A stretch of DNA of 64,000 nt from Prochlorococcus marinus str. MIT 9515 (lineage in GTDB: Bacteria; Cyanobacteriota; Cyanobacteriia; PCC-6307; Cyanobiaceae): contig NC_008817.1 of assembly GCF_000015665.1 (NCBI RefSeq), forward strand, positions 744,001-808,000, in the 5' to 3' direction. The notes below the pieces were generated by a model, which saw nothing but the letters and a program-made list of their open reading frames with translations, was not told where the DNA came from and did no database searches. Position 1 is the stretch's first letter. The number at the start of each line of letters is the position of its first letter. The translations under genes were made by a program, and so were the position numbers. Below, one piece after another: positions 1 through 64,000 of the stretch.

Positions 1-1
1 A

Positions 2-262
2 GCATTTGTAGAGATGTGTGGTGACATGGATGTACAGAGACTTACATTTGATAGTTACCTCTACAAGACGGTAGTAGCAATGAAACCACTTCAACAATTA
101 AAACTTACTCTTTTAACTCTAGGATCTGTTTTAAGAGGTAAGGCATTAGCGCCAAGCACATACAAGCCAGTCCCAAGTGCTGTAAGAGATGACAAGGAAG
201 TTGATAAGATGTTGGCGGTTAGCTCAATTAAAGGTGGGATTAAAAAAAATAAAAGTCAATAA
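2..262 (+). CDS. chlP: Geranylgeranyl reductase ChlP, C-terminal end (partial)
   Basis: This is the last 86 or so codons of a gene that enters from the left edge of the window. The residues match the C-terminus of ChlP, which reduces the geranylgeranyl side chain of chlorophyll to phytyl: a TFDSYLYK segment, then QQLKLTLLTLGSVLRG, then KPVPSAVRD, and a basic tail. The FAD-binding N-terminal domain lies outside the window. The gene converges on glyS with 17 bases between the two stops. I am confident of the family; the start cannot be seen. Confidence 0.88.
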   Translation, partial: AFVEMCGDMDVQRLTFDSYLYKTVVAMKPLQQLKLTLLTLGSVLRGKALAPSTYKPVPSAVRDDKEVDKMLAVSSIKGGIKKNKSQ

Positions 263-279
263 CAATTGTTTTTGAATTA

Positions 280-2439
280 TTAATTTAGTTTAGTAAAATC
301 AGCAATTTTTAAAGAGTAATTTCTGATCAAACCTAGTAAATTTAATCGATTATTTTTGATTTCTGGATCTTCTGACATAATCAAAACCCCCTTATCATTA
401 TCAAACAGTTCATTAAGGTTATTGGTATTATTTTCAAATAAATTAAAAAGCTCAAAATAATCCCAATTAGTTGATGAAATAAATACTTCTATTTCTTTGA
501 TGAATTGAAATACTTTGGTTTCACATTCTTTTTCAAATAAATTTGGATTAACATAATCCTTGCTTGCAAAAATTGATCTTTTTAAATTACCACTTTCAGC
601 TAATTTACAAACTCTAGAGATGACTTTTTGAATCTCAGAAAAATTTGCTTTCTCTTTAAGCTGTTTAATAGTATTAATCCTTTTTTTTAAATCCAAAATA
701 TTCACTATTCTTGTTTCAACTGATGAATCAGTAAAACAAGTAGCTTTAATTACATCTTTACTGATTGATAGTTCATCAAGATGGCTAGCAATTCTTTGAT
801 TAGAAAATTCAATTAAGTCAGTTAAAACTTTTTCTTTCTCAAATTTTAAATTAGGTAATGAAATTTCCCAATATTCAATAAGTTCCCTAAATATATTTTC
901 AATAGCTATATCAAGTTCAAATTGCCAAATAATTAAAATAACCCCATTTAAATTTCTTCTAAGTGCATAAGGGTCAGAGGAACCACTTGGTCTTTTTCCC
1001 GAAATAAATATACTTATTAAAGTTTCTATTTTGTCAGAGATAGAAACAATAGCTCCGTATTTTGTAGAAGGTAAATCATCTTTATAAAAACGTGGCAAAT
1101 AATGTTCAGCTACAGCAATACAAATTTCTTTGCTAAAACCTTCATTTCGTAAGTATTTACCTCCCATTATCCCTTGCAATTCGGGAAATTCATAAACAAT
1201 TTCACTACACAAATCGTTTTTACAGTACTTTGCAGCTTCTATAATTTTATTACTATCTAAAGATTGATCATTTAAATAATTTAAAATCTTCTCTGAGGTG
1301 GCCTGAATTCTTTTTACTCTCTGAAAAACATTACCCATACCTTTCAAATAAGAAACAGATTTTAGTTTTTCATTACGGACATTAGAAGCAACTTTTTTGT
1401 CACTTTCTACAAAAAACCTTGCATCAGAGAATCTTGCCCTAAGTACTTTTTCATTCCCCTTTGCAATAGTATTGTTAGATTCTTTAAGACCATTAGATAG
1501 GACAAAGAATTTTGTACTTATAATTTCTTCAGAACTCAAACCTAATTTGGAAAATTTTTTATTCTTTTTTAGAAGAGGAATGTATCTTTGATGATTTTTC
1601 ATTACTGTTGAAAGAACTTCAACAGGCAAATTAAGAAATTGCTTATCAAAATTACAAGTTATTAAATTAGGTGATTCAACTAAATCAGTTAGTTCGTTGA
1701 GCAAACTCTCAGAGAGACTAGGGTCTAATTTTAACAATTGAGATTCCTGGTTTATTAGATTATCAATTTTTTCTTTTCTTTCTTCTCTGTTAACAAAAAC
1801 TCCACTTTCAGCCATTAATCCAAAATAATTATATGAAGATTGGATTTCAATAACTTTATTTATTAACCTGTGACCGTTTGATTTGTTACCTATTTTGATC
1901 CTAGGATCACATTCATCGAAAGCAAAATCAAGAATTTCATCATCATAAAGTGAGACAATCCAGCGGATAGGTCTTGAAAATTTAAAGCTACCGTACCCCC
2001 ATTTCATAAATCGAGGACCTTGCAAATTTTTTATTAATTTTGGAATTATTAAAGATAAAGCAGACTTTGTAGATTCTCCTTTTTCAATTTTCGTTCCAAA
2101 TACAAACTCACCCTTTTCTGTTTTTCTTATTTGGAGATCTTCTATATTAATCCCTAAACTATTTGCAAAACCAAGAGCAGCTTGGGTTGGAACTCCATTT
2201 AAAAATGCAGCAGAAGCTTTAGGCCCTTTTCTTGTAACTCTCTTATCATCGGCATAATCAACTAAACCTTCTAAAAATAGAACTATTCTTCTTGGTGTGG
2301 AGGTGCAAATAATATTCTTGTATTTGATAAGTTTCTTATCAAATTCAAATTTGATATTAGAGTAAATTTGGTTTATTACAGAATGAGAAAAATTGGCCGG
2401 TAACTCTTCTGTTCCTATCTCAAGTAAATATTTAGACAA
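280..2439 (-). CDS. glyS: Glycyl-tRNA synthetase beta subunit
   Basis: This 719-residue protein has the usual length of GlyS, the beta chain of the bacterial alpha2beta2 glycyl-tRNA synthetase, which charges tRNA-Gly with glycine in the cytoplasm. The N-terminus carries the family hallmark LLEIGTEELPA (residues 5-15). Further hallmarks are GPRFMKWG (about 141-148) and KNHQRYIPL (about 281-289). The C-terminal part is the helical anticodon-binding region. The alpha subunit gene glyQ is not in the window, so the two subunits are encoded apart here. It is divergent from sir, with an 88-base gap. Confidence 0.95.
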   Translation of the reverse strand: MSKYLLEIGTEELPANFSHSVINQIYSNIKFEFDKKLIKYKNIICTSTPRRIVLFLEGLVDYADDKRVTRKGPKASAAFLNGVPTQAALGFANSLGINIEDLQIRKTEKGEFVFGTKIEKGESTKSALSLIIPKLIKNLQGPRFMKWGYGSFKFSRPIRWIVSLYDDEILDFAFDECDPRIKIGNKSNGHRLINKVIEIQSSYNYFGLMAESGVFVNREERKEKIDNLINQESQLLKLDPSLSESLLNELTDLVESPNLITCNFDKQFLNLPVEVLSTVMKNHQRYIPLLKKNKKFSKLGLSSEEIISTKFFVLSNGLKESNNTIAKGNEKVLRARFSDARFFVESDKKVASNVRNEKLKSVSYLKGMGNVFQRVKRIQATSEKILNYLNDQSLDSNKIIEAAKYCKNDLCSEIVYEFPELQGIMGGKYLRNEGFSKEICIAVAEHYLPRFYKDDLPSTKYGAIVSISDKIETLISIFISGKRPSGSSDPYALRRNLNGVILIIWQFELDIAIENIFRELIEYWEISLPNLKFEKEKVLTDLIEFSNQRIASHLDELSISKDVIKATCFTDSSVETRIVNILDLKKRINTIKQLKEKANFSEIQKVISRVCKLAESGNLKRSIFASKDYVNPNLFEKECETKVFQFIKEIEVFISSTNWDYFELFNLFENNTNNLNELFDNDKGVLIMSEDPEIKNNRLNLLGLIRNYSLKIADFTKLN

Positions 2440-2527
2440 AAATAATTTATGGGCTATTACAACTATAATTTACTACCGGTTAAATAAGCTTTTCGCTAAT
2501 GTATAAAAAGAGATATGTTTTGGTCCC

Positions 2528-4318
2528 TTGATCAAGGTCGAAAAAGTAAAAAAGAAAAAAAAGATTGAAAAACAAGAGACGGTTTGCTTAGCAAATGGTC
2601 TAGAGGTATCTAAGTTTGAAAATTTCAAGAAGGGCAGTGAATTTCTCAAGGAACCACTTGCAAGCGAACTAAAGAATGAAAGTGATCATTTTACAAATGA
2701 TGCTGTTCAACTATTGAAATTTCATGGAAGTTATCAACAAGATAATAGAGAAAACAGAAAGCCTGGCAAAGGGAAAGATTGGCAGATGATGCTTAGGCTA
2801 AGAAGTCCTGGGGGAGAAATCCCAGGAAAACTATTTCTATCTTTAGATGAATTATCAGACAAACTCGGGAACGGCACACTGAGAATAACAACTAGACAAG
2901 CCTTTCAAATGCATGGAATCAGGAAAGATAATTTGAAGAAAGTTATTAAATCTATTGTAAATTCAATGGGCTCAACTTTAGCTGCGTGTGGGGACATAAA
3001 TAGAAATGTCATGGCTCCTGCCGCACCTTTTGAAACATCAGAATACATAACTGCAAGAACTTTAGCCGTAAAAGTTGCCGATCTCTTAACACCTGTAGCA
3101 GGACAAGGAACTTTTTTAGAGCTTTGGGCTGACGGAGATTTGGAATACACTATAAAACCAGATAAAGAGATTGAAGAGAATAGAAAATTACAGTTTAAAG
3201 AGAATGTTTTTAGCGGGTCCAAAAAGGAACCTTTATATGGATCTACCTACCTCCCAAGGAAGTTTAAATGTGCTGTCACCGTTCCTGGCGATAATTCTGT
3301 TGATCTTCTTACTAATGATATTGGAATAGTTGCATTCACTTCTAAAGAAGGGGAATTCGAAGGATGTAATTTTTATATAGGTGGAGGTATGGGTCGAACT
3401 CATAATAATGAAGAGACCTTTGCAAGAATTGCAGATCCACTTGGTTATGTTGATAAGAAAGATATATATGAACTAATTCAAAGTATCGTTGCCATTCAAA
3501 GAGATTATGGAGATAGAAAATCAAGGAAAAATTCTAGAATGAAATACCTTTTGCATAGAAAAGGTATTAAATGGTTTAAAAAAATTCTTTTAGATAAATA
3601 TTTTAGAAAAGAAATTAAGCCTTTAAGAAAAGAACCAGAGAATAAATTAATTGATTATCTAGGTTGGCATAAACAAAATGAAGATTATTATTTTGTTGGT
3701 TTACCTTTATTATCGGGAAGGCTTTATGGAAAGAAGAAATCACTAATAAGAAATATTGTTAAAGAAAATAATCTTGATTTAAGACTTACACCTAATCAAG
3801 ATATTTTACTTTGTAATATTCCCAAAAAAAACAAAAGAGAAATTCAAAAAGCCTTAAAAAGTATTGGATATGACAATCTTCATGATATCAATGAAATTCA
3901 AAGACACGCTTTAGCATGTCCAGCCCTCCCTCTTTGTGGTCTGGCCATGACCGAAGCCGAAAGAATTTTGCCTGAAGTTCTCAGTAGAATTGAAAATTTA
4001 TTAAATGATATGAATATAGAAAAGACGATATTGTTCCGCATGACAGGATGCCCAAACGGATGTACAAGACCTTATATGGCAGAACTGGCTCTTGTAGGGA
4101 GTGGGCAAAATAAATATCAACTATGGTTAGGCGGCAGTAAAAACCTTCAAAGGTTAGCGAGACCGTACTTGCAAAGAATGGATCTCGATGATTTAGAAAA
4201 AACTATTAAACCATTACTTGAATTTTGGAAGAAAAGCAATCCAGAAAAAGATTTTGGTGATTTTATAAATAATGAAACTGATTCTTCTATTAATAATTTA
4301 TTAATAGAATTTGATTAA
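2528..4318 (+). CDS. sir: Ferredoxin-sulfite reductase
   Basis: This 596-residue siroheme/[4Fe-4S] reductase is predicted to convert sulfite to sulfide with electrons from ferredoxin, in assimilatory sulfur metabolism. Two tandem ferredoxin-like/siroheme half-domains are visible. The cluster-siroheme cysteines lie in CPALPLC (residues about 461-467) and, about 40 residues later, GCPNGC. The substrate-side basic segment TTRQAFQMHGI is at about 120-130. Ferredoxin-nitrite reductase is the nearest alternative, but the length and N-terminal half fit plant and cyanobacterial Sir. The start is TTG; no in-frame ATG occurs before the conserved core. The N-terminus is very lysine-rich. Confidence 0.9.
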   Translation: MIKVEKVKKKKKIEKQETVCLANGLEVSKFENFKKGSEFLKEPLASELKNESDHFTNDAVQLLKFHGSYQQDNRENRKPGKGKDWQMMLRLRSPGGEIPGKLFLSLDELSDKLGNGTLRITTRQAFQMHGIRKDNLKKVIKSIVNSMGSTLAACGDINRNVMAPAAPFETSEYITARTLAVKVADLLTPVAGQGTFLELWADGDLEYTIKPDKEIEENRKLQFKENVFSGSKKEPLYGSTYLPRKFKCAVTVPGDNSVDLLTNDIGIVAFTSKEGEFEGCNFYIGGGMGRTHNNEETFARIADPLGYVDKKDIYELIQSIVAIQRDYGDRKSRKNSRMKYLLHRKGIKWFKKILLDKYFRKEIKPLRKEPENKLIDYLGWHKQNEDYYFVGLPLLSGRLYGKKKSLIRNIVKENNLDLRLTPNQDILLCNIPKKNKREIQKALKSIGYDNLHDINEIQRHALACPALPLCGLAMTEAERILPEVLSRIENLLNDMNIEKTILFRMTGCPNGCTRPYMAELALVGSGQNKYQLWLGGSKNLQRLARPYLQRMDLDDLEKTIKPLLEFWKKSNPEKDFGDFINNETDSSINNLLIEFD

Positions 4319-4321
4319 TAT

Positions 4322-5007
4322 TTAAATTATCCCATATAAAGCATTAGCTTTTTTATTCTTCCAAGCCCATAATTGATCTCCATAGCTAAAATGCCACCAT
4401 TCATTTGGATGTTGTACGAATTCAAATTTATTCATAATTTCTTTTAATAATTTTCTTCTATTATCGAAGACAATTGCATCTTCTTTTTCAATATTTTTAT
4501 AAAAATCCGGTTTAGATTTCTCATTCATCTCATCAATATTACTCCCCATATCAATTATATTTCCATACTTATCGGCCAAAGTTATATCCAAAGCGCCTCC
4601 AGTTGAATGAGGAGGAGGAAATCTATCATCGAATGATGGGTATGCCCAAAATTCCTCAACTTTTTTTGTATTAGAGGATAGCTTTCCATATCTTTTTCAG
4701 AAGCATCAATATCTAACCGTTTACATTCCAAAATAAAAGCTCTATTAAACATAAATTCTTGGACTTCGATAGGACGCCAACTGTCATAAATTAAAAGGTG
4801 AAAATTACTATTTCTTAATTTTAAATATTCATTTACTTTAATTAATCTTTTAATAACTTCTTCTCTTAATTTCCAAATCCCCTCATCCTCTCTATAAGGA
4901 GCACCCATATCATAATAAGGATGAGGACTAATAAATTTGAAACAATTAGGTATTGCTATCAATTTATCTTTATTCTCTTCAATTGGGACTTTATTCCAAA
5001 TTTTCAA
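4322..5007 (-). pseudogene. VanX-type D-Ala-D-Ala dipeptidase, frameshifted
   Basis: Two reading frames together encode one M15D (VanX/DdpX) dipeptidase of about 228 residues, which would cleave D-Ala-D-Ala from peptidoglycan turnover. The first frame (TTG start at 5007) runs through YDSWRP and ends out of frame after PLIQKK. The second frame carries HSTGGALDITLAD, with the zinc-ligand His and Asp, and then EWWH, with the catalytic Glu and third zinc ligand. Adding one A to the 7-A run (plus-strand T run 4661-4667) restores one frame reading VEEFWAYPSFDDRFPPPHS. All catalytic motifs are therefore intact. This is a recent one-base loss, a sequencing error, or slippage-dependent expression. Confidence 0.8.
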
Positions 5008-5067
5008 ATATTTTTTTTAATTGATCTCATATTTGCATATATTTTAAAATTTACAATTATTAAATTA

Positions 5068-7524
5068 TTAATTTAAGAAATCATGTACAAATTTATTATC
5101 AGAATTGTCAATTAACAAATCTTTCAACATAAAATTTTTTCTTAAGTCAGGATCATCCTTTATTACGTTCTGCGCCTCTTCTCGAGCTTTTTCAATTAAC
5201 ACCTTATTATTTGGTAAGTTATCCAATACAAAATCTGGTAATCCTGATTGCTTATACCCCAAGAGTTGCCCTGGACCTCTTATCTCTAAATCTTTTTCCG
5301 CGATATAAAAACCATCATTAGATTTTTCTAAAACTTTTAGTCTTTTGTTTTCTAATCCATTTTTATCAGAGGTTATTAAGTAACAAAATGATTTATGGGT
5401 GCCTCTCCCAACTCTTCCTCTTAACTGATGCAACTGAGATAATCCAAATCTCTCTGAGTTATAAATTATCATGATTGAAGCATTAGGTACATCAATACCG
5501 ACTTCAATAACTGTAGTGGATACCAAAATACTAATTTCATTTTTTAAAAATGAATTAATTACGATATTCTTCTCATCAGAATTTAATTTCCCGTGTAATA
5601 GTCCAACTTTATTTTTTAAAAAGATCTCCTCTGATAAATACTGAAAAATGTTTTTTGCAGAGCTTAAATTCATTTTTTCAGAATCTTCGATTAATGGCAA
5701 AATTACATAAGCTTGTTTTCCATTATCTATTTCATTCTCTACAAGTGAAAATAGTTTATCTAAATCATCCTCTGTAATTATTTTTGTAATTATTGGAACT
5801 CTTCCTGGTGGCAGTTCTGTAATCTGACTAATATCTAGATCTCCATATAGTGACAAGGCAAGTGTCCTTGGTATTGGTGTGGCTGTCATTGATAACAAAT
5901 TCGTATTATCGCCTTTATTCAGTAATCTATTTCTTTGAGTCACCCCAAACCTATGTTGTTCATCAATGACCACCATACCTAATGAATTAAAAATAACTTT
6001 ATCTTCAAATAATGCATGAGTACCTACAAGAATATCTACCATTCCATTTTTTAAATTTATTAGTATTTCTTTTCTCTTTTTTTGTGGGGTGTTACCTGTA
6101 AGTAGTTCGACCGAAACAGAAAGTGGATTTAGATATTTTAATAAATTTTTATAGTGCTGATTAGCAAGTACTTCTGTAGGAACCATTAATGCACCTTGCT
6201 GATCTTTTTCAAGAATAATTAAAAGGGAAACAATTGCAATAATAGTTTTACCACTACCAACATCTCCCTGAAGTAGTCTGGACATAGGGGTTAAATCTGA
6301 TATGTCTAATTTAATTTCATCAAGGACTTTTTCCTGAGATTTTGTTAATTGAAAAGGAATTTTATTTAAAAAATCTTGGAGTAAAAATCTTTTTTGAGCA
6401 AATGTTCGATTAGTTGATTTTTTATTATTCTTACGCTTTCTCAATAAAAACTTCATTTGTAATAGAAATAGTTCATCAAATACCAATCTTTTTTTTGATT
6501 CAATCAAAGCATCCTGATTTGGAGGTAAATGAATGTTTATTAAAGAATCACTTTTTGGTAATAAAGATAATGAACTAATTTGTTTTTGAGTAAGTAAGTC
6601 TGGATAATCTTTTGAATAAATAATTACTTTTTTAATTAATTTGATAAAACTTATATTTGAAAATGATTCTGATAAGGAGTATAAAGGCATAATCTTACCA
6701 GAGAAATTAAAAGATTCATCATTATTATTTAAAATCTCTATCTGCGGATCAATAAAATTTTTTCCATATTCAGATAGTTTGACCTTACCAGAAATAGCTA
6801 TTTTAGTACCAGGAATATATAAAGATTTCTGAGAAGTATAAAAGGAATAAGATCTATATCTTTTTCCTAAAAAAAATTTTGTAACTTTAATAGATGATGT
6901 CTCATCAAAAATTACTATATTCATTATGGATAAATTACTATTATTTTGACTCTTATAAATAGAAAACTTTTTAATAGTTGCAATACAAGTGTATAAATTA
7001 TCTGGTTTTAGATTAACTATTTTTACTCTATTTGTATAATCTAAATAAGTACGTGGAAAATAATTGATTAAGTCTTTTATGTTAAATATACCTAATTCGT
7101 TTAGTTTCTTTTTAGTTACTTTACCTATACTTTTTATCAAGGAAATATCTGAGTATAAAGATAGATTTGAATCTGCAAATCTTGAATAATTACTAGTAGT
7201 ATTTTTACTAGAGTAAATTAAATCAATAGATGTACTTAATTTTAATAGACATTTTCTAGTATCAATTACAAGTCTTTTTCTCTGATTACTATCTAAATTA
7301 TTATATTGAGAATATTTAATTGAAAATTCACTAAATAATTTGATATATTCATCAGTTAATTTAAGATTTTCTAAATTGCTTAATGATTCATAAAGATAAT
7401 CATTAAAAAATTGTTTTCTACCATGTAAATTAGTAAATTTATTTTCTGACTCTAGTGTGAGTGATTTTTGAAGGGGTCTAATCCAATTCTTAATTAAATT
7501 TATATATTGTTTATTATTCGTCAC
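5068..7524 (-). CDS. recG: ATP-dependent DNA helicase RecG
   Basis: RecG is a superfamily 2 helicase that remodels stalled replication forks and Holliday junctions. The 818-residue protein has an N-terminal cyanobacterial extension, a wedge (OB-fold) domain, and a helicase core with Walker A GDVGSGKT, DEQHRFG (motif II), MTATPIPRTLAL (motif III) and QLRGRVGRG (motif VI). The C-terminal TRG-like region follows motif VI. It lies downstream of tsf and a conserved hypothetical gene on the same strand, in what looks like an rpsB-tsf-recG run. All helicase motifs are intact. Confidence 0.95.
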   Translation of the reverse strand: MTNNKQYINLIKNWIRPLQKSLTLESENKFTNLHGRKQFFNDYLYESLSNLENLKLTDEYIKLFSEFSIKYSQYNNLDSNQRKRLVIDTRKCLLKLSTSIDLIYSSKNTTSNYSRFADSNLSLYSDISLIKSIGKVTKKKLNELGIFNIKDLINYFPRTYLDYTNRVKIVNLKPDNLYTCIATIKKFSIYKSQNNSNLSIMNIVIFDETSSIKVTKFFLGKRYRSYSFYTSQKSLYIPGTKIAISGKVKLSEYGKNFIDPQIEILNNNDESFNFSGKIMPLYSLSESFSNISFIKLIKKVIIYSKDYPDLLTQKQISSLSLLPKSDSLINIHLPPNQDALIESKKRLVFDELFLLQMKFLLRKRKNNKKSTNRTFAQKRFLLQDFLNKIPFQLTKSQEKVLDEIKLDISDLTPMSRLLQGDVGSGKTIIAIVSLLIILEKDQQGALMVPTEVLANQHYKNLLKYLNPLSVSVELLTGNTPQKKRKEILINLKNGMVDILVGTHALFEDKVIFNSLGMVVIDEQHRFGVTQRNRLLNKGDNTNLLSMTATPIPRTLALSLYGDLDISQITELPPGRVPIITKIITEDDLDKLFSLVENEIDNGKQAYVILPLIEDSEKMNLSSAKNIFQYLSEEIFLKNKVGLLHGKLNSDEKNIVINSFLKNEISILVSTTVIEVGIDVPNASIMIIYNSERFGLSQLHQLRGRVGRGTHKSFCYLITSDKNGLENKRLKVLEKSNDGFYIAEKDLEIRGPGQLLGYKQSGLPDFVLDNLPNNKVLIEKAREEAQNVIKDDPDLRKNFMLKDLLIDNSDNKFVHDFLN

Positions 7525-7553
7525 TTTATCTGAGAGATAAACTTAAGATTTTA

Positions 7554-8633
7554 TTATTTTAAATTTTTAAGGTAAAGTTCCTTATTTTTCCAATATAGAT
7601 GTTTTTTATTTAATAATCTAAATTTATTCTTTAATTCGTTAATATTATTTCTACAGATTGAAAGCTCTAAATTATGAAATTCTAATTCAATATCTGAGAT
7701 GTTAAACAAACTTATATTGCCTGATTTATTATTAAATTCAGTAAAGTTACTTGGGTTTAGATCATAACTAATTACGAAAGGATGAGGATGTTTTATTAAA
7801 TTATGATTATTTGATAAGAATTTGAAAATATCTTCGGATATGTTTTTTTGAATTAATTTTATTTTGAATAATTCTGAATTTACCTTATATGAAAGGTCTA
7901 CTAAAAATTGGTTAAAACCTTTATCAACTTTTTCAAATAAGTTTAAATTATCACTATATAGAGAAACATCATTTTCTTGATCATTAAAGTTCTTAGGATT
8001 AATTATGTTTTTTTCTTTTGTTCCTTCTATTAATTCAAGAACAGAATCAATGATATGTTTCTCATCTTCAAGATCTTTAATACTAGGTTGTTTCGAATAG
8101 TAATTTAAACAATCATTTTCATCCAAATTTACAGATGAAAATTCATCATCATTTATAGACTCATAATATTGATATGAATTTAACTTATTACTGCAATTAA
8201 ATTCAATGGATTCTTTAGTAATTAATTCCGTTTCATAGTCAAAATTAACCGTTTTAGATTTTTTTAATTTTAATAATTCTTTTAATGCTTTTTTATTTAT
8301 TAAATGTATTTGGGTCTCACTATTATCGATTAACTTCAACTGCTCAATTGTTAATAATGGAAGTTTTGATTGGATAAGAAAGCTAATATCATTGTTTAAA
8401 AAGTTGATTAATTCTAGGTTTTTATATTCTTTATCGCTGTTCCTAAGAGATAGATCAGAATAAAGTCCAAATATCCCTTTCTCAGTAGACGAAAGAATAG
8501 ATTTTCTTACAATCCTAAAATAAATTTCATATTCTTTATAAATATTTTTTAATAATATATCTTTTTTAACCTCAGCCCTATCGAGCTGAATCTTCACCTC
8601 TTTTGAATATCTACCTTTGATACTATTATCCAA
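7554..8633 (-). CDS. Conserved hypothetical protein between tsf and recG
   Basis: I do not recognise this 359-residue protein. It is rich in Lys, Asn, Glu and Ile, has no signal peptide and no convincing membrane segment, and appears mostly helical with a low-complexity acidic middle (about residues 160-230). It begins 5 bases after the tsf stop and ends 29 bases before recG on the same strand, so it is probably co-transcribed with translation and repair genes. No catalytic motif is visible and no function is assigned. Confidence 0.75.
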   Translation of the reverse strand: MDNSIKGRYSKEVKIQLDRAEVKKDILLKNIYKEYEIYFRIVRKSILSSTEKGIFGLYSDLSLRNSDKEYKNLELINFLNNDISFLIQSKLPLLTIEQLKLIDNSETQIHLINKKALKELLKLKKSKTVNFDYETELITKESIEFNCSNKLNSYQYYESINDDEFSSVNLDENDCLNYYSKQPSIKDLEDEKHIIDSVLELIEGTKEKNIINPKNFNDQENDVSLYSDNLNLFEKVDKGFNQFLVDLSYKVNSELFKIKLIQKNISEDIFKFLSNNHNLIKHPHPFVISYDLNPSNFTEFNNKSGNISLFNISDIELEFHNLELSICRNNINELKNKFRLLNKKHLYWKNKELYLKNLK

Positions 8634-8638
8634 ATTTA

Positions 8639-9295
8639 TTAATTTGACTTTAAAGATGCGACTTCATCGGCAAAGTCCATTTCATTCTTTTCAATACCCT
8701 CACCTAACGTATATCTTGTGAAACGCCTCACTTTGATATTTTCACCAATTTTAGCTGCTGCCTGCTTTACTAAATCTTCTACTGTTAGAGAACTATCCTT
8801 TATATAAGGTTGAGAAAGCAAGACCAACTCATTTAGTCTTTTAGCAATTCTACCTTCAACAATTTTTTCTTTAATATTTTCGGGCTTACCAGACAAGTCA
8901 TCTCTACCCATTTCTATTCCTTTTTCTTTTTTTACAACATCTTCCGGTATTTCATCAATAGAAACGTATTCAACATTTGGACATGCGGCTACTTGCATCG
9001 ATACATCCTTTAAAAGAGATTGAAAAATATCTCCTCTAGCAACGAAATCAGTTTCACAATTTAGTTCTAAAAGAACACCTACTCTAGAACCTGTATGAAT
9101 ATAACTGCCTATAGAACCTTCCGCAGCAACTCTCCCCGATTTCTTCTCTGCACTTGCGATTCCTTTTTTTCTTAACCACTCTAGGGCTTTTTCAACATTT
9201 CCATCTGTCTCATTTAAAGCCTTTTTACAATCCATCATCCCGGCTCCAGTCTTATCTCTAAGATCTTTTACAAGTTTTGCTGTAATGTTTGCCAT
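8639..9295 (-). CDS. tsf: Translation elongation factor Ts
   Basis: EF-Ts exchanges GDP for GTP on EF-Tu. The 218-residue protein has the N-terminal UBA-like domain with [12 protein letters not shown] (residues about 16-27) and [12 protein letters not shown], followed by the conserved [11 protein letters not shown] segment that contacts EF-Tu. The short length is typical of cyanobacteria, which lack the longer second coiled-coil subdomain of E. coli EF-Ts. It follows rpsB by 41 bases, the classical rpsB-tsf pair. Confidence 0.97.
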
Positions 9296-9336
9296 TTAAA
9301 TAATAATTTTTTGGTTTTTTGAAGTTTTAATAAAAA

Positions 9337-10041
9337 TTAAACTTTTCTTTGATCATTAGAACCTTTTCTACCTTCATTAATTGCATCTGCAAGTCGTCCT
9401 AAAATAAGTTGAACAGATCTCACTGCATCATCATTGCATGGAATAGGAACTTCACACAAATCAGGATCACAGTTAGTGTCTAACATTGAGACTAAAGATA
9501 TATCTAATTTTCTTGCTTCAAGGACAGCATTAGATTCTCTTCTTTGATCAACAAGTACAACTACGTCAGGTAATCTTCTCATTCCTTTAAGACCACCTAA
9601 ATACTTTTGCAAACGTTCTAGCTCTCTTCTTAAAACCGCAGCCTCCTTTTTAGGTCTCATGGCTATGGCACCGCTACTTTCCATTCTTTCAAGATCTTTT
9701 AATCTTTCTATCCTTGCTTTCATGGTGGACCAATTAGTAAGCATGCCTCCTAACCACCTTTGGTTAACATATGCTGCACCACATCTAACAGCTTCTTGAG
9801 CAACAACATCTGAAGCTTGTTTTTTTGTTCCAACAAAAAGAAATCTTTTTCCGCTCTTTGCAGCATTTCTAGTCCACTTATAAGCGTTATTCATGCATAA
9901 AGCGGTTTTTACAAGGTCAATAATATGAACCCCATTCCTTGCGCAATAAATATACTTAGACATTTTGGGATTCCAACGTCTAGTTTGGTGCCCAAAATGA
10001 GCACCAGCTTCCATCATTTCAGATAGAGATACAACAGCCAT
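9337..10041 (-). CDS. rpsB: 30S ribosomal protein S2
   Basis: S2 is an essential protein of the small-subunit body. The N-terminal [18 protein letters not shown], the [11 protein letters not shown] segment and the [11 protein letters not shown] motif are diagnostic, and the 234-residue length is normal. It is the first gene of the minus-strand rpsB-tsf run. The 137 bases upstream, before the converging end of the glycosyltransferase gene, should hold its promoter, but no clear -35/-10 pair was picked out. Confidence 0.97.
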
Positions 10042-10178
10042 GTTTAAATAGTTTCGGGTTAGCCTCCATCCGACGGGGAATTTAAATATTTAAATCACCC
10101 GAAAACAGTCAGATGTGTGGTTTTTAATTTTATTTATTGTAGCAAATAATCAGCATTCCTTGAAGAGATTATTTAAAT

Positions 10179-11096
10179 TCAAATTAATCTTCCAAGCTCT
10201 TTTACATAAATTAAATTCAAAGGTATCCTAACAATTTCGAGTGCGATTCTATTTTTACCTGAATCAACTAGAAATTTTAATAATGGAAATAATCTTTTAA
10301 TAGTTATCAAACCACCTAGGCACATTATTTCCCAAAGTAAAGTATGAATCGGGGTTAATTGAATCATAAATCTAACCCTCAAATTTGAATGCTTTTTATA
10401 AAAGACTAAAGCCATCCTTGCTCTTTCTTTTTCTTGGGATATTAAAGATTCAATCTGTCCACAATCAAAAGGGGGATGCCAATGAAAGCCAACGGCTTCT
10501 GGGCATTTAACTAATTTTGTCCCGATTTTTTTCAATCTCTCTCCCAGCTCTAAATCTTCCCATCCATAAAGGCTAAAGGAGCTATCAAATAATCCAACAT
10601 TTAAGAGTAAATCTTTTGATATCGCAACATTTCCAGTCGCAAAATATGCAAAAGAAACATCAGTTAACTTAAACTTTTCATTTTCTGGATTTTTAAAGTT
10701 AGATGTATTTATTACTGAGCCATAAGTAAAACATTTTTTATTATCTCTTTCCCAAGAGAAAGAGAGTTTATTAACATGGCAAACTAAAAAGTCTTCTAAA
10801 ACAATAAGATCGCTATCAATAAATATTATGACTTCATATTTGGACTTCATTACTCCAAGGTTTCTTCCTAATGCAGGCCCTCCATGTTTTTGTTCAAATA
10901 AGACGACATGAGGTAAGATTTTACTATTATTTCTTATCCAAGAAGGGGTACCATCTGTTGATCCATCATCAATAACTACTATTTCATAATTACTAATAGT
11001 CGCATTTAAAATTTGTTTTTCTAAAGCCTTTAGGCATTTTTCCAATATTGGCTTTCTATTATAAGTTGGAATAACAATGCTTACATTCATAACCAT
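10179..11096 (-). CDS. Family 2 glycosyltransferase
   Basis: This 305-residue GT-A fold enzyme probably transfers a sugar from a nucleotide-sugar to a cell-surface polysaccharide or lipid. The N-terminus reads VSIVIPTYNR, followed by the DDGSTDGTP substrate loop (about 43-51) and a DSD metal site (about 95). GWEDLELGERL near residue 180 supplies the likely catalytic acidic residues. It has no strong N-terminal membrane segment; the C-terminal 60 residues are hydrophobic and may associate with the membrane. The acceptor and sugar cannot be told from sequence. Confidence 0.88.
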   Translation of the reverse strand: MVMNVSIVIPTYNRKPILEKCLKALEKQILNATISNYEIVVIDDGSTDGTPSWIRNNSKILPHVVLFEQKHGGPALGRNLGVMKSKYEVIIFIDSDLIVLEDFLVCHVNKLSFSWERDNKKCFTYGSVINTSNFKNPENEKFKLTDVSFAYFATGNVAISKDLLLNVGLFDSSFSLYGWEDLELGERLKKIGTKLVKCPEAVGFHWHPPFDCGQIESLISQEKERARMALVFYKKHSNLRVRFMIQLTPIHTLLWEIMCLGGLITIKRLFPLLKFLVDSGKNRIALEIVRIPLNLIYVKELGRLI

Positions 11097-11151
11097 ATAT
11101 TATGTATTTGTAAATATACAGAATTTAAAAAATATAAGATCAAAAGTTAGT

Positions 11152-11304
11152 CTAATCTGCTGCTCCACCATTATTTGCAGTTCCAGTAACGTTGCTCATA
11201 CCGTCGGGTCTGCCGTCAGTTCTAAGCTTTCTCTTCTTGAACTTTCTTGCGTATGCACGATTACGGTCTTGCTTTTCTTTTTTTAAATTCCTTCTCTTTG
11301 ACAT
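11152..11304 (-). CDS. Small conserved basic protein (50 aa)
   Basis: A clean 50-codon minus-strand frame begins MSKRRNLKKEKQDRNRAYA and ends with a Gly/Asn/Ala tail. It is extremely basic in its first 35 residues. It sits between the DevA-type ATPase gene and the glycosyltransferase, on the same strand as both. The G/C-richer third positions suggest real selection on codons. Longer open frames on the opposite strand at this place are antisense shadows. The composition suggests nucleic-acid or ribosome binding, but that is inference; the family is not recognised by name. Confidence 0.7.
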   Translation of the reverse strand: MSKRRNLKKEKQDRNRAYARKFKKRKLRTDGRPDGMSNVTGTANNGGAAD

Positions 11305-11322
11305 AAATTTTTTTACTTTCGA

Positions 11323-12036
11323 CTATCTTAGCTCACTAAGTGCATTAAATATTTTACCATCTTCCATATTTAATATCCTATCCGCCATATCTGAAATCCT
11401 TGGGTCATGTGTCACCATTAGGACAGAACAATTCTGTTCTTTTGCCAATTTCTTTAAAAGGGAAACTATTTCTCTTCCTGTAACGCTGTCTAAAGCGGAA
11501 GTTGGTTCATCTGCAAGTAAAAGTTTGGGATTAGCAGATAATGCCCTTGCAATTGCAACTCTTTGTTTCTGACCTCCAGACAAATCACTTGGAAGTTTTT
11601 TATTATGGTCAGCCAGTCCAACTGCGGATAACCACTTCCTCGCAATTTCTCTTCTTTGCAAATATGTTAAATTTCTAAGCAAATCAGCCCCCATTTGAAC
11701 ATTTTGTTCTGCTGTTAAACATCTGAGCAAATTATGTCCCTGAAAAATCATCCCAATATTTCTTCGAAGTATTTGTCTGGTTTTTCTTGAGGCACCATTT
11801 AATTGTTTATTTAAAACCGTCAAATCACCGCTTTGACAGGTTCTAAGGGCACCAATCAAGGTCAAAAGAGTTGTCTTGCCACAACCGGATGGGCCTTTCA
11901 AAAGCACTAATTCACCTCTCTCAATAAAAAAATTAACATTATTAAGAACTTGTTTCTTATTTTCATTTTTTCCGTAAAAATGACTCAAATTATTGATAGA
12001 AACAGTTTTTAAATTTTTATTTAAGCTTGAGTGCAT
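11323..12036 (-). CDS. devA: DevA-type ABC exporter ATP-binding protein
   Basis: This 237-residue ATPase is the energy module of a DevBCA/MacB-like exporter. Walker A is GPSGCGKTT, the signature is LSGGQKQRVAIARAL, and Walker B is LLLADEPTSALD, followed by the switch His in VMVTHDP. It is the third gene of a minus-strand run devB (13222-14136), devC (12050-13222), devA. In Anabaena the homologous system exports heterocyst glycolipids. Prochlorococcus makes no heterocysts, so here the substrate is unknown. Confidence 0.9.
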   Translation of the reverse strand: MHSSLNKNLKTVSINNLSHFYGKNENKKQVLNNVNFFIERGELVLLKGPSGCGKTTLLTLIGALRTCQSGDLTVLNKQLNGASRKTRQILRRNIGMIFQGHNLLRCLTAEQNVQMGADLLRNLTYLQRREIARKWLSAVGLADHNKKLPSDLSGGQKQRVAIARALSANPKLLLADEPTSALDSVTGREIVSLLKKLAKEQNCSVLMVTHDPRISDMADRILNMEDGKIFNALSELR

Positions 12037-12049
12037 ATAAATTATTTAG

Positions 12050-13222
12050 TTAAAATATTTCTGCAGGGTCCGCATCAACTAATTTACGCATAGCAATTCC
12101 AGCTGACCCCATACACATAATTAAAATTAAAACAAAAATTAAAATTGTTTTATGAGCATCCATCACTATTGGAAGCTTTGTAGAATTTCTGACAACTGAA
12201 TAAAGTATTTGCCCTGAAAAATAAGCGGGTAGATAACCAAATAAAGCCAATAAAAAGCCTTCTCGTGCAACCACAAAGAAAAGAGATTTTAGTCTATATC
12301 CCATAGCTAATAAAGTTGCATATTCAGGAAGATGGTCAGTGACATCACTATAAAGAATTTGATAAACAACAACGCAACCAACTACAAAACCCATTAAAGC
12401 TCCCAAACTAAATATAAAACCAATTGCAGTACTATTTCTCCAATAATTTTTTTCAAATTCAATAAATTGATTTTTTGTTAAAACACGAACATCATTAGGG
12501 AGAGATTTATTTAATATTTCAGATACCAAAATTGGGTTTGAGCCATTTCGAAGTTTCACTAAACCAATTTCAATGCTTCCTTTTGGATTTGCTGGGAATA
12601 GTCTTAAAAATGTTTCTCTACTTGTGATTAAATTTCCATCTGCTCCAAAGGATGGACCTAGCTCTACAAGGCCCTCCACTATTACTCTTTTACCTGCAAC
12701 TTCTGTTTCTACTTTCTTTCCTGAAAGAAACCAATCCTCTATGGGGCCAAACTCTGGTCTTGATAGTTTATCAAAAAGTACTCTCCCTGGATTTTTTAGT
12801 TTATCTGACTTTCTTGAAAATCCACTATCAAGAAGAAGAGAATCTGCAGGATTAAATCCCAAAGCTAATATTGATCTTGTTTTTAGATTTTCTGGATTTC
12901 TCCACAGAAGATAAGTTAAGTTAACAGGTGCAGTTTTTTCTACATCTTCTAAAGCTAAAGTTTGAATTAATCTTCTTTTTGGAAAGCCGCTCATACTTAT
13001 AGAACTTTTTGATCTAGGACTTATCAAAACAAGATCAGCATCCAAAAGTTTGTGAATAGTTACACTTGTATCAAATAAACCATCTCTAAATCCTAATTGC
13101 ATAAACATTAGAATCCCAGCGAAGCTAATTCCTGCAATTGCAACTATTAACCTAAGAGGTTGTCTAGTAAGCAACAACCAAGCTAAAGGAATTTTCCGGA
13201 ATTTTATGAGAGAAAATTTCAT
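12050..13222 (-). CDS. devC: DevC-type ABC exporter permease
   Basis: This 390-residue FtsX/MacB-like permease has an N-terminal transmembrane helix (about 22-42), a large periplasmic domain (about 45-255) and three C-terminal helices (about 270-295, 315-340, 355-375). The arrangement is that of DevC. Its start codon overlaps the devB stop by one base, which points to translational coupling. Partners are the devB membrane-fusion protein and the devA ATPase. Confidence 0.88.
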   Translation of the reverse strand: MKFSLIKFRKIPLAWLLLTRQPLRLIVAIAGISFAGILMFMQLGFRDGLFDTSVTIHKLLDADLVLISPRSKSSISMSGFPKRRLIQTLALEDVEKTAPVNLTYLLWRNPENLKTRSILALGFNPADSLLLDSGFSRKSDKLKNPGRVLFDKLSRPEFGPIEDWFLSGKKVETEVAGKRVIVEGLVELGPSFGADGNLITSRETFLRLFPANPKGSIEIGLVKLRNGSNPILVSEILNKSLPNDVRVLTKNQFIEFEKNYWRNSTAIGFIFSLGALMGFVVGCVVVYQILYSDVTDHLPEYATLLAMGYRLKSLFFVVAREGFLLALFGYLPAYFSGQILYSVVRNSTKLPIVMDAHKTILIFVLILIMCMGSAGIAMRKLVDADPAEIF

Positions 13223-14136
13223 TAAGGTAGAAATTTAGCAATAACCTTCATACCTGTGTAGTTTCTCACTAATTTTATCGATTCATCGTTAAGCTTCACT
13301 AGAACCTCAATAATACGAGCATCAGCATCGCCCGTAGGATCTGTAGATAAAACTTTTCTCTGTTTTACTTGAGGACTAATTCTTATTACCTCGCCTTTTA
13401 AAATCTTTGAAAATCCTCCATTCTCACTACTTAATTCAACTTTTTGAGAAACAAACACTCTATTAATATCAGATTCATATACTTCTATGAGAGCCTCCAT
13501 GTTCTGACTTGAACCAACCTCGAGGATTCCTTCATTGTTGGGTCTTTCACCAACTCGTGTATTAACCGCGAGGATAAATCCATCAATTGGACTTCTAAGT
13601 TGAGAATTAAAAAGATCTATCTCAATATTATTTTTATCGCCAATATTTACTATTTTTTGTTTTTGTAATTTAAGTAACTCGTCTTTTCTCTGAGAAAGTT
13701 GAACTAAAGAATATGCAGATTTTTCTACTGCTAATTCATATCTTTTAATTTGATCTTTTTTTAATGAAATCTCAAGATTGTTTGTCTTGATAAGATTATT
13801 TTTTCTTTCGAGATCTGAGATTAATTTCTCCCTATTTTCAAAAACAGCTAGAACTGATCCTTTTTTGACAAAATCACCCTCACTCACTAACAGCTGAGAC
13901 AAACGAGGAGAAGAGCCAAATTGACTTATTGGCGCTGCTAATTTCCTTATCTCGCCAGATGGTGAGAGTTGTCCTAGGGCAGCGACTGCATTTATTTGAA
14001 AAATAATATCAGAAGAAATTTCTTTATCGCTAGAAATTAATTTCTTATTTTGAGAACATGAACTAATCCCAAGCGATAATGGAAAAAATATCAAGAAACA
14101 ATAGATTAAATTTTTAAATTTACTTACAAACATCAA
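13222..14136 (-). CDS. devB: DevB-type membrane-fusion (HlyD-like) protein
   Basis: This 304-residue periplasmic adaptor has an N-terminal hydrophobic anchor (about 10-27) ending in SSCSQ, which could act as a lipobox-like site. A lipoyl-like half-domain (about 65-95) precedes a short coiled-coil hairpin (about 98-150), then comes the second half-domain [19 protein letters not shown]. It should link the DevCA inner-membrane pump to an outer-membrane channel. Its start overlaps the pcyA stop by four bases, so the exporter appears to be transcribed with pcyA. Confidence 0.87.
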
Positions 14137-14858
14137 AAATCAAATAGTACTTTTTTGATATATTCATCTACCCATTTTTTGTCGAAATACTTCAGTAGAA
14201 CCAAACTTGTTTTTTCATTTTTCATTTGTTGTCTACAATAATTTTTTTGAAAATCGATTCTTTCTTGAATTATTTCTTGATCATGATCAAGTATAGAACT
14301 TTTACTTAATTTTATTAATACTAATAGGTAGTGATCAACAATTTTACAAAAAGCACTTTTTTCACTCTCATTTTTTAAAGAAGCAAAAAATACATTTTGA
14401 GAGAAGATATCTCCCCATCCTGGGATCTCCCTCTCTGATTCAAATACACTTTTATCAATCGTAGACAACAAGTTATCGTATTTTAAATTTTGATTCTTTG
14501 AAGAAGGGGATAAATCAACAATAGCGGCAGAAACCACTTCATTTACTTTGACTAAATCCATACCAAATATTGGAATATCATAATGTGGGTCAGGGAAGAA
14601 TACACAATGTAAAATCTTAAGACGCCTAGAAAATTCAGCTACTTCGATATGTAATTTTCTAAATCCTTTTGCCTTATGGAATTCATTTTCAATATATAGT
14701 TCTTTACCTTCCTTATCCGAAATTATATTTGAAAGCTTAGGGTCTATCTTAATGGATTTAAGGTTTTCTAGATTAGACCTATGTCCTCTAATATTTTGCA
14801 ATAAAGTCAAAATAAGTGGATCAATTAATTTGGTTTTAGTTAAAGATTCAGACAACAA
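14133..14858 (-). CDS. pcyA: Phycocyanobilin:ferredoxin oxidoreductase
   Basis: PcyA reduces biliverdin IXa to phycocyanobilin in two ferredoxin-dependent steps. The 241-residue length is normal for the ferredoxin-dependent bilin reductase family. Hallmarks are [19 protein letters not shown], which contains the conserved Glu and His near positions 77 and 89; [20 protein letters not shown], with a candidate catalytic Asp; and [12 protein letters not shown]. It is distinct from PebA and PebB. Prochlorococcus lacks phycobilisomes, so the product may serve residual phycoerythrin or photoreceptors. It begins the pcyA-devBCA run and is divergent from the M16 peptidase gene. Confidence 0.9.
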
Positions 14859-14899
14859 GGGTAAATGGTATCAAAATAAAGAGTAAGAAAAAAGTTGCG

Positions 14900-16147
14900 A
14901 TGAACTTAGGAGAAATTAATTACTATAACCATTCAAGCAAACCTAAATGCGTATTTGTGGAAAATAAAGAATTACCCCTAATCTGTATAGATTTTTGGTT
15001 TAAAGCTGGTTCTTCATTTGAAGAATCAGATAAAAGTGGAACAGCTCATTTGTTAGAACATATGATTTTTAAAGGCAGTAATAAAATAATGCCAGGCGAA
15101 TTTGATCATAGAATCGAATCTCTGGGTGGAATTAGCAATGCTTCAACTGGATATGATGATGCACATTACTATGTTTTAGTACCTAAAAACAACTTTAAAG
15201 AGTCACTAGCTCTTTTGACAAACATTCTCAGATCACCAAATTTTAATATTAACGAATTTAATAAAGAGAAAAGTGTTGTCATCGATGAAATAAAGCAACA
15301 AAATGACCAGCCTGATGAAAAGCTTTTTAATTATTTCTTGGGTAGAGTATGGATAGACAACTTTTATGGCAAAACCATATTAGGAACTGAAAAGGATGTC
15401 CAATCATTAGCAATAGATGATCTAGAAAAATTCCATAAGAAATTTTATAATATCGAGAATTCTTGTATCTCGATTGCTGGAAATATCGCAAAAGTAACTT
15501 TTGAAGAATGTTACGGAAATAACTTTTCTTATCTTGGTGAGGCTAACAGTTCTCAAATAATTAGTAAAAATAAATTAATTGCAATCCCAAGAACTGGTAG
15601 AGAAGAAATTGATTTTAAGAATATCGAATTTTCTAGAATATATATGGCATGGAGTATACCCAGCATTAAAAATCAAAGAATAAATATAGGATTTGAAATT
15701 TTAACTTCGATACTTTCTGTGGGAAGAAATAGTAGATTAGTTAAGGTTTTAAAAGAAGATAAAAATTTGGTTGAGTCAATATATGTAGATGTAAATGGAG
15801 GAGAATTAGGGGGTTTATTAGTGATTGAAGCTTGCTGCGATAATGTAAATTTATTAAAAACTGAGGAAGAAATTAATAAAATAATTAAAGAATTGGTTAG
15901 TTCTAAAAATTTAACTATTAATGAGTTGACAAAAGCGTTAAACATTGTCAAAAGTAACTATATATTTAATCTAGAAACTTCGACACAACTAACTTCATTT
16001 TTTGGAAGTGAATTTTTGTGGGGCAGAAAAAATTCCATAAATGATTTAGATAATCATCTGCGCTACTGGAATAATTTAAATAATTTCAGGAAAATACTAC
16101 ATTATCTATCAAAAGATAAATTTACATTAATTGCATCAGCAAAATAA
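14900..16147 (+). CDS. M16 family zinc peptidase (catalytic-type subunit)
   Basis: This 415-residue protein resembles mitochondrial processing peptidase and PqqL-like peptidases. The inverted zinc motif is intact: HLLEHMIFKG (His48, Glu51 and His52 by my count), with the downstream Glu in KSVVIDEIKQQNDQPDE about 75 residues later. N- and C-terminal M16 half-domains are present. The next gene begins with one base of overlap and encodes a related protein without the zinc motif, so the two probably form a heterodimer. Confidence 0.9.
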   Translation: MNLGEINYYNHSSKPKCVFVENKELPLICIDFWFKAGSSFEESDKSGTAHLLEHMIFKGSNKIMPGEFDHRIESLGGISNASTGYDDAHYYVLVPKNNFKESLALLTNILRSPNFNINEFNKEKSVVIDEIKQQNDQPDEKLFNYFLGRVWIDNFYGKTILGTEKDVQSLAIDDLEKFHKKFYNIENSCISIAGNIAKVTFEECYGNNFSYLGEANSSQIISKNKLIAIPRTGREEIDFKNIEFSRIYMAWSIPSIKNQRINIGFEILTSILSVGRNSRLVKVLKEDKNLVESIYVDVNGGELGGLLVIEACCDNVNLLKTEEEINKIIKELVSSKNLTINELTKALNIVKSNYIFNLETSTQLTSFFGSEFLWGRKNSINDLDNHLRYWNNLNNFRKILHYLSKDKFTLIASAK

Positions 16148-17364
16148 TGAAAAATAGATTTTTTAAAACAAAAACCCAACGAAATTTTTCTGTGGCGATG
16201 GTTTGGATAAATGGTGGTAGCAGTGAAGATAATGAAGGTAAAAAAGGAATAAATAAAATCCTTTCATCATTATTGGGTAGAGGGTGCAAAGGTTTTGATA
16301 ATTTAGAGTTTTCTGATTATATAGATTCTCATGGAGCAGAATTAAACCTCGAGACATTAGAGGATGGGACTTTAATTAGCCTTAAATCTTTAGATGAGTA
16401 TTTTTATAAACTGTTCCCTTTATTGGATTTAATAATAAATAACCCAATGCTTTTAGAAAGCCAGTTCCAAAACGTAAAGAAAAATACTATTGATTCCCTA
16501 TGTAAGGAGAAGGAAAACCCATTCAACATAACTTTTGAAAAATGGAGGAAACTTGTTTATTTTAAACACCCTTATGCATATAATCCCTCTGGATATGTAA
16601 AAGATATTTCAACAATCACTTATTCTGATGTTTTAGTCGAATACAATAATTTTAAGAATAGAAATATATATCTTATTTCAAATAATTTAAAAATAAATAA
16701 CAAAAATTTTGAGTTAATTAATAAAAACAATCAGAAAAACAAACTTAAACATCTTAAAAAAAATAGGAATGATTTTGTTAGGTATGCTAGTACTTTTAAG
16801 GATTCTAATCAAATAATTTTAATGATAGGTAACCAAACATGTTCACAATCAAGTCATGAATATTTGCCTTTAAAAGTATTAGAATCACATCTTTCATATG
16901 GAATGAGCTCTGTATTATTCCAATTGTTTAGAGAAAAGAATGGTTTAACTTATGACGTTGGAGTATTTAACCCAATAAGGCAATATAATGCCCCATTTTT
17001 AATTTACCTTTCTGTCTCTAATAAGAATGCTATTTTAGCCTTTGAAATCCTTCTTGAATTACTGAAAAATTTAGTTTCTTCTCCAATTTCGGAAAAGCAA
17101 CTTAATCTAGCGAAAGTAAAACTAAAAAGTTCATTTCTAATCTCAAACCAATCTTTAGATGAAATCTTACAGAGAAGACTTCAATTAATTGGTTACGATT
17201 TGAATCCAGATTTTGATTTAGATTGTCTTAATAAGATTGAAGAGATCATTCCAGAAGATATTTTAAAAATTACTAATAAATATTTATCGGAACCTTTTAT
17301 GAGTATCTATGGTGATAAAAAAAAATGTAGTGAAATCTATCAGCTTTGGCAAAAAAATTTTTAA
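16147..17364 (+). CDS. M16 family peptidase-like protein, non-catalytic type
   Basis: This 405-residue protein has the M16 fold pattern: a GINKILSSLLGRG helix where the catalytic one would be, and LVFQ/LTYDVGVF-type C-terminal half-domain segments. The HxxEH zinc motif is absent at the expected place. In M16B pairs one subunit is catalytic and the other contributes to the chamber; this looks like the second. It is translationally coupled to the preceding gene, whose last base is its first. Confidence 0.85.
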   Translation: MKNRFFKTKTQRNFSVAMVWINGGSSEDNEGKKGINKILSSLLGRGCKGFDNLEFSDYIDSHGAELNLETLEDGTLISLKSLDEYFYKLFPLLDLIINNPMLLESQFQNVKKNTIDSLCKEKENPFNITFEKWRKLVYFKHPYAYNPSGYVKDISTITYSDVLVEYNNFKNRNIYLISNNLKINNKNFELINKNNQKNKLKHLKKNRNDFVRYASTFKDSNQIILMIGNQTCSQSSHEYLPLKVLESHLSYGMSSVLFQLFREKNGLTYDVGVFNPIRQYNAPFLIYLSVSNKNAILAFEILLELLKNLVSSPISEKQLNLAKVKLKSSFLISNQSLDEILQRRLQLIGYDLNPDFDLDCLNKIEEIIPEDILKITNKYLSEPFMSIYGDKKKCSEIYQLWQKNF

Positions 17365-17366
17365 AT

Positions 17367-17576
17367 TTATATTTTTTCGATTTTGTCAGTGTCAATTAAA
17401 AAAGAACCTCTCCTAAATTTTATTTCAACAGTTTCAGGAGATTTAATGGATATTATTTCTCCAACTTCATCTATAGCTACCAAATCAGGAGGCCTTAGCA
17501 TAGGCATATTGTCGGAGGTTTTTAGGTAAGACAAAGGAACAATTAGTTTAACTTTATCTTGAATATTAAATTTCAT
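17367..17576 (-). CDS. sipA: SipA-like regulator (DUF3148)
   Basis: SipA is a small beta-barrel protein known to bind the NblS (DspA/Hik33) sensor kinase in cyanobacteria and affect RpaB signalling. The diagnostic segment is SDNMPMLRPPDLV, followed by IDEVGEIISI and VEIKFRRGSFLID. I chose the ATG at 17576 (69 residues) because the family begins close to the DKVKL strand. An in-frame TTG at 17603 would add 9 residues. It converges on the M16 pair, with 2 bases between the stops. Confidence 0.8.
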   Translation of the reverse strand: MKFNIQDKVKLIVPLSYLKTSDNMPMLRPPDLVAIDEVGEIISIKSPETVEIKFRRGSFLIDTDKIEKI

Positions 17577-17689
17577 GATTTTTGTAAAATATTCCACAAT
17601 CAATCTACTACAAAAAATAATGTAAAAAAAAATATCAACGAAATGGAATGTTTCATTCTAGAATTATAAAAATTTTGTGATATGAGTTA

Positions 17690-19603
17690 ATGAATCAAAA
17701 ACTTAAAACAATCATTTTATGGGCTTTACCAATAATCCTAGTTATTGCGCTTTCATACCAATTTCTCTCTACAAGTAACGTTGATAACCTTAAGTCTAAT
17801 GGAACAACTATTGCACCGAAGAATACTGCGGTAGCAAGAGTAAGTTATGGCAGATTTTTAGACTATATTAAATCTGGCAGAGTTACTTCCGTTGATATAT
17901 TTGATGGGGGAAGGAACGCCGTTGTTGAAACTGTTGATTCGGATTTAGATAATAAAGTTCAAAGATTGAGAGTTGATTTACCAGGTTTAACTCCTGAATT
18001 AATAAATAATCTAAAAAATGAAGGTATAAGTTTTGATGTTCATCCTGTAAAAGCAACACCACCTGCACTTGGCATTCTTGGTAATCTTCTTTTCCCAGCC
18101 ATCCTAATAGGTGGATTGATTCTATTGGCTCGGAGATCAAATGGGATGCCCGGAGGTCCAGGACAAGCTATGCAGTTTGGAAAATCAAAAGCCAGATTCG
18201 CGATGGATGCTAATACTGGAGTAGTTTTTGACGATGTAGCCGGCGTTAATGAAGCTAAAGAGGATTTAGAAGAAGTAGTTACATTTCTAAAAAAACCTGA
18301 AAAATTTACTTCAGTCGGGGCACGTATTCCTAAAGGAGTTTTATTAGTTGGTCCTCCGGGAACAGGAAAAACACTTTTAGCAAAAGCAATTGCTGGTGAA
18401 GCAGGAGTTCCATTCTTTTCACTAGCAGGTTCAGAATTTGTTGAAATGTTTGTGGGAGTAGGTGCTAGTAGAGTTCGAGATCTTTTTAAGAAAGCTAAAG
18501 AGAATAGTCCATGCTTGATCTTTATCGATGAAATCGATGCTGTTGGAAGACAAAGAGGCGCTGGTATTGGAGGAGGTAATGATGAAAGAGAACAAACACT
18601 TAATCAACTTTTAACTGAAATGGATGGATTTGAAGGGAATAGTGGAATAATTATTATTGCAGCGACTAACCGTCCAGATGTTTTAGATTCAGCATTAATG
18701 AGGCCAGGTAGATTTGATAGACAAGTAACAGTAGATGCTCCTGATATCAAAGGAAGATTATCAATACTTGAAGTACATTCAAAAAATAAAACTCTTCAAG
18801 AAGATTTAACTTTGGAAAGTATCGCCAGGAGAACTCCTGGCTTTACAGGTGCTGATTTAGCTAATCTTCTAAATGAAGCTGCAATCTTAACCGCAAGGAG
18901 AAGAAAAAAGTCTATAAGTATCTTAGAGATTGATGATTCAGTTGACAGAATTGTTGCAGGAATGGAAGGTTCCCCTCTAACAGACGGAAGAAGTAAACGA
19001 TTAATTGCTTATCACGAAGTTGGTCATGCAATAATAGGTTCTTTAGTAAAAGCCCATGACCCCGTTCAGAAAGTAACTGTCATTCCAAGAGGGCAAGCAA
19101 AAGGACTTACTTGGTTTACACCTGATGATGATCAATCTCTCATAAGCAGAGCGAACTTGAAAGCAAGAATAATGGGTGCTCTTGGTGGAAGAGCTGCGGA
19201 AGATGTTGTATTCGGCAGAGGTGAAATAACAACAGGAGCAGGTGGAGATTTTCAACAAGTTGCCCAAATGGCAAGACAAATGGTTACGAGGTTTGGAATG
19301 AGTGATTTAGGTCCTATAGCTCTTGAAAGCGGTAATCAGGAAGTTTTTGTTGGCAGAGATTTAATGACTAGAAGTGAAGTCTCTGATTCCATATCCAAGC
19401 AAATTGATGAAAGCGTAAGAGTCATGGTTAAAGATTGCTACAAGGAAACTTATTCTATAATTAGTAAAAATAGAGAAGCCATGGACAAATTAGTTGATCT
19501 TTTAATAGAAAGAGAAACTTTAGATGGTGAAGAATTTGTAAAAATACTTTCCGAATTTACAACTGTTCCTGAGAAAGAAAGAACCCCACAATTATTGAAT
19601 TAA
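17690..19603 (+). CDS. ftsH: ATP-dependent zinc metalloprotease FtsH
   Basis: This 637-residue thylakoid/plasma-membrane AAA+ protease is of the type that removes photodamaged D1 during photosystem II repair. It has two N-terminal membrane helices (about 8-25 and 124-144) flanking a lumenal domain. Walker A GPPGTGKT starts at residue 221, and [13 protein letters not shown] supplies Walker B. The second region of homology is [12 protein letters not shown]. The zinc site HEVGH starts at residue 442, with a downstream Asp region. It converges on clpP with a 4-base overlap of the 3' ends. Confidence 0.96.
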
Positions 19604-20190
19604 GTTCCTCTGATAGGTTTTTTATCCAAAACTAAGTCAATTAAGCCATATTCAACGGCTTCTAGAGGAGACATATAAAAATCCCTATCTGTATCCTCTT
19701 TAATAGTTTCTAAATTTTTGCCAGTTCTTTCAGATAATTCAGAATTTAATCTTTCTTTTAAATATAAGATTTCATCTGCTTGAATTCTTATATCACTTGC
19801 TTGTCCTCTTGCACCACCAAGTGGTTGATGAATCATAATTCTTGAATGTCTCAAACTACTTCTTTTACCCTTTGTTCCTGCTGCAAGTAAAAAAGCTCCC
19901 ATACTTGCTGCTAATCCAACGCAAACTGTATGAATATCAGGCTTTACATGTTGCATAGTATCAAATATACCTAAGCCATCATAAACAGAGCCTCCCGGTG
20001 AATTTATATACATATATATATCTTTTTCAGGATCTTCTGCTTCTAGAAAAAGTAATTGAGCAACAATTCTGTTAGCAGTATCACTCGTGACTTGTTCTCC
20101 TAGAAATATAATCCTCTCTCTTAAAAGTCTTGAGTAAATATCAAATACTCTTTCACTTCCACCAGATTCTTCCAAAACTAAAGGGATCAT
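19600..20190 (-). CDS. clpP: ClpP protease proteolytic subunit
   Basis: This 196-residue serine protease subunit assembles into rings served by ClpC or ClpX. The catalytic triad is visible as Ser96 (GLAASMGAF), His121 (IMIHQP) and Asp170 ([10 protein letters not shown]). The N-terminus [17 protein letters not shown] fits a catalytic cyanobacterial ClpP paralogue rather than ClpR, because the triad is complete. It lies opposite ftsH, so two quality-control proteases share this locus. Confidence 0.95.
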
Positions 20191-20270
20191 AATAATATTT
20201 ATCTGTTTATAAGATCCTAGCGATATTGAGTCAACATACGCTATGGTTATTAAGGTTTACATATAAAAAA

Positions 20271-20879
20271 TTGAAAGAAAATTTGACTGTCTCAGAAAGT
20301 AAGAAGTTATTCCATGAACAATTCCCTTTCGTTATTCCGGGTTTATATAAAAGGATAGTTGATGAAATGCTTGTTGAACTAAATCTTTTAAATCACCAAA
20401 ATGAATTTATTCAAGATGAATTGTTTTGCGTTGGTCTTACGGAAACTTTCAAAGAATTGACAAAAGGGTATAAGCCAGAGTCTCATTTAGAACTTCTTTT
20501 TGAATCATTATGTAAGTCTTCAAATTTTATACCTTCAAAAATCAAAGAAATTTCTCTTAAAACTCTTGAACAATATAAGGATAAATCTTTAAAAGAAATT
20601 TCAATTTTATTAAAAGAAAAAAGTACTTCTAATTTATACTCATCGAGAATATTGAATATAGGTATTTATTTGATTATCGCTAATGCCACTGACTTTAAGG
20701 GTTTGAAGGATTCCGAGAAAAATAAAGCTATTACTGACAATATCAACAATTTAAATTTATCAGTTAATAAAGCAGAAAAAGATATTGGTATTTACAAAAG
20801 TAGTATTAAGAAAATGGAGCAAGCAAAAGAACTTCTTGAAGAAGCAAAAATTCAAAATAAGAAAAAAGAGAATAAATAA
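20271..20879 (+). CDS. thf1: Psb29/Thf1, photosystem II biogenesis protein
   Basis: Thf1 (Psb29) is a helical protein needed for thylakoid formation and photosystem II assembly or repair, and it is functionally tied to FtsH. Hallmarks are TVSESKKLFHEQFPFVIPGLYKRIVDEMLVELNLL, read in shorter pieces, followed by LFCVGLTETFKELTKGY. The C-terminus is a lysine-rich coiled coil. I chose the TTG at 20271 because family members begin just before TVxxSK. A second TTG at 20226 would add 15 residues and bring the start within 36 bases of the divergent clpP start. Confidence 0.9.
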   Translation: MKENLTVSESKKLFHEQFPFVIPGLYKRIVDEMLVELNLLNHQNEFIQDELFCVGLTETFKELTKGYKPESHLELLFESLCKSSNFIPSKIKEISLKTLEQYKDKSLKEISILLKEKSTSNLYSSRILNIGIYLIIANATDFKGLKDSEKNKAITDNINNLNLSVNKAEKDIGIYKSSIKKMEQAKELLEEAKIQNKKKENK

Positions 20880-20893
20880 TTCATAATTAAAAA

Positions 20894-21052
20894 TTATTTA
20901 TTAATTCTTCTCTTGTCTTTCCAGGAAATGTAAGAAATATAAATTACAGCAATGGTTATTAGAGTTAGTAAAGAAAAAGATCCAAAAAGAAGAAATTCAT
21001 TTAGATAGCCTTCATAGTTAAATGATGGGAAATCATATATCAATAGATCCAT
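20894..21052 (-). CDS. Small single-TM protein overlapping petN
   Basis: This 52-residue frame starts at an ATG inside the last codons of petN, in a different frame (20-base overlap), and ends in a lysine/arginine-rich tail. Residues about 19-42 form one hydrophobic helix ([20 protein letters not shown]), followed by WKDKRR, a normal positive-inside flank. The overlap suggests translational coupling to petN. The protein is not recognised. It could be a small accessory subunit of the cytochrome b6f complex, but that is inference from position only. Confidence 0.5.
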
Positions 21053-21134
21053 CACCATTTCTGCCCCAAACTACCATCGCAATTGAAAAAGTAAAAATTG
21101 CTGCCAAAGCAGCCCAACCTAATTGAAAAATCAT
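21033..21134 (-). CDS. petN: Cytochrome b6f complex subunit PetN (subunit VIII)
   Basis: PetN is the smallest subunit of the cytochrome b6f complex and is one transmembrane helix. The 33-residue product contains [20 protein letters not shown] followed by RNGDG, the diagnostic PetN C-terminal half. Two consecutive ATGs precede it (21137 and 21134); I chose the second, which gives the usual MIFQ start. It is divergent from and slightly overlaps the 5' end of the DUF2103-like gene. Confidence 0.93.
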
Positions 21135-21545
21135 CATAGTTTAGTCGTTAATCTAAATATAACAGAACTTACAAATTTTTTTAACTATAAAAATAATCTT
21201 CAAATAAAAATTTATTTCTCAGAATTACAATCTAGTAAATATGATATAAAAATATATATAAATACTTTGGGTAGAGTTGTTTTAAATCATAGTACTCATA
21301 TAGAAGGATTGATTCCAATTCTTAAAAAATTAGCATTAAACGAAAGAATTAAAATTATAACTCCAGCAATAATTTCAAGAGCAAAAGGAAAATCAGCAAA
21401 ATTAGTATTTAGAGTTTCTATAAAAACAATTAACGGTTATAAAGCTATTGCTAGAAAGGGAAAATCAGCACAAGAAGTTTTTATATCAACTGACTTAAGT
21501 AAAGATGAATTAAAAAAGCTTTTAGATGTATGTAATCATAGTTAA
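21123..21545 (+). CDS. DUF2103-like protein
   Basis: The C-terminal 90 residues match a conserved cyanobacterial family: [19 protein letters not shown], then [11 protein letters not shown], then [20 protein letters not shown]. The family has been called a predicted metal-binding protein, but its role is unknown. The 140-residue frame uses a TTG start that overlaps petN on the other strand. The first 45 residues are less conserved-looking, so the true start may lie downstream; no ATG is available. Confidence 0.7.
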
Positions 21546-21585
21546 TGTTAAAAATATGACTTTAACTTCTATATAGTTAAAAATA

Positions 21586-21792
21586 ATGAAATCTTTTTTT
21601 ATAACACTTCCGTATTTATTAATTTTATTTACATTTGCAAATAGTGCTTATTCATTATCTGAAAATCAAATAAAGGAAATATGTCAAAATAAGCCAAGAA
21701 GATTAACTTGTAGAAAAAATTTAAAATTTAAAAAATTAAATTTATTACAAGGATATCAAATTGAAATACCTGTAATACCTTTCAAAAAGTAA
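21586..21792 (+). CDS. Small secreted hypothetical protein
   Basis: This 68-residue protein has a typical signal peptide (MKSFFITLPYLLILFTF, cleavage likely after NSAYS), leaving a mature peptide of about 45 residues. The mature part has two cysteines (ICQNKPRRLTC) that could form a disulfide, and it is basic. No family is recognised. It stands alone between the DUF2103-like gene and a convergent small gene. Confidence 0.6.
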   Translation: MKSFFITLPYLLILFTFANSAYSLSENQIKEICQNKPRRLTCRKNLKFKKLNLLQGYQIEIPVIPFKK

Positions 21793-21799
21793 ATATTTT

Positions 21800-22069
21800 T
21801 TAAATTTCAAATTCTGACTCAAAAAGAGAAAAAGCTTTATTGTAATCGGCAATTAAATTTTCAGAATTTTCATTGAATCCAATTAATTCATAGTCTTTTT
21901 TTAGCTGGTCATAAGTATAAACAACTTCGTTAAAGGCGCTTATATATTCTTTTTGTATATCCTCATCGTCAATGTCATAAATTTTGGCCAAAACTAATTC
22001 CACATTTTTTTTCGATGAATATATTTCCTTCTCGAATTCTTTATTTAACTTTCTTCTTTTTTTAGGCAT
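21800..22069 (-). CDS. Small helical hypothetical protein
   Basis: This 89-residue protein has a basic start (MPKKRRKLNKEFEKE) and an otherwise acidic, helical body rich in Glu, Asp and Tyr. It has no membrane segment or cysteine motif. It is convergent with the preceding secreted protein, 7 bases apart. It is not recognised; it belongs to the accessory small-protein region. Confidence 0.55.
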   Translation of the reverse strand: MPKKRRKLNKEFEKEIYSSKKNVELVLAKIYDIDDEDIQKEYISAFNEVVYTYDQLKKDYELIGFNENSENLIADYNKAFSLFESEFEI

Positions 22070-22202
22070 TATAAATTTATTTTAAAATTATAGATTTACA
22101 ATAATCAAGATCATGGATAAATTAAATTAAAAATTAAAAAATAAAAATATAGTTTTCAAATCAAAATAAAAACAGTATATTCCAATTAAGCAATTTTATA
22201 AT

Positions 22203-22640
22203 ATGGAGAAAAAAGAACCAAGAAAGGCTCAAGATATAAAAAATCCAACCTTTGTGAATAAAAAATTAAAAGCTTCTAGCAATTCAAATAATAAAAAAGA
22301 TAAAATCTTACCTTGGTGGGTGGAATTATTGTTTGTTCAAATTGGATTGCCTGATAAATGGCTGATTAAAGTATTACAGTCAAAAAGAAAAAGTACAGAG
22401 TTAATTAAAAATGAAAAAAGATTAATAGTTACATTTTTATTAATCTTAGCTGGTCTCACTTATTTTTATCCAGTGGTTAAATATTCTAAAACCAAATTAG
22501 AATGCGAGAGGATTGCTAAAAATTATATTATTGAGAATAAGAATTTAATAAAAATAAAGCGACAACAATTGAGAATGTTATCTACTAATTTTTGCAATGG
22601 CGGTGATGAAATATATCAACTTGAAAATCTCAAAGATTGA
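22203..22640 (+). CDS. Hypothetical membrane-anchored protein
   Basis: This 145-residue protein has a lysine-rich first 35 residues, an amphipathic segment (LPWWVELLFVQIGLPDKWL), one clear transmembrane helix at about 79-97 (LIVTFLLILAGLTYFYPVV), and a C-terminal domain with two cysteines. It is not recognised. The layout suggests a cytoplasmic basic tail with the C-terminal domain across the membrane. Confidence 0.6.
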   Translation: MEKKEPRKAQDIKNPTFVNKKLKASSNSNNKKDKILPWWVELLFVQIGLPDKWLIKVLQSKRKSTELIKNEKRLIVTFLLILAGLTYFYPVVKYSKTKLECERIAKNYIIENKNLIKIKRQQLRMLSTNFCNGGDEIYQLENLKD

Positions 22641-22726
22641 TCTAATTATTTTTTTTCAATTATGATTTAATATAAACTAATATAAGTTTACAAAATAAAA
22701 TTTAATTTAAATTAAATACTTTTTCT

Positions 22727-22897
22727 ATGACAGACTTGAGCCAAAAAAAAGAAAATGTAAAAATGCATTTAAAAGATTTAAGACTAGATTTGAAAAAAAT
22801 GCATCTTGCTGTTACCGAAGAGTTATTATTACCAGAACCTAATGAAGTTAAGAATCTAATTTATAAGATGGATCAATTGTTAAAAGCAATCGAATAA
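22727..22897 (+). CDS. Small helical protein (56 aa), paralogue of 24171-24377
   Basis: This ATG-initiated frame encodes a helix-rich peptide with MHLKDLRLDLKKMHLAVTEE and LLPEPNEVKNLIYKMDQLL. The spacing HL-x2-LR-x2-L-x2-MH followed about 13 residues later by LLP and then by x-DxL matches the 67-residue protein encoded at 24171-24377 (HLRYIRQELREMHQ, then LLPDISEAKEIHAQLDAL). The paralogy is the main support for it being a gene. The function is unknown. Confidence 0.6.
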   Translation: MTDLSQKKENVKMHLKDLRLDLKKMHLAVTEELLLPEPNEVKNLIYKMDQLLKAIE

Positions 22898-22953
22898 GAT
22901 AGAAAATGATTTATCCTAATTAAAAATATAGTATCCAAAGACATTTAAATTAA

Positions 22954-23304
22954 ATGAAAAAATCTATTAACTTTATACCATTTTACTTAATTATGATATT
23001 TTTAACATCTTGCAAAATATCAGTTAATAATGAGGAATCATTTAGTAATTCAGAAGACCCGAAAAGTGAACAAATTAATTCAGCCAAAAGCAAAATGAAA
23101 TTAAGATATGCTTGTGGTGAAGACGGAATTTCTGAATTTATTAATGATGGGTGGATTATTGTTGAAGAATATTCAGAAGAAAAAATATGTACTTGGAAAT
23201 CGATTCCTGCCACTAAAAATTGCGATATGGAAAAAGATAAAGGTTGTAAAATAACAATACCAGATAAAATAGGTGAAGAAAAAATTTATTTATTAGAAAA
23301 ATAG
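22954..23304 (+). CDS. Small lipoprotein
   Basis: This 116-residue protein starts with a signal peptide ending in the lipobox LTSC, so the mature N-terminus is Cys20. The mature domain is acidic, has six more cysteines and ends ITIPDKIGEEKIYLLEK. This points to a compact disulfide-bonded extracytoplasmic domain. No family is recognised. Confidence 0.65.
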   Translation: MKKSINFIPFYLIMIFLTSCKISVNNEESFSNSEDPKSEQINSAKSKMKLRYACGEDGISEFINDGWIIVEEYSEEKICTWKSIPATKNCDMEKDKGCKITIPDKIGEEKIYLLEK

Positions 23305-23314
23305 TTAAACATAA

Positions 23315-23440
23315 ATGTCTAAAAATAAAGAATATTTGATTGAATTAATATTTAAGAAGTTAAATAGTAATTCTAGAAAAATAAATTTGCAAAAAAAGGA
23401 ATTTACCAAATTTATTAATTTCCTTATAAGTAATAATTAA
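23315..23440 (+). CDS. Very small hypothetical protein (41 aa)
   Basis: This 41-codon frame starts 10 bases after the lipoprotein stop on the same strand. The product is basic and helical (MSKNKEYLIELIFKKLNSNS at the start) with no membrane segment. The evidence is only the position and a clean ATG; A/T-rich sequence gives such frames by chance, so this is tentative. Confidence 0.35.
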   Translation: MSKNKEYLIELIFKKLNSNSRKINLQKKEFTKFINFLISNN

Positions 23441-23515
23441 TTGTAATATTTAACAATCAAAATTTGTTAAAGTATTCAAAACTTGAATAAAATTTAAATA
23501 CATATTAAAAAATAA

Positions 23516-23611
23516 ATGTACGATTTTTCCTTATTAACGATAATACTAGTAGGTATTTTTGTTTTAAGTTTATTCTTTTTATTTAAAGTTACCTCTAAAG
23601 CAAACGATTAA
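23516..23611 (+). CDS. Single-TM micro-protein (31 aa)
   Basis: This 31-residue frame is almost all one transmembrane helix (LLTIILVGIFVLSLFFLFKV), with an acidic N-terminus MYDFS and a basic, polar tail. The layout resembles small photosystem or cytochrome subunits, but it matches none of psaM, psbT, psbX, petG, petL or petM. It is a candidate membrane micro-protein. Confidence 0.45.
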   Translation: MYDFSLLTIILVGIFVLSLFFLFKVTSKAND

Positions 23612-23674
23612 AAAGATTTATTTAAAAATTTAATTTCTAAAAAAAGGACATCTTATTTAACAATAAAAATATAT

Positions 23675-23770
23675 TTATAAAAAATATATTGCTTTAGCCA
23701 CTCTTTTTTTTTCACCAAATTCATATACTTTACCTATATTGTTGTATCTTTTCTTATTATTATCAGTCAT
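23675..23770 (-). CDS. Micro-protein (31 aa)
   Basis: This 31-residue minus-strand frame begins MTDNNKKRYNNIGKVYEFGE and ends KRVAKAIYFL. It is basic and has a clear ATG. The opposite strand is not open here. I do not recognise it; support is composition only. Confidence 0.35.
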   Translation of the reverse strand: MTDNNKKRYNNIGKVYEFGEKKRVAKAIYFL

Positions 23771-23957
23771 GATATTAATACAAATTTATTTCATCTAAAA
23801 TTTTAATTAATAGGAAATTATAAATTATTCTAATATTTATACGTTATTTACAATTTTTTGTATTATAAAAGACAATAAAAATATTTTTCAAATAGGAGTA
23901 TCAAACAATACTAAAATAAACTTACTATATTTGTAATAATTATATTATTTAAGAATT

Positions 23958-24143
23958 ATGTCTTACGAAGCTGGCAGTAAAGAGTGTAGACATTTGATAG
24001 AAGCAAAAGAAAGTCTCTTATTAGCAATGGAGTCTTTAAGTAATATAAATTCAACGGATGTCTTACAAACACAAATTAAGGATATCTATAATGAATTAGA
24101 AGTCCTACATGACAAGCGCAAAAAAATAGAATATAGTCCCTAA
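23958..24143 (+). CDS. Small helical protein (61 aa)
   Basis: This 61-residue helix-rich protein has regular Leu/Glu heptads (AKESLLLAMESLSNI, then IYNELEVLHDKRKKIEYSP). It is of similar size and composition to the neighbours at 22727 and 24171 and may form a loose family or a partner of the 24171 protein, with which it converges. The function is unknown. Confidence 0.55.
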   Translation: MSYEAGSKECRHLIEAKESLLLAMESLSNINSTDVLQTQIKDIYNELEVLHDKRKKIEYSP

Positions 24144-24170
24144 TTATTTATTAATTTTTTGGTAACAAAC

Positions 24171-24377
24171 TTAGAAATTTTCAAATTCATTTTTTATCTT
24201 CTTTTTACGTTTATCTGATAATAATTCAAAAAGAGCATCTAATTGGGCATGAATTTCCTTTGCTTCACTGATATCGGGCAACAAATCATCCTTAATAAGC
24301 ATTTGATGCATCTCTCTTAGCTCTTGCCTTATGTATCTAAGGTGTGAACTTACTTCTTCTCTCTTTGATGCACTCAT
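24171..24377 (-). CDS. Small helical protein (68 aa), paralogue of 22727-22897
   Basis: This 68-residue protein has a HLRYIRQELREMHQMLIKDD helix and a LLPDISEAKEIHAQLDAL segment, ending in a lysine-rich tail. The match to the 56-residue protein at 22727 covers most of both. No catalytic or metal motif is evident. It is probably an all-helical protein-binding unit, by inference. Confidence 0.6.
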   Translation of the reverse strand: MSASKREEVSSHLRYIRQELREMHQMLIKDDLLPDISEAKEIHAQLDALFELLSDKRKKKIKNEFENF

Positions 24378-24513
24378 ATCAACTGATTAGCATCAACATT
24401 ATACAATATTGCGTTTGTCATATATCTTTAAAAATACTCTACATAACTATAAATCGATAAAAACTTAAATTATTAATTAAGTATTTATATTAGTGTGTTG
24501 TAAGATATTTGAT

Positions 24514-24690
24514 ATGAAGAAAAAAACATCCAAAAAGAATCTCAAAAAAAGAATCAAAAAAGATAAAAATGTATTAGGTCAAACAAAAAACTCAGCCAAA
24601 TTAATTTTATTTGTCTTTGGTATAGGACCTATTATTGGTATTATAGTTTTTTTATATAGTAAAGGATTTTTTAATTCCCCAAATATTTGA
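24514..24690 (+). CDS. Small basic membrane protein
   Basis: I chose the internal ATG at 24514 rather than the GTG at 24493, giving 58 residues that begin MKKKTSKKNLKKRIKKDK. The N-terminal 30 residues are very basic and are followed by one transmembrane helix (LILFVFGIGPIIGIIVFLY) and a short polar tail. It is unrecognised. Confidence 0.5.
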   Translation: MKKKTSKKNLKKRIKKDKNVLGQTKNSAKLILFVFGIGPIIGIIVFLYSKGFFNSPNI

Positions 24691-24734
24691 TTAGAAAATT
24701 AAATTATTAAAAAATGATTCTTAATAATTTAAAA

Positions 24735-24938
24735 TTATAAAAACTTTTTAAGTGAATATATTCTAAATTTAGCAACATTTCTGGCATTATCAGGATTAGA
24801 AATGGCAAATGGATGATCAGACAAAATTCCAATTACTTTATCCATCTTTTCTGTTAGATCTTTACAATTAACTTTTTGCCATTCATCGTCAAAAGATTTG
24901 GCAAAACTGTCTGCGTTATCATATGTTTTATCTTTCAT
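24735..24938 (-). CDS. Small hypothetical protein (67 aa)
   Basis: This 67-residue soluble protein is rich in Asp and Lys, begins MKDKTYDNADSFAKSFDDEW and ends NVAKFRIYSLKKFL. It has one cysteine and no membrane segment. The frame is clean with an ATG. It is not recognised. Confidence 0.5.
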   Translation of the reverse strand: MKDKTYDNADSFAKSFDDEWQKVNCKDLTEKMDKVIGILSDHPFAISNPDNARNVAKFRIYSLKKFL

Positions 24939-25163
24939 GAAATTGTAATTACAAGTTGAAAATTCTAAAAAAAATAAATTCTAATCAAATGGGTAATCAT
25001 AAAAATGAAAAATCTCTAAATAAGAAATTATTTAAAAATAATATAATGTAAAAATGTTTTACAAACTATTTTTATACATAATTAAGTTATAAATAACCAA
25101 TACAGGCCTATTTACGATTAGAATTGACAGAAGTGTTACAATAATGACAAATACTTTTTTGAT

Positions 25164-25529
25164 ATGGAAAATACAGTTAAACGGATAGGATATTTACCTA
25201 GGAAAAGAGTTCTCGAAATAATAGATCAAATATCTAAAAGTGAATCCATAAGTATGTCTAAGGTTGTTGGGATATTAGTAGAAGAAGCTTTAGATGCGAG
25301 AGGTATAGCAAATTTTGGTTATAGCAATTTGAGTAAGACAAAATCTTTAAATTCTGAAAGTTATGTAGATAATCAAACTATTAAAAATATTTCCGATTCA
25401 GAGGATGAATTTGTAGATGATAGTGGATATACTATTTCCTCTCACAAAAAGCTTGATAGATCAATATCAACAGCAGATATTGAACTTGCGAATAAGATTA
25501 ATATCTTAAAAGAATCGGGTTTGATTTAA
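25164..25529 (+). CDS. Possible ribbon-helix-helix-like protein
   Basis: This 121-residue protein has an N-terminal segment (KRIGYLPRKRVLEIIDQISK, then ISMSKVVGILVEEALDARGI) whose strand-helix-helix pattern resembles CopG/ribbon-helix-helix DNA-binding domains. The remaining 70 residues are acidic and low-complexity and end in a helix. The assignment rests on pattern only. If correct, it could regulate neighbouring accessory genes. Confidence 0.55.
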   Translation: MENTVKRIGYLPRKRVLEIIDQISKSESISMSKVVGILVEEALDARGIANFGYSNLSKTKSLNSESYVDNQTIKNISDSEDEFVDDSGYTISSHKKLDRSISTADIELANKINILKESGLI

Positions 25530-25667
25530 TAAAAAAGTTCATTATTTTTATTTTTTAATTTAATTAATGCACTATGTATAATCTCTGATTATTCTGTAAT
25601 CGATATTATATTATTTATGTATTCATTTTGATATCAACTCATTTATTAAAATGAAATTTCTTTATTA

Positions 25668-26984
25668 ATGAAAATGAAAGATATAAAATGTCCATCATGT
25701 GGTAAGACTTTCAGAATAGATCCAAGCAGCTTTGAAGAGATACTTCTTCAGATTAAAGACGAGGAATTTAACAGGCAAATAGAGGATAGGCTAAAGTTAG
25801 CTGAAGAAGATAAGAATAAAGGGATAGAAATTGCTAAACAAGAATTAAAAATAAAGCTAATGGAAGACAGGCAAAAAAAGGATTCAATAATTCAAGACTT
25901 AGAGTCTAAGCTCAATATCGCTGAAGAAAAGAAATTAAATGCATTAAATGAACTAAAAAATAAAGCATCGAATAAAATAAATTTACTCAATAATGAAGTG
26001 ATTAAATTAAAGGAAGATATTGAAAGGCAATCTATAATTAATGATTTATCTTCTAAGAATAAAGTAATTGAAGCTGTAAATAATTTAGAAAAAGAAAAAA
26101 ATACATTAATAAACTCAATTGAAAAAATGAAATTAGAGCAATCTATAAATGAGAAAGTAATTGAAGAAAAATTTAAAACTAAAATTAGTGAAAGAGATTT
26201 GGCTATTCAAGAACTAAGAGATATGAAATCTAAACTATCTACAAAGATGATTGGGGAAACATTAGAAATACATTGTGAAACCCAATTTAATTTAAATCGA
26301 GCTACGGCATTTCAAAACTCATATTTTGAAAAAGATAATGATGCCAGATTAGGAAGTAAAGGTGATTATATTTTTAGAGAGTTTGATGATAATAAGATTG
26401 AAATTGTTTCTATCATGTTTGAGATGAAGAATCAAAGTTCAGATGGTCTTAATAAAAGAAAAAATGAAGACTTCTTTAAAGAATTAGATAAAGATAGAAC
26501 TCAGAAATCATGTGAATATGCAGTATTGGTTTCCTTATTAGAACCGGAAAGTGAATTATATAATTCTGGTATAGTTGATGTTTCTTATAAATATCCAAAA
26601 ATGTTTGTTATTAGGCCTCAATTCTTTCTCCCAATAATTTCTCTTCTTAGGAATGCCTCTTTAGAAACATTAAAGTATAAAACTCAAATAGATTTAATGA
26701 AACGAGAGAATTATGACATAACAAATTTTGAAAGTACTCTTGACCAATTCAAAAATGCTGTAGGAAAAAATGTTTCATTAGCTCAAGCTAGATTTAATGA
26801 TGCAATTTCTGAAATAGATAAATCAATAAGTCACTTGCAAAAAACAAAAGAAGCTTTGCTTATTTCTAAAAAACATCTTTTATCTGCTGATAGTAAATCA
26901 CAAGATTTAACTGTTAAAAAATTAACTAAAGATAATCTTACTATGAAGAAGAAATTTAATGATTTAAGAATGAATGAAGATTGA
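25668..26984 (+). CDS. DUF2130 protein with N-terminal zinc-finger-like motif and coiled coil
   Basis: This 438-residue protein has three parts. The start carries CPSCGKTF, a CxxC half-finger. Residues about 30-195 form a long charged coiled coil. The C-terminal domain matches DUF2130: GETLEIHCETQFN, then ARLGSKGDYIFRE, ISIMFEMKNQ and CEYAVLVSLLE. The E...D...ExK spacing looks like a PD-(D/E)XK nuclease core; that is inference. The role is unknown. It stands just before the repair operon, separated by two small genes. Confidence 0.75.
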   Translation: MKMKDIKCPSCGKTFRIDPSSFEEILLQIKDEEFNRQIEDRLKLAEEDKNKGIEIAKQELKIKLMEDRQKKDSIIQDLESKLNIAEEKKLNALNELKNKASNKINLLNNEVIKLKEDIERQSIINDLSSKNKVIEAVNNLEKEKNTLINSIEKMKLEQSINEKVIEEKFKTKISERDLAIQELRDMKSKLSTKMIGETLEIHCETQFNLNRATAFQNSYFEKDNDARLGSKGDYIFREFDDNKIEIVSIMFEMKNQSSDGLNKRKNEDFFKELDKDRTQKSCEYAVLVSLLEPESELYNSGIVDVSYKYPKMFVIRPQFFLPIISLLRNASLETLKYKTQIDLMKRENYDITNFESTLDQFKNAVGKNVSLAQARFNDAISEIDKSISHLQKTKEALLISKKHLLSADSKSQDLTVKKLTKDNLTMKKKFNDLRMNED

Positions 26985-27088
26985 ATTTAAATCAATTCAA
27001 CTACAGAAAGTTGATAATGATTTCAAATTTAATAATTTATGAATTAATCAAGATATAATAATATTATTATTAATTTTTTAATAAAATA

Positions 27089-27376
27089 ATGGCTTCCAAT
27101 ATTCCGATATATAACATTGCTAAGGAACTTAATATTGATACTAATAGAATTATATTAGCTTGCAAATCAATAGGCATTAATGCAAAAGGAGCAACAAAGC
27201 GACTTAATCAAGAAGAGTTAGAAAAATTAAAAAATTACTTTGAAACAGGTAAAAACGTTTCTGAGGAAATAGTTGAAATTAACCAAAAACCTTCTTCAGT
27301 AAAACTCAAAACTCAGAAATTAAAAAGAAAAAGAAAAACAGAATATTTCCCAAATAGACTTATTGGTAAATCTTAA
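27089..27376 (+). CDS. Free-standing IF-2 N-terminal-like domain protein
   Basis: The first 50 residues (IYNIAKELNIDTNRIILACK, then GINAKGATKRLNQEELEKL) match the IF2_N domain normally found at the start of translation initiation factor IF-2. The remaining 45 residues are a very basic tail. No GTPase domain follows; the gene ends after 95 codons. It may bind RNA or ribosomes, by analogy. It is not a truncated infB, since the next gene is unrelated. Confidence 0.65.
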   Translation: MASNIPIYNIAKELNIDTNRIILACKSIGINAKGATKRLNQEELEKLKNYFETGKNVSEEIVEINQKPSSVKLKTQKLKRKRKTEYFPNRLIGKS

Positions 27377-27460
27377 ATAAAACAAATTATTTTCCTATTT
27401 GTCAGATGTAAACCCACAAACTAAATATTTAATAAATTATTATAAGTAAAAATACTTAAA

Positions 27461-27874
27461 ATGCAAATCACTGAGGCCTTAAAATCTCTTGAAAATTCTT
27501 GGTCAAGAGATATAGTTCTTTTAAAAATAAAAAATGGCGAAAATTCAGAAAAAATAGTTAATGATTTTTTTAATACTAAAAAGAAAGAGATTGAAATCTT
27601 ATCTAATTCTTTAACCCAAAAAGATAGAATCCTCTTAAGTGAAATAGAGAAATTATCATATATTGAATCAAAACTAATAAAAAAGATTAAACATTACAAC
27701 CCTAATAAAAGTTTATTATCAGTTGTTGAAAAAGATCCAACTAGTACTTTACATTACGAAGAAAATAAATCATTTAATTTAGGTTTTTTCATGATGAAAT
27801 GGAGTAATAAATTTGTTTTTATTTCTTTATTAGTAATATCAGCTATAGCCTTAACTAAACAGGCATGGGCATAA
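27461..27874 (+). CDS. Hypothetical C-tail-anchored protein
   Basis: This 137-residue protein is helical and charged for 115 residues, then ends in one transmembrane helix (FVFISLLVISAIALTKQAWA), the layout of a tail-anchored protein. The N-terminal part has LENSWSRDIVLLKIKNGENS. It lies 36 bases upstream of the repair operon on the same strand, but the proteins do not obviously belong together. Confidence 0.55.
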   Translation: MQITEALKSLENSWSRDIVLLKIKNGENSEKIVNDFFNTKKKEIEILSNSLTQKDRILLSEIEKLSYIESKLIKKIKHYNPNKSLLSVVEKDPTSTLHYEENKSFNLGFFMMKWSNKFVFISLLVISAIALTKQAWA

Positions 27875-27910
27875 TTGGCTAAATTAATCTCATGAAAATA
27901 TATTAAACTT

Positions 27911-28903
27911 TTGAGAGAAGATAGCTTTCATTTAATCAAATATACTAGCAGTGGTTTGTATTGCGAAGTTGCTGATTTATGGATTGATCCAAAAAAGCCG
28001 GTAAAACAAGCTATCATAACTCATGCTCATATGGATCATTTTACTTTTGGATGCGAAGAGTATATCTCAACTTTAGAAACAGCCATAATTTTAAAGGAGA
28101 GAATAGGAAAGGATATCAATATTAGAACTTATGAATATGAAAAAGAATTTAAGGTTAACGGTATTAAAATTTCTTTTCATCCTTCAGGACATATTCTTGG
28201 CTCAAGCCAAATAAAAATTAATATGGCTGATGAGATTTGGTTGATAACTAGTGATTTTAAACGCCAAAAAGACGATACTTGTAAAAAGTATGAAATAGTA
28301 AAGACTGATTTTTTAATAAGTGAATCAACTTTTGGGTTACCAATATTTAATTGGGATGAACCTCAAAATACCGCATTAGAAATAAAAAAATGGATACATA
28401 CATCTCATGAAACAACATATTTCTTATTTTGTTATTCTCTTGGGAAAGCACAAAGACTATTAAATGAAATTAGTAAATTAAATTTTACAAATAATATTTT
28501 CACACACAGCAGTATAGATAAGATGAACAAATGTTATAAAAATTTTGGAGTTGAAATCATAGAGACAAAGAAATTTGAAAATAATAAAAATATTGGTGAT
28601 CTTAAAGGAAGTTTAATATTACTTCCACCAGCATTGAATAGAAATTCTTTTCTGAAGAGATATAAAGACTTTCAAACTGGATTTGCAAGTGGTTGGATGT
28701 CAATTAGGGCACTTAGAAAAAGGTCTGGATATGATAAAGGTTTTCCAATCTCAGATCATGCTGATTGGAGTGGTATTTTAAAGACAATAGAAGAATCTAA
28801 AGCTAAAAATGTTTTTTTCCATCATGGAGATAGTGAAGTTTTAATTAAATATTTAAAAGAAAAAAAATCTATCAATGTTCTTGAATTTGAATATAAAAAA
28901 TGA
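27911..28903 (+). CDS. Ligase-associated MBL-fold DNA exonuclease
   Basis: This 330-residue metallo-beta-lactamase/beta-CASP nuclease is of the type found next to ATP-dependent ligases. Metal ligands are visible as HAHMDH (His38, His40, Asp42, His43), HPSGHILGSSQ and TSDFKR. The beta-CASP His is in SDHADWSG, and a final HHGD motif closes the site. It is the first gene of a four-gene operon: its stop overlaps the ligase start by four bases. The start is TTG. The predicted role is resection of DNA ends before ligation. Confidence 0.9.
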   Translation: MREDSFHLIKYTSSGLYCEVADLWIDPKKPVKQAIITHAHMDHFTFGCEEYISTLETAIILKERIGKDINIRTYEYEKEFKVNGIKISFHPSGHILGSSQIKINMADEIWLITSDFKRQKDDTCKKYEIVKTDFLISESTFGLPIFNWDEPQNTALEIKKWIHTSHETTYFLFCYSLGKAQRLLNEISKLNFTNNIFTHSSIDKMNKCYKNFGVEIIETKKFENNKNIGDLKGSLILLPPALNRNSFLKRYKDFQTGFASGWMSIRALRKRSGYDKGFPISDHADWSGILKTIEESKAKNVFFHHGDSEVLIKYLKEKKSINVLEFEYKK

Positions 28904-30537
28904 GCCTAAAAAAGTTTTCAGAATTATATTTAGATTTAGATTCTTGTAATAGTACAAATAAAAAGATTGAAATCTTAAATAATTATTTTTCTTCTAATGA
29001 AGATTTAGAAAACGCATGGACAATTTATTTACTAACAGGGAAAAAAAATAAAAGATTTATAAGTGGATCATTACTTAAAACTTTATTTTCGGAAATTTAT
29101 GAATATCCTTTATGGTTAATTGATTCATGTTATTTAAAAGTTGGAGATTCTTCTGAAGTTATATCCTTATTATTGAGGAATAAGATCATTGGAAGAAATT
29201 ATAAATATCAAAATATCTCGCTTAATGAATTATTAAATAAATTTCTTCCTGATTTATATATTCTGAAAGAAGAAGATAAGAAGTTAAGGTTGAAAGAAAT
29301 TTGGGAAAATATTCCAAAAGAAAACCATTTAGTTATTAACAAAATCTTAACTGGTACTTTTAGAGTTGGAGTATCAATAGGCTTAATAACAAAATCTATA
29401 GCAAAGTTAATTAATTTAGAAGAGGCAATCATTTCTCATAGATTAATGGGTGATTTTATTCCCTCTCCTGAAACATATCAATTATTAATAAGTAAAAAAA
29501 TAAATCCTTCAGAATTAAATTACAAACCTTATCCATTTCTACTTGCTAATACTTTTGACAAGAAAATTATAGATAAATCAATTAATGATTTTCAATTTGA
29601 ATGGAAATGGGATGGAATTAGAATTCAATTAATAAAAAGGGATGGTAAAATTTCAATATGGTCAAGAGGCCAGGAATTAGTAAATAAATCTTTTCCTGAA
29701 TTAGTAGAGAAAATAGTATTTATCAAGGATGACTTTGTAGTAGATGGTGAATTATTAGTTTGGAATTCTATCGAAGATCTTCCTATGAATTTCTCACTAC
29801 TTCAAAAAAGACTTAATAGAAAAGAACCTTCGAGAAAAATTCAAAAAAGTTTTCCTATTACATTTATTGCCTATGATCTTTTGGAAATAGATGGAGAAGA
29901 TCAAAGAGAGTTTAATCTAAAAAATAGAAGAATTAATTTAGAAAATAATTTCTATAAATGGTTAAATGAAAGTGAAGAGGACCTCTCAAATATTTTTAAA
30001 ATAAGTAAATTAATATATCCAAAAAATTGGAAAGAAGCAGAGATGTTTAAAAATAATTCTAGAGATAATGGTACAGAGGGATTAGTCATTAAAAATAAAA
30101 ACTCAAACTATTCTCCAGGAAGGAAGAAAGGGCTTTGGTGGAAATATAAAGTTGATCCAATGCAACTTGATGCAGTATTGATCTATGCCAAAGGAGGTAC
30201 TGGAATAAGAGCAGGTTTATATACTGACTATAGTTTTGGTCTGTGGAAAGATGGAGAATTAATAAAATTTGCAAGTGCATATTCTGGTTTAAATAATACT
30301 GAGATTAAAGAACTAGATAAATGGATAAGACAAAATACTATCGAAAGATTTGGACCTGTAAGATCTGTAAAACCTAAAATGGTCTTCGAAATTTCTTTCG
30401 AAAACATTCAAAGATCAAAACGTCATAAATCAGGAATTGCCGTTAGATTTCCTAGAATTACAAAATGGAGAAAAGATAAATTTATACAAGATGCTGACAC
30501 CTTAGAAAATGCTCAAAAACTAATTCTAAGTGAATAA
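28900..30537 (+). CDS. ATP-dependent DNA ligase (repair type)
   Basis: This 545-residue ligase has an N-terminal DNA-binding domain (about 1-200), an adenylation domain with the nucleotidyl Lys236 in EWKWDGIR, and an OB domain. Further motifs are VVDGELLVW (III), IAYDLLEIDG (IIIa), EGLVIKNKNS (IV) and WWKYK (V). It is distinct from the replicative NAD-dependent LigA and belongs to the group that travels with an exonuclease, an Lhr helicase and a phosphoesterase. The last base is shared with the helicase start. Confidence 0.92.
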   Translation: MSLKKFSELYLDLDSCNSTNKKIEILNNYFSSNEDLENAWTIYLLTGKKNKRFISGSLLKTLFSEIYEYPLWLIDSCYLKVGDSSEVISLLLRNKIIGRNYKYQNISLNELLNKFLPDLYILKEEDKKLRLKEIWENIPKENHLVINKILTGTFRVGVSIGLITKSIAKLINLEEAIISHRLMGDFIPSPETYQLLISKKINPSELNYKPYPFLLANTFDKKIIDKSINDFQFEWKWDGIRIQLIKRDGKISIWSRGQELVNKSFPELVEKIVFIKDDFVVDGELLVWNSIEDLPMNFSLLQKRLNRKEPSRKIQKSFPITFIAYDLLEIDGEDQREFNLKNRRINLENNFYKWLNESEEDLSNIFKISKLIYPKNWKEAEMFKNNSRDNGTEGLVIKNKNSNYSPGRKKGLWWKYKVDPMQLDAVLIYAKGGTGIRAGLYTDYSFGLWKDGELIKFASAYSGLNNTEIKELDKWIRQNTIERFGPVRSVKPKMVFEISFENIQRSKRHKSGIAVRFPRITKWRKDKFIQDADTLENAQKLILSE

Positions 30538-33014
30538 TGGAAAGGTTCTCAAATAAATCTTCTATAAATTACATAAGAAAATTTTTTAATAAAAATGGTT
30601 GGGACCCTCTGCCATATCAAATAGAATCGTGGGAAGCATATCTGAATGGAGAAAATGGAATCATTCAGGTTCCAACTGGATGTGGTAAAACTTATGCTGC
30701 TTTGATGGGGCCTCTATTGATGTTACAAGCTTCTCCAGAAAAATCAGGATTAAGTATTTTAGTAATTACTCCTTTAAAGGCATTAAGTAGAGATTTAAAA
30801 AATAATATTTATTTGGCAGCTCAATTTTTCAATAAAGATTTAACAGTTGGAATAAGAAATGGAGATACAAGTGCATACGAAAAGAAAAAGCAAATACTTA
30901 AACCACCAAATATTCTTATAACTACTCCCGAATCTCTTTCTCTTCTATTGTCTAATAAAGAAGCTAATAAAATATTCAACAATTTAATTTCAATTATTAT
31001 TGATGAATGGCATGAGTTAATGGGTAGTAAAAGGGGGAATCAATGCGAATTATCCTTAAGTTGGCTAAGAGGAAATAAAAAAGATTTACAAATTTGGGCA
31101 ATGTCCGCAACTATTGGAAATATTAAAGAAGCAGCAAGAGCAATTGTTGGAATAAAGGGCGAAATGCCAAGAATTATTAGTACTTCTATTAAGAAAGAAA
31201 TTGAAATTTTTAGCGTCTTACCCGAAGAAGAAACAACCTATCCATGGAGTGGACATTTAGGTATCAAGAGCTATTCTTTACTACTCAAAGTATTAGATAA
31301 AAACAAAAGTACCTTACTTTTCACTAATACTAGAAATCAATCTGAAAGATGGTATCAATGCTTAAGATATTGTCTACCTGAAATGCAAGATAGGATTTCT
31401 TTACATCATGGCTCATTGGATAAAGATCAAAGATTGATAGTTGAGGATGGGGTAAAAAACGGATCTATAAAGTGGGTTGTTTGCACAAGCTCATTAGATT
31501 TAGGAGTTGACTTTCAACCTGTTGATCAAATTGTTCAAATTGGAAGTGCTAAAAACTTAGCACGACTGATTCAAAGGGCAGGGAGGAGTGCTCATAGACC
31601 AGGAGGAAAGTCAAAAATAATTTTTATGCCTACTAACTCATTAGAATTACTTGAAATTAGTGCAATGAGGAGAATAATAAAAAGTGGTATATCTGAAAAT
31701 ATTAAGCTCCCTGAATTGTCTTTTGATGTTCTACTTCAGCATCTAGTTAGTTTAGCTTGTGGGCCAGGTTTTAATCCCAATATTGAGAAAGAAAGAATAA
31801 AAGGTTGCTGGAGTTATAGAAATCTTGATGATAAAGAATGGGAGTGGTGCATTGACTTTTTAGAATATGGAGGAAAGTGTTTGAAGGCATATCCGAAATA
31901 TAAAAAAATAGAAAGAGAACAACTAAAAGATGATGAAAATAACTTCAAATATTTTGTAAAAGATAAATCCTTAATAAGAATGCATAAATTCAATATTGGA
32001 ACAATAACTAGCGATAAATTTATTAATGTAAAATATTTAAAAGGAAAATCATTAGGTAATATTGAAGAAAATTTTGCTACTAAATTAAAACAGGGAGATA
32101 CTTTTTACTTTGCTGGTAAAATTCTACAGTTTGTGAAAATTAGAGATATGACTTTATATGTGAAAAAATCTTCAAAAAAAAGTTCTTTGATTCCTTCATG
32201 GGTAGGAGGTCAAATTGCTATTTCTGATCTGTTAAGTGATAATTTAAGAAGTGAAATAGATATTTGTACAACATTAGGAAATGATGGTCGATACTTTAAT
32301 AAAGAATTAAAGTCATTGCTTCCAATTTTAAAAAAACAGAATAAGCTTTCTGATATTCCCAAAAGGAATCAACTGCTTATTGAAATCTACAAGACTAAAG
32401 AATTAACAAGCCTTTTTGTGTTTACACTTGATGGTAAATTTGTTAATGAAGGGATAGCATTTTTGTGGGCTTTAAGAATTGCTAAAAAAAAGGAATCTAC
32501 ATTTAGTATTTCTTCAAATGATTTTGGATTTAGCTTAACTACTTCAGCAGATTATGACTTTTCAATTATAGATAAAGAATTTTCATATTTAATAGAAAAT
32601 AAAAACTTGGAAAAAGATTTAGAGAATGCAATAAATTTTTCAGAATTAACAAAGAGAAGATTTAAAAATATTGCCCAAATCAGCGGATTAGTTAATCAAA
32701 ATAATCCAACTAAACCAAAAAGTTCATCTCAACTCCAAATAAGTTCAAGTCTTCTTTATGATGTTTTTACTAGATATGAAGAAGATCACTTGTTAATTAA
32801 ACAATCACATCAAGAAGTAAAAGAGTACCAATTAGAAAATAGAAGAATTAAAAATGCTTTAGAAAGAATTTCTAATTTAAAAATAATATTAAACGAGACT
32901 AAAACTCCTAGTCCATTTGCCTTCCCTTTACTAGTTGAAAGATTAAAAAATACATTAAGCAATGAATCAATAGAAAAGAGAGTTGAAAAACTCATACAAA
33001 AATATAAGAGTTAA
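30537..33014 (+). CDS. Ligase-associated Lhr-like DEXH helicase
   Basis: This 825-residue SF2 helicase has Walker A VPTGCGKT (Lys51), motif II IDEWHE (Asp156), MSATIGN (motif III) and QRAGRSAHRPGG (motif VI). Motif II has Trp in place of the more common Ala or Glu, as seen in ligase-associated Lhr proteins. A winged-helix/Lhr-core C-terminal region follows, with WVGGQIAISDLL and FAFPLLVERLKN. It is translationally coupled to the ligase, and pdeM follows immediately. Confidence 0.92.
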   Translation: MERFSNKSSINYIRKFFNKNGWDPLPYQIESWEAYLNGENGIIQVPTGCGKTYAALMGPLLMLQASPEKSGLSILVITPLKALSRDLKNNIYLAAQFFNKDLTVGIRNGDTSAYEKKKQILKPPNILITTPESLSLLLSNKEANKIFNNLISIIIDEWHELMGSKRGNQCELSLSWLRGNKKDLQIWAMSATIGNIKEAARAIVGIKGEMPRIISTSIKKEIEIFSVLPEEETTYPWSGHLGIKSYSLLLKVLDKNKSTLLFTNTRNQSERWYQCLRYCLPEMQDRISLHHGSLDKDQRLIVEDGVKNGSIKWVVCTSSLDLGVDFQPVDQIVQIGSAKNLARLIQRAGRSAHRPGGKSKIIFMPTNSLELLEISAMRRIIKSGISENIKLPELSFDVLLQHLVSLACGPGFNPNIEKERIKGCWSYRNLDDKEWEWCIDFLEYGGKCLKAYPKYKKIEREQLKDDENNFKYFVKDKSLIRMHKFNIGTITSDKFINVKYLKGKSLGNIEENFATKLKQGDTFYFAGKILQFVKIRDMTLYVKKSSKKSSLIPSWVGGQIAISDLLSDNLRSEIDICTTLGNDGRYFNKELKSLLPILKKQNKLSDIPKRNQLLIEIYKTKELTSLFVFTLDGKFVNEGIAFLWALRIAKKKESTFSISSNDFGFSLTTSADYDFSIIDKEFSYLIENKNLEKDLENAINFSELTKRRFKNIAQISGLVNQNNPTKPKSSSQLQISSSLLYDVFTRYEEDHLLIKQSHQEVKEYQLENRRIKNALERISNLKIILNETKTPSPFAFPLLVERLKNTLSNESIEKRVEKLIQKYKS

Positions 33015-33659
33015 ATGAAAAAAAAGTATTTTTCAATAGGTTGGGGGGATTCAACAATACAAATGCTCCCTTCAAAAGCATTATTTCTGCCTAAAACAAA
33101 AGAACTATTAATTTGTGATGTTCATCTAGGGAAAGCAGACTATTTTCAGAAGAATGGTATCCCTCTTACGAATAATTCAGATGAGCAAAACTTATTAAGA
33201 ATAAAAAATGTAGTAATAAACAACAATCCTAATAAATTAATTATTTTAGGAGATTTGTTTCATAGTAAATATTCGATTAGCGAGTTATTAAAAAGTAAAG
33301 TAGAACATCTTTCAGAATCGTTAAATATAAAAATTGAGTTAATTGTTGGAAATCATGATATCGGCTGTAAAGTCAAAAATATAAAATTTATCAATTATAA
33401 AAGGTCTAGTAATTTTATATTTAGTCATGAGCCATTAGGTAAATTTGAAAATAATATTTTAAATATTTGTGGACATTATCATCCTAAAATCTTTTTAAAA
33501 AATTCAAAAGATAAATTATCCTTTAAATGTTTTGCTATGGATAAAAAAAATAATACACTATACCTTCCAGCTTTTGGAGATCTAACTGGAGGATATCCAT
33601 GTAAAAGTTCATTCAAAAAATGGGTTATAGTTTCTGATACAGAAATTATTGAAATATAA
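33015..33659 (+). CDS. pdeM: Ligase-associated metallophosphoesterase
   Basis: This 214-residue calcineurin-like phosphoesterase has LICDVHLGK (Asp35, His37), ILGDLFHSK (Asp80), VGNHD and GHYHP, the complete dimetal signature. It belongs to the small DNA phosphoesterase group encoded beside ATP-dependent ligases, presumably trimming 3' ends. The ATG immediately follows the helicase stop codon. It completes the exonuclease-ligase-helicase-phosphoesterase set. Confidence 0.88.
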   Translation: MKKKYFSIGWGDSTIQMLPSKALFLPKTKELLICDVHLGKADYFQKNGIPLTNNSDEQNLLRIKNVVINNNPNKLIILGDLFHSKYSISELLKSKVEHLSESLNIKIELIVGNHDIGCKVKNIKFINYKRSSNFIFSHEPLGKFENNILNICGHYHPKIFLKNSKDKLSFKCFAMDKKNNTLYLPAFGDLTGGYPCKSSFKKWVIVSDTEIIEI

Positions 33660-33872
33660 ATCTTTTAAGAATAATCAGAATTAATTTTTTTATTTATCAT
33701 TTATATATGTTAATAGATACATATTAATCTCATAATTAGTTTTTGTTTATTAGCATGTTGGTAAATTATTTAATAACTCGTAAGGAATACTTTAATGAAA
33801 AATTACATATACCTTCTTACCTTTCCATACATTAATAATTACGTTATAAAATAATAAACTTTACTTATAATA

Positions 33873-34172
33873 ATGAAAAAACTAATAACTTTACTCATAT
33901 TTCAACTAATCCTAAATCCTTTTGGGCTAAATGCTAATGAAAATTTTTCTGTAGAGATTGAAGCTCTTACACTAGTAATGGAACAATATGAAAAAGATGT
34001 TCCTGAAAATGAACTAGAACTGAATAATAAAAAGCCTAGCTATATGGCTCTCAAACAAGATGAATGCAACGCAACTGTTAAAGTTACCGAAAAAACAGGA
34101 CTAGAAATTGTTGGGACTGAATCTTTCGATGTAAATGTTTGCAAGAAAGAAGTTAATAAGGTTTTAAATTAA
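33873..34172 (+). CDS. Small secreted hypothetical protein
   Basis: This 99-residue protein has a signal peptide (KLITLLIFQLILNPFGLNA, cleavage near residue 21) and an acidic mature domain with two cysteines far apart. It stands alone, with A/T-rich gaps on both sides. It is unrecognised. Confidence 0.55.
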   Translation: MKKLITLLIFQLILNPFGLNANENFSVEIEALTLVMEQYEKDVPENELELNNKKPSYMALKQDECNATVKVTEKTGLEIVGTESFDVNVCKKEVNKVLN

Positions 34173-34357
34173 ATTCTGAAAGATTTAATTAATGTGTGTG
34201 CATTTGATTCAAAGCTAATAGTTCTTTAACTTAAAAAAAAGAATAAACTAAAAGAATTGTAGAAATATTGAGAATGGAAATATCGATTAATTTTCTATAT
34301 GAACTTTTTTGCACAGAAATAATAAAAAATGCAATTTAAATATCTATTTTTAATTTT

Positions 34358-34507
34358 TTATTTATTCTTTTTAGAAACTTTTTGCATTTCTTCTCTAGAC
34401 ATTAGAGCCTCTATTTGAGCTAGAACCTTATGTAGCTCTTCAGTCTTTGTTAGAGATGCTTCTGCTACTTCTCTTAGTTTTTCCAATTGCTCTTGAGTTT
34501 TATTCAT
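34358..34507 (-). CDS. Small helical protein (49 aa)
   Basis: This minus-strand ATG frame encodes a highly helical peptide (MNKTQEQLEKLREVAEASLT, then EELHKVLAQIEALMSREEMQ) with regular leucines that would form a coiled coil. The codon choice is more even than the A/T background, which supports a real gene. No partner is apparent. Confidence 0.6.
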   Translation of the reverse strand: MNKTQEQLEKLREVAEASLTKTEELHKVLAQIEALMSREEMQKVSKKNK

Positions 34508-34695
34508 AATTAATTAGTTAGAAATACACCACTTGAAATGATGGTTTTAAAACAAATTTTTACTCACACACAAACTTATATTCACTCTCTTTTTCATAAA
34601 GTCAAATAAATTTCGAATAATTGATGTTTTGTAAGGAATTACAATTAAACCTAAAAAATTAATAAACAAAAATATAAGACTTTTAGAGAATTTGT

Positions 34696-34788
34696 TTATG
34701 AAGAGGTAAATACTGGTAACCCTATTGTAGCTGTGGTTATTAAGGCACCTGCAAAGATTAAAAAGGGAAGGTAAGGAAAGTTCTTCAA
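34696..34788 (-). CDS. Possible single-TM micro-protein (30 aa)
   Basis: This 30-residue frame with a TTG start reads LPFLIFAGALITTATIGLPV across one hydrophobic helix and ends FTSS. Its G/C content is higher than the surrounding gap. It matches no small photosystem subunit that I know. It is tentative because the start is TTG and no ribosome-binding site is clear. Confidence 0.35.
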   Translation of the reverse strand: MKNFPYLPFLIFAGALITTATIGLPVFTSS

Positions 34789-34893
34789 AATTTAATTTAA
34801 TAATTCGTTAAACTATATAGGTATTTATACTGTTTGTCTACCCCTAATTTGATTAAAGATTAATATCTTGCTTCAAAATGTAAAAAATAAATG

Positions 34894-35703
34894 TTAACCG
34901 AATTTTCCTGAGATATATTCTTGAGTAGTTTTTTCCTTAGGAGAACTGAAAATTCTTTTTGTAGAATTAAATTCCGCAAGATATCCAACTTTACCTCCAT
35001 CGCCATCTTCGTGTTCTATTGCGTTAAAGAAAGCGGTCATATCACTTACTCTTAGAGCTTGCTGCATATTGTGAGTAACTATTATTATTGTGTAATTTTT
35101 CTTCAGCTCATGCATTGTTTCTTCTATTTTCAGAGTTGAGATAGGATCTAGTGCCGAGCAAGGCTCATCCATAAGTATGATTTCAGGTTCAATTGCAATG
35201 GTTCGGGCAATACATAATCTTTGCTGTTGTCCACCTGATAAAGAGTAACCACTATCATTTAATTTATCCTTACATTCGTCCCACAAAGCAGCTTTTCTCA
35301 AGGACCTTTCCACTAGTTCATTCATGTCACCAGCAAAGCCATTAATTCTTGCCCCGAATGCAATATTTTCATAGATAGATTTTGGGAAAGGATTAGGTTG
35401 TTGAAAAACCATCCCAATTCTTCTTCTTACTTCAACTGGATCTACTCTTTTGTCATAAATATTAGTTCCATCAAAAAGAACAGTTCCATTCAGTGAACAA
35501 TTAGGAATTAGATCATTCATTCTGTTTAGAGATCTAAGAACAGTTGATTTACCACAACCTGAAGGTCCAATAAGAGAGGTTATATTTCCTTTTTTAAAGT
35601 TACAAAAAACATTTTTTACAGCTTCAAAAGTTCCATAGCTAATAGATACATTATCAAGAGATAAAATGATATTCTTTGCTGTTTTTTTATTATTTTTAAT
35701 CAT
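34894..35703 (-). CDS. pstB: Phosphate ABC transporter ATP-binding protein
   Basis: PstB drives high-affinity phosphate import. The 269-residue ATPase has GPSGCGKST (Walker A), [16 protein letters not shown] (signature), [12 protein letters not shown] (Walker B) and VTHNMQQA, with the PstB-type [16 protein letters not shown]. It is the last gene of minus-strand pstC-pstA-pstB and abuts the pstA stop. The periplasmic binding protein gene pstS is not in this window. Confidence 0.96.
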
Positions 35704-36597
35704 TTATACTCTCTTAGTTTTCTCATTAAAAGCGGTTAATATCCTTGAGAATATATTTACTGATAGTACCGATAAAACAAGAATAAAGGAAGCTGCCCAA
35801 GCAAGTTTATTCTGTGCATCATATGGTTCAAGAGCAAAATTATATATCAATACGGCCAATGAACCCATCTCATAAAACAAATCTCCAAAACCAGTTATGT
35901 AGTAGTAAGAAAATAAAGCAGTAAATATCAAAGGTGCTGTTTCCCCTGCAGCTCTTGCAATGCCAAGTACAACACCAGTAGCAATTGATCTAAATGCAGA
36001 GGGTAGGGTTACTTTTAATATTGTTGTATACATACTTGCTCCAACTCCAAGAGAGGCATATCTTAATTCATTGGGCACTAACTTTAGACCTTCATCAGTT
36101 GTTTTGATAATTGTAGGTAACATCAATATTGAAAGGGCCATACCTCCAGCCAAACCGCTATACATACTTCCAAATAAGATCTTTGTTGAAACAATTAAGG
36201 CATAAATAAATACTCCAGCAATAATTGAAGGTACTCCAGCTAAAACATTTACCCCGAACCTGATAAATCTCGAAAAAAGGCCTCCTTTTGAGTACTCTGC
36301 TAAATATATACCGCCTCCAACACCTACTGGAATCGCAATAATTGAAGCAATGGAAGTGATTATTAATGTCCCTACTAATGCAGGATTAATACCACCTGCA
36401 TCTAAATCATCTCCAGGTGGATTTGGTTCTAACGTAAATAGTTCTGGTGTAATTTGAGATCCACCTTTAATAAGAATATAAGTAACCAGAAAAATCAAAG
36501 GCAGTATCGCTATTACTGCACAAATTACTGATAAAGAAGTAAAGAATTTATCTCCTATATTTCTTGATAATCTTTTCTGGTAATAAAGTGAATTCAT
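35704..36597 (-). CDS. pstA: Phosphate ABC transporter permease PstA
   Basis: This 297-residue inner-membrane permease has six helices, the first at about 25-45. The EAA-type cytoplasmic loop is LPNELRYASLGVGAS and the second conserved piece is GIARAAGETAPLIFT. Together with PstC it forms the phosphate channel. The operon gaps are 0 and 6 bases. Confidence 0.95.
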   Translation of the reverse strand: MNSLYYQKRLSRNIGDKFFTSLSVICAVIAILPLIFLVTYILIKGGSQITPELFTLEPNPPGDDLDAGGINPALVGTLIITSIASIIAIPVGVGGGIYLAEYSKGGLFSRFIRFGVNVLAGVPSIIAGVFIYALIVSTKILFGSMYSGLAGGMALSILMLPTIIKTTDEGLKLVPNELRYASLGVGASMYTTILKVTLPSAFRSIATGVVLGIARAAGETAPLIFTALFSYYYITGFGDLFYEMGSLAVLIYNFALEPYDAQNKLAWAASFILVLSVLSVNIFSRILTAFNEKTKRV

Positions 36598-36603
36598 AAT
36601 TAT

Positions 36604-37551
36604 CTAATATTTGAGACTAAATTTTTTAACTAGCCACTGCGCAAAGATATTTACAAATAAAGATAGGATCATCAGTACAAAAGCCGCATAAAAAAGTGAT
36701 GAAACCTGACTTCCATCAGCCTCACCAAACTGGTTTGCAAGCATTGAAGAAATAGTATATCCAGGAGATAATAGAGACCAACTAAATTTATTGGAATTAC
36801 CAATAATCATTGTTACAGCCATCGTTTCACCCATTGCCCTGCCTAAAGCCAATAAAACACCCGCCATAATTCCTGATAATGCTGCCGGCAAAATCACTGA
36901 AAATATTGTTTTCCATCTACTTGCTCCAATTCCATATGCTGCATTTCTTAGCTTTTTAGGAACCTGATTAAGTGAATCCCTTGCAATTGATGTCACTATA
37001 GGTAAAAGCATTACGACTAATATCAATATTGCTAGCAAGGAATTTCTTCCAGAAGGTTCCGAACTGAATAAAGGTATCCAACCAAAGAAATTATGTAAAA
37101 AGACAAAAAATTCTCTAAAAAAAGGTTCAATGACAAATATTGCCCATAGCCCTAATACAACTGATGGTATCGCTGCTAGTAATTCAACAAATGAGCCTAT
37201 AATTTCTCTAGCAACTTTAGGTACAAAGTCTTCGGTAAGAAATATTGCGGTCCCAACTCCCAGAGGAATAGTTATTAATAACGAAAGAATTGAGGTTACC
37301 AATGTCCCATATATTGCAGTAAAAGCTCCGTATTCATCTTTTACTGGATTCCATTCAGAGGTTACTAGAAACTGCAATCCGTATCTTGAAAAAGATTCAA
37401 ATGACTGAAAAAAAACTACCAAAATAATTCCTAAAAGTATTATTGCTACGAAACTAGACAAAAATAGAGCAGTATTCTTGAAGATAATATCTATATTTTT
37501 TTCGATACCGAATCTTTTGCGATTCTTGAAAAGAGTTAATTTCTCTTCCAT
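36604..37551 (-). CDS. pstC: Phosphate ABC transporter permease PstC
   Basis: This 315-residue permease has six transmembrane helices. The conserved EAA-type loop is VPKKLRNAAYGIGAS and the downstream LALGRAMGETMAVTMIIG is typical of PstC. It is the first gene of pstCAB. The gap upstream (37552-37714) holds a weak Pho-box-like repeat, noted separately. Confidence 0.95.
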   Translation of the reverse strand: MEEKLTLFKNRKRFGIEKNIDIIFKNTALFLSSFVAIILLGIILVVFFQSFESFSRYGLQFLVTSEWNPVKDEYGAFTAIYGTLVTSILSLLITIPLGVGTAIFLTEDFVPKVAREIIGSFVELLAAIPSVVLGLWAIFVIEPFFREFFVFLHNFFGWIPLFSSEPSGRNSLLAILILVVMLLPIVTSIARDSLNQVPKKLRNAAYGIGASRWKTIFSVILPAALSGIMAGVLLALGRAMGETMAVTMIIGNSNKFSWSLLSPGYTISSMLANQFGEADGSQVSSLFYAAFVLMILSLFVNIFAQWLVKKFSLKY

Positions 37552-37597
37552 TAAAAAAAGAATATCTCTATAAATCTACTACTAAATGTTGTAAAAG

Positions 37598-37617
37598 ACT
37601 TTAAGAGGGGTTAAAGG
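37598..37617 (-). promoter_or_regulatory. Weak Pho-box-like repeat upstream of pstC
   Basis: On the minus strand the sequence reads TTTAACCC, then CT, then CTTAAAGT, about 50-65 bases before the pstC start. Cyanobacterial Pho boxes are direct repeats of PyTTAAPyPyW three bases apart. Here the first copy fits at seven of eight positions and the second at about six, with two-base spacing. The context (pst) fits, but the sequence fit is only partial. Confidence 0.3.
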
Positions 37618-37714
37618 TATATGAAAGTCATGATAATTTGACATGTATTGAAAAATTTATCTACCAATTTTTTTACTGCGGCTCTAACTTTCTCAAGGAT
37701 ATCACCTTGCAAAT

Positions 37715-38770
37715 CTACTTTAAAAGTTCTACTGCTACAACAAGATTTCCTAAAAGGTTTTTCAAAATATTTAGTTGTTCTTTACTACCAAATGCTATTA
37801 ATACTTGTCCTGGCTGAAGTATAAAGTTACCTCCAGGATTGGTCACTAACTTCTCGTATTCCTTAATAGCTAATATTTTTGCACCACTCTTTTTACCTAT
37901 TCCTAGTTCAGAAAGAGATCTTTTCTCTGCCGTTTCAAAAAGATTAATATCATTACTTAGTTCAAATTCTTCAATTTCACATTCACTTCCAGCGAGAAGA
38001 TCAAGAAAGTCAATAGCTATTGGTCTTAAAGCCATTGATGCCATTGCTCTACCTGCAGCGATATAAGGACTCACAACTATACTTGCACCAGCTAATCTCA
38101 ATTTGCTTGCGGCCTCTTCAGTTCCAGCTCTTGAAATAACTCTTATAGAACTTCTTATACCTTTAGCACTCAAAACCACATATAAATTTGCTGCATCATT
38201 AGACAAGGTAACGACCAAACTCTTGCATTTTTCTAATCCTGCAAGTTTTAAAGTTTCATCAAGGGTCGCATCTGCACAAAGCACTTCTAAACCATTTTCT
38301 TCAGCAATCTTTTTTCTGGCTTCATCGCTTTCAACAACAATAATTGGAATATTTTGTGTTTTTATTTGGTTAGATATTTCTTGACCTACCCTTCCATATC
38401 CGCATAAAATTACATGATTTTCCATTTTTCTAAGAATTCTCTTAAAACGTAATTCATTTACTCTTTGAAAATAGCCGGATTCAAATAATCTAACAGTTTT
38501 TTGAAATGTAAATTGAACAAAAATTAATCCCCCAACGATTATTAGAACAGTTATTATTCTGCCTTCAGGACTTAACGGTTGAACCTCTCCAAAACCAATT
38601 GTGGTTATTGTGATTAGAACCATCCATAAACAATCACTCCATTCCCAACCCTCTGTTATTCGATACCCAGAGGCACCTAAACAGAATAGAAAGAATAAGG
38701 AATAAATAAGACCTAGCCAAGGCCTCAAATAGTCTTTAACAAAATAGTATTCGAATAATCTAAGTTTCAT
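37715..38770 (-). CDS. Potassium channel with TrkA-N (RCK) domain
   Basis: This 351-residue two-TM channel has a pore loop with TIGFGE in the filter position (MVLITITTIGFGEV), then an RCK/TrkA-N Rossmann domain (ILCGYGRVGQEI, with an acidic pocket VVESDE) and a C-terminal TrkA-C domain (ending in about 95 residues with PGQVLIAFG). The filter is TIGFG rather than the canonical TVGYG, so selectivity should be treated with some caution. Gating by nucleotide or calcium is expected from the family. Confidence 0.88.
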   Translation of the reverse strand: MKLRLFEYYFVKDYLRPWLGLIYSLFFLFCLGASGYRITEGWEWSDCLWMVLITITTIGFGEVQPLSPEGRIITVLIIVGGLIFVQFTFQKTVRLFESGYFQRVNELRFKRILRKMENHVILCGYGRVGQEISNQIKTQNIPIIVVESDEARKKIAEENGLEVLCADATLDETLKLAGLEKCKSLVVTLSNDAANLYVVLSAKGIRSSIRVISRAGTEEAASKLRLAGASIVVSPYIAAGRAMASMALRPIAIDFLDLLAGSECEIEEFELSNDINLFETAEKRSLSELGIGKKSGAKILAIKEYEKLVTNPGGNFILQPGQVLIAFGSKEQLNILKNLLGNLVVAVELLK

Positions 38771-38950
38771 ATTTCCTATTATCGTTAAATATTTAAAAAT
38801 TTCAGAAATATTTTTTTATTATGTATAAAAAGAATTTATTAATTTAGTGGGATACATATTTAGTCGGATATTAATATTTATTTTTATCGCATTTTGTATT
38901 AAACAAATGCTTTCTGTTTCAGGGGTTATTTAAACCTTCCCAAAAAATCT

Positions 38951-39082
38951 TTATTGTTTTACTTTTACTGACTCAATTAAAAAATCAGAGGCTGATCTTA
39001 ACCAATCCGCTACAGTCAAACGTAAATCAGGCTGTGAGTACACTAAAGCGATAATAATCGCGACTAAAATTATCTTTACCAT
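38951..39082 (-). CDS. Small membrane protein (43 aa)
   Basis: This 43-residue frame has an N-terminal hydrophobic segment (MVKIILVAIIIALVYS) followed by a polar helical part (LTVADWLRSASDFLIESVKV). The codon use is less A/T-biased than the gap around it. It may be secreted or anchored. It is unrecognised. Confidence 0.55.
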   Translation of the reverse strand: MVKIILVAIIIALVYSQPDLRLTVADWLRSASDFLIESVKVKQ

Positions 39083-39166
39083 GTCACTTAAATATTATTT
39101 TGAATTAAAGCATAACTATTTAGTAAAAAGAACCTTTTCTAATAAAAATCAGAATAATTACCTAAT

Positions 39167-39520
39167 TTATCTTTTCTCTAGTTGATTAAATAAATATTCT
39201 ACTCTTCTTAAATTAACTCCTAAATCTGATTGACCTAATCTTGCCGCCGATCTTATTTGGATTATTCCTTTTGATCTATCAATATAACTTCTTGCATCGA
39301 GTTTTAATATTTCAAGATCATCTGGAAATCTGAAAATTGCACTTCTACAAACGCCTCTCCAGTAATTTCTGCCGCTTTCAAGGACTTCGGTTCTAGGTAA
39401 ATTCTCCGCTATAGAAACAAGTTGAATAAATTTTTGATCAACATTTATTAATTTCTTTTCAATTAAAACACTATTTAAGGGGTTTGTTACTGGAGCAAGA
39501 CCTTGAGCTGTATAAGTCAT
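39167..39520 (-). CDS. DUF1499-like protein
   Basis: This 117-residue protein has the DUF1499 C-terminal pattern: FRFPDDLEILKLDARSYIDR, then GIIQIRSAARLGQSDLGVNLRRVEYL. Members are uncharacterised and sometimes follow lipid or cofactor genes. The N-terminal 35 residues are probably a lead-in strand region. No signal peptide is obvious, although longer family members elsewhere have one. Confidence 0.75.
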   Translation of the reverse strand: MTYTAQGLAPVTNPLNSVLIEKKLINVDQKFIQLVSIAENLPRTEVLESGRNYWRGVCRSAIFRFPDDLEILKLDARSYIDRSKGIIQIRSAARLGQSDLGVNLRRVEYLFNQLEKR

Positions 39521-39633
39521 TTTATTTAATACTATTTGAATGTTCTAACCGATTCTTTATGCAAAGTGAGAGCAAAAAGAAAACTAATTTTTCCTGAACC
39601 AATAGATCTTTCTAAAAATATTTATTAAAAAGG

Positions 39634-39771
39634 TCAAAACTTTAGATTTTTAATAATCTTTTTTGATAAGGAGGGTTGTCTATCCTGTTTACTTTTCAAT
39701 TTTTTTATCCAAAAAACAACTCCAATTAATAAAAAAAGTTCAACAGTTATAACTATAAAGATAGAATACAT
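39634..39771 (-). CDS. Small single-TM protein (45 aa)
   Basis: This 45-residue product has one transmembrane helix (MYSIFIVITVELFLLIGVVF) and a very basic tail (KKLKSKQDRQ). It begins 2 bases after the stop of the preceding 29-residue frame and is third in a tight minus-strand run from 40250. The spacing is the main support. Confidence 0.5.
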   Translation of the reverse strand: MYSIFIVITVELFLLIGVVFWIKKLKSKQDRQPSLSKKIIKNLKF

Positions 39772-39773
39772 TA

Positions 39774-39863
39774 TTATTTTTTCTCGTTTTTCTTATCAGA
39801 TCCCTGAACATAAGGAACAAAAATATTTAATAACGAATTCTTAAAAAAATTTATTGGATTCAT
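39774..39863 (-). CDS. Micro-protein (29 aa)
   Basis: This 29-residue frame reads MNPINFFKNSLLNIFVPYVQ followed by a lysine-rich end. It starts 3 bases after the stop of the 127-residue membrane protein and ends 2 bases before the next small gene. The compact arrangement makes translation plausible. The function is unknown. Confidence 0.45.
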   Translation of the reverse strand: MNPINFFKNSLLNIFVPYVQGSDKKNEKK

Positions 39864-39866
39864 TAT

Positions 39867-40250
39867 TTACTTATCCTTTTCCCACAAGCTTCTTCCTTTA
39901 ATTAGATCTTCAATGTTAGGCCAGGCTGCTATTAATTCCTTAAGGGCTTTTCTATTTGGCGTATAGAAAATACATGAGAATGAACTAACTATATAAATAA
40001 TGAACCAAACTTTGTTTTCTGAATAAGCTAAAAAGAATGAAAATATAAAACTTCCAATAAAGAAAAAGAAAAATAGCCTGTTAACTATTTCAAGAGGGGT
40101 TCTTTTCAGCCTGTAAAATCTTTTGTTTTTATTATCGATATCAGAATCCACTACAAATTTATTTTCGTATGAATTAATTATTTCTTCCTCAAGAATATCT
40201 TCATAATCTAAATTCTTTGTTGGATTAGTATTATTTGTCTTTCTACTCAT
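39867..40250 (-). CDS. Hypothetical two-TM protein
   Basis: This 127-residue protein has an acidic N-terminal 45 residues, a basic stretch (KNKRFYRLKRTP), two transmembrane helices (about 60-75 and 80-95), and a soluble C-terminus ending in LIKGRSLWEKDK. It is first in a run of three small genes. It is unrecognised but well formed. Confidence 0.65.
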   Translation of the reverse strand: MSRKTNNTNPTKNLDYEDILEEEIINSYENKFVVDSDIDNKNKRFYRLKRTPLEIVNRLFFFFFIGSFIFSFFLAYSENKVWFIIYIVSSFSCIFYTPNRKALKELIAAWPNIEDLIKGRSLWEKDK

Positions 40251-40797
40251 AAACTTTTTATCAAATATATTTAATCAATAGTTATTATAAATCTTTGTAA
40301 GAAAAAATTTAAGTAGAAACTTTACATGCTTCAGATTAGACAAAAAAGTCATGTTTTTGAAAATATTCAAAAATAGCTTTATTTATAAATAAAATTTTAG
40401 ATAAAAAATTCTTTTTGGTTTTATCAATTTTTAGAATCATTGCTTAAGTTACTTCTTTTAGATTTGTAGCAAACATATAGTTGAAAGGCATATTATATTA
40501 TCAAGTTAGGATATTAAAATTTTTGGAATTAAATGCAGAATTATTAAAAATTTTATGTATTTGTGATTGAGAAGATCAAAAAAGGAGAAATGTTTATTAT
40601 TTGGTAAGAATCGTGAGGAATGTATAACATATCACATAACTATAAAGTTTATTCCTAGATTTTTATTGTCTAAAATCTCATTTTACGTACCACATTTAGT
40701 TTAGATTCTACAGAAACAAATTGGAAACAAAGCATCTATGGAAAAAATGAATGTTCTCATAGCGTATAAATCTTTAAAAATATTTTTTATTTTTTTT
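40251..40797. other. Gene-poor A/T-rich gap
   Basis: I found no convincing gene in these 547 bases on either strand. All frames are shorter than about 25 codons. It holds poly-A/T runs and no clear hairpin followed by T residues. It may contain remnants or regulatory RNA, but nothing can be supported. Confidence 0.5.
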
Positions 40798-41004
40798 TTA
40801 ATCCATCAATACTTCATATATATTTAGGTGCTTTAAAAAAGGTTGAAAATTTTCAATGATGTTTATTCTTGTCAAATCTGTTTTAAAGGAAAATTGTTTT
40901 TTAAAAATATTAGTAAGTATTATTTTCATTTGTTTTGAGGCAAACTCTAGAATCCCTAACTTAATGCTTAAAAGATAGACCTTTCCCAAGCTATTCATCA
41001 TCAA
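40798..41004 (-). CDS. Doubtful hypothetical protein (68 aa)
   Basis: This 68-residue frame is basic and hydrophobic, begins MMMNSLGKVYLLSIKLGILE and has no recognisable domain. It lies in a gene-poor area and its stop falls directly after a long T run. The codons are not strongly biased, so it may be chance. Confidence 0.3.
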   Translation of the reverse strand: MMMNSLGKVYLLSIKLGILEFASKQMKIILTNIFKKQFSFKTDLTRINIIENFQPFLKHLNIYEVLMD

Positions 41005-41065
41005 GATCGTGTTAAAGAGTCGTTTTATAACCTGAGGAGCCTATTGATGATTTAATTTAGTTACT

Positions 41066-41308
41066 TTAGGAATAAAAGATAAAAAGTTTTTTATTCTCAA
41101 TTTCGCAATATTCCTTTTCTTCTTTACTGATATCAAGATTTATATCCTGTGCCTCTTTTTCAACATTTAAGTTATAAGTTTCATGAATTTGATCTCCCTT
41201 AAAAAGAGCTGCAATACCAATATCCGTTATGTACCAAACAAAATGAAAAGTCTCACCAATTGGATCGGCCTCTAAAGAGTCAATTATAAAATTATTGATA
41301 GAGTCCAT
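41066..41308 (-). CDS. Hypothetical protein (80 aa)
   Basis: This 80-residue acidic protein has a possible hydrophobic helix early on (FHFVWYITDIGIAALF) and a charged C-terminus. Its start lies inside the 3' end of the decayed gene at 41292-41556. It is not recognised. The frame is intact and the codon use is normal for the region. Confidence 0.5.
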   Translation of the reverse strand: MDSINNFIIDSLEADPIGETFHFVWYITDIGIAALFKGDQIHETYNLNVEKEAQDINLDISKEEKEYCEIENKKLFIFYS

Positions 41309-41556
41309 TTAGTTTAGATAATTCAACTACCTCCATACAGTATCTGAAAGCTTGATCTATAGTACTTCCATTTTCTACAATTTGAGTGACACAAGTATTA
41401 AATACTTTGAATTCCTCTTTAAATGAGCAAAATCCAAAAGCAATTGTGGTTAGAGCTATTGCATATACAAAACTAGAACTTAGTTAAATTAAACTATAAG
41501 CAAGCATGATTTTTTCCTTCCGCAGGATTTCTTAGACTCTTTTTTTTAAGAGGCAT
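41292..41556 (-). pseudogene. Decayed copy of the 50722-50958 small membrane protein
   Basis: On the minus strand, one frame reads KKESKKSCGRKK, matching the start of the protein encoded at 50722-50958 (a lysine-rich segment with CGGKN). A different frame then reads MLAYSLI, a stop, then SSFVYAIALTTIAFGFCSFK and FKVFNTCV, matching MLAYGVIQ, VISAVALAAIAFGFCSVK and SKVFNECV. At least one indel and one CAA-to-TAA change separate it from an intact gene. Cysteine spacing in the C-terminal half is conserved, so decay looks recent. Confidence 0.7.
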
Positions 41557-42088
41557 TTTTATTTTTTAACTTTTTTAATGTATTTGATAAATTTTAAACG
41601 TAGAAAAAATTAATCATAGATAAAAACGAATTAATCATATTTTTTCAAAACTTGAAGAAAACTAGTAACTAATTAAGTAAAATTTGTAAAATTTTTATTT
41701 ACTAAAATTTTCATTTTGAAACATGTTCAAAAAAAAGAAAAAGTTGGATTTCTTCAGTTTAAATAAATTCTTTTTTAATATCTTTTTTTTTGAAAAGTAA
41801 TGATCCCATTGTTATTTCAGTTAGTTTAATTGATTATTAAACTATATTTAATAATTTATTGATGAAGTATTAATACTTAGAAAATAAGCATTAAAACCCA
41901 GTTTTTACCTTGATCCCAAAGAGTTATCCACTTTTTGAGGCTTTTTCAACAGGTTTTTCCACAGCTTGTAGATTTAATTCACTTTTCTATGAGCGAAATA
42001 AAATATAAGTTTTTTTTGTAAAATATGTCACGCAGAATTTTTTAAGGAACGATAAGATCAAATCTGTTTTTAATTAACATAAAATTTT
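41557..42088. other. Gene-poor gap with DnaA-box-like motifs
   Basis: No convincing gene is present. The only notable sequence is at about 41924-41964, where TTATCCAC and, about 28 bases later, TTTTTCCACAG occur on the plus strand. The second contains TTTTCCACA, the form of DnaA box used by cyanobacteria. There is no dnaA or dnaN nearby. Confidence 0.5.
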
Positions 42089-42229
42089 ATGATTGATAAA
42101 ATTATCAAAAAACAATCATTTAATACTCAAAAAGACTTTAATAAATCAAATCTTGACATTTTGACTGATGAAAATGATCGCTTACTAAAAAACATCAAAA
42201 GGCCAACTGGATCATGCAAAGCTGTTTAA
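42089..42229 (+). CDS. Small hypothetical protein (46 aa)
   Basis: This 46-residue frame with an ATG begins MIDKIIKKQSFNTQKDFNKS and ends RPTGSCKAV. It is hydrophilic with one cysteine near the end. The C-terminal part uses less A/T-biased codons than its surroundings. Support is modest and no family is recognised. Confidence 0.4.
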   Translation: MIDKIIKKQSFNTQKDFNKSNLDILTDENDRLLKNIKRPTGSCKAV

Positions 42230-42560
42230 TTTTTTTTATTTATAACTCTTGAAACAAAAGTATTTCGCTAATGAACATTTTTCTTAGATAACTCGTTATA
42301 AAAAACATTATTAGAAATTCCAACCGCCAAACTAACTTAACTATTAAGATTTTCAAAATAGCGTAAGAATTAAAATATAAAATTTCTGTTAAATCCAGTT
42401 ATATACAGGTCAAATCTTAACGGTAGTAATTAAAAGTAGTTATATTAATTTTAATATCTCATTGAGATTAGAAAATATTTCTTTTGTGAAAATTTCAAGA
42501 AAAACTTTATGTTTTCTTTCCAAATATCGATTTTAATTAATCATTCCAAATTCCAGAACC
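42230..42560. other. A/T-rich gap
   Basis: No open frame above 20 codons that looks coding, and no strong hairpin, was found in these 331 bases. The right end should contain the promoter of the CxxC-rich protein at 42561. Confidence 0.45.
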
Positions 42561-42812
42561 ATGACCATAAAAGAACTAAAAGTAAATTACAAAAAGCTAT
42601 TAAATAAAGCTGATAAAGCTAATGGCCGTAAAGAAACTGTTTCTTTCTTGAATAGAGCTGCTAAGATCAAATCTAAGATCTATTCAAAAACTAAAACTTC
42701 TTGCATTAAATGTAATGGGGTAGGTTACCTTAGAACTTCATTAGACGAAGCTAGAACTTGTCTGTGCTGCTACGGAAAAGGTTTTTTGATTAAAGAGATC
42801 CATAGAATTTAA
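42561..42812 (+). CDS. DnaJ-like cysteine-rich (zinc-finger) protein
   Basis: This 83-residue protein has a lysine-rich helical N-terminus and a C-terminal pair of CxxC repeats: CIKCNGVGYL and, 18 residues on, CLCCYGKGFL. The CxxCxGxG pattern is that of the DnaJ zinc-binding domain, without a J domain. It may be a small chaperone or redox protein of the type seen with photosystem or bundle-sheath-defective-2-like factors. The exact role is inference. Confidence 0.65.
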   Translation: MTIKELKVNYKKLLNKADKANGRKETVSFLNRAAKIKSKIYSKTKTSCIKCNGVGYLRTSLDEARTCLCCYGKGFLIKEIHRI

Positions 42813-42832
42813 ATTATAAATTAATTTATTAA

Positions 42833-42988
42833 ATGAAGAATCTAATACAAGCTCATAAAAAACTGATTATCACGGTTAAAGAGCAGATGGGATTATCAGA
42901 TTATGGAATGTACTGGTTAGCTTTTATTGAAGGTGGGTTAACAATATGGTTTTTAGAAAGAATCTTTTTTCACTGGTTAAAGTTTTAA
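42833..42988 (+). CDS. Small hydrophobic protein (51 aa)
   Basis: This 51-residue ATG frame has an amphipathic first half (LIQAHKKLIITVKEQMGLSD) and a hydrophobic C-terminal half rich in Trp, Phe and Leu (YWLAFIEGGLTIWFLERIFF), likely membrane-inserted. It starts 20 bases after the preceding stop, on the same strand. It is unrecognised. Confidence 0.55.
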   Translation: MKNLIQAHKKLIITVKEQMGLSDYGMYWLAFIEGGLTIWFLERIFFHWLKF

Positions 42989-43087
42989 AGATAAAAATTA
43001 ATCATTTTAAAAATAAATTCTAATTTTTTTTTTTTTTCGAATATCGAATCCATTTAAATAGTTGTAAAATATTAAAAAACTAATCGT

Positions 43088-43315
43088 ATGCAATTATTAG
43101 GTTTAATTTTACTCGCGGCAAGTAGTTGGTATCTTTGGAAACTCACTTCAAGATTTCTTGATGAGCCCACAAAAAAAGAGATCACGAATAGCTTTAATAG
43201 GTTAAAAAATAAATTGAATGAGAGTAAAGAAAGTTTTTCAAAAGAAAAAATAAGTGAAGCATGGGAAAAATATAAAGAGGAAGGCGGCGCCCTTAGTAAC
43301 AAAGAAAAAAAATAG
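43088..43315 (+). CDS. Small single-TM protein, first of a tight cluster
   Basis: This 75-residue protein has an N-terminal hydrophobic helix (MQLLGLILLAASSWYLWKL) and a long charged amphipathic helix (EITNSFNRLKNKLNESKESF and beyond). Its stop overlaps the GTG start of the next gene. The layout resembles small membrane-anchored coiled-coil proteins. The function is unknown. Confidence 0.65.
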   Translation: MQLLGLILLAASSWYLWKLTSRFLDEPTKKEITNSFNRLKNKLNESKESFSKEKISEAWEKYKEEGGALSNKEKK

Positions 43316-43569
43316 TGGATTTTTTTAGTATCACTAGTTTTACTAGAGAAATTTCTCGTATTGACCTAATTGGTATTTTGGTTGGGCATTTTGTATTTGC
43401 TTTAGCATTAACCCAAATTTTGGATTGGACATGGCTAAAGAATTTAATGAGTGAGGAGGATAAAATAAAAATGCTCAATAGTTACACATGGAAAGACTTA
43501 TTAGTTGACGGAGCTGTCATTGCAGTAGTTATTGGAATTATTTTTCTCATAGTAAGCATATTTCTATAG
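43315..43569 (+). CDS. Small two-TM protein
   Basis: This 84-residue protein begins at GTG inside the preceding stop (TAGTG) and has two hydrophobic helices (about 20-37 and 64-83) separated by a loop with WTWLKNLMSEEDKIKML. The 1-base overlap with the upstream gene shows translational coupling. It is unrecognised. Confidence 0.6.
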   Translation: MDFFSITSFTREISRIDLIGILVGHFVFALALTQILDWTWLKNLMSEEDKIKMLNSYTWKDLLVDGAVIAVVIGIIFLIVSIFL

Positions 43570-43659
43570 ATGAACATTACGTATATATATTTGACATCTT
43601 TATTATCCTCATTGTTAATATTTTCCTCAATAGTAAAGTCTTTAGAAAAAAACCGATAA
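43570..43659 (+). CDS. Membrane micro-protein (29 aa)
   Basis: This 29-residue ATG frame starts directly at the end of the previous stop codon and contains one hydrophobic helix (YLTSLLSSLLIFSSIV) followed by a basic end. Its position within a run of small membrane-protein genes gives most of the support. Confidence 0.4.
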   Translation: MNITYIYLTSLLSSLLIFSSIVKSLEKNR

Positions 43660-43662
43660 TAA

Positions 43663-43764
43663 ATGTCAGAAATTTCTAGCAACTCATCATCAGGTTGGTA
43701 TCTAATAGCAATTGTTAGTACAATTTCCTTTTTAGCTTTGATATATTTTGGGAAAACAAAGTAA
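43663..43764 (+). CDS. Single-TM micro-protein (33 aa)
   Basis: This 33-residue frame starts 3 bases after the previous stop, with a polar serine-rich N-terminus (MSEISSNSSSG) and a hydrophobic helix (WYLIAIVSTISFLALIYFG) ending GKTK. It is the last of four closely packed small membrane-protein genes from 43088. Confidence 0.5.
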   Translation: MSEISSNSSSGWYLIAIVSTISFLALIYFGKTK

Positions 43765-43836
43765 ACTTTATTAAATCATTTTTAGTTACGCCGTTAATAA
43801 AAAATTTATTACGTTACTTCTGATTAAAGATTCCAA

Positions 43837-44568
43837 ATGAAACGACTATTAGTCTTGCAGCATATAGAAATCGAAGGACCAGGCCTTTTTTACCAGATAG
43901 CCAAAGAGAGGCAGATGAATATAGAAATTATCCGTCTAGATCAAGGGGATAACTTACCTAAAACTAATGAAGACGATTTAATTTTAATTATGGGTGGACC
44001 AATGGGAATACAAGATATTGGAAGTAAAAAATATCCATGGCTAAAAAAAGAAAGAGATTTTATTAAGTCAGAATTAAAAAAAAAGACACCTATTATTGGA
44101 GTTTGTTTAGGAGCGCAGTTATTGGCGAACGCAGCCGGTGGAGATATCGAAATTTTAAAACAAGGAAATCCCCCTAAACCTTTACCAGAAATTGGTTGGT
44201 CTCAAATCTTTTTTAATCAAACAAATAATGACATAAAGAAATTTTGTAAAACTCCTTTTCATGTCCTACATTGGCATGGGGATAAAATTTTACTGCCGGG
44301 TAATGCAGAACTTATAGCAAGTAGTAAACGTTGTAAAGAGCAATTTTTTAGGATTGGCGAAAGAGCTTATGGTTTACAATTCCATATTGAGTCAATAAAA
44401 GAAATGACCGAAAAATGGATTAAAGAGGATAAAATCTTTATAAATAGAAGCTTAGGAAAAAATGGTCAGGCAATTTTAAGAGAAGAAGAAAAAAAGTTCG
44501 GAGAAAAAACAGTTTTAAAAAGAAGACTTTTAATAAATGAGCTTTTCAACTTGTTAAGTAAACATTAA
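43837..44568 (+). CDS. Class I glutamine amidotransferase-like protein
   Basis: This 243-residue stand-alone GATase domain has the nucleophile Cys90 in GVCLGAQLLANAAGG and the His of GLQFHIES, with a GGPMGI oxyanion-strand region. It resembles the GMP-synthase-like amidotransferase group found as isolated proteins, often annotated as gamma-glutamyl hydrolase-like. The amide acceptor is unknown. It is followed by a strong terminator. Confidence 0.85.
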   Translation: MKRLLVLQHIEIEGPGLFYQIAKERQMNIEIIRLDQGDNLPKTNEDDLILIMGGPMGIQDIGSKKYPWLKKERDFIKSELKKKTPIIGVCLGAQLLANAAGGDIEILKQGNPPKPLPEIGWSQIFFNQTNNDIKKFCKTPFHVLHWHGDKILLPGNAELIASSKRCKEQFFRIGERAYGLQFHIESIKEMTEKWIKEDKIFINRSLGKNGQAILREEEKKFGEKTVLKRRLLINELFNLLSKH

Positions 44569-44605
44569 AAAAGCTTTACCAATACATGAGTGGTAAAGCT
44601 TTTTA
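44566..44605 (+). terminator. Rho-independent terminator after the amidotransferase gene
   Basis: An A-rich run precedes AAGCTTTACC, an 11-base loop, and GGTAAAGCTTTTT. The stem is about 10 pairs with a T run on the plus strand. It overlaps the amidotransferase stop codon. Because it has A's on one side and T's on the other, it could also act for the minus strand. Confidence 0.85.
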
Positions 44606-44632
44606 TTTATATGTAATTTTTATATAAATCTG

Positions 44633-44743
44633 TTAATTATAAAACCTTTCTTCTTTATTGAAGAATAAGAGACCAATGAACAGGTTGTAGATACTGATTT
44701 CACGGCCTCTTTTGTAACCGTAATTTTCGGTAGATACGACAAT
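44633..44743 (-). CDS. Possible micro-protein with extreme Shine-Dalgarno and non-standard start
   Basis: On the minus strand AAAGGAGGTGATTC, an almost complete complement of the 16S rRNA 3' end, is followed at once by ATT and 35 further sense codons (VVSTENYGYKRGREISIYNL, then a hydrophobic stretch). ATT is a rare start. A TTG one base later would open a different 40-codon frame, but the ATT frame has better codon balance and a more protein-like composition. No ATG is in range. The product is not recognised. Confidence 0.4.
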   Translation of the reverse strand: MVVSTENYGYKRGREISIYNLFIGLLFFNKEERFYN

Positions 44744-44871
44744 GAATCACCTCCTTTACTAATGTTTTACTCAACATAACTAAAACCGTAAAACAAAGAA
44801 ACTAAATTAATCAAAATTTAAAGCTTTTTTAACAAATCAAAATTATAAAAAGTGAGAAATTTAAGTTGAAT

Positions 44872-45537
44872 TTACCAAGGCAAGATCTCTCCATTCGTGT
44901 GCCAAAAAGTTCCAGTATTGTTCCTATTAAGAGAGTCAATGCGTTTTAAAAGTCCATTGGCAGATTCTTCTGTAGATATACCGTTCTTAGTAAATCCAGT
45001 CATACGCGTACTTACTAAGCCTGGATGTAAAATAGCAACGTAGATTTCTTCTTTTAACAAATCTCTTGAAAGCGATTTCGCCGCCATAGATAAGGCAACT
45101 TTGGACATCCTATAGCCATATGAACTACCAGATGAATTATCACCTATAGAACCCATTCGACTTGTGATAAATCCAATCTTTGAAGATTTTTTTAAAAAAC
45201 CTTTCAGAGATTTAGTCATAGATAGTGGACTCAATGCATTTACTACAAATTGACGAATTACACTTTCTTGATCCAAATCATCAATTGAATTAAATTCATA
45301 AATACCTGCATTATGAATTAAGCAATCTAATTGGATCCCTGATAAATTTTCTCTCAAACTATTTATGGAATTTTCAGAAGTAATGTCAACTTCCTCCTCA
45401 ATTCGTACACTTAAGTTTTTTAATTCTGCAGAAGCCTTTCTACAGGTGGCTATTACTTTATCTCCTCTTTCAACTAGTTGTTTGCATAGTTCCAGGCCAA
45501 TTCCCCTATTTGAGCCTGTAATAAGATAACAAGACAT
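44872..45537 (-). CDS. Short-chain dehydrogenase/reductase
   Basis: This 221-residue SDR oxidoreductase has the Rossmann TGSNRGIGLELC at the N-terminus, HNAGIYEF (NAG motif), and the catalytic pair in YGYRMSK. It resembles the small carbonyl reductase-like SDR group (sniffer/CsgA-like). The substrate is unknown. Confidence 0.88.
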   Translation of the reverse strand: MSCYLITGSNRGIGLELCKQLVERGDKVIATCRKASAELKNLSVRIEEEVDITSENSINSLRENLSGIQLDCLIHNAGIYEFNSIDDLDQESVIRQFVVNALSPLSMTKSLKGFLKKSSKIGFITSRMGSIGDNSSGSSYGYRMSKVALSMAAKSLSRDLLKEEIYVAILHPGLVSTRMTGFTKNGISTEESANGLLKRIDSLNRNNTGTFWHTNGEILPW

Positions 45538-45640
45538 TTATCCAAATAATTTATTATAAATATTATAATTCTGTTACTTAAAAAAAAAGAAAGTAAATTT
45601 TTTCATAAAGTGAAAAAAAGTTTTTAGCTATAATTAGTAG

Positions 45641-45904
45641 ATGTCAGAAAATAGAAGTACATTTGATGGTATTTACAGGTTAATAGCATCGCAACCTTGG
45701 ATGACCGAAAATGAGGCAAAAGTATTATTAGTAATGATGTACGCTTCAGGAACAAAGTCGTTAGGATTAGAAGGTAAAACTTTAAACAAATTTTTGGAGA
45801 GGTCACTAGAAAAGATGTGTTCTGATAATAAGGAAAATTTACAAGAATTTCTTTTGAAAATTAAAGATAAATTTCCAAATAATGAACTACTTTCTAAAAA
45901 TTAA
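45641..45904 (+). CDS. Hypothetical protein (87 aa)
   Basis: This 87-residue helical protein begins MSENRSTFDGIYRLIASQPW and has no cysteine motif apart from one CSD. It ends 3 bases before a small membrane-protein gene on the same strand. It is unrecognised but has good codon use. Confidence 0.6.
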   Translation: MSENRSTFDGIYRLIASQPWMTENEAKVLLVMMYASGTKSLGLEGKTLNKFLERSLEKMCSDNKENLQEFLLKIKDKFPNNELLSKN

Positions 45905-45907
45905 TAT

Positions 45908-46111
45908 ATGGAGTTTTTAAATCAAGAAGTTACTCAAGAATTTCTTAGACTTACATGGCGAAATCCTGCTTTTATGGCGATTGCAATAGCATTGATATGG
46001 ATAATTCCCCAATTATTAATTAGGAGAGTTTTGTCACGAAATTATGAGAAAAAGAAATTAGATAAACAAAAGGAAAAAATTGGTAAGCTTTATCCTAAAA
46101 CTTTCAAATAA
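45908..46111 (+). CDS. Small single-TM protein
   Basis: This 67-residue protein has an N-terminal cytoplasmic-like helix, one transmembrane segment (FMAIAIALIWIIPQLLI) and a very basic C-terminus (KKKLDKQKEKIGKLYPK). It follows its neighbour by 3 bases, so the two are probably one transcript. Confidence 0.6.
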   Translation: MEFLNQEVTQEFLRLTWRNPAFMAIAIALIWIIPQLLIRRVLSRNYEKKKLDKQKEKIGKLYPKTFK

Positions 46112-46161
46112 TAATTTTAAAGATTAGTTTCTTAAAATTAATATATAAAAAAAGTTTTTCT

Positions 46162-46329
46162 ATGAAATACAAAATTAAAAGAATCGATGGAAAAGAAGAT
46201 AGCATTACTTCGCTAACCTTTTCAAATTATTCAGATGCATATGATGTTTTAAACAATCTATATGGAGATATATGTTGTTCAGATGCTGATTATGAAGATA
46301 TTACTTATTACGATATTGTAGAAAATTAG
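46162..46329 (+). CDS. Small acidic protein (55 aa)
   Basis: This 55-residue ATG frame begins MKYKIKRIDGKEDSITSLTF and has a very acidic, Tyr/Asp-rich second half with CCSDADYED. The pattern of alternating strands suggests a small domain. It ends 13 bases before the next gene. It is unrecognised. Confidence 0.55.
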   Translation: MKYKIKRIDGKEDSITSLTFSNYSDAYDVLNNLYGDICCSDADYEDITYYDIVEN

Positions 46330-46342
46330 AAACAAGCAAAAA

Positions 46343-46564
46343 ATGAAAAAGGAAATTGAGAATTGGGAACCTACCCATGAACAAAACATTGGAATAATTT
46401 CAAGCGTTTATGAATTTATTAAAGGCGAACTTTCTGAGCTTCAAGAAGTAACAGAATGTCCAGACTCCTTTATTTATGATTTCGTAGGTAGGATTCAACA
46501 TGAATGGCATTCTGAATCTTGTAATTCTTTGGCTAGAAATAACAAAAAAAACAATATAAATTAA
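46343..46564 (+). CDS. Hypothetical protein (73 aa)
   Basis: This 73-residue soluble protein with two cysteines reads MKKEIENWEPTHEQNIGIIS and later VTECPDSFIYDF. It lies just downstream of the 55-residue acidic protein. It has no known motif. Confidence 0.55.
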   Translation: MKKEIENWEPTHEQNIGIISSVYEFIKGELSELQEVTECPDSFIYDFVGRIQHEWHSESCNSLARNNKKNNIN

Positions 46565-46875
46565 ATATATTCAAATAACTATCAATATTTGAAAAATTAT
46601 TTGTTAAATCTTTCTAATTTCTTTAATGCTTATTAAAGAAGGAGTTATATTCTCTAAAAATTTTTTTATTTCACTATATACATATTTAAACAAGTATGGA
46701 ATAAATTGAAAAAGAGTATTCTTGTAGGAAATAAAATCAGAGAAGAAAAGAGGTTTTCTTTATTTTTTTTATATTCAAGATAAGAATCATTTTCAAAAGC
46801 AATTAATAATTAATACAATCAATTTACTCATTAATATTTTTTTTTTATTATTCAACAATCTTTATTTGTTAGAAA
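46565..46875. other. A/T-rich gap
   Basis: These 311 bases contain only a weak 27-codon frame (46626-46709) of biased composition, which I do not accept as a gene. No terminator-like hairpin is clear. Confidence 0.45.
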
Positions 46876-46962
46876 ATGTTTATTCGCATTTTGGGTATAG
46901 TTTTGATTCTTGGAACTATTGCATACTATGGGTTGGTTTTGACGGGTAATAGTAATTTATAA
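46876..46962 (+). CDS. Single-TM micro-protein (28 aa)
   Basis: This 28-residue ATG frame is nearly all one transmembrane helix (LGIVLILGTIAYYGLVLTG) with Arg4 near the start and a short polar end. The size and layout recall small photosystem or cytochrome subunits, though no match is recognised. It precedes the Trp-rich protein gene. Confidence 0.5.
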   Translation: MFIRILGIVLILGTIAYYGLVLTGNSNL

Positions 46963-46986
46963 GTCCTTTCATATCAATAATTTTAT

Positions 46987-47196
46987 ATGAAATGGCCTCC
47001 TACAAGTTGCTGGACAGCACCAAAAACAATAGACGGTAATCGTCATTATCAAGTTAAAGCCTATGGAGGAAAATTTGATAAAAGATGGGTAGATCTATTT
47101 CCGACCAAAAATAAAAAAGATATTATTAGGATTTCATGGAAAACTTTAAAATCAACTTGGATTAGTGGTTGGTCTAGACTACCAAAAGATTTATGA
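46987..47196 (+). CDS. TIGR02450-type tryptophan-rich protein
   Basis: This 69-residue protein has five tryptophans and the family pattern MKWPPTSCWTAP, GNRHYQVKAYGG, WVDLFPT and STWISGWSRLP. This matches a conserved tryptophan-rich protein family of cyanobacteria and some proteobacteria. The function is not known. Confidence 0.75.
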   Translation: MKWPPTSCWTAPKTIDGNRHYQVKAYGGKFDKRWVDLFPTKNKKDIIRISWKTLKSTWISGWSRLPKDL

Positions 47197-47391
47197 TTAA
47201 TTGTTCATAAAACTTTCAAAAAGAAATTTTTTACCCTATTTCTCTCTATCTTCTCAAGATTAAAAACTTATTTAAAAAATTATATGTATCTAATTTTTTT
47301 TGCAAATAAAATTATGGACTAATTTTTTGTAAAAATTCATACTTTAAAAAATTTTTCTATCTTTTATTATTCATTCAGAAATTAATTTAAG

Positions 47392-47550
47392 ATGACGTCA
47401 GAACCGACAAACAAATTTCCTAATAAAAAAATTATAAAATCTGCAAATTTTGAAGCAAAAGAACAATTTACTAAATCTGCATTGGAAAATCTAAAAACTG
47501 AAAGGGAAAGAATTGTTAATTCTTTAAAAAAATCCGGTGAAATTGATTAA
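47392..47550 (+). CDS. Small charged protein (52 aa)
   Basis: This 52-residue ATG frame begins MTSEPTNKFPNKKIIKSANF and is lysine/glutamate-rich with a predicted helical second half (LENLKTERERIVNSLKK). It has no membrane segment. It is unrecognised; the codon use supports it moderately. Confidence 0.5.
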   Translation: MTSEPTNKFPNKKIIKSANFEAKEQFTKSALENLKTERERIVNSLKKSGEID

Positions 47551-47636
47551 TAAAAGGGATATATTTCCCAATTATTTTTTTATTCTACAGAACAAATAAT
47601 TATTTCTTATTATATTTTTAAAACAAAAAACCTAAA

Positions 47637-47753
47637 ATGGATAAAATTTCTTTAGCTAATGCTCATTTACCTCAACTTATAGGATTAGTATTAATGTCGA
47701 TTGGTTACACACTTGGGAATAGGTTTTATCTTCCAGTAGTTGACAAAAAATAA
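47637..47753 (+). CDS. Small membrane protein (38 aa)
   Basis: This 38-residue ATG frame has one hydrophobic segment (LPQLIGLVLMSIGYTLG) and ends RFYLPVVDKK. It lies upstream of the hli gene at 48066 on the same strand. It is unrecognised. Confidence 0.5.
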   Translation: MDKISLANAHLPQLIGLVLMSIGYTLGNRFYLPVVDKK

Positions 47754-47894
47754 GAATTTCAATAAAAATTAAATTTTTTTATTTAAATTTAAATATATAT
47801 ATATTCGAAATTGACATTTTCGTAACATATTAGTATCAGAAATTCCATTTTTAAGTAAATTTTCCCCTTAATTATTACATTATTTAATATATGT

Positions 47895-47912
47895 GTTACA
47901 TTAGATAACAAT
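47895..47912 (+). promoter_or_regulatory. HLR1-like element upstream of hli
   Basis: The sequence GTTACATT, AG, ATAACAAT fits the high-light regulatory element bound by RpaB: two copies of (G/T)TTACAWW two bases apart. The first copy is exact and the second matches six of eight positions. It lies 14 bases before the first gene of the hli pair. This is a motif match only. Confidence 0.4.
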
Positions 47913-47925
47913 TGGGTTATTAAAG

Positions 47926-48069
47926 ATGACAAGACATAGAGAGCTAGAAAAGGAAAAATTTTTAGCCGAACATTTTAATGTATGTCCCTTAAGAGTTGTT
48001 ACCATACTCTCTATTGGAGATTATATTACAACTGGTCAAAATCTTTTCATGGATAATTTAGACCGATGA
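47926..48069 (+). CDS. Small protein coupled to hli (47 aa)
   Basis: This 47-residue ATG frame begins MTRHRELEKEKFLAEHFNVC and includes VVTILSIGDYITTGQNLF. Its stop (TGA) overlaps the ATG of the hli gene by four bases, so translation is probably coupled. The function is unknown; the coupling makes a light-stress role plausible. Confidence 0.6.
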   Translation: MTRHRELEKEKFLAEHFNVCPLRVVTILSIGDYITTGQNLFMDNLDR

Positions 48070-48320
48070 GCCCACTTACTGGATTCATAATTGTTCTAGT
48101 AGCTATAACTTTTCAGTTTACTTTATACACAATAAAAAGATTACAAGAGCCCTTAGAACCAAATTTAACTACAACTCAAACATCCATCAAAATGAACAAT
48201 TCTAAAAGAAGTTATTGGAAAAATGCTGAAATAACAAACGGTAGATTAGCTATGGTGGGACTTTTAGCATTAGTCGTAAATTATGGTTTTTTTGGTTGGA
48301 TAATTCCAGGATTTATTTAA
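48066..48320 (+). CDS. hli: High-light-inducible protein (two-helix form)
   Basis: Hli proteins bind chlorophyll and carotenoid and protect photosystem II assembly under light stress. The 84-residue protein has an N-terminal hydrophobic helix (GFIIVLVAITFQFTLYT), a linker, and the chlorophyll-binding-type helix AEITNGRLAMVGLLALVVNY, then GWIIPGF. The C-terminal 30 residues are very like those of the short hli at 49062. The extra N-terminal helix is also present in the hli at 49224 (both begin MSPL). Confidence 0.9.
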   Translation: MSPLTGFIIVLVAITFQFTLYTIKRLQEPLEPNLTTTQTSIKMNNSKRSYWKNAEITNGRLAMVGLLALVVNYGFFGWIIPGFI

Positions 48321-48730
48321 AAATTATTATATCAACAACATTTAATTAGAATTTATCACTTATTCTATTAATACGTTTGGAAAATATTTTAATGATACTA
48401 ATTTTCAGCATAACTATTAATAAATTTTTAAAATCTTTAATGGAATTTATATCACTCAAAAATATAAATTAAAGCTAATGCTTTTATTTCAGTTAAGGTG
48501 AAATGTATAAAATTTCCTTATATTGGTTGTGAAAAAATACATAGCTCTTAAATTAAAGTTATTTAATTTATTCATCATTAGGCAATAATAAGTTAAAATA
48601 AGGATCATCTAAAGTATTCATAAATATTGACTGATTTTTGAGCTTTATATATTTTTTAAAAAATAAAATCTTTTTTAGTTAATTAGAATATTAAATTTTG
48701 ATGAAAATAAAATAAAGATTTTCAATAACA
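48321..48730. other. A/T-rich gap
   Basis: Between the plus-strand hli and the terminator of the minus-strand hli operon I find no convincing gene. A 17-codon minus-strand frame (MNTLDDPYFNLLLPNDE) ending at about 48572 is too short to call. Confidence 0.45.
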
Positions 48731-48762
48731 AAAGTCAGCATATATCCCTACCTGCTGACTTT
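48731..48762 (-). terminator. Terminator of the minus-strand hli operon
   Basis: The stem AAAGTCAGCA / TGCTGACTTT has 10 perfect pairs around a 12-base loop. On the minus strand it is followed by TTTTG. It lies 24 bases past the stop of the last gene of the operon. Confidence 0.75.
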
Positions 48763-48785
48763 CATGACGATATAATTTTAAAAAT

Positions 48786-48965
48786 TTATGCTGGCAATCT
48801 ACAATCAATTTCTATTATTCCTTCATCCATTTGACGACCAATTTTCAAAACTAATGCCATATCTAATCTTGAAAAATCTGATTGATGATTTGTAATCCAA
48901 TCCAATTCAGATAAAGTTATTACCCCTGAAGTATTAACTTTTAGGAAAAGTAATCCCAAATTCAT
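48786..48965 (-). CDS. Conserved small protein at the end of the hli operon (59 aa)
   Basis: This 59-residue ATG frame reads MNLGLLFLKVNTSGVITLSE, then LDWITNHQSD and FSRLDMALVLKIGRQMDEG, ending in IDCRLPA. The composition is that of a compact soluble domain, and the codon use is good. Its ATG overlaps the previous gene's TGA by four bases. A terminator follows. It is not recognised by name. Confidence 0.65.
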   Translation of the reverse strand: MNLGLLFLKVNTSGVITLSELDWITNHQSDFSRLDMALVLKIGRQMDEGIIEIDCRLPA

Positions 48966-49060
48966 TTTACTAAATCAGTTGTTTTTTTCCCTTTAGCAAT
49001 CATAACTACTGGGACTAAGAGATATGTAAAGAATGAGATTAAGAAAATGTCTAAGTTCAT
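48962..49060 (-). CDS. Single-TM micro-protein in the hli operon (32 aa)
   Basis: This 32-residue frame has one transmembrane helix (IFLISFFTYLLVPVVMIA) and a basic end (KGKKTTDLVK). It starts 1 base after the hli stop at 49062 and overlaps the next gene by ATGA. Being inside a tightly coupled operon strongly supports it as a real gene. Confidence 0.6.
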   Translation of the reverse strand: MNLDIFLISFFTYLLVPVVMIAKGKKTTDLVK

Positions 49061-49061
49061 T

Positions 49062-49190
49062 TTAAAAAATTCCAGGGATGATCCAGCCAAAAAGGCCGTA
49101 GTTTACTACTAATGCTAAGAATCCCATCATCGCCATTCTTCCATTAGTTCTCTCGGCATTTTGCCAATAGTTAGTTGTTGTTTTTTCCAT
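49062..49190 (-). CDS. hli: High-light-inducible protein (short form)
   Basis: This 42-residue Hli has AERTNGRMAMMGFLALVVNY and GLFGWIIPGIF, the conserved chlorophyll-binding helix with Glu and Asn ligands. It has no N-terminal extra helix. It is close in sequence to the C-terminus of the plus-strand Hli at 48066, which suggests duplication with inversion. Confidence 0.88.
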   Translation of the reverse strand: MEKTTTNYWQNAERTNGRMAMMGFLALVVNYGLFGWIIPGIF

Positions 49191-49223
49191 TTTTGTTTCT
49201 GTTTGTTTAGTTAGAGTTTGTAT

Positions 49224-49496
49224 TTAAACGAAACCGGGAATAATTTGACCTGTAGTTAGATATGCACCAACTGCAGCTATAAGACCGATCATTGCGAATC
49301 TCCCGTTAAGAGTTTCTGCAACAACCTTTTCCTTCTCGATTGTTTTTGTTTTTGTTTTTGTTTTTGTTTCTGTATTAGTCATTTGATTTTTGTTTGAATA
49401 GATTAAATTTTCTTCTTGAAATTGTTTAGCTAAATAAGCAACGAGTAGAGCAGTTAAAGATACAATGAAAATCAAAAAATCTGCTAAGGGGCTCAT
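49224..49496 (-). CDS. hli: High-light-inducible protein (two-helix form with repeat linker)
   Basis: The start is set at the ATG 49496, which overlaps the previous hli stop by one base. Upstream in-frame codons back to 49571 lie inside that gene. The 90-residue product has a MSPLADFLIFIVSLTALLVA helix, a linker with ETKTKTKTKT encoded by a 6-base repeat, and the Hli helix AETLNGRFAMIGLIAAVGAY with GQIIPGF. An internal ATG at residue 39 could give a standard short Hli. Confidence 0.88.
   Translation of the reverse strand: MSPLADFLIFIVSLTALLVAYLAKQFQEENLIYSNKNQMTNTETKTKTKTKTIEKEKVVAETLNGRFAMIGLIAAVGAYLTTGQIIPGFV
49341..49370. repeat. Hexanucleotide microsatellite inside hli
   Basis: Four to five tandem GTTTTT units (plus strand) encode alternating Lys-Thr residues in the Hli linker. 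The unit is six bases, so changes in copy number keep the frame and alter the linker length by two residues at a time. Confidence 0.85.
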
Positions 49497-49705
49497 TAGA
49501 AAATACCAGGAATGATTTGGCCTGTTGATACGTATGCGCCTAATAGTGCTACGAAACCAATCATTGCCCAACGTCCATTAACTTTTTCAGCATTTTGAGG
49601 GTAACTATCGTAAGAAACCGTCTCGTCGATATAAGGACGTGTTTCTGATGGAAACATGTTTTGTCTTCCGCCAGACTCAGTTGTGGTGTATGAAGAGTTT
49701 GACAT
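49496..49705 (-). CDS. hli: High-light-inducible protein
   Basis: This 69-residue Hli starts at the ATG at 49705, which overlaps the previous stop by one base; a longer frame to 49783 lies inside that gene. The N-terminus TTTESGGRQNMFPSETRPYI is a known hli variant, followed by AEKVNGRWAMIGFVALLGAY and TGQIIPGIF. The Trp after NGR and the Glu/Asn ligands are conserved. Confidence 0.92.
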   Translation of the reverse strand: MSNSSYTTTESGGRQNMFPSETRPYIDETVSYDSYPQNAEKVNGRWAMIGFVALLGAYVSTGQIIPGIF

Positions 49706-49812
49706 TAGAACCATCCAGGAATAATTTGACCTGTTGTTACATATGCTCCAACTGCTGCAACGAAACCGAGCATTGCTGCCCAACCGTTAAATCTTTCTGC
49801 TTCTGGTGTCAT
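49705..49812 (-). CDS. hli: High-light-inducible protein (minimal form)
   Basis: This 35-residue protein is only the Hli core: MTPEAERFNGWAAMLGFVAA, then VGAYVTTGQIIPGWF. It opens the minus-strand operon of four Hli proteins and two further small proteins. NGWAAM replaces the usual NGRxAM at the chlorophyll-binding site; the Glu and Asn ligands remain. A good promoter lies just upstream. Confidence 0.9.
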   Translation of the reverse strand: MTPEAERFNGWAAMLGFVAAVGAYVTTGQIIPGWF

Positions 49813-49836
49813 AATTAAAAATTGATTATGTAAAGT

Positions 49837-49865
49837 AATATAACACAACTATTAATTATTGTAAA
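49837..49865 (-). promoter_or_regulatory. Sigma70-type promoter of the minus-strand hli operon
   Basis: On the minus strand TTTACA (-35) and TATATT (-10) are separated by 17 bases, with TG one base before the -10 (extended -10). The expected transcription start is near 49830, giving a leader of about 18 bases to the first ATG. The -35 also forms a HLR1 half-site (TTTACAAT), so RpaB binding there could overlap the promoter. Confidence 0.6.
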
Positions 49866-50140
49866 GATATTTGCTTAATTACTTGTTTTGACATTATATA
49901 TGTTACGTTTATGTAGCAATATTGTTTATTTAATGTGTATTGATAAATTTACTTTAGTAAGGCAGGAATTAAGTGAAAGTGAAAAAACGGTATTACAGCA
50001 TTTTTGAAAGTAGTGAGTTATCCAGTGATCGATAATCCAAGTTATCCTTGAATCTTTTCAATAAAGAAATTATTTGAAAGCGATGGAGAAATGAAACTTT
50101 AATTATCTACATTAACCACATTTATAAAAAAAATTTAAGA
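49866..50140. other. Intergenic region upstream of the hli operon
   Basis: No gene is seen. It contains ATATGTTACG at 49898-49907, the exact reverse complement of CGTAACATAT found at 47821-47830 upstream of the plus-strand hli pair. Confidence 0.5.
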
Positions 50141-50184
50141 AAGGCCTATCTTTTCAACCAATATTTAAAAAGATGGTAGGCCTT
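50141..50184. terminator. Strong bidirectional-looking hairpin
   Basis: AAGGCCTATCTTTT pairs with AAAAGATGGTAGGCCTT (one bulge region) around a 13-base loop. T runs follow on both strands (AGTTTTTTT on plus, TTTCTTAAATTTTTTTT on minus). It would end transcripts from the decayed gene at 50229-50457 on the minus strand. Confidence 0.7.
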
Positions 50185-50228
50185 TTAGATAGTTTTTTTA
50201 AGATTAATCGCGATAAGTTTTTAGTCAT

Positions 50229-50457
50229 AAATAACAATTTATCCTACTCTTTCTTGTTGCACCCTCTTTAGGTTCTTCAGTCCTGATGTTTGACGCTACT
50301 AATAACTAATAGCCTCTTTGTTTAGCTAGGAGATCTTGCTCTAGGAAATTATTCATTTGGAACTCTATTTCTACAGTTCTTTGTGTGTTTTTCTTAGGAG
50401 CATCACGCTTAGCGTAGGGAATTACTGTGTTGGATTGAAAATAGCTCTTGATGACAA
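50229..50457 (-). pseudogene. Decayed small protein gene
   Basis: A TTG-started frame reads MSSRAIFNPTQ then a stop. Shifting the frame gives VIPYAKRDAPKKNTQRTVEI, EFQMNNFLEQDLLAKQRGY, a TAG stop, and then, in the same frame, LLVASNIRTEEPKEGATRKS with a final stop at about 50229. The codons (many C/G third bases such as TAC, AAG, ATC) are unlike the A/T gap and look like a once well-expressed gene of about 75 residues with one frameshift and one nonsense change. The family is not recognised. Confidence 0.45.
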
Positions 50458-50721
50458 GTTACTATGGTTATTCCGTACAAAGAATCAGTTGCATTACTTG
50501 AAGTTTTTAAAACGTTCATCAAAGTTATAACTTTTTTCCTGTTTTAATTGTTCTCTTATTTTATTATTGTTTTGCTTGATCTTTAATCTTATTCAACAAT
50601 GAAAAATTAAATTCATGTTTAGTGATTAAAATTAATTTACATTTGAATATCTTTGGAAATGATTAAATATATTATTTCAATATAAAAGTAGAGGAAATGT
50701 TGTTATGACCCAAAAAAACAG

Positions 50722-50958
50722 TTAACCACCATTGCAGTAACGAACAGCTTCTGATTGCATATCGCCCATTTTTTCAACTCTTTCTGCTACGCATTCATTA
50801 AAAACTTTTGATTCTTTTTTTACTGAACAGAATCCAAATGCTATTGCGGCTAAAGCAACTGCAGAAATAACTGTTGAGCCTAGCTGAATTACACCGTATG
50901 CAAGCATAGCTTTATTTTTTCCGCCACACTTATTAGTATCTTTTTTTTCTTCTGACAT
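50722..50958 (-). CDS. Small membrane protein, intact paralogue of 41292-41556
   Basis: This 78-residue protein has a lysine-rich N-terminus with CGGKNKAMLA, a hydrophobic segment (VISAVALAAIAFGF), and a C-terminal part with two cysteines (FNECVAERVEK, then AVRYCNGG). It has a decayed copy about 9.4 kb away. It may be a small thylakoid or periplasm-facing protein; the function is unknown. Confidence 0.6.
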   Translation of the reverse strand: MSEEKKDTNKCGGKNKAMLAYGVIQLGSTVISAVALAAIAFGFCSVKKESKVFNECVAERVEKMGDMQSEAVRYCNGG

Positions 50959-51013
50959 TTTTGTTATATATTTACCTTATTTTAGATGATTTAAAAGTTT
51001 TTTGGGTTTTATC

Positions 51014-51103
51014 TTGGTAAACAACGTCGATATTAATCCGAGAGATATGAAGAGAAGAATGCGTCGATCGATCAAAGTCAACGGAACTAGAAATTACAAA
51101 TAA
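51014..51103 (+). CDS. Possible basic micro-protein (29 aa)
   Basis: A TTG-started frame gives a very basic peptide (NNVDINPRDMKRRMRRSIKV, ending NGTRNYK). Its G/C content is higher than the surroundings, which suggests selection. An upstream TTG at 51002 would add four residues. Its overlap with a region that also looks like structured RNA makes the call weak. Confidence 0.3.
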   Translation: MVNNVDINPRDMKRRMRRSIKVNGTRNYK

Positions 51104-51222
51104 TTTATAAAAAATTTAATTATATTTATAAATTATTATCTGCATATTTCAGTAAAAGTAATATAAAAAAGATGTAAGCCTAGGCAAAGCATAATGGGAG
51201 AACAGCAAATGAGAATAGAAAA

Positions 51223-51294
51223 ATGTATGATTCACTCTTCTTAGGGCCTAGAGAGATAGCTTGGGAGCAGCATGTAATAAGGGTTGAAGATTAG
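51223..51294 (+). CDS. Possible micro-protein (23 aa)
   Basis: This ATG frame encodes MYDSLFLGPREIAWEQHVIR plus VED. The codons are balanced for this genome. It may instead be chance sequence within a structured RNA. Confidence 0.25.
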   Translation: MYDSLFLGPREIAWEQHVIRVED

Positions 51295-51402
51295 GGGACC
51301 TTAGGAAATATTTTTATCTCGCTTTCTAACTACAAGACTTAAAACTCTTTATATATTTTAAAATTAAATTGTTAATCCTCTATCCGTACATGGGAGTACT
51401 TC

Positions 51403-51433
51403 AAACCGTACATTTTTTATTAGACGGTTTTTT
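51403..51433 (+). terminator. Rho-independent terminator
   Basis: AAACCGT pairs with ACGGTTT around a 14-base loop, followed by TTT. It would end a plus-strand transcript arising between about 51000 and 51400. Confidence 0.6.
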
Positions 51434-51476
51434 AATCTAACTAGTTAGAACTAATAAGCAAAAGAAATAAGTTCAA

Positions 51477-51662
51477 ATGTCTTCAACACCTATTAAATCT
51501 TGTAAAAAATATTTACTGAGTTATAAAGATTCATCAAATAGTACACATCAAATAGGTTTCTATGCCCGTGATGCATATGATTGCCTACTGCTTGCAAGAG
51601 AATTTAATACTTACATCCATGATCATCCAAGATCTGTAATCAGAATCCAACAAAAATTATGA
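51477..51662 (+). CDS. Small conserved-looking protein (61 aa)
   Basis: This 61-residue protein begins MSSTPIKSCKKYLLSYKDSS and continues IGFYARDAYDCLLLAREFNT and HPRSVIRIQQKL. The pattern suggests a compact alpha/beta fold. It has two cysteines and balanced codons. It is unrecognised. Confidence 0.6.
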   Translation: MSSTPIKSCKKYLLSYKDSSNSTHQIGFYARDAYDCLLLAREFNTYIHDHPRSVIRIQQKL

Positions 51663-51711
51663 GTTAATTATGAATTTCAAAAGATCACCATTCTAAATTC
51701 AAGACATTAAA

Positions 51712-51858
51712 TTGAGAGATCTTGATCGTGCTAAAGAATACCCAACTCTTAAGGATTTAATGATAGAAAAGGTTTTGTCTTCTGACTTTGCTGATTACTG
51801 GGATAAGGAATGTCAAGACAATCCCTCTCACCCACATTGCTTGATCTACGAAGATTAG
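51712..51858 (+). CDS. Small acidic protein (48 aa)
   Basis: This TTG-started frame gives LRDLDRAKEYPTLKDLMIEK, then VLSSDFADYW and KECQDNPSHPHCLIYED, with two cysteines 9 residues apart. The codon use is much less A/T-biased than the gap around it. No ATG is available. A stop lies five codons upstream, so the start is TTG or a nearby non-standard codon. Confidence 0.5.
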   Translation: MRDLDRAKEYPTLKDLMIEKVLSSDFADYWDKECQDNPSHPHCLIYED

Positions 51859-52013
51859 TAATTATTGCTTGGTTGGTACACCAATATTATTGCTATAAAT
51901 TAAATAGATGCTTTTTATAAATGCCATTAGACGTTTTTCTAATAAATATGTGTGTTGTGGTTATGTGTTTACTTGTCAGAAGAGAGATCAAACTTAGGAA
52001 AAACAGATAATGT

Positions 52014-52133
52014 ATGAAGTCACAAAATTTTAAAGAGTATTATATTCCAAATATCCAAGCAATCACTATACTTTTAATGTTTCTGTTATGTCTGTGGTTG
52101 CCTTTGGCACTAAGATTTTTGTTACTAATTTAG
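52014..52133 (+). CDS. Single-TM micro-protein (39 aa)
   Basis: This 39-residue ATG frame has a polar N-terminus (MKSQNFKEYYIPNIQ) and a hydrophobic C-terminal helix (AITILLMFLLCLWLPLALRF). It is unrecognised. Confidence 0.45.
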   Translation: MKSQNFKEYYIPNIQAITILLMFLLCLWLPLALRFLLLI

Positions 52134-52217
52134 TCAAACAGTTTGTATCTGAAATTGAATTCTCAAATTTTAAGCTTGTTGTTAAATATAGCTTTCAGAA
52201 TTTATAGTATTTTTTAT

Positions 52218-52595
52218 TTAGTAATTGATAATGTTTCTTTTTTCTTCAATTTTTCGTATTCCAAGTGCAGAATACCCAAGCACCAAAAATCCTTTTGTAA
52301 CTCTAATTAGAAGTCTTACCTCTGAAGGTTTATGTCCCTTCATCTCCAAGAACCATTCCTGCCAAGAAGTGTTCTTCCCTTTTGTATTCTGTCTTTAAAA
52401 GGTATCTATAAAATCAGGTAGATCCTTCCATTCCTTTAAAAAGGTTAGGTTTAAAACTCGGTAATGATTTCTATATTTTTGCAATTTATGTCCAATTATA
52501 TTTTTTATTTTAAATTCTAAGACTGAGATAATTATATAGAAATCCTCTAAATCATTTCGCTCATAAAAATTTATGTTATGAGCTATTGCTGTCAT
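52218..52595 (-). pseudogene. Frameshifted small hypothetical protein (about 125 aa)
   Basis: The first frame (ATG at 52595) gives 66 residues ending DLPDFIDTF, then stops. Removing one T from the TTTT run (plus-strand A run 52397-52400) continues in frame as KDRIQKGKNTSWQEWFLEMK, GHKPSEVRLLIRVTKGFLVL and GYSALGIRKIEEKRNIINY. Both halves look coding and have normal codons, so this is one gene broken by a one-base insertion or by a sequencing error. The family is not recognised. Confidence 0.6.
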
Positions 52596-52670
52596 TTTTC
52601 TTGAATAGAAATGAGATGTTGCATCTAATTAGGTCTTACCTCTTGATCGATCAAAATAAATATAGTCACT

Positions 52671-52695
52671 AAAAAAGCAGCTTTAAAGCTGCTTC
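52671..52695 (-). terminator. Terminator downstream of tRNA-fMet
   Basis: AAGCAGCTTTAAAGCTGCTT is a perfect palindrome followed on the minus strand by T6. It lies 5 bases past the CCA end of the tRNA. Confidence 0.85.
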
Positions 52696-52699
52696 TAAT

Positions 52700-52776
<77 letters not shown>

Positions 52777-52821
52777 ATATATATCTAGCATACATCTGAA
52801 AGGGTTCTTTTTTTTCTTTTT

Positions 52822-53787
52822 TTAGGATTCTTGGAAATTTAGTTGACCTTTTACTTTTATTTGCACACCTTCAGATAGTTTTAAGATCTTGTCCTCTATG
52901 TCTTGTATTCTTAATTCAGAAATCCATCCTAGTTGTTTTAATAAATGTAAGCCCACAGCTTGTTTCGCTCTTTTTGAACCATCTTCTACTTTTATAGCTA
53001 AACCCATTCCTTCATTTACTTTGCAAAGGCATTGGATTCCCTCTGCACCTCCTTTACTTATAACTTGCCCATGTGAGGCCTGTATTACTTCCGTATCGAA
53101 TCTGTTTTGGCCACTTATCATTGTTGGATGAGTTGTCATAGCTCTACTTATTTGCTCTAACTCAGCGTTGACCGAACTACTTAAAAGTGAATATAGTTTT
53201 GCCATTTCTATTAACTTCATATAAAGAGTAGGAGCACCGCAGTCATCTCTTTCTGCATAAATTTCCTCTAGTGGAACTTCAAGAAATTCTGATATTTTTC
53301 TGAATATTTCTACTTGAAGAGGATGATCTCCCTTTAAATAACTTTCTAAAGGCCAATTTAATTTTTTACATGTTGCGAGAAAGGCTGCATGCTTACCTGA
53401 ACAATTATGTTCTAATGGACTTTTTATTTTTAAAGGGCATTTAAGACTATGTATATCTATATCGTATTCCCATAAGATTTTGAAAGCTTCTCTTATGTGT
53501 GATATGGATCCACTATGAGATCCACATGATAGTGCTATTGACTTTGATGAATTTTTAATTTTTGATGAAGCACCACTACTTACAAATGGAATTGCTTGAA
53601 AAGGTTTTAATGCTGATCTTATAAAGCTTTTATATTCTGGATTGCCCGCACACATCAAAACCCTACCTTTTTTATCACTTATTACAGCATGTACCAAGTG
53701 AATTGATTCAAGTTTTGAACCTCTTATTAGGAGCACTTCTAAAGGAGGATTATTAGATGTATATAAATTTTTAAAATTAGAACTCAT
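52822..53787 (-). CDS. Asparaginase II family protein
   Basis: The ATG at 53787 follows the CGLD27 stop by 1 base; a TTG at 53832 would add 15 residues inside the previous gene. The 321-residue protein has PLEVLLIRGSKLESIHLVHA, the SCGSHSG segment and HNCSGKHAAFLATCK, typical of the Asparaginase_II family seen in cyanobacteria and rhizobia. The reaction is likely asparagine (or a related amide) hydrolysis; the substrate is unproven. Confidence 0.88.
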   Translation of the reverse strand: MSSNFKNLYTSNNPPLEVLLIRGSKLESIHLVHAVISDKKGRVLMCAGNPEYKSFIRSALKPFQAIPFVSSGASSKIKNSSKSIALSCGSHSGSISHIREAFKILWEYDIDIHSLKCPLKIKSPLEHNCSGKHAAFLATCKKLNWPLESYLKGDHPLQVEIFRKISEFLEVPLEEIYAERDDCGAPTLYMKLIEMAKLYSLLSSSVNAELEQISRAMTTHPTMISGQNRFDTEVIQASHGQVISKGGAEGIQCLCKVNEGMGLAIKVEDGSKRAKQAVGLHLLKQLGWISELRIQDIEDKILKLSEGVQIKVKGQLNFQES

Positions 53788-53788
53788 C

Positions 53789-54286
53789 TTAAATATTTTT
53801 GTATTGGAAGAGCAAAATTCCAAGTAAAGCAAAAATTATAATGAGAGATAAAATTTGAATTAAATTTTTTAAAATTGGTTTTACTTCTAATGATGCTATT
53901 AATGATTCTTTCTCCTTTAAATTAATTGGTTTGATCCATATTTGTCCGTCATACCAACCTGATTCTTCATATTCTACTTTCTCAGAAGTTAATCTTTTGA
54001 ATATATGATTCCAGCCAAGATATAACCTAATAGAGAAGAGAAAAGGTATGGACAAACTACAAAAAAAGCTCAATAAAATGTATCTTATTGTGGCAGTTTG
54101 AAAATATACACTACCTGAAGAAATAATAACGAATAATAGAAAAGTACCTACCCAAAATAAAAGTAAAATAAATAAAAAAGTTTTTTTGGATTTTGGCAAT
54201 GAAAATATTCTAGATTTTGATAATTCAATAAATTCATTTGTTGGTTGTTGGTCTTTAGGAACAGGACAATTAGATTCGTTCATCAA
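53789..54286 (-). CDS. CGLD27 family membrane protein
   Basis: This 165-residue protein has the family start CPVPKDQQPTNEFIELSKSR, two membrane helices close together (about 35-57 and 65-85), WYDGQIWIKP, and a final C-terminal helix. CGLD27 (DUF1230) is conserved in green plants, diatoms and cyanobacteria and is linked to photosynthetic or iron-dependent functions. It is part of a minus-strand run with rsfS and the DUF3318-like gene. Confidence 0.88.
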   Translation of the reverse strand: MMNESNCPVPKDQQPTNEFIELSKSRIFSLPKSKKTFLFILLLFWVGTFLLFVIISSGSVYFQTATIRYILLSFFCSLSIPFLFSIRLYLGWNHIFKRLTSEKVEYEESGWYDGQIWIKPINLKEKESLIASLEVKPILKNLIQILSLIIIFALLGILLFQYKNI

Positions 54287-54292
54287 TATTAA

Positions 54293-54637
54293 TTAAGGAA
54301 ATTTCAAGTTATCTCCATTGCTCCAAAAAGATTCAAGGTCATAAAACTTTCTTATTTCAGGTTGAAAAATATTGATTATTAAATCACCATAATCAAGTAG
54401 AGCCCATTTTGCCTCATTAACTCCCTCTTTTCTAATTGGTTCGATATTTGCATTTTCTCTCAATTCCATCTCAACAGAGTTAGTAATCGATCTAACTTGA
54501 ACATCTGAAAGGCCTTCAGCAATAAGTATCCATTCACTAATGTACGAAACTTTATTAATGTTAATCAATCTTATCTCTTTGGCCTTTTTTTCATCACAAG
54601 CTTTTGCTGCCATTAAAACTAAAAATTTACTGTCCAT
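54293..54637 (-). CDS. rsfS: Ribosomal silencing factor RsfS
   Basis: RsfS (RsfA/Iojap) binds L14 of the large subunit and blocks subunit joining in starvation. The 114-residue protein has WILIAEGLSDVQVRSITNSV, then IRKEGVNEAKWALLDYGDLI and NIFQPEIRKFYDLESFW, the family signature. It overlaps the preceding gene by 11 bases. Confidence 0.93.
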   Translation of the reverse strand: MDSKFLVLMAAKACDEKKAKEIRLININKVSYISEWILIAEGLSDVQVRSITNSVEMELRENANIEPIRKEGVNEAKWALLDYGDLIINIFQPEIRKFYDLESFWSNGDNLKFP

Positions 54638-55265
54638 AAACGTTTTCGCTTGATACTGATTTGCTTGAACCTTCTTGTTGTGATAGTTCTGATCTTGCTT
54701 TTTCTGCGCTTTTTCTTAGTGCTTCTAATCTATCTTCAAAAAAACTTCTTTTTTTCTTCTTTCTGGTTTTTTCTATTAACTCTTTTAATGCTCCTCCAAG
54801 ACTTTTATATGCATTAGGTACACTATAACCAAACCTACATGCAAGGTCTATCGCTCTTTCATCTGCAAAAATAGCATCTTGTAGTTTTTTTTCTGAATTA
54901 TTTTTTATATAAAGCCTATATCCTGCAAAACCAGATAAACCTAAGGCAAGTAGTAAAAGTAATCCATCTTGTACCCATAGTTCGCCAATAGCTCCACCAA
55001 GTCCTATTGCTAAAGCTGCCATTTCCCAACCATCTCTAGGAATAGCATCGTTCTGAATCTTTCCTACTTCATGCCAAAATAATAAGTTTCTATGATCTAT
55101 TGCATAATTATCCCATTCTTCTAAATCTATTTGAATTTCAACCTCGTCGCGACCAATTTCCTCCAATGTAATTAAGGGCGGATCTATAGCGGCGGCAGCT
55201 TCGATAAAAACCCAACTTTCATTCTCAGGAGGCAACAAACTTTTTAGTCGCTGAAGTTCGCTCAT
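54627..55265 (-). CDS. DUF3318-like membrane protein
   Basis: I chose the ATG at 55265 (MSELQRLKSLLPPENESW) over the TTG at 55286. The product of about 212 residues has an acidic soluble N-terminal domain, two hydrophobic segments (about 85-115), and a basic C-terminal helix region. The N-terminal pattern fits DUF3318 of cyanobacteria. The function is unknown. It precedes rsfS and CGLD27 in one run. Confidence 0.78.
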   Translation of the reverse strand: MSELQRLKSLLPPENESWVFIEAAAAIDPPLITLEEIGRDEVEIQIDLEEWDNYAIDHRNLLFWHEVGKIQNDAIPRDGWEMAALAIGLGGAIGELWVQDGLLLLLALGLSGFAGYRLYIKNNSEKKLQDAIFADERAIDLACRFGYSVPNAYKSLGGALKELIEKTRKKKKRSFFEDRLEALRKSAEKARSELSQQEGSSKSVSSENVYGQ

Positions 55266-55374
55266 ATAAAATATTTTTATTACCAATACTATAGAAACAA
55301 ATGTTTCTTTTCAAGTAAGTTGATTAACATCTGATGATTTGTAAGTAGCATACGGTAAATGAAGTTATCAAATT

Positions 55375-58300
55375 ATGCCTCAAAGAGGTGATCTTAAACG
55401 AATTCTTATTCTTGGTTCAGGTCCAATTGTTATTGGACAAGCATGTGAATTTGATTATTCAGGTACTCAGGCATGTAAAGCTTTACGAAAAGCTGGCTAT
55501 GAAATTATTTTAATTAATTCTAATCCAGCATCCATAATGACCGATCCTGATATTGCAAACAAAACATATATTGAGCCTTTAACTCCTGAAATTGTTTCTC
55601 AAATAATTTTAAAAGAAAAACCTGATGCAATACTTCCAACTATGGGTGGTCAGACAGCCCTTAATCTAGCTGTAAAACTCTCTGAATCTAATTTCTTGAA
55701 GAATAATAATGTTGAATTAATAGGAGCAGATTTAAAAGCTATTAATAAGGCTGAAGATAGAAAACTATTTAAAGAATCGATGGAAAAAATTAATGTAAAT
55801 GTTTGTCCTTCTGGTATTGCTTCTGATTTAGTTGAAGCGATGAAAGTTTCTAAGCAAATAAATTCATATCCATTAATTATTAGGCCCGCTTTTACTTTAG
55901 GAGGAGTAGGAGGAGGTATAGCATATAACCTTGAAGAATTTAATGATCTTTGTAAATCTGGTTTAGATGAAAGTCCTAGTAATCAAATATTGATTGAAAA
56001 ATCTTTAATCGGTTGGAAGGAATTTGAATTAGAAGTTATGAGAGATACCTCTGATAACGTAGTGATAATTTGCAGTATTGAAAATTTGGACCCTATGGGA
56101 GTTCACACTGGCGATTCGATTACAGTAGCTCCTGCTCAAACATTAACTGATAAAGAATATCAGAGACTCAGAGATTTATCATTAAAAATTATTAGAGAAG
56201 TAGGTGTTGAAACAGGGGGGAGTAATATCCAATTTGCTGTAAATCCCAATAATGGTGATGTGATAGTTATTGAGATGAATCCGAGGGTAAGTAGATCTTC
56301 TGCATTAGCTAGTAAAGCTACAGGTTTTCCAATAGCTAAAATTGCAGCTTTATTATCGGTGGGATACACTCTGGATGAAATTATTAATGATATTACTAAA
56401 AAAACCCCTGCATGTTTTGAACCGTCGATTGATTATGTAGTAACCAAAGTTCCAAGATTTGCTTTTGAAAAATTTAAAGGTTCTTCAAATATTTTGAATA
56501 CGGCAATGAAGTCTGTTGGAGAAACAATGGCAATTGGTCGTTCATTTGAAGAATCATTTCAAAAAGCATTGAGATCTTTGGAAATTGGAATTTTTGGTTG
56601 GGAATGCGATTCTATTGAAGATTTCAATAATGAAAATGATTTAAAAAATAATTTAAGAAATCCCACTGCTGAAAGAATTTTAATAGTAAAAAAAGCAATG
56701 GAAGCTGGTAAGAGTGATAGTTATATCAACGAAATAACCAATATAGATTTATGGTTTCTTGAGAAGTTACGAAATATTTTTAATTTTCAGAACCAATTTT
56801 TGAAAGAGAAAAATCTTAATGAAATTGATAGAGATTTAATGTTAAGGGCTAAGCAAATTGGTTTTTCAGATCAACAGATTGCAAAATTAACTGACTCTGA
56901 TTTTTTTGAAGTAAGAAACTATCGAAAAAAATTAAATATCCTACCACTTTATAAAACAGTGGATACTTGTTCGGCTGAGTTTTCATCAGAAACTCCCTAT
57001 CATTACTCAACTTATGAAGAATCTTTTTCTGAGAGTAATTTACATTTTTCTGACAATGAATCATATTCAAATAAAGCCAATCCTGCAAAAAAAATCATGA
57101 TATTAGGAGGTGGACCTAATAGAATTGGTCAAGGGATTGAATTTGATTACTGTTGTTGCCATGCCTCATATCAATCTTCAAGTAATGGATATCAAACCAT
57201 TATGGTTAATAGCAATCCTGAAACTGTTTCAACTGATTATGATACTAGCGATATTTTATATTTTGAACCTGTTACTTTTGAAGATATTCTAAATATAATT
57301 GAGGCTGAAAATCCATATGGATTGATAGTCCAATTTGGAGGCCAAACTCCCTTGAAATTATCGTTACCTCTATCAAATTGGTTGAAATCCAAAGAGGGTC
57401 TAAAATGTAATTCAAAAATTCTTGGAACTTCCCCCCTCTCAATTGATATTGCCGAAGATAGAGAAGAGTTTACAAAAATCCTTAAAGACTTAAATATTAG
57501 ACAACCTCTCAATGGAATAGCGCGCACTCAAGAGGAAGCATTATCAGTTTCACAAAATATAGGCTTCCCTCTGGTGGTTAGGCCTTCTTATGTTTTGGGA
57601 GGAAGAGCTATGGAAATAGTTAAAGACAAAATTGAATTATCAAGGTATATATCTGAGGCTGTTAAAGTTTCCCCAGATCATCCAATCCTTTTGGATCAAT
57701 ATTTAAGTAATGCAATAGAGATTGATGTTGATGCATTGTGTGATGAAAATGGTTCTGTCGTAATAGCAGGACTTATGGAACATGTAGAACCTGCTGGGAT
57801 CCATTCCGGTGATTCAGCCTGTTGCCTACCTTCTATTTCATTATCACAACTTACATTAGAAACTGTAAAAGAATGGACAAAATTAATTGCAAATAGATTA
57901 AACGTTGTTGGCTTAATTAATTTACAATTTGCAGTTACAAATATAAATCATCAAGAAAATGAACTATATATTCTTGAGGCTAATCCACGAGCATCTAGAA
58001 CAATTCCTTTTGTTTCTAAAGCTATTGGTAAGCCTGTTGCGAAATTAGCAACTCAATTAATGCAAGGAAGTTCTTTAAAGGATATAAATTATACTGAAGA
58101 GATAATTCCAAAATATCAAGCTGTAAAAGAAGCTGTTTTACCTTTTAAAAGGTTTCCTGGCTCGGATACTTTGCTTGGCCCTGAGATGCGTTCTACTGGC
58201 GAAGTTATGGGCTTGGCTGAGGACTTCGGTTTAGCTTATGCAAAATCAGAATTAGCATCAGGGAATGGAGTCCCTTCTGAGGGAGTTGCTTTTTTATCTA

Positions 58301-58677
58301 CAAATGATTTAGATAAAGATAAATTAGAGGAGATCGCCAGAGAACTAATAGTTTTAGGTTTTAAATTAATTGCAACAAAAGGTACTGCAAGCTATTTATT
58401 AAATTTAGGTATTGAGGTAGATGAGGTTTTGAAAGTTCATGAAGGAAGGCCCAATATTGAAGATTTAATTCGTTCTGGTCTTATCCAATTAGTTATAAAC
58501 ACGCCTATTGGTTCTCAAGCATTTCATGATGATGCTTATCTCAGGCGTGCAGCCTTAGAATATAATATTCCAACATTTACAACTATTCCAGGGGCAAAAG
58601 CAGCTTTACAAGCAATTAAATCTTTGCGTATAAATAAAATTGATACACTATCACTTCAAGAAATTCATAAAGATTAG
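55375..58677 (+). CDS. carB: Carbamoyl-phosphate synthase large subunit
   Basis: CarB makes carbamoyl phosphate from bicarbonate, ammonia and two ATP, for arginine and pyrimidine synthesis. The 1100-residue protein has two ATP-grasp halves: [17 protein letters not shown] with [17 protein letters not shown], and [17 protein letters not shown] with [16 protein letters not shown]. The C-terminal MGS-like allosteric domain (about 960-1080) follows, with [11 protein letters not shown]. The length is normal. The small subunit gene carA is not in the window. Confidence 0.97.
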
Positions 58678-58895
58678 AAACTATTAATATTTCTAAGTTT
58701 TTCTCTTAATTGATTAGCTAGAGAGTTTCTACCAATGGATAATAATTTAAGGGTGTCGTCATACATTTTTAATTGAGTTTCAGCAATTTGTAATCCTCTA
58801 ATTAATTCTTTTGTATCGTCAGGTAACTCATTTACATTATATTTTTTGCCCTCAAATGTTAATACTGGATTATTATCAATGTTTCTTTCAGTCAT
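58674..58895 (-). CDS. Small conserved protein (DUF6447-like)
   Basis: This 73-residue protein reads [20 protein letters not shown], then [20 protein letters not shown] and [18 protein letters not shown] short beta-hairpin followed by a coiled-coil helix is likely. This pattern is common next to phage-like and cyanobacterial genes and has been called DUF6447. The function is unknown. The 3' end overlaps carB by 4 bases. Confidence 0.7.
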
Positions 58896-58924
58896 AATTT
58901 TTGATTTTAATAAATTAAATATAG

Positions 58925-60631
58925 TCAGGATATCTTAATCAACTGTTTTTCACATAATTCTTTATAAATGCCATCCTTATTTAAAAGATCAATATGTTTC
59001 CCACTATCGATAATTTTACCTTTATCAAAAACCACTATTTTATCTGCTCCCTGAGTCGTAGATAATCTGTGAGCAATAATAATCACAGTTCTATTATTCA
59101 TAGCTTGATTTAACCCTTTTTGAACTTCTGCTTCTGATTCTGCATCTAGGGCACTAGTAGCCTCATCCAATAAAAGTATAGATGGATTTCCTAATATTGC
59201 CCTAGCAATCGCAATTCTTTGAATCTGGCCTCCTGACAAGTTTGTACTTCTTTCGCTTATTTTAGTTTCATATTTACTTGGAAGTTTTTGAATAAATTTA
59301 TGTGCATTTGCAATCTTGGCTGACTTGATTACATCTTCTTCACTGAAATCTCTCCCCATTTTTATTACTTCCATAATTCGTCCGGAGAATAAAAAAGGTT
59401 GTTGTTGAACTAAAGCTATATGAGTCCTTAAATCAATAGAGCTTATAGATTTTATTTCTTTATCATCTATTAAAATCTTGCCTTTACTAGGAGTGATGAA
59501 TTTTAGGATTAAATTCATCATTGTACTTTTACCAGCTCCTGAAGATCCAACGAATGCAATTACCTGTCCTTTTGAGATTTCCAAAGTTATATCTTTTAAA
59601 ACTTGATTGTTCTTTTTATATTCAAAACAAACTTTTTTGAATTCAATTTTTCCTTCTATTTTTGATATATTTTTTAAAAATTTATCATCCTGTTCTAGCG
59701 GTTCCAAATTTATCTTTCTTAATCTTTTTAAAGAAGCCTCCGCTTGCTTGTATTCATTAAAGTTAGTGCTAATATGGCTGATTGGGTCTATAAGCATTAG
59801 AATTGCTGCAAAAAAACTGCTGAATTCTTCGCTAGTTAATAGACCTTGGTTAATTCTTAATGCTCCTATACCTAAAATTGCCAATATTCCAAAAGCTTCA
59901 ATAAAACCTACAATTGGATGTTGGAACGCTAGTAACTTAAGTGTTTTATATTTTGCTTTTTTATTATTTCTCAATCTTTTATTAAATCTTCCCTTAATCC
60001 AATTTTCTGCTGCAAATGCTCTTATCGTTGAAATCCCATTTATAGACTCTCCTATTAAACCGGCTAAATCGCTTGTTGATTCTTGACTTTTCTCGGCAGC
60101 TATTAAAACTCTTTTCCCAAAGCTATTTACAGAAATAACAATTATCGGTGCAATAATTAAAGTAGATAATGATAATGACCAATCTAAATAAAACATATAA
60201 ATAGTTACGGCTAGTAATTGCAGAACACATGGCAATGTATCTTGAAAAGATTTATAAATCACTTCACTGACTCTGTCAGCATCTTCTGTAAGCCTGTATG
60301 TAATATCACCAGCAGAGATATTATTAATAAAGTTCATTTTAATTTTTTGAATATTACTAAATAATTTTTGTCTCATTACTTCACTTATTTCCAGTGAAGG
60401 CTCAGCAATATATACATCTTGACCAAATTGGGCTATTTTTTGAATCAAGAAAATAACAAGAGTACTGAGTATTATATTCGAAACACTTTTAAGATCCCCT
60501 GCGCCTATTGCGGGTATTAATTTTCCTGCTACAAAAGCTAATATTGGCCAACATACTACATAAACAATCATGCATACAAACCCTTTAAGAAATCTATTAA
60601 TATAGGGAGTGATTGGTGGAATTAATCGCAA
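58925..60631 (-). CDS. MsbA-like ABC exporter (half-transporter)
   Basis: This 568-residue fused permease-ATPase has six helices in the first 310 residues and an ATPase with GSSGAGKSTMMN (Walker A), LSGGQIQRIAIARAI (signature) and LLLDEATSALDAES (Walker B), then the switch His in IIAHRLSTTQGA. The family exports lipids, lipopolysaccharide or drugs. The start codon is TTG. It is divergent from the S4-domain gene, whose longer frame would overlap it. Confidence 0.9.
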   Translation of the reverse strand: MRLIPPITPYINRFLKGFVCMIVYVVCWPILAFVAGKLIPAIGAGDLKSVSNIILSTLVIFLIQKIAQFGQDVYIAEPSLEISEVMRQKLFSNIQKIKMNFINNISAGDITYRLTEDADRVSEVIYKSFQDTLPCVLQLLAVTIYMFYLDWSLSLSTLIIAPIIVISVNSFGKRVLIAAEKSQESTSDLAGLIGESINGISTIRAFAAENWIKGRFNKRLRNNKKAKYKTLKLLAFQHPIVGFIEAFGILAILGIGALRINQGLLTSEEFSSFFAAILMLIDPISHISTNFNEYKQAEASLKRLRKINLEPLEQDDKFLKNISKIEGKIEFKKVCFEYKKNNQVLKDITLEISKGQVIAFVGSSGAGKSTMMNLILKFITPSKGKILIDDKEIKSISSIDLRTHIALVQQQPFLFSGRIMEVIKMGRDFSEEDVIKSAKIANAHKFIQKLPSKYETKISERSTNLSGGQIQRIAIARAILGNPSILLLDEATSALDAESEAEVQKGLNQAMNNRTVIIIAHRLSTTQGADKIVVFDKGKIIDSGKHIDLLNKDGIYKELCEKQLIKIS

Positions 60632-60687
60632 AATATTCTGTTAATGTATTTCTTTTACTTTATCAACAGCTGAGGTTTTATAAAACA

Positions 60688-60864
60688 ATGAAATTAGATC
60701 AATTTTTAAAATGGCATAACTTTGTTTCTTCTGGGGGCGAAGCAAAAATCTTTATAAAATCTGGTCAGGTTAAAGTTAATGGAGAAATAGAAACAAAACG
60801 AGGAAGAAAATTAGTCAAAGGAGATAAAGTTATGTTTCTAAAAAATGAATTAATTTTTGAATAA
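60688..60864 (+). CDS. S4 RNA-binding domain protein
   Basis: The ATG at 60688 gives 58 residues (MKLDQFLKWHNFVSSGGEAK). The upstream in-frame extension overlaps the ABC exporter and is not used. The S4 fold is seen as GGEAKIFIKSGQVKVNGEIE, then TKRGRKLVKGDKVMF. It resembles the small YbcJ/RlbA-type S4 proteins that bind RNA or ribosomes. Confidence 0.85.
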   Translation: MKLDQFLKWHNFVSSGGEAKIFIKSGQVKVNGEIETKRGRKLVKGDKVMFLKNELIFE

Positions 60865-60916
60865 TTAGCCTATTAGCTGCAAGTTATATTAGTATTATTT
60901 TCTTGGACAATATATT

Positions 60917-61642
60917 TTGAGAAAATCTGTAATCGCCGGTAATTGGAAGATGCACATGACTTGTGCTGAAACAAAAAATTATTTGGAGGAATTTATTCCT
61001 CTTATAAAAGACCTTCCTAATGATAGGAAGATTGTTATTGCCCCTCCATTTACAGCAATTTCAACTTTTTCGAGTTACTCTAACTTTGATTATTTAGATA
61101 TTGCAAGCCAAAACATTCACTGGGAAGATCAAGGTGCTTTCACAGCAGAAATTTCTCCAAAAATGCTTATTGAACACAATGTTAAATATGCAATTGTTGG
61201 ACATAGTGAACCTAGGAAATATTTCAGTGAAAGTGATGAACAAATTAATAAGAGAGCAGTATTTGCTCAATCAAGTGGTCTCACTCCAATAGTCTGTGTT
61301 GGTGAAACTCTTGAACAAAGAGAAAGAGGAGAAGCTAATAGAGTCATCACAAGACAAGTTGAACAAGGATTGGAGAATACTGATCCATCTAATCTCATAA
61401 TTGCTTATGAACCTATATGGGCGATTGGTACCGGTAAAACTTGTGAAGCAAGTGATGCCAATAAAATATGTGCTTTGATAAGGGAGTTAATAGGTTTTGA
61501 TGATGTAATTATTCAATATGGAGGTTCTGTTAAGCCTAATAATATTGACGAGATTATGTCGATGAGCGATATTAATGGAGTATTGGTAGGGGGCTCTTCT
61601 CTAGATCCAATTAGTTTTTCAAGAATTGCAAATTACGAATAA
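60917..61642 (+). CDS. tpiA: Triosephosphate isomerase
   Basis: TpiA interconverts dihydroxyacetone phosphate and glyceraldehyde 3-phosphate in the Calvin cycle and glycolysis. The active-site residues are Asn9 and Lys11 (GNWKMH), His96 (IVGHSEPRK) and Glu165 ([13 protein letters not shown]), with phosphate-binding YGGSVKPNN and VGGSSLDP. The 241-residue length is normal. The start is TTG. The 3' end overlaps folP by 17 bases. Confidence 0.97.
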
Positions 61643-62468
61643 TAATTATCCTTGGCCTGATTATTGGGGACGAAAAACTTCAATAATGGGGATTATAAAT
61701 TTAACTCCCGATTCATTTAGTGATGGAGGTGAATTTTGCTCAACTGAAAAAGTTTTAGAACAAGTAAATAATTTTGTATCTAATGGAGTAGATGTTATAG
61801 ATCTTGGTGCTCAAAGTACCAGACCTGGTGCTTTAGAAATTGGAGCAAAAAAAGAATCAAAAATTTTAATACCTTATTTAAAAAAAATTAGAAGCCAATT
61901 TCCCAGTATTCTCATATCTATTGATACATTTAATTCTGAAGTTGCTCATGACGCTCTCCTAAATGGAGCTGACTGGATTAACGATGTCACTGGAGGTAGG
62001 AGAGATGAGGAGATATTAGATGTTGTTTCAGAATTTAATTGCCCTTTTGTAATTACTCATAGTAGAGGAAATAGCCAAAACATGAATAATTTGACAAATT
62101 ATGATGATTTAATAAGGAATATAATAGATTCTCTTGAAAATTTGAGCAATATAGCAACAAGTAAAAATGTTCCTAAAGATAAAATAATTTGGGATCCTGG
62201 TATGGGATTTTCAAAAGATACTAATCAAAACTTAGAAATTTTAAGAAATATTGATGCCTTCAAAAATTATGGGTTCCCTCTTTTGATTGGTGCTTCTAGA
62301 AAAAGATTTATTGGAGATATACTTGAGGAAGATAATCCAAAGGAAAGAGACATAGGAACTCTTGCTATTAGTTGTTTTTGTTCTCAAAAAAACTTACATC
62401 TTGTAAGGGTTCATAATGTAAAAATAAATTATCAAGTTTTAAAAGTCTCAGATCAAATTTTTAGGTAA
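61626..62468 (+). CDS. folP: Dihydropteroate synthase
   Basis: FolP joins p-aminobenzoate to dihydropterin pyrophosphate in folate synthesis. The 280-residue protein has [52 protein letters not shown] and [11 protein letters not shown], covering the pterin- and pABA-binding loops. It starts with TTG inside the tpiA 3' end, so the two are probably coupled. The 3' end is convergent with chlH. Confidence 0.95.
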
Positions 62469-62481
62469 AAAATATTAAAAT

Positions 62482-63999
62482 TTATTCTTTAACTCCTTCA
62501 ATTTTATCTTCTACCTCTTGATAAAGTTCTTTTAATTGTTCAATATTTTCATCTGATGTTTCCCAATAACCTCGCCCATTAACTTCTAATAATGTACCTA
62601 CAATTCTTCTGAAACTATTAGGATTTAAATCCATAAGCCTCTTCCTCATTTCTTCATCATTGATGAATGTTTCATTAGTTTCTTCGTAAACGAAGTTATC
62701 TACCTGGCCGCTTGTTGCACTCCATCCAAGTGTGTAGTTTAGTCTATTAGAAAGTTCTCTAACCCCTTCATATCCTGATTTAAGCATCCCCTCATACCAT
62801 TTTGGATTTAAAAGTTTTGTTCTTGAATCAAGTCTAATAGTCTCGCCTAGTGTCCTAACTTGAGCATTAGAAGTAGTTGTATCAGCAATGTAGCTACTAG
62901 GTTCTTTTCCATCCTCTCTTAATGTTTTTATTAATTTAGTTGGGTCAGAATCAAAATAGTGACTTACATCAGTTAGAGATATTTCAGAAGAGTCGAGGTT
63001 TTGAAATGTTACATCAGCCGTTTTCATGACAGACTCAAACACATCCCTTTTTTGGTTCATTTCTCCTGGATTATCAGCATTAAAAGCATATGTTTTTCTT
63101 GATAAATACATTTCTTGCAATTCATTTTCTTCTTCCCAGGTCGAATTTTCAACAGCTAAATTGACATTTGAACTATAACTGCCACTTGCATTAGAAAATA
63201 CTCTTGCTGAAGCTTCCCTTATAGATGTCCCCTCTTTTTCTGCTTGTTCTAAGGAATGTTTTCTTACAAAATTAGATTCTAATGGTTCTTCCGCTTCTGC
63301 AGCTAATTTTACAGCCTGATCAATAAGTGCCATTTGGTTAATAAACAGGTCTCTAAAGACGCCTGAACAATTCACAACAACATCTATTCTTGGTCTCCCA
63401 AGCTCCTCTAAAGAAATAAGTTCTAATTTATTTATTCTTCCAACAGAATCAGGTTTTGGTTTAACTCCAATAAACCATAAAATTTGTGCAAGAGATTCAC
63501 CATAAGTTTTGATATTATCCGTTCCCCATAAAACACAAGCGATTGTCTCCGGCCAAGTTCCTTGCTCTTCTTTTTGTCTATCAATAAGTTTATCTACAAC
63601 AGATTTAGCTGCCGCTACAGCAGCTGTGGTAGGAATTGATTGTGGATCAAGTGCATGGATATTTTTTCCACTTGGTAATACACTTGGGTTCCTAATAGGA
63701 TCTCCTCCGGGTCCAGGTAATACATAATTTCCATCTAATGCTTTGATGAGGCTATCCATTTCCTTATCAGCACAAACCTGCTCCAAGCAGAATAATAAAT
63801 AGTCAAATAATTTGTTTAATTCTTTTTGATTTACGTCATTAAATCCATTCAATCTACAGATCCTCAGCCAAGGAGTCGGAAAATTTAATCCAAAGATTTT
63901 CAAGAAGTCTAATAATTTGGAAAATAGAGATTTCTCCAAATAAACCCTTCCATCAACTATTTTTAAAGAGTTGACCATTGCAAATATTGATTCTCTGGC
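62482..63999 (-). CDS. chlH: Magnesium chelatase subunit H, C-terminal half (partial)
   Basis: The frame runs off the right edge: about 505 codons of a gene normally near 1330 codons are present. ChlH binds protoporphyrin IX and is the catalytic subunit that inserts magnesium in chlorophyll synthesis. Segments include [58 protein letters not shown] and [16 protein letters not shown]. The ATG at 63978 is internal, not the start. It is convergent with folP, 13 bases apart. Confidence 0.95.
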
Positions 64000-64000
64000 A

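Follow-up and report, generated by a model that had tools for sequence, protein, structure and literature searches.

The ligase-associated operon of the window

The analysed stretch of Prochlorococcus marinus str. MIT 9515 DNA (64,000 nucleotides; hereafter the window) carries four genes in a row on the forward strand, namely exo (27911..28903, +), which encodes a ligase-associated exonuclease of the metallo-beta-lactamase (MBL) fold, lig (28900..30537, +), which encodes an ATP-dependent DNA ligase of the LigB type, hel (30537..33014, +), which encodes an Lhr-core DEXH helicase, and pde (33015..33659, +), which encodes a protein of the PdeM/MPE endonuclease family. All four proteins matched NCBIfam models (Xnuc_lig_assoc, DNA_lig_bact, DEXH_lig_assoc and PdeM) above the curated cut-offs, with scores of 379 bits for exo (TIGR04122, cut-off 325), 509 bits for lig (TIGR04120, cut-off 400), 1028 bits for hel (TIGR04121, cut-off 850) and 173 bits for pde (TIGR04123, cut-off 150). 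The ligase was further assigned by PRK09247 (677 bits) and by alignment, and the helicase by the Pfam domains DEAD, Helicase_C, WH_Lhr and DEAD_assoc. With 825 aa, the helicase has the Lhr-core architecture of RecA1, RecA2, winged helix and domain 4 (PMC8301817, in part) and, according to the Pfam scan, lacks a long C-terminal part. Two chains among solved structures matched PdeM, and both are the nuclease MPE (6nvp, E 1.7e-21). The exo and lig genes overlap by 4 bases, lig and hel overlap by 1 base, and hel and pde abut with 0 bases between them; this order on a single strand, with such tight junctions, is that of a LigB operon. The preliminary description, which had listed an exonuclease, an ATP-dependent ligase, an Lhr-like helicase and a phosphoesterase in this order and with these junctions, was correct on the layout.

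The exo gene starts with TTG in 94/94 loci, window included, whereas the lengths of the junctions varied among the relatives: exo>lig was +2 in 71/99, −4 in 20/99 and +55 in 2/99, lig>hel was −4 in 66/94 and −1 in 20/94, and hel>pde was 0 in 84/92. The motifs that we take to be the catalytic ones, as LigB-operon enzymes should have them, were intact in the window and in nearly all relatives, as had been claimed for the window. In the ligase (relatives and window), K[WY]DG[IV]R was present in 101/101, YD..E and EGL.IK in 100/101 each, KYKVD in 99/101 and the motif IV pattern in 100/101. The helicase patterns PTG[CST]GKT, DE[WVL]H, SAT and QR[AI]GR were found in 94/94, and the exonuclease showed HAH.DH in 101/101, HPSGH in 98/101 and SDHADW in 100/101; three further exonuclease patterns were specific to the window's version and uninformative (SD[FY] 2/101, T[GS]D[FY] 25/101, H.HMDH 20/101). 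In PdeM, D.H.GK, GD..H, GNHD and GH.HP were present in 92/92 and H.P in 89/92. At one locus (L027), the C-terminus of the exonuclease lies in a different frame. The dN/dS values between the window and a relative (G015) were about 0.16 for exo, 0.16 for lig, 0.13 for hel and 0.15 for pde, from which all four genes appear to be under purifying selection.

Distribution, synteny and block loss in the genus

The window's genome (G000) is a single contig of 1,704,176 bases, and its genus is what we read as high-light Prochlorococcus; likewise, we take the small-genome genera g2 to g7 to be the low-light forms. Named GTDB contigs yielded 225 relatives, and the 80 that were kept are Prochlorococcus or Synechococcaceae records. 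Among 121 genomes of the window's genus, the exo family was found in 86 (E up to 1e-20), lig in 82 (over the TIGR04120 cut-off), hel in 85 (E up to 1e-60) and pde in 82 (E up to 1e-10). When these tables were joined by hand (with 86 ligase rows, E up to 4.2e-45), 77 genomes had all four genes, 30 had none and 14 had a part. The absence in 23 of the 30 operon-less genomes means little because those genomes are less complete; among the 41 genomes that are at least 90% complete, 31 had all four, 7 had none and 3 had a part. The 14 partial genomes are drafts of at least 30 contigs, and in the three of high completeness (G028, G072 and G054) the operon breaks at contig ends. The four-gene arrangement is no chance product.

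Gene order was kept in the 20 fetched regions, reading orf61-orf68-orf121-DUF2130-IF2N-orf137-exo-lig-hel-pde-orf99-orf49-pstB-pstA, and the part from IF2N to pstB was whole in 18 of them, a contig end cutting the other two. In the seven well-covered operon-less genomes, the site was seen in four (G106, G041, G103 and G104), the other three (G002, G010 and G022) being without a close pstB match. At all four empty sites IF2N adjoins orf99 and orf137 is gone along with the enzymes. The site in G041 retains a fragment of the PdeM C-terminus, and the empty state there is therefore a deletion. A tree of flanking genes, whose root we chose on G088 and G227, requires 3 changes to explain the four empty sites, of which its starred branches force 2. 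These data indicate that the operon and orf137 were lost as a block in two to three separate events, and that the operon is dispensable, the small neighbour genes persisting when it is gone. Mostly all-or-none presence and block loss support the proposal that the genes act as a joint repair system. The region had also been described as a small-gene accessory region, which is not supported in that wording, since the fetched regions share the small neighbour genes in the same order and these genes remain after the loss of the operon. Between the window and G015, the dN/dS of IF2N was 0.23 and that of DUF2130 was 0.06.

orf137 and the palindrome at its start

Upstream of exo lies orf137 (27461..27874, +; 137 aa), and 2 bases 5' of its ATG lies the palindrome TAAGTAAAAATACTTA (27443..27458, +), a candidate operator or promoter element that was exact in 77/86 distinct upstream sequences, window included. 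Because of its position and its co-loss with the four genes, orf137 probably heads the operon. Another explanation is that orf137 has nothing to do with the operon and simply sits where the deletions begin and end; block deletions could remove it because it is flanked by the same neighbours. Its dN/dS of about 0.33 (window versus G015) is higher than that of the four enzymes and of IF2N and DUF2130, and the window protein matched no family in NCBIfam, Pfam and PHROG profile scans, both of which would suit an unrelated gene. Its identity to 12 compared relatives was 40–68%. However, orf137 was present in 91/91 loci showing both IF2N and exo (of 106 fetched loci, which are not independent, some genomes entering twice, under a handle and as named contigs), its spacing to exo was 28–38 bases in 94/94 loci and is 36 bases in the window, the palindrome is conserved at its start, and it was lost together with the operon in each of the two to three events, as checked at the site. 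We therefore regard an unrelated bystander as rather unlikely. One PHROG family, phrog_20220, was discarded as the family of orf137, being matched by just 2/13 members with a best E of 0.003. The structural model of orf137 (mean pLDDT 66.8, weak) suggests, with low confidence, that the N-terminal part is helical and that the protein ends in a conserved hydrophobic helix.

A genome-wide regulon based on the palindrome is not supported. With up to 1 mismatch, TAAGTAAAAATACTTA gave 23 matches in the window's genome versus 32 for the control and was not enriched, and such matches were fewer than those of the reversed-pattern control in 6/6 genomes; the few exact sites examined elsewhere lie between other genes or at gene ends.

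Regulation and the end-joining hypothesis

To look for SOS control, we used the cyanobacterial LexA consensus, which is given together with the MIT9515 recA box in PMC3091678 (in part). The box RGTACNNNDGTWCB, with up to 2 mismatches, had no match from 26449 to 30070. LexA control of the operon was rejected, as no box lies upstream of the transcription unit, and the palindrome itself was rejected as a LexA box by the same comparison. In published work, an excerpt of PMC2921402 speaks of 'several DNA ligases' for MED4 and, within that excerpt, does not mention this operon; the words 'ligase' and 'exonuclease' are absent from the text of PMC3744912.

It had been hypothesised that the four genes form a system for joining double-strand ends that is linked to light or UV, with co-occurrence of ku proposed as a check. 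A ligase, nucleases and a helicase would be suitable parts of such a system, and among the listed small-genome (Prochlorococcus-like) genera, only the window's genus, read as high-light, carries the operon. However, Ku (PF02735) was found in 0/1 complete genome, that of the window, with B. subtilis as a positive control, and the operon ligase reached just 101 bits to the LigD-type model TIGR02776 (cut-off 373). Moreover, no LexA-box match lies upstream of the operon. The operon also occurs in 15 further genera of the family, and some members of the window's own genus have lost it. With no Ku detected in that complete genome and a ligase score well short of the LigD cut-off, these sequence comparisons give end joining no support, and we consider it very improbable.

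A second ATP-dependent ligase in the place of LigA

The NAD-dependent ligase LigA is usually regarded as the essential bacterial ligase. A search for LigA (TIGR00575, E up to 1e-100) found it in 21 of the 30 genomes tried: in 6/6 low-light-like, 12/13 Synechococcus-like and 2/2 other cyanobacterial genomes and in G088 (1/1), a genome of the window's genus that is 65% complete and has the operon, and in 0/8 high-light genomes, one of which is 85% complete. In 19/19 family loci LigA adjoins orf139. In the window's genome, the corresponding slot (sprT-orf139-X-DedA-valS) holds as X a 443-aa ATP-dependent ligase (G000:C1:1658128-1659459), which gave an E of 2.7e-237 against Pmar-Lig (PDB 6rau). 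This enzyme occupied the LigA slot in 8/8 high-light genomes inspected (G000, G108, G038, G049, G036, G044, G106 and G022; three of these were also in the LigA search), and the same slot holds LigA in G088, G122 and G201. A viral-type NAD-ligase family has been described as unique to some low-light strains (PMC11357015, in part), which fits. In a limited literature search, we found no published statement of LigA loss in high-light strains.

The 443-aa enzyme, known as Pmar-Lig or LigW (PDB 6rau; PMC6698739), is like the operon ligase an ATP-dependent ligase of the same cell, but it represents another family (TIGR04120 score 38 bits), occupies the LigA slot and closely resembles ligases encoded on marine viral contigs. 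The P. marinus Lig W is listed as unclassified (PMC12133292, in part), and some strains are said to have three ATP-dependent ligases (PMC6698739, in part); our operon-ligase search used TIGR04120, which ligases unlike that model would escape. In the IMG/VR viral contigs, 434 stretches encode relatives of the 443-aa ligase, and the best 80 of the 434 were 67–76% identical to it. When 8 host ligases were placed in one tree with 35 viral ones, the hosts formed one side of a branch (100/100); the direction of transfer between host and virus is not given, because the tree is unrooted. At 60 of the best 80 viral loci, the same neighbour gene cluster was found; the two neighbour proteins scanned belong to phrog_11903, and the cluster was partially matched by 25 isolated phages, including one Synechococcus phage. 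Against isolated phages, the 15 listed of 1081 records were at most 37.9% identical to the 443-aa ligase. A phage origin was also considered for the operon ligase and rejected, its relatives being 0/110 among pattern matches in viral contigs; in 15 listed of 37 phage matches, coverage was at most 57% and identity 21–29%.

As LigA was not found in 8/8 high-light genomes, another ligase must serve replication, and the operon ligase might be thought to have taken that place. However, in the operon-less genomes G106 and G022 the very slot of LigA is filled by the 443-aa ligase, and the operon is absent from 7/41 genomes of at least 90% completeness, so we give this explanation hardly any credence. 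The phage-type ligase presumably serves replication.

History of the operon

In 271 genomes of the family (completeness at least 90%; one with more than 5% contamination), exo was detected in 200 genomes and 16/34 genera, and lig in the same numbers, although the two sets of genomes differ. The exonuclease was absent from 8/8 listed genomes of genera g2 to g7 (51 further genomes without a match being unlisted), and the helicase was found in 49/386 genomes of the phylum, 45 of them from this family. The operon is thus not found in the listed low-light-like genera and is present in Synechococcus-like genera. Among the losses on Branch 1, early in the reduction of Prochlorococcus, PMC3940434 (in part) lists an ATP-dependent DNA ligase that Synechococcus WH8102 carries.

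In FastTree trees, the high-light copies of exo, lig and hel lay outside the Synechococcus-like clade, and a more careful helicase tree placed them likewise, with the high-light group at 100/100. By the AU test, grouping the high-light copies with g20 and g31 was rejected for the helicase (lnL 39 lower, p 0.0019), and G088 LigA, on a still longer branch, groups with the low-light sequences (100/99). These results suggest that the operon may have been re-acquired on the high-light stem. The long branches and skewed composition flagged in the operon-gene trees call for caution, as does the FastTree PdeM tree, in which, with few sequences, the high-light copies fall inside the Synechococcus-like set. 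The alternative is that the operon was kept vertically from a Synechococcus-like ancestor, evolved fast and was lost in the low-light lineages, with no re-acquisition. Apart from the PdeM tree and the flagged branches, this would agree with the best helicase tree, where the high-light and all Synechococcus-like copies form one side of a branch (weak support, 63/23), and with the ligase AU test, which was borderline (p 0.049). Set against it are the helicase AU test, the FastTree positions of exo, lig and hel, the placement of G088 LigA despite its longer branch, and the flanking genes of the window, which as queries were not found in any of 20 Synechococcus-like regions. We hold vertical descent to be a serious possibility, though at somewhat less than an even chance.

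Proposed role of the operon

Overall, we consider it fairly probable that the operon is the high-light Prochlorococcus form of the LigB/Lhr/PdeM/MBL-exonuclease repair cluster, acting as a dispensable repair or back-up system beside the phage-type ligase. Since the operon can be lost, it would be repair or back-up, and the indispensable ligase of the cell is then probably the 443-aa enzyme; the operon ligase, the only one that our searches showed besides it, LigA not having been found, is best read as a dispensable repair or back-up ligase. A single transcript would probably start near the palindrome and cover orf137 and the four enzymes. Judging from the enzyme families, PdeM would nick at a lesion, where the DNA is single-stranded or distorted, the Lhr-core helicase would move 3' to 5' and peel off the damaged strand, the MBL-fold exonuclease would trim the ends, and LigB would seal once the gap is filled. 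The orf137 protein may tether or regulate the enzyme set at the membrane.

A further proposal, to which we give an even chance, is that high-light Prochlorococcus is without LigA, that the phage-type ligase replaced LigA in place and joins Okazaki fragments, and that the LigB operon with orf137, already present before the swap, serves as the back-up. The operon would have been aboard before the swap because G088, taken as a deep branch, has both the operon and LigA, and it may be what let the cells survive the swap, because it encodes the only other ligase seen. If true, in-place replacement of LigA by a phage-type ATP-dependent ligase would be a rare case of a core replication enzyme being displaced, in cells that are among the most abundant on Earth. 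We regard the ligase swap as the most interesting lead. It also opens the function of the operon to direct testing. Related Prochlorococcus genomes with and without the block deletion, with just one other ligase found, are natural knock-outs.

Comparison with known LigB clusters

The operon is a four-gene module of an already known kind, and LigB is already on record for Prochlorococcus. A LigB / Lhr-core / MPE (PdeM) / MBL-exonuclease cluster of Pseudomonas putida was reportedly described by Ejaz and Shuman in 2018 and 2019, and its four families are identical to those of the window operon, which differs in being apparently headed by orf137 and the palindrome and in lying in a host without detected LigA. 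Plasmid clusters of Comamonas, Ideonella and Paracoccus have the same gene order as the window, the window ligase and helicase being 36–38% identical to the Comamonas/Ideonella proteins; among the 7 proteobacterial plasmid regions fetched, the four genes were together in 3, and just two or three were present in 4. The preliminary description was right that the genes are known elsewhere as a group. The LigB clusters of Synechococcus-like genomes (Cyanobiaceae) share exo, lig and hel at 36–53% identity, but they are more loosely arranged, show no orf137 match and have other neighbours. Of 20 such regions of 9–12 kb, 15 contained the ligase, 12 the helicase and 3 PdeM, PdeM possibly being missed by tblastn. 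Scattered genes, which the preliminary description had named as an argument against a joint system, are thus in part what Synechococcus-like genomes show. Ku/LigD end joining shares with the operon an ATP-dependent ligase in a repair setting and differs from it in having Ku and a ligase of the LigD type. It was fair to say that the set is not well described in Prochlorococcus, yet P. marinus is named as a LigB carrier in PMC10140301 (in part), according to which it is not currently known what the LigB cluster does biologically. What is new here is the high-light form of the operon, with orf137, in a setting without detected LigA.

Results

As a phage-type ATP-dependent ligase, a 443-aa protein (Pmar-Lig/LigW) is encoded in the MIT 9515 genome outside the window (fetched locus L275, 3129-4460; G000:C1:1658128-1659459), where it occupies the slot that in genomes of low-light strains and of Synechococcus belongs to the NAD-dependent ligase LigA. 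A search at E values up to 1e-100 detected no LigA in any of eight high-light genomes. Among the best 80 of 434 stretches of marine viral contigs (L289-L368), relatives of this ligase were encoded with 67-76% identity, and a neighbouring gene, of phrog_11903 type in the two proteins scanned, accompanied them in 60 of these 80 loci.

In the four-gene operon of the window (exonuclease, LigB-type ligase, Lhr-core helicase and PdeM endonuclease), the exonuclease begins with TTG (window position 27911), as it does in all 94 loci, and this start codon perhaps holds translation down. The operon looks to be mid-decay in genome G233 (100% complete, one contig), which yielded only two weak matches to the exonuclease (best E 1.5e-33) and none to the operon ligase. 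In the operon-less G103 (window's genus, 94% complete), neither the operon ligase nor the second, 443-aa ligase was matched, reflecting either an assembly gap or further change. The DUF2130 neighbour gene in G103 is broken down to three pieces (L043 5638-6080), the remaining block being still in place.

In the Synechococcus-like genome G286, more than 300 kb separate exonuclease and ligase. A BLUF-domain gene (L247 11179-11577) adjoins the four-gene cluster of Comamonas antarctica, which comprises the same four genes as the window's operon, with overlaps of 4, 1 and 4 bases.
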